A stretch of DNA of 20,282 nucleotides, taken from a virus. The notes under the pieces were generated by a model. That model was not told the DNA's origin, ran no database searches, and saw only the letters and a program-made list of their open reading frames with translations. Position 1 is the stretch's first letter. The number at the start of each line of letters is the position of its first letter. Positions 1 through 20,282 of this stretch are shown here, one piece after another. The translations under genes and the position numbers were made by a program. The stretch lies in the IMG/VR virus record IMGVR_UViG_3300031787_001042, positions 1 to 20,282 of that record. One strand, 5' to 3'.

Positions 1-587
1 TCATCTTTAAAGATTAATGAATTAGCATTACACAAACCTTGCATAATACCACGAGATTTTAACCAAAATATTGAACAGAATGAACCTGAGAAGAAGATAC
101 CTTCAACAGCTGCGAAAGCAACTAATCTCTCTTCAAAAGATGCGTTTTCAATCCAATCCAAAGCCCATTTAGCTTTCTTTTGAACCGCAGGAAGATTATC
201 CAATGCGGTAAAACATAATTGTTTTTCTTGTTCGTTTGAAATATATGTATCAATCAATAATGAATACATTAATGAATGAATATTTTCCATAGCAAGTTGG
301 ATTCCGTAAAAGAATTTTGCTTCAGGATATTGTACTTCACGGTAGAAATTCTCCGCTAAATTTTCATTAACAATACCATCAGACGCTGCAAAAAATGATA
401 AAATATTTTTTACAAAATACTGTTCATTCTCTGATAAGTTTTCCCAATCACGTAGGTCACCACTTAAATCAATTTCTTCTGCCGTCCAAAAAGCGGCTTG
501 ATGCATCTTATAATATTCCCATATATCATTATGTTCTATTGGGAAGATAACAAACCTGTTCGGGTTTTCTACTAAAATTTTCTCCAT
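1..587 (-). CDS. nrdB: Ribonucleotide reductase class I, small (beta/R2) subunit, 3'-truncated by window edge
   Basis: This subunit holds the di-iron/tyrosyl radical that lets the large subunit reduce ribonucleotides to deoxyribonucleotides, feeding phage DNA synthesis. The first 195 codons are visible from an ATG at 585-587. Visible iron ligands by family alignment are D70 (in FFAASDGIV), E101 and H104, then the radical tyrosine Y108 in the spacing E-x2-H-x3-Y, and E162 (in [12 protein letters not shown]). The frame runs off the left edge after IFKD, just where the family has its next Glu and a His three residues later, so those two ligands cannot be checked. The frame is open with no sign of damage. 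The start lies 5 bp after the helicase stop, so the two genes are probably co-transcribed. The large subunit NrdA is expected beyond the left edge or elsewhere. The wording of the motifs is closer to the eukaryote/Bacteroidota type than to E. coli NrdB (my impression, not computed). Confidence 0.95.
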
Positions 588-592
588 ATTAA

Positions 593-1975
593 TTAATTAT
601 TTTGTTGTTCTCTTTCTTTTCTTTTTTGTAATAATTCTTGAATTCTTTGTCGTTTTTTCTCTTCGTTTTGTTCCTCAAGTCCTAAAAACGTAACTGAACT
701 ATCTGTGTCAATATCTAAATATCCGTTATCAAATTTACAATTCTCAAATACAACTCCATCATCACCAATTCTTGATTTAGTTATCGCAATTGTTGCCAAT
801 TTCATTTCTTTTTGTTGTAAACTTTTAGCAACCGATATGATTACGTGACCAACTTGAGCCTTTTTAATTGACCCACCCATTTGGTCAGTTGTAACTACTT
901 CTGAAGATATAGAACTTCTATTTCCTTGTGTTGCAGTCCATCCAACTAAATCTAATTCATGACACATAGCTTCAAAACCTCTCATAACAGAACCTTCAGA
1001 TTTCCATTCGTCACCTAAATTTTTATCAGGTACCACACAATCAATATAATCTAAAAGAACCATATCTAATTTAACACCATCCGCAATCATTTTTCGAATC
1101 ATGTTTTTAATCTGAAGCATTGTCAAAGTATCTGATGGTAATTTTTGAAGAAGTAACTTGTTCTCCATTTTATCCTCAATTTCTTTAACTTTAGACATTA
1201 CTTCATCCTTTTTGATTGATAGTTCATCAGGATGAACTTTGGTCCATAATGTGAAATGTTTTCTTTGGATAATTTTAGGATTGTCCTCAAAAAATATTTG
1301 AAGTACATTGTAACCTAAATTATATGCGTGATTTGAGATTTTAGTTAAAAACGTTGATTTACCAACACCTGTCGGGGCTAAAATCACACCTATTTCACCT
1401 TTTGCCAATCCACCTTTCAATAATCTATCAATACCAGGTATTCCCATAGGAATTGGATGTCTATAATCCTCATTTAACACATCATCAAGATTGGAGAATA
1501 CATCCGACATTCCATCTTCTCTTTCCCCAACTTGTAATGCTTCTTTGATTAATTGTTCTAATGTGTCATAGTTCTCAAATTCACCTCCATCAATGACTTT
1601 TTGAGCCTTTGTGATTGCCTTTTGTAACTCTTGTTGTTTACAAAATTTAAGAGCTTTTTCTTGAACAAACTGACCACCTTCAGTAGATGTTTCTTTTATT
1701 TTAGTAATCGTATCAAGTACGATTTTGGATGCCAATTCTTGTTGTAATTCAGATTTTGTTATCTGTTCCAAAGTATCAAAAGTAGGTGTGTGCTCGTACT
1801 TTGAATAATACTCCCTAATCATTTGCATGATAATTTTGAAGTATTTATTTTCGAAATAGTTTGTTTCAATTACATCAATTATGGACCTTCCGAACTCTTT
1901 GTCTACAATAATCTGATTCATTAATTGAATCTGAAATGTAGGACCGAGATAGTCAAAATTTTTAATTGTCGCCAT
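593..1975 (-). CDS. Replicative DNA helicase, DnaB/T4 gp41-like
   Basis: This is a hexameric RecA-fold helicase that unwinds the replication fork 5'-3' on the lagging strand. At 460 residues it is close to T4 gp41 (about 475). Residues 1-155 form an N-terminal helical domain of the kind that pairs with primase, followed by a linker. The motor domain starts near [13 protein letters not shown] (178-190), then Walker [10 protein letters not shown] (200-208) and Walker B MVLLDYID (305-312). A sensor glutamine lies in TATQGNR (348-353), and ITKSRIG (398-404) fits the basic finger motif. The last 30 residues are highly charged and probably disordered. The ATG at 1973-1975 follows an A-rich leader without a Shine-Dalgarno box. 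It lies between an unknown gene upstream (29-bp gap) and nrdB downstream (5-bp gap). A primase and a helicase loader are not visible in this window. The family is clear; the gp41 label is by context. Confidence 0.92.
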
Positions 1976-1997
1976 AATTTTTTTATTCTTGTAATTG

Positions 1998-2004
1998 ATA
2001 AATA
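1998..2004. promoter_or_regulatory. ATAAATA motif in the gap ahead of the helicase gene (candidate promoter element)
   Basis: The plus strand reads GATAAATA here; the coding strand reads TATTTAT, 22 nt before the helicase ATG. The same 7-mer sits in two other gaps (6419-6425, 18520-18526). T4-type late promoters are TATAAATA, but in that orientation this copy would point away from the gene it precedes. The role is therefore unproven. Confidence 0.25.
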
Positions 2005-2457
2005 TTACCCCTCTACAGGAATTTCGTAGTTAGCAAATGTTAAGTTTTCTGTCGAGAAAATCTCTGTCAAATCTGACAATAAACTTTTTATTTGCGGACG
2101 TATGTCTACGGTGTATCTTATTTTAGGTGGGTAGATTTTTGCGTCAAATAATCTATGACAAATTGTCATATCATTATTTTTAATAATGAGTGAAAAATAC
2201 TCCGGTCCGTCAACAAAAGAGGTTTCAAGAATCTCAGGATTTTCCATGATTTCGTATGAATTTTGTAACATGTAGTCCACAGTTTTCATTTTCAAAATAT
2301 GACACATTTCATCTTTAAAATCCTTTATATATTCATAAAGGTCATCAGAATTTTTTGCTTTAGGATTATAATTCCTAACATTGAAAAATCTTTGAACAAT
2401 GATGTTGTCATTCACTTTCATCAAAAATTCTAATTTGGTTAAATCTTGTTCTTTCAT
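2005..2457 (-). CDS. Unknown protein with an internal duplication (150 aa)
   Basis: I do not recognise a functional family. The protein is soluble, with no signal peptide or membrane segment. Residues 17-55 and 96-134 align without gaps over 39 positions with 11 identities. Shared landmarks are D at position 1, R-x-F at 7-9, Y-x-P-K at 14-17, D at 23, I-K at 28-29 and I at 38, so it looks like two copies of one small alpha/beta unit. The ATG at 2455-2457 follows directly on the nuclease gene (3-bp gap), with an A-rich leader and no Shine-Dalgarno box. It lies between the FEN/RNase H nuclease and the helicase, so a replication or late-transcription accessory role is likely. T4 has the small genes dsbA, 33 and 59 near rnh, but I see no motif that ties this protein to any of them. 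The coding sequence is intact and ends in TAA. Confidence 0.8.
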   Translation of the reverse strand: MKEQDLTKLEFLMKVNDNIIVQRFFNVRNYNPKAKNSDDLYEYIKDFKDEMCHILKMKTVDYMLQNSYEIMENPEILETSFVDGPEYFSLIIKNNDMTICHRLFDAKIYPPKIRYTVDIRPQIKSLLSDLTEIFSTENLTFANYEIPVEG

Positions 2458-2460
2458 AAT

Positions 2461-3471
2461 TTATTTTTTGTTTGTTTGATATTTTTTCTTTTCTTTTCTT
2501 GTTAGTTTTAAAAATGGTTTTACAAAGTTAACCCAAGCTTCGTCTCCTTTTGGTAAAAATTTAAAAAATCCATCTTCCATCATCATGCGAATAAGATTTC
2601 TATACCCTCTACCTTCGGGGTCTAATGTTTCTTTATAATAAAGTTCAACAATTTCTTTTCCTTCTTCTGTGATTAACGGATTAGATAAATCCACGATTTT
2701 TGTGTTAATCTCAAAAAATTCATTTCCATAGATACCTGATTTGGTTTTACCTGTGAGTAAATTTTGTAATACTTTGTTTTCTTTGTCTTCAGCGAATAAC
2801 ATTTCCGCTCTTGTTAAAATATCGGAAACAGATGTCGGTTTTTCAAGTATTTCAGGAAATAATTTAATAAAAGTTTTTTCACCTAAAAAATAGATACCAT
2901 CAATATTATCAGATTTATCACCAGATAACACTTTGTAAGTTATAACATTATAATGAGGTATTTCAGCTTCATATAATCTAATAAAATCACCATTTTTATA
3001 TGTTAATTTTGTGTTTGGGGAATAGATTGAGACATTATCACTAATAAGTTGAGTTAAGTCCCTATCACCTGAAAAAATGGTTATAGTTTCGTTTGTTGAT
3101 ATCTTACAGTAATAAGCAATTAAATCATCCGCCTCATTATTGTCAATATCAACCTGTCTAACAAACATCTCTTCAAGATATTGTTTAACTCGTTGTTTTT
3201 GTTCAGCAAAAGATTGTTCCTTAAAGTCTTCTTTATAAATTTTACGATTTTCTTTGTATTGAGGATAAATTAATTTTCGAGTAGAGGAACTATCTTCACC
3301 ATCCCAAAAAACAACAACTTTATCAAAGTTTTGTTCTTCAATAAAACGTCGGGTGGTATTCAGAAAATGCCAAATACCCCCAACGTGTTTCCCTTCATGG
3401 AAGAAATCTTTTACCCCATGAAAACCGATTTTTAATAAATTGTTACCGTCAATTAATAGTGTTTTAATCAC
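2461..3471 (-). CDS. rnh: 5'-3' exonuclease / RNase H of the FEN (PIN-like) superfamily, T4 Rnh-like
   Basis: This nuclease removes RNA primers and trims 5' flaps on the lagging strand. It has 336 residues (T4 Rnh is about 305). The acidic metal-binding set is visible in order: D8 in LLIDGNN, D57 in VVFWDGED, the cluster E113-A-D115-D116, D136 and D138 in FSGDRDLTQL, then GDKSDNIDGI (184-193), followed by a helix-three-turn segment (GEKTFIKLF). R65, K78 and nearby basic residues fit the helical arch and its substrate contacts. The start is GTG at 3469-3471, not ATG. It is supported because family members begin only a few residues before this LLIDGNN strand, and the next in-frame Met would delete the first catalytic Asp. 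It sits 11 bp after uvsX and 3 bp before the 150-residue gene, in one replication operon. Confidence 0.93.
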   Translation of the reverse strand: MIKTLLIDGNNLLKIGFHGVKDFFHEGKHVGGIWHFLNTTRRFIEEQNFDKVVVFWDGEDSSSTRKLIYPQYKENRKIYKEDFKEQSFAEQKQRVKQYLEEMFVRQVDIDNNEADDLIAYYCKISTNETITIFSGDRDLTQLISDNVSIYSPNTKLTYKNGDFIRLYEAEIPHYNVITYKVLSGDKSDNIDGIYFLGEKTFIKLFPEILEKPTSVSDILTRAEMLFAEDKENKVLQNLLTGKTKSGIYGNEFFEINTKIVDLSNPLITEEGKEIVELYYKETLDPEGRGYRNLIRMMMEDGFFKFLPKGDEAWVNFVKPFLKLTRKEKKKYQTNKK

Positions 3472-3482
3472 TTAATTTAATT

Positions 3483-4472
3483 TTAGATGTCAGACTCATC
3501 AACAACTTCTTCGTCAAGAAGAATTTCACCAGTACCTGTTAAAACAGCGTTCCAATACTGTGAGAATTCTTTCTTGTAGTTTTCTAAAGCCTCTTTAGTA
3601 TCTGAAATATAACCCTGTGGTACGGCAATAATCTTACCATCACTATAACCTAAACCATTTACGTGGTTTTTCAAAATAGAGATTTTGGTTCTAATTGCGT
3701 AACGAACAGTTCTACCATTTTTTGTCGCAGTAATATGATTAATACCAGCCTTTTTCTGATTTCCAAATAAGAACACTAAAGCAGATGCTAACCATAACGC
3801 TTCACCACCTTTTGCCTTGATTTCAGGTTGTCCAAATGGGTTATCAGGTAAATCTACCCAAGGTTGGTTTACAACTACCATTGTGTTATAATAAGGATAC
3901 TCTTCTTTTTTAGATTTACTAATTCTTGAATGTATTCCCATACCAATCTTATCAGCAAGTGTAGAAGCGTTGTGCATTTTTCCACCTTTACCTTCAAATG
4001 TCATTTTACAAGGAATACTTCCAACAGAATCCCACAAAAATAGTAAATTATATGGTAAATCACCTTTTTCTTGAGCGTCCAATACTTCATTAATGAAATC
4101 AGTAGCTTGTTCAATATAGTCAAAACTATCGTTAAAAATGAAATCACCGTCCCATTCACCCTCAGAGTTTTGAGATGCCGATAAACCTAATTCAACTGCG
4201 TGAGTCCAAGACCATTTTTTTTCTGTAATAATGAAAACAGGTAAATGTCCTTTTTTCTGAGCATCAGCCGCAGCTAATATCATCGCAGTCGTCTTAGATG
4301 AATTAGAATGACCTAAAAACATGTTTATACCACCCATAACAGGACCTGGTAATCCACACGCACCCATGAAAGCATCTCCACAATTGTAGTAACTTTCAGG
4401 TTTATATTTTGTTTTTGATGAAAATTTGGATTTAATAGAATCTAATCCAATTTCTTTTTTCTTAATTGCCAT
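3483..4472 (-). CDS. uvsX: UvsX-like RecA-family recombinase
   Basis: This is an ATP-dependent strand-exchange protein that forms filaments on ssDNA and starts recombination-dependent replication and repair. At 329 residues it is shorter than T4 UvsX (about 391). Walker A is GHSNSSKT (54-61), an unusual P-loop with SS before the lysine, whereas bacterial RecA has G-P-E-S-S-G-K-T. A Glu in IITEKK (84) fits the catalytic position. Walker B is LLFLWDSVG (143-151). The stretch KGGEALWLAS (221-230) corresponds to the L2 DNA-binding region, and VNQPW (201-205) precedes it. The C-terminus is acidic (LLDEEVVDESD), as in many RecA proteins. The ATG at 4470-4472 has no Shine-Dalgarno box. It lies just downstream of the gp32-like gene and its terminator, and is followed by the nuclease. 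I found no convincing promoter of its own in the 83-bp gap, so read-through or an unrecognised phage promoter is implied. Confidence 0.9.
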   Translation of the reverse strand: MAIKKKEIGLDSIKSKFSSKTKYKPESYYNCGDAFMGACGLPGPVMGGINMFLGHSNSSKTTAMILAAADAQKKGHLPVFIITEKKWSWTHAVELGLSASQNSEGEWDGDFIFNDSFDYIEQATDFINEVLDAQEKGDLPYNLLFLWDSVGSIPCKMTFEGKGGKMHNASTLADKIGMGIHSRISKSKKEEYPYYNTMVVVNQPWVDLPDNPFGQPEIKAKGGEALWLASALVFLFGNQKKAGINHITATKNGRTVRYAIRTKISILKNHVNGLGYSDGKIIAVPQGYISDTKEALENYKKEFSQYWNAVLTGTGEILLDEEVVDESDI

Positions 4473-4475
4473 TAA

Positions 4476-4534
4476 TGTCTAAGTGTTAGTTAAAAATTTG
4501 TTAAAAAATAAGAGTTTGGACACCTTGTCTAAGT
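4476..4534 (-). repeat. 9-bp direct repeat in the gp32 terminator loop and the uvsX leader
   Basis: The coding strand contains ACTTAGACA twice, at 4534-4526 inside the terminator loop and at 4484-4476, ending 3 nt before the uvsX ATG. The copies are perfect and 50 bp apart. Their position suggests a binding site or RNA element shared by the terminator and the uvsX start, but chance is not excluded. Confidence 0.35.
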
Positions 4535-4551
4535 AGATGTCCAAACTCTTA
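4503..4551 (-). terminator. Intrinsic terminator after the gp32-like gene
   Basis: A perfect 14-bp stem (4538-4551 with 4509-4522) closes a 15-nt loop. On the coding strand it is followed by six T (4508-4503). It begins 4 bp after the gp32 stop codon. The plus strand has no T-tract after the hairpin, so it acts on the minus strand only. It should separate abundant gp32 mRNA from uvsX. Confidence 0.9.
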
Positions 4552-4555
4552 AATA

Positions 4556-5404
4556 TTAGAATGGTAAATCACCATCAGGTTCGTTGCCAGCTTGTGGGTC
4601 AACTATTGGTGTGTTTCCACCGATAGAAATAAGAGATTCCTCAGAATTTCCATAAACATATTTACCAGCATCAGAGTCCCAACGAGGTACTTCACCTCTT
4701 GCAATCGCTTCCAAGTATTCTACAGGTTTTTTAGAATAAACATCCGACCAAGATAACGCATCGTTAACCCATGAATCAGCAGTCGCTTTATCTTCATGAA
4801 CCGACGTTGGGTCATCATACATAATAGTTTGGATAACTGTGTATGTAGCACCTTTTGGGGTCTTAGCTTTAGTTAATTCTAAGATAATATCTCTTCCTTT
4901 TTCAGGGTCTGTTATATCACCTTTAGCTCTAAAAATTGGGATAATCTTATCAAGAATTCCTTCGTTTTTATAGTTGTGTTTAAAACGCCAAAACTTAACT
5001 CCATCTTGTTCGTTATCACGGTCAACAACTTTAAGAATATAAAACTTTCTTGGTTTATATTGTTTAGCAAGTTCTTTGTCCGACTCTTTACCTGTTGACA
5101 TAAGTTCTTCATAAACTTCGGTCAAAGGTGAACGTTCATTGTCGTTTTTTCCTGGGTCGTAAATTTTATTCCACTTTCCATCAATTTGTACTTCGTGGTA
5201 CCATACCTCTTTGAAAGGTGATGAGCCGTCTTTTGTAGGGAGAATACGTAACCTTTTTTGACCTTGTTTTTCGTTATCCTTAAGGATAGCTGCAAAGTAT
5301 TTTTTCATTCTTTCATCTTGTGTCATTGAGGTAGAAGATGAACCACCTTTTGTCGCTTGTTCGTACTGTGCAAGAACAGCGTCTAGAGAATTGTTTGTCG
5401 CCAT
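4556..5404 (-). CDS. 32: Single-stranded DNA-binding protein, T4 gp32-like
   Basis: This protein coats ssDNA at the fork and in recombination and contacts other replication proteins. At 282 residues it is close to T4 gp32 (about 301). The N-terminus is a short polar arm with a Ser-rich stretch (20-27). A basic patch GQKRLRILP (48-56) opens the OB-fold, and aromatic residues follow (VWYHEV 67-72, WNKIYDP 78-84, FWRFKHNYK 138-146). The C-terminal tail is acidic and ends DGDLPF, much like the tip of bacterial SSB. It contains no cysteine at all, and where T4 gp32 has its CPVC zinc-ligand motif this protein reads RSPLTEVYEE (91-100), so the zinc site is lost. The ATG at 5402-5404 follows a short A/T leader. 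The gene has its own promoter (5429-5457) and terminators on both sides, which fits independent, strong and regulated expression. The gp32 identity rests on pattern, length and context. Confidence 0.88.
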   Translation of the reverse strand: MATNNSLDAVLAQYEQATKGGSSSTSMTQDERMKKYFAAILKDNEKQGQKRLRILPTKDGSSPFKEVWYHEVQIDGKWNKIYDPGKNDNERSPLTEVYEELMSTGKESDKELAKQYKPRKFYILKVVDRDNEQDGVKFWRFKHNYKNEGILDKIIPIFRAKGDITDPEKGRDIILELTKAKTPKGATYTVIQTIMYDDPTSVHEDKATADSWVNDALSWSDVYSKKPVEYLEAIARGEVPRWDSDAGKYVYGNSEESLISIGGNTPIVDPQAGNEPDGDLPF

Positions 5405-5428
5405 ATGTGTTAATTTAATTGTTTACTA

Positions 5429-5457
5429 ATTATAAGTGTCAGCCGTAGTATAGTCAA
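5429..5457 (-). promoter_or_regulatory. Sigma70-type promoter of the gp32-like gene
   Basis: On the coding strand the -35 box TTGACT (5457-5452) and the -10 box TATAAT (5434-5429) are separated by exactly 17 bp. That is five of six and six of six to the bacterial consensus. Transcription would start near 5422, leaving a leader of about 18 nt that is rich in A and T and has no Shine-Dalgarno box. The terminator at 5469-5490 lies just upstream and would block read-through from the tail genes. The -10 does not match the Bacteroidota housekeeping form TAnnTTTG, which is odd if the host is in that phylum. Confidence 0.75.
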
Positions 5458-5468
5458 ATGAGTTAGAT

Positions 5469-5490
5469 AAAAAAACGGTCCGAAGACCGT
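5469..5490 (-). terminator. Intrinsic terminator with UUCG tetraloop, end of the tail gene block
   Basis: The coding strand reads ACGGTC-TTCG-GACCGT (5490-5475) followed by T6 (5474-5469), a very stable six-pair stem with a C(UUCG)G loop. It lies 4 bp after the stop of the 227-residue gene and directly before the gp32 promoter. It is the only clear terminator for the unit that starts in or before the tape measure gene. Confidence 0.92.
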
Positions 5491-5494
5491 GTAT

Positions 5495-6178
5495 TTATCT
5501 TACGTTTACAAAATCACCCATGTTTTCATCACCAAAATCTCTAAAGCTTTTTTTAATGTCAATCGGTGAATAATCTGAAATTTCTTTTTGAGTTAAAACA
5601 TATTCATTTTTTCCAGTTTTTTCAAAGTCATCTTCTTTATCTTCAAAAAAATCTGAAAGTTTCTGATTATATGGACCAGAATCTAGCGTTCTTAATTCCA
5701 ATTTTTCTTGTGGTGTTTTAACTCTATATTTTTCAATTTTACTTTCTAAATCATTAAGTTTATCTAAAATATTATCCATATTAGATAATTTATCTTCTAA
5801 ATCACCTAAATGTTTGAATAAATTATCAAAATATTCTTCTTGTTTATCTTCGATATTTTTTTGAGATTTTACTAAATCGGTTATCTCAATTTCTTCACCC
5901 TTTTTATCTTTCTTTTCTTCAGACTTACCTTCATCATCTAACTTTTCAACATCAGGGTCAGTATTCGTATCAACAGGTGCCGGAGATTCATTAGGTGTCG
6001 GAGGTGGTGGTGTTGCAGCCGCTCCAGCAGCATCTACAGGTGCATCCGCGGGTGGTGGAACAGGTGCTCCCGCATCCCCACCAGGAGCTGGTGGTAAAGC
6101 TACTTCTTGTTCCAAAATATAATCATTTATTTGATTATATCTTTTTAATTCTTCTAAAATTTGTAAATCGATTTTCAT
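5495..6178 (-). CDS. Unknown protein with Pro/Ala-rich linker and coiled coil (227 aa), probably virion-associated
   Basis: The function is not recognised. Four parts can be seen. A short helical head (1-25, with LQILEELKRYNQINDYI) is followed by a Pro/Ala/Gly-rich linker (26-72) containing several PPPP-type runs. Next come an acidic/lysine-rich hinge (78-98) and a heptad-like coiled coil (about 100-152, with repeated leucines in LFKHLGDLEDKLSNMDNIL). The C-terminal part (157-212) has an ordered look, with ELRTLDSGPYNQKLSDFF and ISDYSPIDIKKSF. The linker DNA (about 5990-6090) is strikingly GC-rich compared with the rest of the window. Long flexible linkers plus a coiled coil fit an assembly or scaffold role, but this is inference. 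It is the last gene before the strong terminator and starts 1 bp after the stop of the 74-residue gene. Confidence 0.8.
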   Translation of the reverse strand: MKIDLQILEELKRYNQINDYILEQEVALPPAPGGDAGAPVPPPADAPVDAAGAAATPPPPTPNESPAPVDTNTDPDVEKLDDEGKSEEKKDKKGEEIEITDLVKSQKNIEDKQEEYFDNLFKHLGDLEDKLSNMDNILDKLNDLESKIEKYRVKTPQEKLELRTLDSGPYNQKLSDFFEDKEDDFEKTGKNEYVLTQKEISDYSPIDIKKSFRDFGDENMGDFVNVR

Positions 6179-6179
6179 T

Positions 6180-6404
6180 TTATCCGTTTAATAATTGTTT
6201 AATCCCTTTAGTGGTTTCTACTTGTATTCTTTTTGATTTTTGTACTGAATGGTCAAATCTTTCAATTAAACCATCTTTCATTCGTACAGTATAACAATCA
6301 CCTGTGTCTAAATCACAAACTTCTTTATAACCGTTTCCAGTATCTCTTTCTGAAATTCTAGAATTCTTTCCCAAATATTTGTCTAATAAATCTTTTGTAT
6401 TCAT
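6180..6404 (-). CDS. Small unknown protein (74 aa)
   Basis: I do not recognise it. It is hydrophilic and has no membrane segment. Two cysteines flank CDLDTGDC (29-36), a C-x6-C arrangement with an acidic turn between them that could bind a metal or form a loop. The C-terminal half is basic (HSVQKSKRIQVETTKGIKQ). The ATG at 6402-6404 is preceded by an A/T leader with a TATTTATA motif 14 nt upstream. It sits 47 bp after the hub gene and 1 bp before the coiled-coil protein, with which it is almost certainly co-translated. The compact spacing and the same codon style as its neighbours support it as a real gene. Confidence 0.7.
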   Translation of the reverse strand: MNTKDLLDKYLGKNSRISERDTGNGYKEVCDLDTGDCYTVRMKDGLIERFDHSVQKSKRIQVETTKGIKQLLNG

Positions 6405-6418
6405 AATTACATTTTTTT

Positions 6419-6425
6419 ATAAATA
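6419..6425. promoter_or_regulatory. ATAAATA motif in the gap between hub gene and 74-aa gene
   Basis: The plus strand reads TATAAATA (6418-6425), identical to the T4 late promoter consensus but pointing away from the downstream gene. The coding strand reads TATTTATA. The 7-mer ends 14 nt before the ATG of the 74-residue gene, the same distance as at 18520-18526. It could be a phage promoter element, with direction unknown. Confidence 0.3.
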
Positions 6426-6451
6426 TCTAATAAACCAAAAATGTTTAAGTA

Positions 6452-9400
6452 TTATCTGTTTGTAATTGAATTAAATAATTCCAAAGCTTCGGTAACAATA
6501 GTTACATAATTAATTGTTAAATTAGAGTTATTCGTCTCAGAAACTGATATTGATTCACTAACATTACTCTTATTCCAATTCAATGAAATAAAGTCTGAAA
6601 TACTTTCAGGAGTATCACTTGTAGTTACAATTCTTGACGCCCATCTAGCAACTAAAAAGTCGACTGATTTTCTTACATTAGAAAAACTTGCCATTGGTAT
6701 TGATGTACTACTACACCAAAACTTTTTATCATCACCAAAATAACTTGAGCTTCCGCCCCAATATTGATTTAAAGTTATTTTACCATAATTATTTTCCCAA
6801 CTATTAAATTTTTGGAATGCTCCACTGTTATTAAAGTTACCACTTTGTATATAAAAAGTTGCAAAAATAATCTTTTGTAGTAATACATCTGAAGTTGAAT
6901 TTGTGATATTATTAACCATAATCTCATAAGATAAACTTGTAGATTTTGGATTATCACTTGGGCTATAATCATATTCACTTGAAAGTAAATCAATACAACT
7001 TTGTGTTACTTGATTACTAGCGACATTGGTTGTTTGAATACTATTTTCAATATTACTTGTTTGAGCATTTTGATTAATTCCTGTATTAGGTGCCGACTCA
7101 CTCACATCAGATTTTTTAACTTTCTCTAAAATACCTTCTAATAAATTTGTTTTAATACTTTGTAAGTATTCATCTAATTGTGGTAAAGAATATATAGGTT
7201 GTCTTTGACCTGTAACTGTAGTTGAGAAATTACCAGGTACTATAGTATGTCTAACCCCTGTAATCATATAAGGTCCACTAAACATTGGTACATACCTTAA
7301 ATTAAAGTACATTGTTGGTTGAATCATAGCGTTACCAAGCATATCTATACTACAAGCATAACTTCTATTTTTATATAAGTTATATAATGAAAGATTTTGA
7401 GTTGCTCCACCTCGATTACCAGCCTGATTAGCCATTTCATTTAAAATAGCTAAACTTTCCGCAGTTGATAGTCCATTATTTTGAGATACACTGAAACCTT
7501 TAAATATTGTTTGATTTTGAGTACCTATATCAACATTAAAACCAACTACTCTATTAGATTTATCCCAATCATTTTTACCTATTTGATTTTCAATTAAAGG
7601 ATTATCCTTTGTTAAATCAAACGCATCATTTTTATATCTAAAATCAACACTTTTAATATCTAAATATTCACTTAATTTTCCACCGTAAAAACAAACCATT
7701 TTTGTTGATGAATTTCGATAATCAACATTCAAAAAACTACCGAATAAACTATTAGCAAAATCGTTAGTTCCCTCAAATTTAGGTATAGGATTTTTTGTAG
7801 CATTTTGAACATTATAAAAGTTCATATAAGCAGGTACATTCATAACAACAAAGTGGTTATGTGACAATATTTCATTTACCAAATATAACATATTACTTTT
7901 AACATTCATATCTGATAATTGATTTTTCAATTCGTAAACATCAACTAAAACTTTACTACCAATATCCCTTGAAGCCCTATCTAAAATTAAAACATCTTCA
8001 AATAATGTTTTACTTTTAAAATCTGTCCCTGAAATCCATTTGTCGTTTGTAGCTTTAAAAGATTCCCACAATTCAACTTTAGTTTGTGGTCCTTGTAACC
8101 TTGAATTAATTTTTTGACTTTGAATTGTAATATTTGGTAAATCAACTCTTAATCTTATCAATAAATTATTTAGTGATTTATTAAGAAAGTTTTCAATAAC
8201 AAGTAAATAATTTGTCATGACTTCAAAAAACTTTTCTTTACCTATTTTATTATTCGGATTGTTTGTAACAGGATAATTAGTAAACGCATCAATTTGTTGT
8301 GTTACAATATATTGTGGGGCTAACGGATTTGTAGATAATGAACCAAAAACTTTAATTATTGTATCATTTATAAGTTGTTGACACACATCATTCCAAGTTG
8401 ATGGTGGGAAATAAAAATTATGTATACCCTCATAAACTTGAATTCCATTTTCATCAAATAATAACGGCCATAAATTAGGTTCAGAATTTTCAAACCCCTT
8501 TTTAATTAAAATTTGATACCCACCTTCTAAATTAGCACTAGCAACTGTTAAAGTTACAAAAGAAGCAGGTGGTATTTGGGACTGGATTTGATTAGATTGT
8601 GTACCGTTAAGTTTTTGAGTTGCGTACATTTTAATTATAGGAGCGAACAACTTTATATTATTAACAGTAAATGCAATATTAAAATCAATAAAGAAATCTG
8701 TGATATATGAACCATTGTCACTATATGTAAGTTCGGGAATTTCAGAAAAACCAACATAAGTTTTTAAAGAAATCCACTCATTTGGATAATTAATCTGTGA
8801 TTGTAATAATGTAACGTTACCACCATTAACCGGAAGTGAATTAGGTGTTGTAGTTTGATAACTATCGGGGTCAAATTTATCAACTAAAGGTAAATTTGAA
8901 AATGAATAAAATAATTTTTTATCAAAACTTGACGGGTTTCCAAATTTAAAAATAACATCGTAATTTAAAAATTGTTTTAAATAATCATTAACACTTATAA
9001 ATTGTTTTTGTAAAATATTTTTTACTACTTCAGCACCAGTTTGTCCCGTTTGTTTTGGAACTTTCATCATTTGTCTCATCATGTACTGAAAATTTTTGAA
9101 CCCAAACTCTGTTTCTGTTTCAGAATTCGAAACCAAATTACTTTCATAATCATAAACTGTTTTAGAAAAATTTAAAAATTCTATTTCAAATCTGTCTAAA
9201 ACTTGTTTTTCAAAAATAGAGAACATTTCACTTATTTTTGTATACTCATATCCATTTTTATTAAATGAAAAATTAGATTGAATTGACGATTCAGTGAAAA
9301 TTGTTTTAAGATATTCTTCGGGTGAAGGTTTAACTATTTTTGAAATATCAAAATAACCATAATGAGGTAATGACCAAAAATTTCTAACTGAACCATCGTA

Positions 9401-12400
9401 AACCGAGTTATTAGATAAAACTTCATTGGTAATCTGACCATTAGAATTAAAGCACTCGTTTTTAGTTTGATTTATTAAACTACCCTCAGACGGAAACGGA
9501 TATTCATAATTTGAATCTAAAGTGTTAACTGATACTGACCAAGGTGTTATTTTCAAATCTCTCAAATCATCATTAGGGTCAAATCCTTCAGCTAAATTAA
9601 TAACCGCACTATCAACATAATTAAGTGTTAATCCTGAAGCAAATGCATTTTGAATATCAACTTCTGTGTATGTAAAATCAATGATATTAAATCCTTGGTA
9701 AAAAACGTTAAAATCATTAATAAGTTTTGGATAAAACCCAACATTTATAACTGTAGATGTTTCAGACCCAATAACTGTATTTTTTTCTAATATAATATCA
9801 ACCGCAGAACCATTTATATCTAATGAATAAATTTTTGTTGGGTCATTTGTGATTGGGTCGTAGTTAGCAACCTTATCAAAAGATGACCATGAAGAATTAA
9901 TAATATCAAAACCTGTTTCTGTATATTTTTTATAACGATGCCAAATTGAACCTATTTTAACCATCCAAGAGTAAGGTACCTTATGGATAGCCCCAAACTT
10001 TTTAAGTGTCGCAAAAATATAATCTAAATCAATTGTTGCCCCATTTTCATAAGTTTTATATTTTTCCCTTAATGTCGCAATTGGTAAACTATTAATAAAC
10101 AAATATGCCGCAGATACAAAAGGATATGTATCATAGTTTCTAAACTTTTCAACACCTTCTTGTATTGCATTTGTAAAAAATGGTGTGTTTAACATAGATG
10201 TAGTTTGAAGGGACGTTACGTTTCCACTATAGTCACCGTAAAGAACGTCTCCCTCAGTAACATTTTGATATTGGTAAACTCTTGAGTTATAAAAATCTGT
10301 TAGACTTGTTTCGTAACCTGTTGGTTCATTAATTGTCTCCATCAAAAAGTTACTAAACGGTTTTCCGATTGCATTAAACGTTGTTTGAGAAAAATTACAT
10401 ATAACTTTATTAAGAGTGTTAAAATTTAATACTTTTTTGGTATCAAAAGATAAATCAACATTTTGTATTGATTTACCATCAGCTAAGTTAGATTTTACCC
10501 AATTAAAATTAGTAAATGGATAAGTGTCAGTTAAATCAAATTTATTAGATTTAGTTGAATTAGAAATTAAATTTACAATATCGTTTTCATTAGTTAAAGA
10601 AACAATAGGTTGACTTTTTTTATCTGTTAAAACTTCTTGATTTATAAATTCAAATAATAAATTATCTGTTTGATTTTTTATATAACTAGTATTATAAATT
10701 CCCCTTATAAAATTTTGCCAACTTTGTCCTTGTCCTTCATTTGAGAATTGTTCTAAAATTGATAAAAAATTTGAGGAATTAAATCCGTAATTTTGAAGTT
10801 TTTGTATAAGAAACGGATTATCATTTGACAAACTATTTAATAAATTTATTTTTTCAGTATCGGAAATTAAACTTGTAATTTTATCCGATTCAGAAACATC
10901 ATAATTTATTCTATTAAGTTTTGAATATGATGAAACATAAAAAAGTCTTTCAAATATCTCAAATAAAAATTTAATCTCTTCTTTATTTGAATAAACATCA
11001 GTCCCTATAGGGAATTCAATAGCATTGAGTGTTAATCTTTTAACATCTTCGGTTTGATTAAATCCAGTTTCCGTATCAGTATCTGTTTGAGAAACTTTTT
11101 CAACATAAGCTCTTATAAATTCTTCAACAAATTCAATCTCAGGCCAATATTCATAAAGATAACCTTGTGTTTGTTCAACAACATCACTTTCACCAGGATA
11201 CCTAATCTCATATTTTTCTCTATTATCATTTGAAGTTGTTGCAACAATATATTGAGGCCATGGATAAATTGGAGTATCCTCACCAAGACCGTCATTTAAA
11301 TTATCACTACTAGGTTTATCTCCTAAAATAGCATTTTTTCTAATTGTATTATTATTTAACTCCCAAGCTTTAGTATGAACATCATCTAATAATCTCAAAA
11401 AAGCTTCACCACTAGCAAAAATAACCGCTAAAACATTTCTAATATTAGGAACAAATCCAATACCTTTACTTTTATCTTGTAATAATTCAGAAAGAGCAAA
11501 AGTTAATTCTTTTTGTATTTCTTCTTTGTAAGACTGAGCTAATTTGGAAATATTATTAGTTTTTTCAATAAAAGATTTAGTTCCTTCAAAATAATAATAT
11601 GTAAATTGCGGTATTTTATTTCCTTCTGAAGTTTTTATATTTCCAGTATTAAAATTATTAGTATCATCTAATTGACTTTGTAGATTAACAGTATCCGCAG
11701 AATTTGGTTGTTTTCCACCGTTTCTTTGTATATAAGTTTCAGTTAAATCAACATCATTAGATTTTAAATCTATCACAAATGTATCAAGGTCAATATCAAC
11801 AGTAATTTGTGAAGATTTTGGAGATTTATTATTAATAACATAACTTCCGTTTTGTCCTAATGTAATATTACCATTTAATAAACCTTTTTTGTCATCACCA
11901 TATTTACTTATTAACTCTTTAAGTTCACTTAACGCATCTTGTTTTTGTTGTTCTGTTTGAAATTGTTTTTTAAATGGATAGATTTTAATTTTTGAATTTT
12001 TTAAAACGTAAAAATTTTCAACATCCATGTACTTATCAAACCAAGATTTACCGTTTTGATAATAATAAACTTCTTTTTGATATTCTTGTAAATTTTTAAC
12101 ATAACTCTCACAATTAGTCAATGGGTCTAAATTTTCTTTAGTTAAAGAATCTGTAATATTTTTAACAAAATTTTCTAATCTATTTCTTAACTGAGGAACA
12201 GTAATTTCAGGAAAATCTTCAGGAATTAATCCTTTAGATTTATATTCACTATAAAGTTCTTTTACTTTTTCATAACCTCTTTCAACTACACTATTATCAA
12301 CTTTTTTAAACTGTGATGGACCTTCACTTTTAGGTTCAATTCTTAACGTTGATTTATACATGTGTGGAGCGGCTAAAAGTCCAGCTAAACTTATCTCAGT

Positions 12401-13114
12401 TAATATTGTATATTTGTATGTGTAAAATTTTAATCTAATTGTAAAGTTACCAGTTAAACTATTAAAATCAGAAGTAAAACTTTGTAACATTAACGGTAAT
12501 CTTAACGCTTTACCATAATATCCTTTAATTGTTAAATTAAACAAAGGGTATGGGAGATTGAAAAAACACCCGTATGGTGAGCTATCACCACCTTCAAATA
12601 AAGCCTTTCCCTTAACGTCCTCTAAAGTAATATCAATTACAGGCATGAAAGACATGTCCGTATTAATCCCTATTTGTACGATACCTAAAAGACCATTATC
12701 AACACTTTGTTCTTTACCTTCTGAATATGTTGACTGTCTATAGAAATAATCATCATTTTTAGATGGGTTTTTTATACTTTCGACTTTAGGTTGATTAACA
12801 CCTAATCCCTTTAAAGAATTTAAACCTGTTATTTCATTAGTATAAGAATTATCTAAAAAAGTTTTACCACCAGGTTTTAAAAAGTTAACTTTTGCAATTG
12901 AAATTGTTTGAATATCACTATTGTTACCTGCACCGACAGCTAATTTAGTTCTAGGTAAAATATCACACTCAAGATTTGCGTACATAACCAAATCTTCCAC
13001 TTTAACATGTCTTTCTTTTACTTTACCGTCAATGTCAACGATTTTGTTTGGGTCAACTACTATAATATTATTATAATCATAATCGACAAAAATATTTTCA
13101 GAGTTACCTACCAT
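6452..13114 (-). CDS. Giant baseplate hub-like tail protein (2220 aa)
   Basis: This is probably the central baseplate hub, linking the tail tube to the puncturing device. Residues 157-240 read like the hub beta-barrel of T4 gp27/Mu gp44-type proteins: MPVIDITLEDVKGKALFE, then SPYGCFFNLPYPLFNLTIKG, then LTGNFTIRLKFYTYKYTILTE. A second hub-like segment near 1915-1998 has MYFNLRYVPMFSGPYMITGV, then RHTIVPGNFSTTVTG, the usual ending of the hub fold. The middle 1600 residues are rich in Asn, Ser and Thr and match nothing I know. After a polar linker, the last 137 residues (2084-2220) contain YIQSGNF, FNSWENNYGKI and SVDFLVARW, which faintly recall cell-wall glucosaminidases; this is weak. T4 gp27 is only about 391 residues, so this protein is several times larger. 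The ATG lies inside the LysM gene (11-bp overlap), implying coupled translation and joint assembly. No frameshift is seen. Confidence 0.8.
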   Translation of the reverse strand: MVGNSENIFVDYDYNNIIVVDPNKIVDIDGKVKERHVKVEDLVMYANLECDILPRTKLAVGAGNNSDIQTISIAKVNFLKPGGKTFLDNSYTNEITGLNSLKGLGVNQPKVESIKNPSKNDDYFYRQSTYSEGKEQSVDNGLLGIVQIGINTDMSFMPVIDITLEDVKGKALFEGGDSSPYGCFFNLPYPLFNLTIKGYYGKALRLPLMLQSFTSDFNSLTGNFTIRLKFYTYKYTILTEISLAGLLAAPHMYKSTLRIEPKSEGPSQFKKVDNSVVERGYEKVKELYSEYKSKGLIPEDFPEITVPQLRNRLENFVKNITDSLTKENLDPLTNCESYVKNLQEYQKEVYYYQNGKSWFDKYMDVENFYVLKNSKIKIYPFKKQFQTEQQKQDALSELKELISKYGDDKKGLLNGNITLGQNGSYVINNKSPKSSQITVDIDLDTFVIDLKSNDVDLTETYIQRNGGKQPNSADTVNLQSQLDDTNNFNTGNIKTSEGNKIPQFTYYYFEGTKSFIEKTNNISKLAQSYKEEIQKELTFALSELLQDKSKGIGFVPNIRNVLAVIFASGEAFLRLLDDVHTKAWELNNNTIRKNAILGDKPSSDNLNDGLGEDTPIYPWPQYIVATTSNDNREKYEIRYPGESDVVEQTQGYLYEYWPEIEFVEEFIRAYVEKVSQTDTDTETGFNQTEDVKRLTLNAIEFPIGTDVYSNKEEIKFLFEIFERLFYVSSYSKLNRINYDVSESDKITSLISDTEKINLLNSLSNDNPFLIQKLQNYGFNSSNFLSILEQFSNEGQGQSWQNFIRGIYNTSYIKNQTDNLLFEFINQEVLTDKKSQPIVSLTNENDIVNLISNSTKSNKFDLTDTYPFTNFNWVKSNLADGKSIQNVDLSFDTKKVLNFNTLNKVICNFSQTTFNAIGKPFSNFLMETINEPTGYETSLTDFYNSRVYQYQNVTEGDVLYGDYSGNVTSLQTTSMLNTPFFTNAIQEGVEKFRNYDTYPFVSAAYLFINSLPIATLREKYKTYENGATIDLDYIFATLKKFGAIHKVPYSWMVKIGSIWHRYKKYTETGFDIINSSWSSFDKVANYDPITNDPTKIYSLDINGSAVDIILEKNTVIGSETSTVINVGFYPKLINDFNVFYQGFNIIDFTYTEVDIQNAFASGLTLNYVDSAVINLAEGFDPNDDLRDLKITPWSVSVNTLDSNYEYPFPSEGSLINQTKNECFNSNGQITNEVLSNNSVYDGSVRNFWSLPHYGYFDISKIVKPSPEEYLKTIFTESSIQSNFSFNKNGYEYTKISEMFSIFEKQVLDRFEIEFLNFSKTVYDYESNLVSNSETETEFGFKNFQYMMRQMMKVPKQTGQTGAEVVKNILQKQFISVNDYLKQFLNYDVIFKFGNPSSFDKKLFYSFSNLPLVDKFDPDSYQTTTPNSLPVNGGNVTLLQSQINYPNEWISLKTYVGFSEIPELTYSDNGSYITDFFIDFNIAFTVNNIKLFAPIIKMYATQKLNGTQSNQIQSQIPPASFVTLTVASANLEGGYQILIKKGFENSEPNLWPLLFDENGIQVYEGIHNFYFPPSTWNDVCQQLINDTIIKVFGSLSTNPLAPQYIVTQQIDAFTNYPVTNNPNNKIGKEKFFEVMTNYLLVIENFLNKSLNNLLIRLRVDLPNITIQSQKINSRLQGPQTKVELWESFKATNDKWISGTDFKSKTLFEDVLILDRASRDIGSKVLVDVYELKNQLSDMNVKSNMLYLVNEILSHNHFVVMNVPAYMNFYNVQNATKNPIPKFEGTNDFANSLFGSFLNVDYRNSSTKMVCFYGGKLSEYLDIKSVDFRYKNDAFDLTKDNPLIENQIGKNDWDKSNRVVGFNVDIGTQNQTIFKGFSVSQNNGLSTAESLAILNEMANQAGNRGGATQNLSLYNLYKNRSYACSIDMLGNAMIQPTMYFNLRYVPMFSGPYMITGVRHTIVPGNFSTTVTGQRQPIYSLPQLDEYLQSIKTNLLEGILEKVKKSDVSESAPNTGINQNAQTSNIENSIQTTNVASNQVTQSCIDLLSSEYDYSPSDNPKSTSLSYEIMVNNITNSTSDVLLQKIIFATFYIQSGNFNNSGAFQKFNSWENNYGKITLNQYWGGSSSYFGDDKKFWCSSTSIPMASFSNVRKSVDFLVARWASRIVTTSDTPESISDFISLNWNKSNVSESISVSETNNSNLTINYVTIVTEALELFNSITNR

Positions 13115-13427
13115 AATAAAAGAAGTGATTATCTAATGCTGATTTATAATCTTGTAAAGAAGTTATTAAAGGAAATGGAATAGTCAATATCGCACCATCA
13201 GGTATATTCCATTCTTGTCCACCAAAATTAGGATTTGCCATCATAATTAACCATCCAAATGTCGGTGAATTATAATATTGTTGCGAAACTTTATCTAATC
13301 TGGATTGATTAACTTTATATATAAATCTTTTATCGGTAGTTTTTGATGGTAAAGTAATATATGGTACAACAGTTTGTTTACCATCAATTGAAAAATTGTT
13401 ATATCTATTATAATACTGAAATGCCAT
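13104..13427 (-). CDS. LysM-domain baseplate protein, T4 gp53-like / tail protein X-like
   Basis: This small baseplate protein probably helps fix the hub to the wedges. It has 107 residues. Residues 38-85 form a LysM-like unit: YKVNQSRLDKVSQQYYNSPT, then FGWLIMMANPNF, and finally WNIPDGAILTIPFP. The same layout is known in T4 gp53 and in P2 gpX-type tail proteins. The N-terminal 37 residues are a Tyr/Asn-rich strand region, and the C-terminus is helical. T4 gp53 is about 196 residues, so only the core is present. It starts 2 bp after the stop of the 1691-residue gene and overlaps the hub gene by 11 bp. In T4, gene 53 also lies directly before a hub gene (gene 5), which supports the assignment. 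Confidence 0.82.
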   Translation of the reverse strand: MAFQYYNRYNNFSIDGKQTVVPYITLPSKTTDKRFIYKVNQSRLDKVSQQYYNSPTFGWLIMMANPNFGGQEWNIPDGAILTIPFPLITSLQDYKSALDNHFFYYGR

Positions 13428-13429
13428 AA

Positions 13430-16400
13430 TTAATTATTAAATTTTACTTTTCCTAAATAAGTTGATGTGTCATTATTTGTATTCTCAGATTTATAAAGAT
13501 TTTGTATTTCCGTCTTTTGTTGTTCCGTTCCTCCAACAGTGGTATATGAGAATTTTCGAGTTTTTCCAGCCGGAAACATTTTAACATCTAAACCATCTTT
13601 ATATTCAATATAATCATTATCTCCCTTAAAGTCTTTAAATAAATCATCACCCTTTTCAACTTCTTTTTTATAATCTCTAGCTAAATCGTTAGTTATATTT
13701 TTAAATTTATTTTGTAAATTATATGGTTCATCAACACTTGTTAATGTGTCACTTATAATTGACGAAATAAAATTTTCTTTAGTATTTGAGTTACTTAATA
13801 TTCTTCCTATAATCATATAGAATGATTTATACGTAATATCATCAGTAAAATAATCACCTAACAAAAATATGTCACCAACACTTGGGTAATCATTTGTTAT
13901 TATATTTTGGTTAACACAAAAATCATAAAATTCATCAATTGTTTGTCCAAAATCAAAATAATCAGAATAAAATTCTTCATACGTATTTGACACTTGAGAT
14001 GAACTTTGACTCACATTATCACCATCTAAACCTGATAATGTATAAACATTAGCCGTTCCAACCGAATTAATTTTACCATCAGTCAGATTATCAATAATAT
14101 TTAGTTTTTGAATAAATCTTACAAATGTTTGTTGGAAACTAGACATATCCTGAATAATTAAAGTTAAATCATTATTCATAACATTTTGAAGTTCTTTAAC
14201 ATAATTCACCATGTTTATTCTTACTTGTCTTAAATCACTTTCAAAAAAGTTAAAATCATTAACTAACTTATCCATAATTGGATTTGTATCATTTTCAATA
14301 TCTTCAATTACTTTATCAAATAAATTTTTAACCGATTGTTCAATTTGATATGGTACACCATATATTCTACAAGGTACTGAATCACCATTAGATTTTACAT
14401 CACCATTAATATAATATCTGTCTTGATTAATCATTTGAACAATTCCGTAATTGTATTTATCATTAATTTCTTGGAGTTTATTTGGTATTGTTTCAAAATA
14501 TGATTTAGAAGACAATAATAAATTATCCATAATTTTTTGATAAGAAGTTTCACCAGACGAACCACCTTCAATAGGTACTGTTGTTATAATTTCACCAATA
14601 ATTGACCCACCTTCATTTTGTTGTTGTGGTGAAAATCCAGTATTTGATATATTAGTTGTTATTTCAGGTGTAAGTCCTAAAAGTTGAGCCAATTCTTTAT
14701 CTATAGCAGTAGTATCTTCAGTTGATGTTGCTCTTTCATCGTAAATTTCAGTGTTAGCATAATAGTTGAAAGATAATGCATTTTGAAGTTCTTCAACGGG
14801 TTTTGCTATACCCATTCCCCCAATAATATCAAAACTAAGTGTAACCTTAGCAATCATTGGTTGAATTCCTATACCTTCAGGATTTAAATCAAAATTTTCA
14901 TACTGAAATTGTAAGTTTTTAGGAATAATTTTTGTGTTAAAAAAGTCCCCAATTCTTAAAACTAATACAGGTGGAGCCCCAAATGATGTATTAATAGAGT
15001 CATTAATTCTTGGTTTTCCATCCGAACCTATTATTGGTATTGTCTCACCCGGTCTTAAACACTGATTTAAAAAAGTCAGTCTTGAGTTAAGACCTTCAGG
15101 TGTCATTGAGTGAAAAGCAGGATTAAAGTATCTTATTTTTTCTCTTATTGAATCATAAACAAATGGAACATTTTCTTTTATTACTTCAAAATAATCACAT
15201 TCAGTTAAAAGATTTCTCAAAATTCTTTTCCCTAAATTTTCTTTTAATTTTTGTACAATTGTTTTAGTTGATTTAGGAGTAGGTGTTTTAAGTGGAATTT
15301 TTATTGTTGTAATTTCAGGAACATCTGGGTTAGGAATAGTTTCTTGTTCAATTAATTCTATTGTAGGGGTAGGTGTTTGAATAAGACTTTCAATATTAAT
15401 TTTTGAAATTTTTACTCTTCTACAAGCCATCGCATCAACTGCATATATTTGTGAATTACTTGTAACACCATCACTACCACTTATATCTGTATTACAATTC
15501 ACTTCTCTACCTGTTGACCCATCAGCCATCTTTGGTATAGCAATCGTCTCAATTTCTCCTTTAGCCGCTTTATTTACTATTTTAAATGAACCATCTTCAA
15601 AAAATGGTAATAACTTTCCATTATCAAATGTTTTAAAGAATTTTTCTACGGAGTCGATTCTTCTTACAGACAAATTTTTATTATAATTAAAAGTTGCGGT
15701 CGCTGAGGCTGAACCAACCATTTCTATTGAAATTTTTGCTAATCCGTTACTTAAAATTTCGTAAGCTTCATCTATGAAATTTTTATCATCTGATGATGCC
15801 TTTTTATATGATGGAATTATTACTGTATTATAAAAATCATTAATTTGTTTTTGATTTTCACAAAACTCAACATTATTTTTACAAAATCCTTCATTTATAT
15901 TAAAAGTATTATTTGATGTTATAATAGACGAATCAATAAAATTTTGATTAGTATATGAATCATAGGTATCTTGATACGATACCGAACTTATTACTTTGTT
16001 TGTGTTAGGGTCAGGAATATCATTAAAAAAATAAAACCCTAAATCTTCATACGTAGTCTTAAAACTATCTATTAAAGAACTATTATTAACTCCTCCGCCT
16101 GACTCAGTACCAAGATTAGGAATTGGTTCAGTTCCGGAACCGGCACTACCATCTGTATTTGGTTCTGCAGGTATTTCCAAAACTATCTCTTCGTATTCTT
16201 CTTTTGTTAAGTTTGGTTTATTTAAAATTTCTTGATAAGTGTATAAATCACTAGTTGGGATAGTGTTATATTTTTTAGCTAATTCATAGATATCAAATTT
16301 AACACATCCAGCAAAAAAAGAATCCAAAATAGAATTTATTTTTTCACTACTTTTACCTTTTAATTGTTGTTCAACAATAACATTTAGTACTGACGGACTA

Positions 16401-18505
16401 TCCACAATTATTTTCCAACTCAAATTACCTGTTCTATTTGTATCCTTATAAGTGTAAATTGGTTCAGGTCTACCTAAAAATGATGTTGGTTGCCAGTTAG
16501 CAGTAGATGAATCACTATATGTAAGTTCATAAGGTGGAAACCACATTACTCTACCACCATTAGGTCCTTTTTCACATGTCGGTAAATCATCATAAGTATA
16601 TCCAGGTCTACTTGATGTTCTCCAAGCTAAGTTTTCTAATGAAAACATATATTTTTTAGCATAACCTCCTGTACCTGTTTTTGCATCATCTGCAATTATA
16701 TTAGTCGAACCAGGATTTTTTGTTGGACTTATATTTAAATTAAATGTACTATCTAATACTGAATGTGAGAATCTTCTACCCTGAGTTGTAATACCATCAA
16801 CTTTTTGTAAATCACGATAAACTAAATATGGGGTATCTTTAGTGAAAATTCTACAATACTCAATACCATTCTCATCACCAGTTGTATTATCTACATATGA
16901 TAAAACTTTAGAACCTTTTGTAATTTCTTTATAACCGTCATTAAAAACTTTACTAACTTGATTAATAGCATTTCCAACATGTTTAAGTCTACTAGTACCT
17001 TGAACATTATCTGCAGATTCTACTAATCTTTGGGTATTATCTAAAATAGAATTACCTTTAAAAGTTAAATTAGTTGATTGACCTCTTGTATAGTTTGAAG
17101 ATACTAAATTAAAATCTTCATCAATTGAACCAATTGCACCTCCAGGTCCAACATGATATCCCGCATTATCTTGGAATTTAGGTGAAACCCACGTAAATCC
17201 ACCATCTAATGAACCTCCGTTTGAATATGGGACTTGGGTAAATGTAAAATTTAAATTTTCTTGATTTCCTTCAAATAAAATACCTAATTCTGACGGTCCG
17301 TAAACAGGTGATTTAACTTGTTGTCCAAAAACATTGACAGGTACTTGGTTTGGCGGTGATGTTATTGATGATGGTTCAGATGTTTTATTACCAACATAAT
17401 AACCACCTATCAAAGTTCCATTATCAGGATTAATTATTTCAATGGCTAAATTTACTATACCAGAAGCGATACCTAAAATACCTCCAAAATTTCTATCATA
17501 AGGTGGTTGATACCTATTGTAATCAATATTACTAAAAAGTACTGACCTTTGTCCATTACCCGTATTTGCTAAAAATATCTCAGATGGATTTCTATTAATA
17601 TTAAGAATCGGTCCTAAAAATCCACCTGTTAATTGATTAATAGTATTTAACGCTAAAGATGTTTGTTGGTTTTGAACACCACTATTCTCATCAAAATAAT
17701 CACCAGGAATAGGTGAAACAGGCCAATAAGCCGATGATAATCGAGTAATTAAATCTACAGTTCTAAGAATAGGGTTTTCAGGTACTGTAATTCTCCAATT
17801 TCTATAAACCAAAGGTTGTTGACCAGTTACTAATAAACTAATTTCAAATGGGTCTTGTAAAGATTCTAAATTTACTTGACCAACAGTATTTTGAAAAATT
17901 TCCGCCCCAATTCTTTGTCCAAATGCAAATCTTAAAGATTCCGCACCAATACGAGCAATAAAAGAATCTTGTGATAAAGGTCCGTTGTTACCATCAGGAT
18001 TTTCTGAGGTTAAAATTTCATATGGAGTGTAATTTGACGGTAAAAAACTAGGTGGTTGCCAATACGGAGAATATATTTTATTATTAACCTGAACAGTATC
18101 CAAAAAAAACATATCTTGGAAACCTCCATTAGGACCATATTTATTTTCAATATATTGAGCATCAATATTGAATTCATTAATTAAATCTAAAGCGGTCTGA
18201 TTTGGGTTATAAGGTCCTTGATTTGAATTAACAGGTAATGGAGGTCCATTATAAGTAATTGTTGTATCAAACCCACCTTCAGGTCCAAATTCATTCAAAG
18301 GATATAATTGATTTGCAAATGGGTCATCCGCAATCAAATTATTTGGGGAATCAATAACAGATGAATCTGTTAATGTTATTTCGTAAGATATATTATTTAC
18401 AGGTGGTGTCCAAACTCCCTCTACGTTATAAGGAGCTAAGTTCCTGGCTAACAGTGAATTCCTAAAAGATGAGGTTGATGCGAATGATAAACTACTTTCG
18501 GACAT
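13430..18505 (-). CDS. Large baseplate/tail protein with embedded OmpA-like peptidoglycan-binding domain (1691 aa)
   Basis: This is a structural protein of the tail tip or tube-baseplate junction, by context and internal motifs. The N-terminal third is Pro/Asn/Gly-rich with repeated GP-x-GGF turns (FGPEGGF, YGPNGGF). A conserved-looking block follows at about 615-735 (AKKYMFSLENLAWRTSSRPG, GPNGGRVMWFPPYELTYSD, FLGRPEPIYTYKDTNRTG). An OmpA-like domain spans about 822-1038: GFYFFNDIPDPN at 823-834, a helix, then GSASATATFNYNKNLSVRRI (931-950), and AMACRRVKISKINI at the end. The next block (about 1173-1230) has LVLRIGDFFNTKIIP, then LNPEGIGIQPMIAKVTLSF, as seen in tail proteins of related phages. 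The C-terminal part (1300-1560) is mostly helical and probably coiled. It lies between the tape measure and LysM genes. The ATG at 18503-18505 follows a TATTTAT motif by 14 nt. The exact T4 counterpart is uncertain (a gp48/gp54-like tube initiator is possible). Confidence 0.8.
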   Translation of the reverse strand: MSESSLSFASTSSFRNSLLARNLAPYNVEGVWTPPVNNISYEITLTDSSVIDSPNNLIADDPFANQLYPLNEFGPEGGFDTTITYNGPPLPVNSNQGPYNPNQTALDLINEFNIDAQYIENKYGPNGGFQDMFFLDTVQVNNKIYSPYWQPPSFLPSNYTPYEILTSENPDGNNGPLSQDSFIARIGAESLRFAFGQRIGAEIFQNTVGQVNLESLQDPFEISLLVTGQQPLVYRNWRITVPENPILRTVDLITRLSSAYWPVSPIPGDYFDENSGVQNQQTSLALNTINQLTGGFLGPILNINRNPSEIFLANTGNGQRSVLFSNIDYNRYQPPYDRNFGGILGIASGIVNLAIEIINPDNGTLIGGYYVGNKTSEPSSITSPPNQVPVNVFGQQVKSPVYGPSELGILFEGNQENLNFTFTQVPYSNGGSLDGGFTWVSPKFQDNAGYHVGPGGAIGSIDEDFNLVSSNYTRGQSTNLTFKGNSILDNTQRLVESADNVQGTSRLKHVGNAINQVSKVFNDGYKEITKGSKVLSYVDNTTGDENGIEYCRIFTKDTPYLVYRDLQKVDGITTQGRRFSHSVLDSTFNLNISPTKNPGSTNIIADDAKTGTGGYAKKYMFSLENLAWRTSSRPGYTYDDLPTCEKGPNGGRVMWFPPYELTYSDSSTANWQPTSFLGRPEPIYTYKDTNRTGNLSWKIIVDSPSVLNVIVEQQLKGKSSEKINSILDSFFAGCVKFDIYELAKKYNTIPTSDLYTYQEILNKPNLTKEEYEEIVLEIPAEPNTDGSAGSGTEPIPNLGTESGGGVNNSSLIDSFKTTYEDLGFYFFNDIPDPNTNKVISSVSYQDTYDSYTNQNFIDSSIITSNNTFNINEGFCKNNVEFCENQKQINDFYNTVIIPSYKKASSDDKNFIDEAYEILSNGLAKISIEMVGSASATATFNYNKNLSVRRIDSVEKFFKTFDNGKLLPFFEDGSFKIVNKAAKGEIETIAIPKMADGSTGREVNCNTDISGSDGVTSNSQIYAVDAMACRRVKISKINIESLIQTPTPTIELIEQETIPNPDVPEITTIKIPLKTPTPKSTKTIVQKLKENLGKRILRNLLTECDYFEVIKENVPFVYDSIREKIRYFNPAFHSMTPEGLNSRLTFLNQCLRPGETIPIIGSDGKPRINDSINTSFGAPPVLVLRIGDFFNTKIIPKNLQFQYENFDLNPEGIGIQPMIAKVTLSFDIIGGMGIAKPVEELQNALSFNYYANTEIYDERATSTEDTTAIDKELAQLLGLTPEITTNISNTGFSPQQQNEGGSIIGEIITTVPIEGGSSGETSYQKIMDNLLLSSKSYFETIPNKLQEINDKYNYGIVQMINQDRYYINGDVKSNGDSVPCRIYGVPYQIEQSVKNLFDKVIEDIENDTNPIMDKLVNDFNFFESDLRQVRINMVNYVKELQNVMNNDLTLIIQDMSSFQQTFVRFIQKLNIIDNLTDGKINSVGTANVYTLSGLDGDNVSQSSSQVSNTYEEFYSDYFDFGQTIDEFYDFCVNQNIITNDYPSVGDIFLLGDYFTDDITYKSFYMIIGRILSNSNTKENFISSIISDTLTSVDEPYNLQNKFKNITNDLARDYKKEVEKGDDLFKDFKGDNDYIEYKDGLDVKMFPAGKTRKFSYTTVGGTEQQKTEIQNLYKSENTNNDTSTYLGKVKFNN

Positions 18506-18519
18506 ATTTACGTTTTAAT

Positions 18520-18526
18520 ATAAATA
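18520..18526. promoter_or_regulatory. ATAAATA motif between tape measure and 1691-aa gene
   Basis: The plus strand reads TATAAATAC (18519-18527) and the coding strand TATTTATA. It lies 14 nt before the ATG of the 1691-residue gene, the same spacing as the copy at 6419-6425. It may be a phage-specific promoter for the baseplate genes, or an AT-rich leader shared by chance. Confidence 0.3.
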
Positions 18527-18535
18527 CTGATAATA

Positions 18536-20282
18536 TTATTTTTTCTTATTACGTGTTGTTTGAAAATTTGTATTTGGTGAAGGTAATCTTCCGCCAGGAC
18601 TTAATAAACCATTTGCAGTAAGAACTCCTTCAATACTTTTAGTTATTTCTTGTACGAATAAAGAGTCATTAAACTGTGTCTCATTCATTCCATTTGGAGC
18701 TGAAATATTTAAATTAATCGTATGTATTTGTTCTGATGTTGAATTTTTATTAGTTTCTATTGTGTTTTCCCCTAATCTTGTGCCTCCAGCAACAAGAAAA
18801 TCTTCATCATAAGTTTGTAAAATAAAATCTTTCGGTTTTACAGTAATAGTTTCATTTTTACTTTCTACTGTTTGATTATCTGTTAAATTTTTAGATTCTT
18901 CTATTAATTTTTCATATCCAGGAACTTTTTGTAAAGATTGTCCTACTAATTTAACTAAACCGTTTGAACTTTCTGTTAAATTTGATAAACTTGTCGCGGC
19001 ATTATCTATAGATGTTAAAAAAGTTTCCGCTCCTTTTCCAGAAATTTTAGTTATAACTTTACCCATAGCATCTCCTAGGTCCGAAAGACCTCCATCACCT
19101 GATGCTATTTTATTAATAGCGGTACTTAAATCAGACGCTGATTCATCAAACATCACCCTCAATTGTTTAGTACTTGCAACAGTTTCTGTAGGTATAATTT
19201 CAGCCATACCTTTTATAAAATTTTTACCAACACTTAACAAATCTGTAGAAATAGTTGAACCAGCAAGTGCCAATGGTATAATATTAGTTACACGGTTTAA
19301 AGAGGCATTTATACTACCTAAAGTATCCAATTGTTTTTCAGCAAACTCCTCCATTGTTTTAGGTCTTTCTTTTTCTTTTTGTGCTAAAAAACTTAATTGT
19401 TCTTGATTTAAGTTATCTACCGCTTCAGTTACTGTTTTACCGTCTTTATCAGTAAATGTTATATTATATGTTCCATCTTTTCCTTTTTCAGCTAAATTAG
19501 CAATTAATTTTCTGTCATCATCATTTGCAAAATCACTCGGGAATTTAATTCTTTGTAATTTATCATCTAATTCAACACTAGCTAAAGCCATTTTAGTTAA
19601 TGTTTCATATGGTATTGAGGTTGCTTCTGAAATCTCTCTTAATTGACGTTTAGCTCCTTTTGCAATTTCAAAATTACCCGCTTCATTAAGTTTGACAAAT
19701 GATTTTGTCATTTCTACAACTTGATTAGTTAATTCAGCAGGGTCATTTTGAGATAAATCTAAGAGTGTCAGTGGGTCTAATAAACTACTTTGAGTTACCC
19801 CTAATCTTTGTAGAGCCGCCGCCATATTTATGGCCCCCTCAGGGTTAAATACTTTTTCCGCGAAGCTAAACATATCCTTCATATTAACTCTCATTGAAAC
19901 TGTTTGAGCTGCCATTTCAGCCAAACCGTCAATTCCTCCTTCAAAGTTATATTTATTTAATGACTCAAGATTTGCAACAACAACAGATGAAACCGCTTGG
20001 GCGTTTACTCCTAAACTTTTTGCCTTATCCATTACCCCCAACATTTGGTCTCCTACTTGACCCATAGAAATACCTATGTTTTTAAAATTATCAGATAACG
20101 TTTGAGCATTTACACCAGTTACTTTTTGTGTCGCAATAAAATCTGATATAATATCAGAACTTACAATTACATTCCTACCTAATGTTTGCATTAACGTAGT
20201 TTGAGTATCAGTAATATCTTTCCAACTACCACCAATTTTAGCAACTGAAACATAAGCATCAGTTAAACTTGATTTAATAGCA
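18536..20282 (-). CDS. Tail tape measure protein, C-terminal part (5' end beyond window)
   Basis: This protein sets tail length and is ejected with the DNA. The frame is open to the right edge (residues AIKSSLTDAYVSVAKIGG before the first in-window Met at 20189-20191), so that Met is not the true start; 581 residues are visible. Most of it is helical. A segment NPEGAINMAAALQRLGVTQS, then LLDPLTLLDLSQNDPAELTN, recalls a motif I associate with tape measure proteins of large tailed phages. A mildly hydrophobic stretch (VTNIIPLALAGSTISTDLL) could enter the membrane. The C-terminus is a polar, Pro-rich tail ending in a run of lysines. Its position upstream of the baseplate genes matches the usual order (T4: 29-48-54). 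The assignment rests on composition, motif and position. Confidence 0.82.
   Translation of the reverse strand, partial: AIKSSLTDAYVSVAKIGGSWKDITDTQTTLMQTLGRNVIVSSDIISDFIATQKVTGVNAQTLSDNFKNIGISMGQVGDQMLGVMDKAKSLGVNAQAVSSVVVANLESLNKYNFEGGIDGLAEMAAQTVSMRVNMKDMFSFAEKVFNPEGAINMAAALQRLGVTQSSLLDPLTLLDLSQNDPAELTNQVVEMTKSFVKLNEAGNFEIAKGAKRQLREISEATSIPYETLTKMALASVELDDKLQRIKFPSDFANDDDRKLIANLAEKGKDGTYNITFTDKDGKTVTEAVDNLNQEQLSFLAQKEKERPKTMEEFAEKQLDTLGSINASLNRVTNIIPLALAGSTISTDLLSVGKNFIKGMAEIIPTETVASTKQLRVMFDESASDLSTAINKIASGDGGLSDLGDAMGKVITKISGKGAETFLTSIDNAATSLSNLTESSNGLVKLVGQSLQKVPGYEKLIEESKNLTDNQTVESKNETITVKPKDFILQTYDEDFLVAGGTRLGENTIETNKNSTSEQIHTINLNISAPNGMNETQFNDSLFVQEITKSIEGVLTANGLLSPGGRLPSPNTNFQTTRNKKK

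Follow-up and report, generated by a model that had tools for sequence, protein, structure and literature searches.

Gene neighbourhood of the window

The window, that is the whole stretch of DNA analysed here, was an IMG/VR virus fragment of 20,282 bases. All window features described below lay on the minus strand, and their order on that strand was the end of a probable tape-measure protein, a 1691-residue protein, a 107-residue wedge protein and proteins of 2220, 227 and 282 residues, followed by a RecA-type recombinase, a 5'-3' exonuclease, a 150-residue protein, a DnaB-type helicase and a probable ribonucleotide reductase gene. Judging by its position, the 282-residue product was a candidate ssDNA-binding protein. 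Flavobacterium phage immuto was the only cultured phage that matched the RecA gene of the window, and this match was the source of the link between the two; the gene order of immuto was nearly the same.

The C-terminal part of the probable tape-measure protein (18536..20281) was assigned from its position, which was that of immuto gp037, annotated as a tail tape measure; a family-library search gave no match of its own. Next to it was the ORF of the 1691-residue protein (13430..18505), which had relatives over its full length in IMG/VR (576 matches) and which we identified from structural models as a tail-tube initiator with an inserted OmpA-like domain. The adjoining 107-residue baseplate wedge protein (13104..13427) belonged to the T4 gp53-type family (phrog_7145, E 8.9e-7), and the neighbouring immuto gp034 matched the same family with an E-value of 1.1e-10. 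The 2220-residue protein (6452..13114) was considered a tail protein on the basis of gene order, being the positional counterpart of immuto gp033, with which its sequence similarity was not significant. This large protein was without any family match, and gp033, a 938-residue protein annotated as a carboxypeptidase, had a VanY carboxypeptidase domain at its end.

Thus, the initiator gene sat between the tape measure and the gp53-type wedge gene, within a contractile-tail module. A tail-sheath family was found in 14 of the 16 larger relatives, and the tail is therefore contractile. In the relatives L116-L123, the sheath match was located in ORFs of 1112-1307 residues, which was large for a sheath protein. 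The start region was A-rich and had no Shine-Dalgarno site. Together with the immuto link and the Bacteroidota subtype of the OmpA-like domain described below, this indirectly suggested a Bacteroidota host.

The OmpA-like domain and the protein around it

The OmpA-like domain occupied residues 809-1044 (15374..16081). A preliminary description of the window had recognized it by three strings, all of which were located where it had put them: YFFNDIPDPN at about residues 825-834, GSASATATFNYNKNLSVRRI at 931-950 and MACRRVKISKI at 1026-1036. Its claim of an OmpA-like fold was borne out as well, and the structure prediction and profile comparison that it had suggested returned this fold. Namely, in an alignment of residues 809-1044 and 54 relatives (55 members in total), 50 of the 55 homologues matched PF00691 (OmpA) at E-values of up to 0.1 (best 3.3e-6), and most of the aligned members matched NCBIfam models for Pal, YiaD or PorE. 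The family profile retrieved OmpA/Pal/PorE/YfiB-type chains from the PDB (best E 6.8e-5). AlphaFold modelled the domain with a pLDDT of 96.2 and a pTM of 0.92, and VIA structure alignment of this model gave OmpA/Pal/MotB-type rows, the best with a Z of 8.7 over 118 residues; the Z values of 8.0-8.7 against Pal/OmpA chains corresponded to the beta-alpha fold of the OmpA C-terminal domain.

It could be argued that the N-x2-LS-x2-R string was coincidental and that the segment had another fold. Single sequences mostly scored 20.8-21.7 bits, below the Pfam cut-off of 27.2 bits, and the window sequence reached 13.1 bits, so that the PF00691 match was a property of the family and not of the window sequence alone. 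Foldseek E-values for the domain were also modest, the best being only 0.025, although such a weak score is in keeping with the roughly 70 additional residues that follow the first strand of the domain. However, the 50 homologues, the PDB profile search, the AlphaFold model, the structure alignment and the cellular Ser-type family described below all agreed on OmpA. We therefore rejected chance likeness as having almost no probability, and confidently predict from the models that residues from about 809 to 1044 form an OmpA/Pal fold. The low single-sequence scores also mean that routine annotation would miss the domain.

Neither the domain nor the whole protein had a tblastn match among 50,697 phage records, and the bacterial Ser-type domain likewise had none in the same records. 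Searches of the open-licence literature brought up no earlier description of a phage tube or baseplate protein that carries an OmpA domain. An OmpA fold in a phage product, as in the window, was also indicated by a weak match (E 0.3) to R9ZWT8 of Cellulophaga phage phi17:2, which differed in having 327 residues and no tube-initiator assignment.

Variable linkers were located on both sides of the domain. The one before it (residues 761-808, 16082..16225) had low conservation and a pLDDT below 50 at about residues 778-806, and the Pro/Thr-rich one after it (residues 1045-1080, 15266..15373) had a column identity of 0.30 and a pLDDT below 50. We modelled residues 481-1267 with 87 sequences, the insert being residues 328-560 of this model, and outside the insert the confidence was low (pLDDT 65). 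In VIA, the best 24 rows for the model were all baseplate chains of phages or injection systems (Z 9.4-11.8), spanning model residues from about 120 to about 755 on either side of the insert; next came rows matching the insert to Pal and OmpA, with Z of 8-9.3. Among the 24 rows were 6j0n_b, 6rao_G and T4 5iv5_BE (Z 9.8), which we take to be Pvc7, Afp7 and T4 gp48. Since the rows spanned both sides of the insert, the two halves (residues about 600-711, 16373..16708, and about 1133-1250, 14756..15109) would make one tube-initiator domain.

Thus, the model identifies the protein around the domain as a tail-tube initiator with a tube-type fold, as in Pvc7/Afp7 and the T4 baseplate. The preliminary description had called it a phage baseplate protein, which we correct accordingly, and had rightly placed the domain between two conserved tail blocks, which in our model fold together as the tube initiator. 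The flanking halves resembled contractile tube initiators in fold (Z 9.8-11.8 for the Pvc7, Afp7 and T4 chains), and a gp53-type wedge gene adjoined the initiator gene. On the other hand, the OmpA domain was absent from these chains in the aligned range, and about 420 residues were inserted in the window protein. Neither the whole protein nor the C-side block obtained an informative match in the family libraries, and no usable PDB match came from profile searches with the flanking blocks. With this assignment, the tube-initiator gene receives a name in a family that is nameless in family libraries and has more than 570 IMG/VR matches.

Age of the insertion and bacterial relatives of the domain

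Homologues with and without the segment were compared, as had been suggested. Immuto gp035 (P0002) had the same gene position but only 716 residues and no OmpA domain, and its residues 542-609 and 629-691 matched the first and the second half of the window initiator, respectively, in the same order. The insert-free profile of the window family aligned with the immuto family over 138 columns with a probability of 60.2 and a score of 43.4; the maximum among 30 column-shuffled control profiles was a probability of 6.4 and a score of 30.4. When Mel-JY01, LR756508 and two further relatives were added to the immuto profile, the probability was 95.1 (P 3e-8, 151 columns). The C-side block alone gave no significant match to the immuto family. 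In immuto, Microcystis phage Mel-JY01 and the 484-kb phage LR756508, the initiator halves were joined directly, and no convincing OmpA signal was found in these three phages or in the two further relatives. The immuto-type initiators were at L348 5001-5552 (Mel-JY01) and L349 5001-5651 (LR756508), and in LR756508 a match to the window wedge gene came directly after the initiator.

Since the initiators of immuto and its relatives were colinear with that of the window and lacked the insert, the OmpA segment was derived in the window's family. Within this family, all 133 of the 133 relatives with both flanks carried the segment, and the profile match was clear in 131. A recent or window-specific insertion was thereby ruled out. 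On these alignments, the segment is an old insertion within the phage family; the insertion between tail blocks proposed in the preliminary description thus stood with respect to distant homologues, without being recent or specific to the window. In two homologous ORFs, L188 and L199 (residues about 796-990), the OmpA segment was decayed with its length kept. L188 lacked the Asn and the RRV end and L199 lacked most of the motif, and both cysteines described below were kept in both.

The only confirmed match in a scan of bacterial genomes was a Flavobacteriales protein in which PD40 and DUF1573 parts surrounded the OmpA domain, resembling PorE/CHU_0125 proteins. Its domain started with TFYFHNDVPDPRS and read GFASPLAKTDYNVKLTKRR. 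This Ser-type domain was present in 140 of 199 Flavobacteriales genomes; across the phylum, strong matches to the phage profile were found in 7 of 395 genomes and were therefore rare. One such TPR-PD40-OmpA-DUF1573 protein, L085 (6-1976, plus strand), had a Ser-type OmpA domain with the usual Asp absent. Proteins of this kind shared with the phage domain the YFxNDxPDP start, the extra helices that follow strand 1, G-x-[AT]-S instead of G-H-x-D, and N-x2-L-x3-R. They differed in being bacterial envelope-type proteins, unlike the virion protein, and the sequences shown lacked the two cysteines of the phage domain.

The subtype was recognizable over the whole domain, from the YFxNDxPDP start through the extra helices to the Ser at the Asp position. 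With hhalign, the phage profile aligned to the bacterial Ser-type profile end to end over 195 columns (P 2e-24), whereas only the core aligned (74 columns, P 5e-11) with ordinary OmpA domains from these Flavobacteriales genomes. In the tree, the phage and Ser-type domains formed one side of a branch with 100/100 support, with the ordinary OmpA domains on the other, and a single phage clade was not rejected (p-AU 0.30). The hhalign and tree results agreed with the earlier proposal of a Bacteroidota subtype that starts with YFxNDxPDP and lacks D-x2-G. By sequence comparison, the nearest relatives are thus a Bacteroidota OmpA variant with this start and the Ser, found in envelope-type proteins. 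Because the OmpA part was placed as in PorE-like proteins, it is likelier that the ancestor of the phage family acquired the domain from a bacterial envelope protein, a direction suggested by the bacterial architecture and not by the tree. Moreover, these relatives point to an unstudied class of Ser-type OmpA domains in Bacteroidota.

The conserved pocket and a possible role at the cell wall

The phage domain had the fold of OmpA/Pal/MotB domains (PF00691), their pocket N, L and R, and their RRV end, but it differed from them in carrying Ser for the pocket Asp and about 70 extra residues. The pocket motif GSASATATFNYNKNLSVRR (residues 931-949, 15659..15715) was delimited by conservation and by the spacing of the TagL contacts. 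In TagL, Asp486, Asn494, Leu497 and Arg501 contact diaminopimelate, and changes of Asn494, Leu497 and Arg501 abolish wall binding (PMC8253398); in A. baumannii OmpA, an Asp-Arg pair binds diaminopimelate (PMC5974059). Among 134 phage sequences, S934, N942 and R949 were present in all and L945 in 133, while the mean column identity was 53%. The diaminopimelate pocket thus retained its Asn, Leu and Arg, and its Asp was replaced by Ser in 134 of 134. We know of no Ser-type OmpA domain that binds peptidoglycan. Since the bacterial sister group also had the Ser, along with the same other pocket residues, the missing Asp was a feature of the subtype rather than phage decay. It nevertheless calls for caution about the predicted peptidoglycan binding, and we classified the domain as an OmpA-like fold and not as a proven peptidoglycan binder.

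The C-terminal CRRV strand (residues 1028-1031, 15413..15424) was the counterpart of the OmpA RRV end, with the C and the first R invariant and the second R and the V at 99% in the 134 sequences. Both C1028 (codon 15422-15424) and C1004 (codon 15494-15496) were invariant in all 134 phage domains and missing from the bacterial Ser-type sequences shown. It is possible that they form a phage-specific disulphide or metal site.

As far as we are aware, little is known of what happens between the cell wall and the tube tip of contractile phages once the outer membrane has been crossed. Our preferred reading, to which we give somewhat less than an even chance, is that the Ser-subtype OmpA domain on its flexible linkers in the tube initiator grips peptidoglycan during injection. 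At the junction of baseplate and tube, T4 has six copies of gp48 and six of gp54 (PMC3004832). The copy number, the place in the virion, the exposure and the ligand proposed here are inferred: by analogy with these T4 proteins, the initiator would form a six-copy ring at the junction by the piercing hub, and six OmpA-like domains on flexible linkers would surround the tube tip. Sheath contraction would take the tip through the outer membrane and might bring this ring into the periplasm, where the domains could bind the stem peptides of peptidoglycan and keep the tip at the wall during DNA entry. With slightly less confidence, we suggest that six tethered domains in the tube-start ring may grip the peptidoglycan of the target cell, as the phage equivalent of the wall anchors in type VI secretion. 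TagL, such an anchor, has an OmpA-like domain on a contractile machine (PMC8253398) and aligned with the phage domain with a VIA Z of 7.6, but it belongs to the attacking cell as an accessory bound to the membrane, whereas the phage domain is predicted to sit inside the tube initiator.

Against a wall anchor stand the Asp-to-Ser change in every member and the low confidence of the flank model (pLDDT 65). The loss of the Asp would equally suit a domain that came from a peptidoglycan binder but has given up this ligand and now clamps the initiator ring onto proteins of the wedge or sheath, and we take the LysM-like part of T4 gp53 to be such a case of baseplate co-option. The presence of the segment in every relative, as expected for a structural part, its retention with a decayed motif in two lineages and the survival of the two cysteines even in these copies agree with a clamp. 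L188 and L199 also indicate that, whatever the domain binds, binding is not essential for all members, since they lost parts of the motif and kept a fold-like segment. On the other hand, the pocket was invariant in a domain conserved at 53% elsewhere, flexible and variable linkers on both sides suit a tethered binder more than a rigid clamp, and homologous initiators exist without the domain. We therefore regard a purely structural role as rather unlikely.

Alternatively, the domain could copy the host Ser-type domain and bind the partner of that domain or another periplasmic ligand instead of the wall. The closest relatives were indeed of one specific host protein type, and the Ser variant was common to the phage and host domains, so the ligand may be specific to the subtype. 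However, the conserved surface was the diaminopimelate pocket of the OmpA family, and the host protein has no known partner, which makes such mimicry distinctly improbable in our estimate. Returning to the peptidoglycan grip, a dedicated wall-type domain on a tube initiator would make the wall step of injection testable with the purified domain, and the decay in L188 and L199 provides a natural test of the importance of the pocket.
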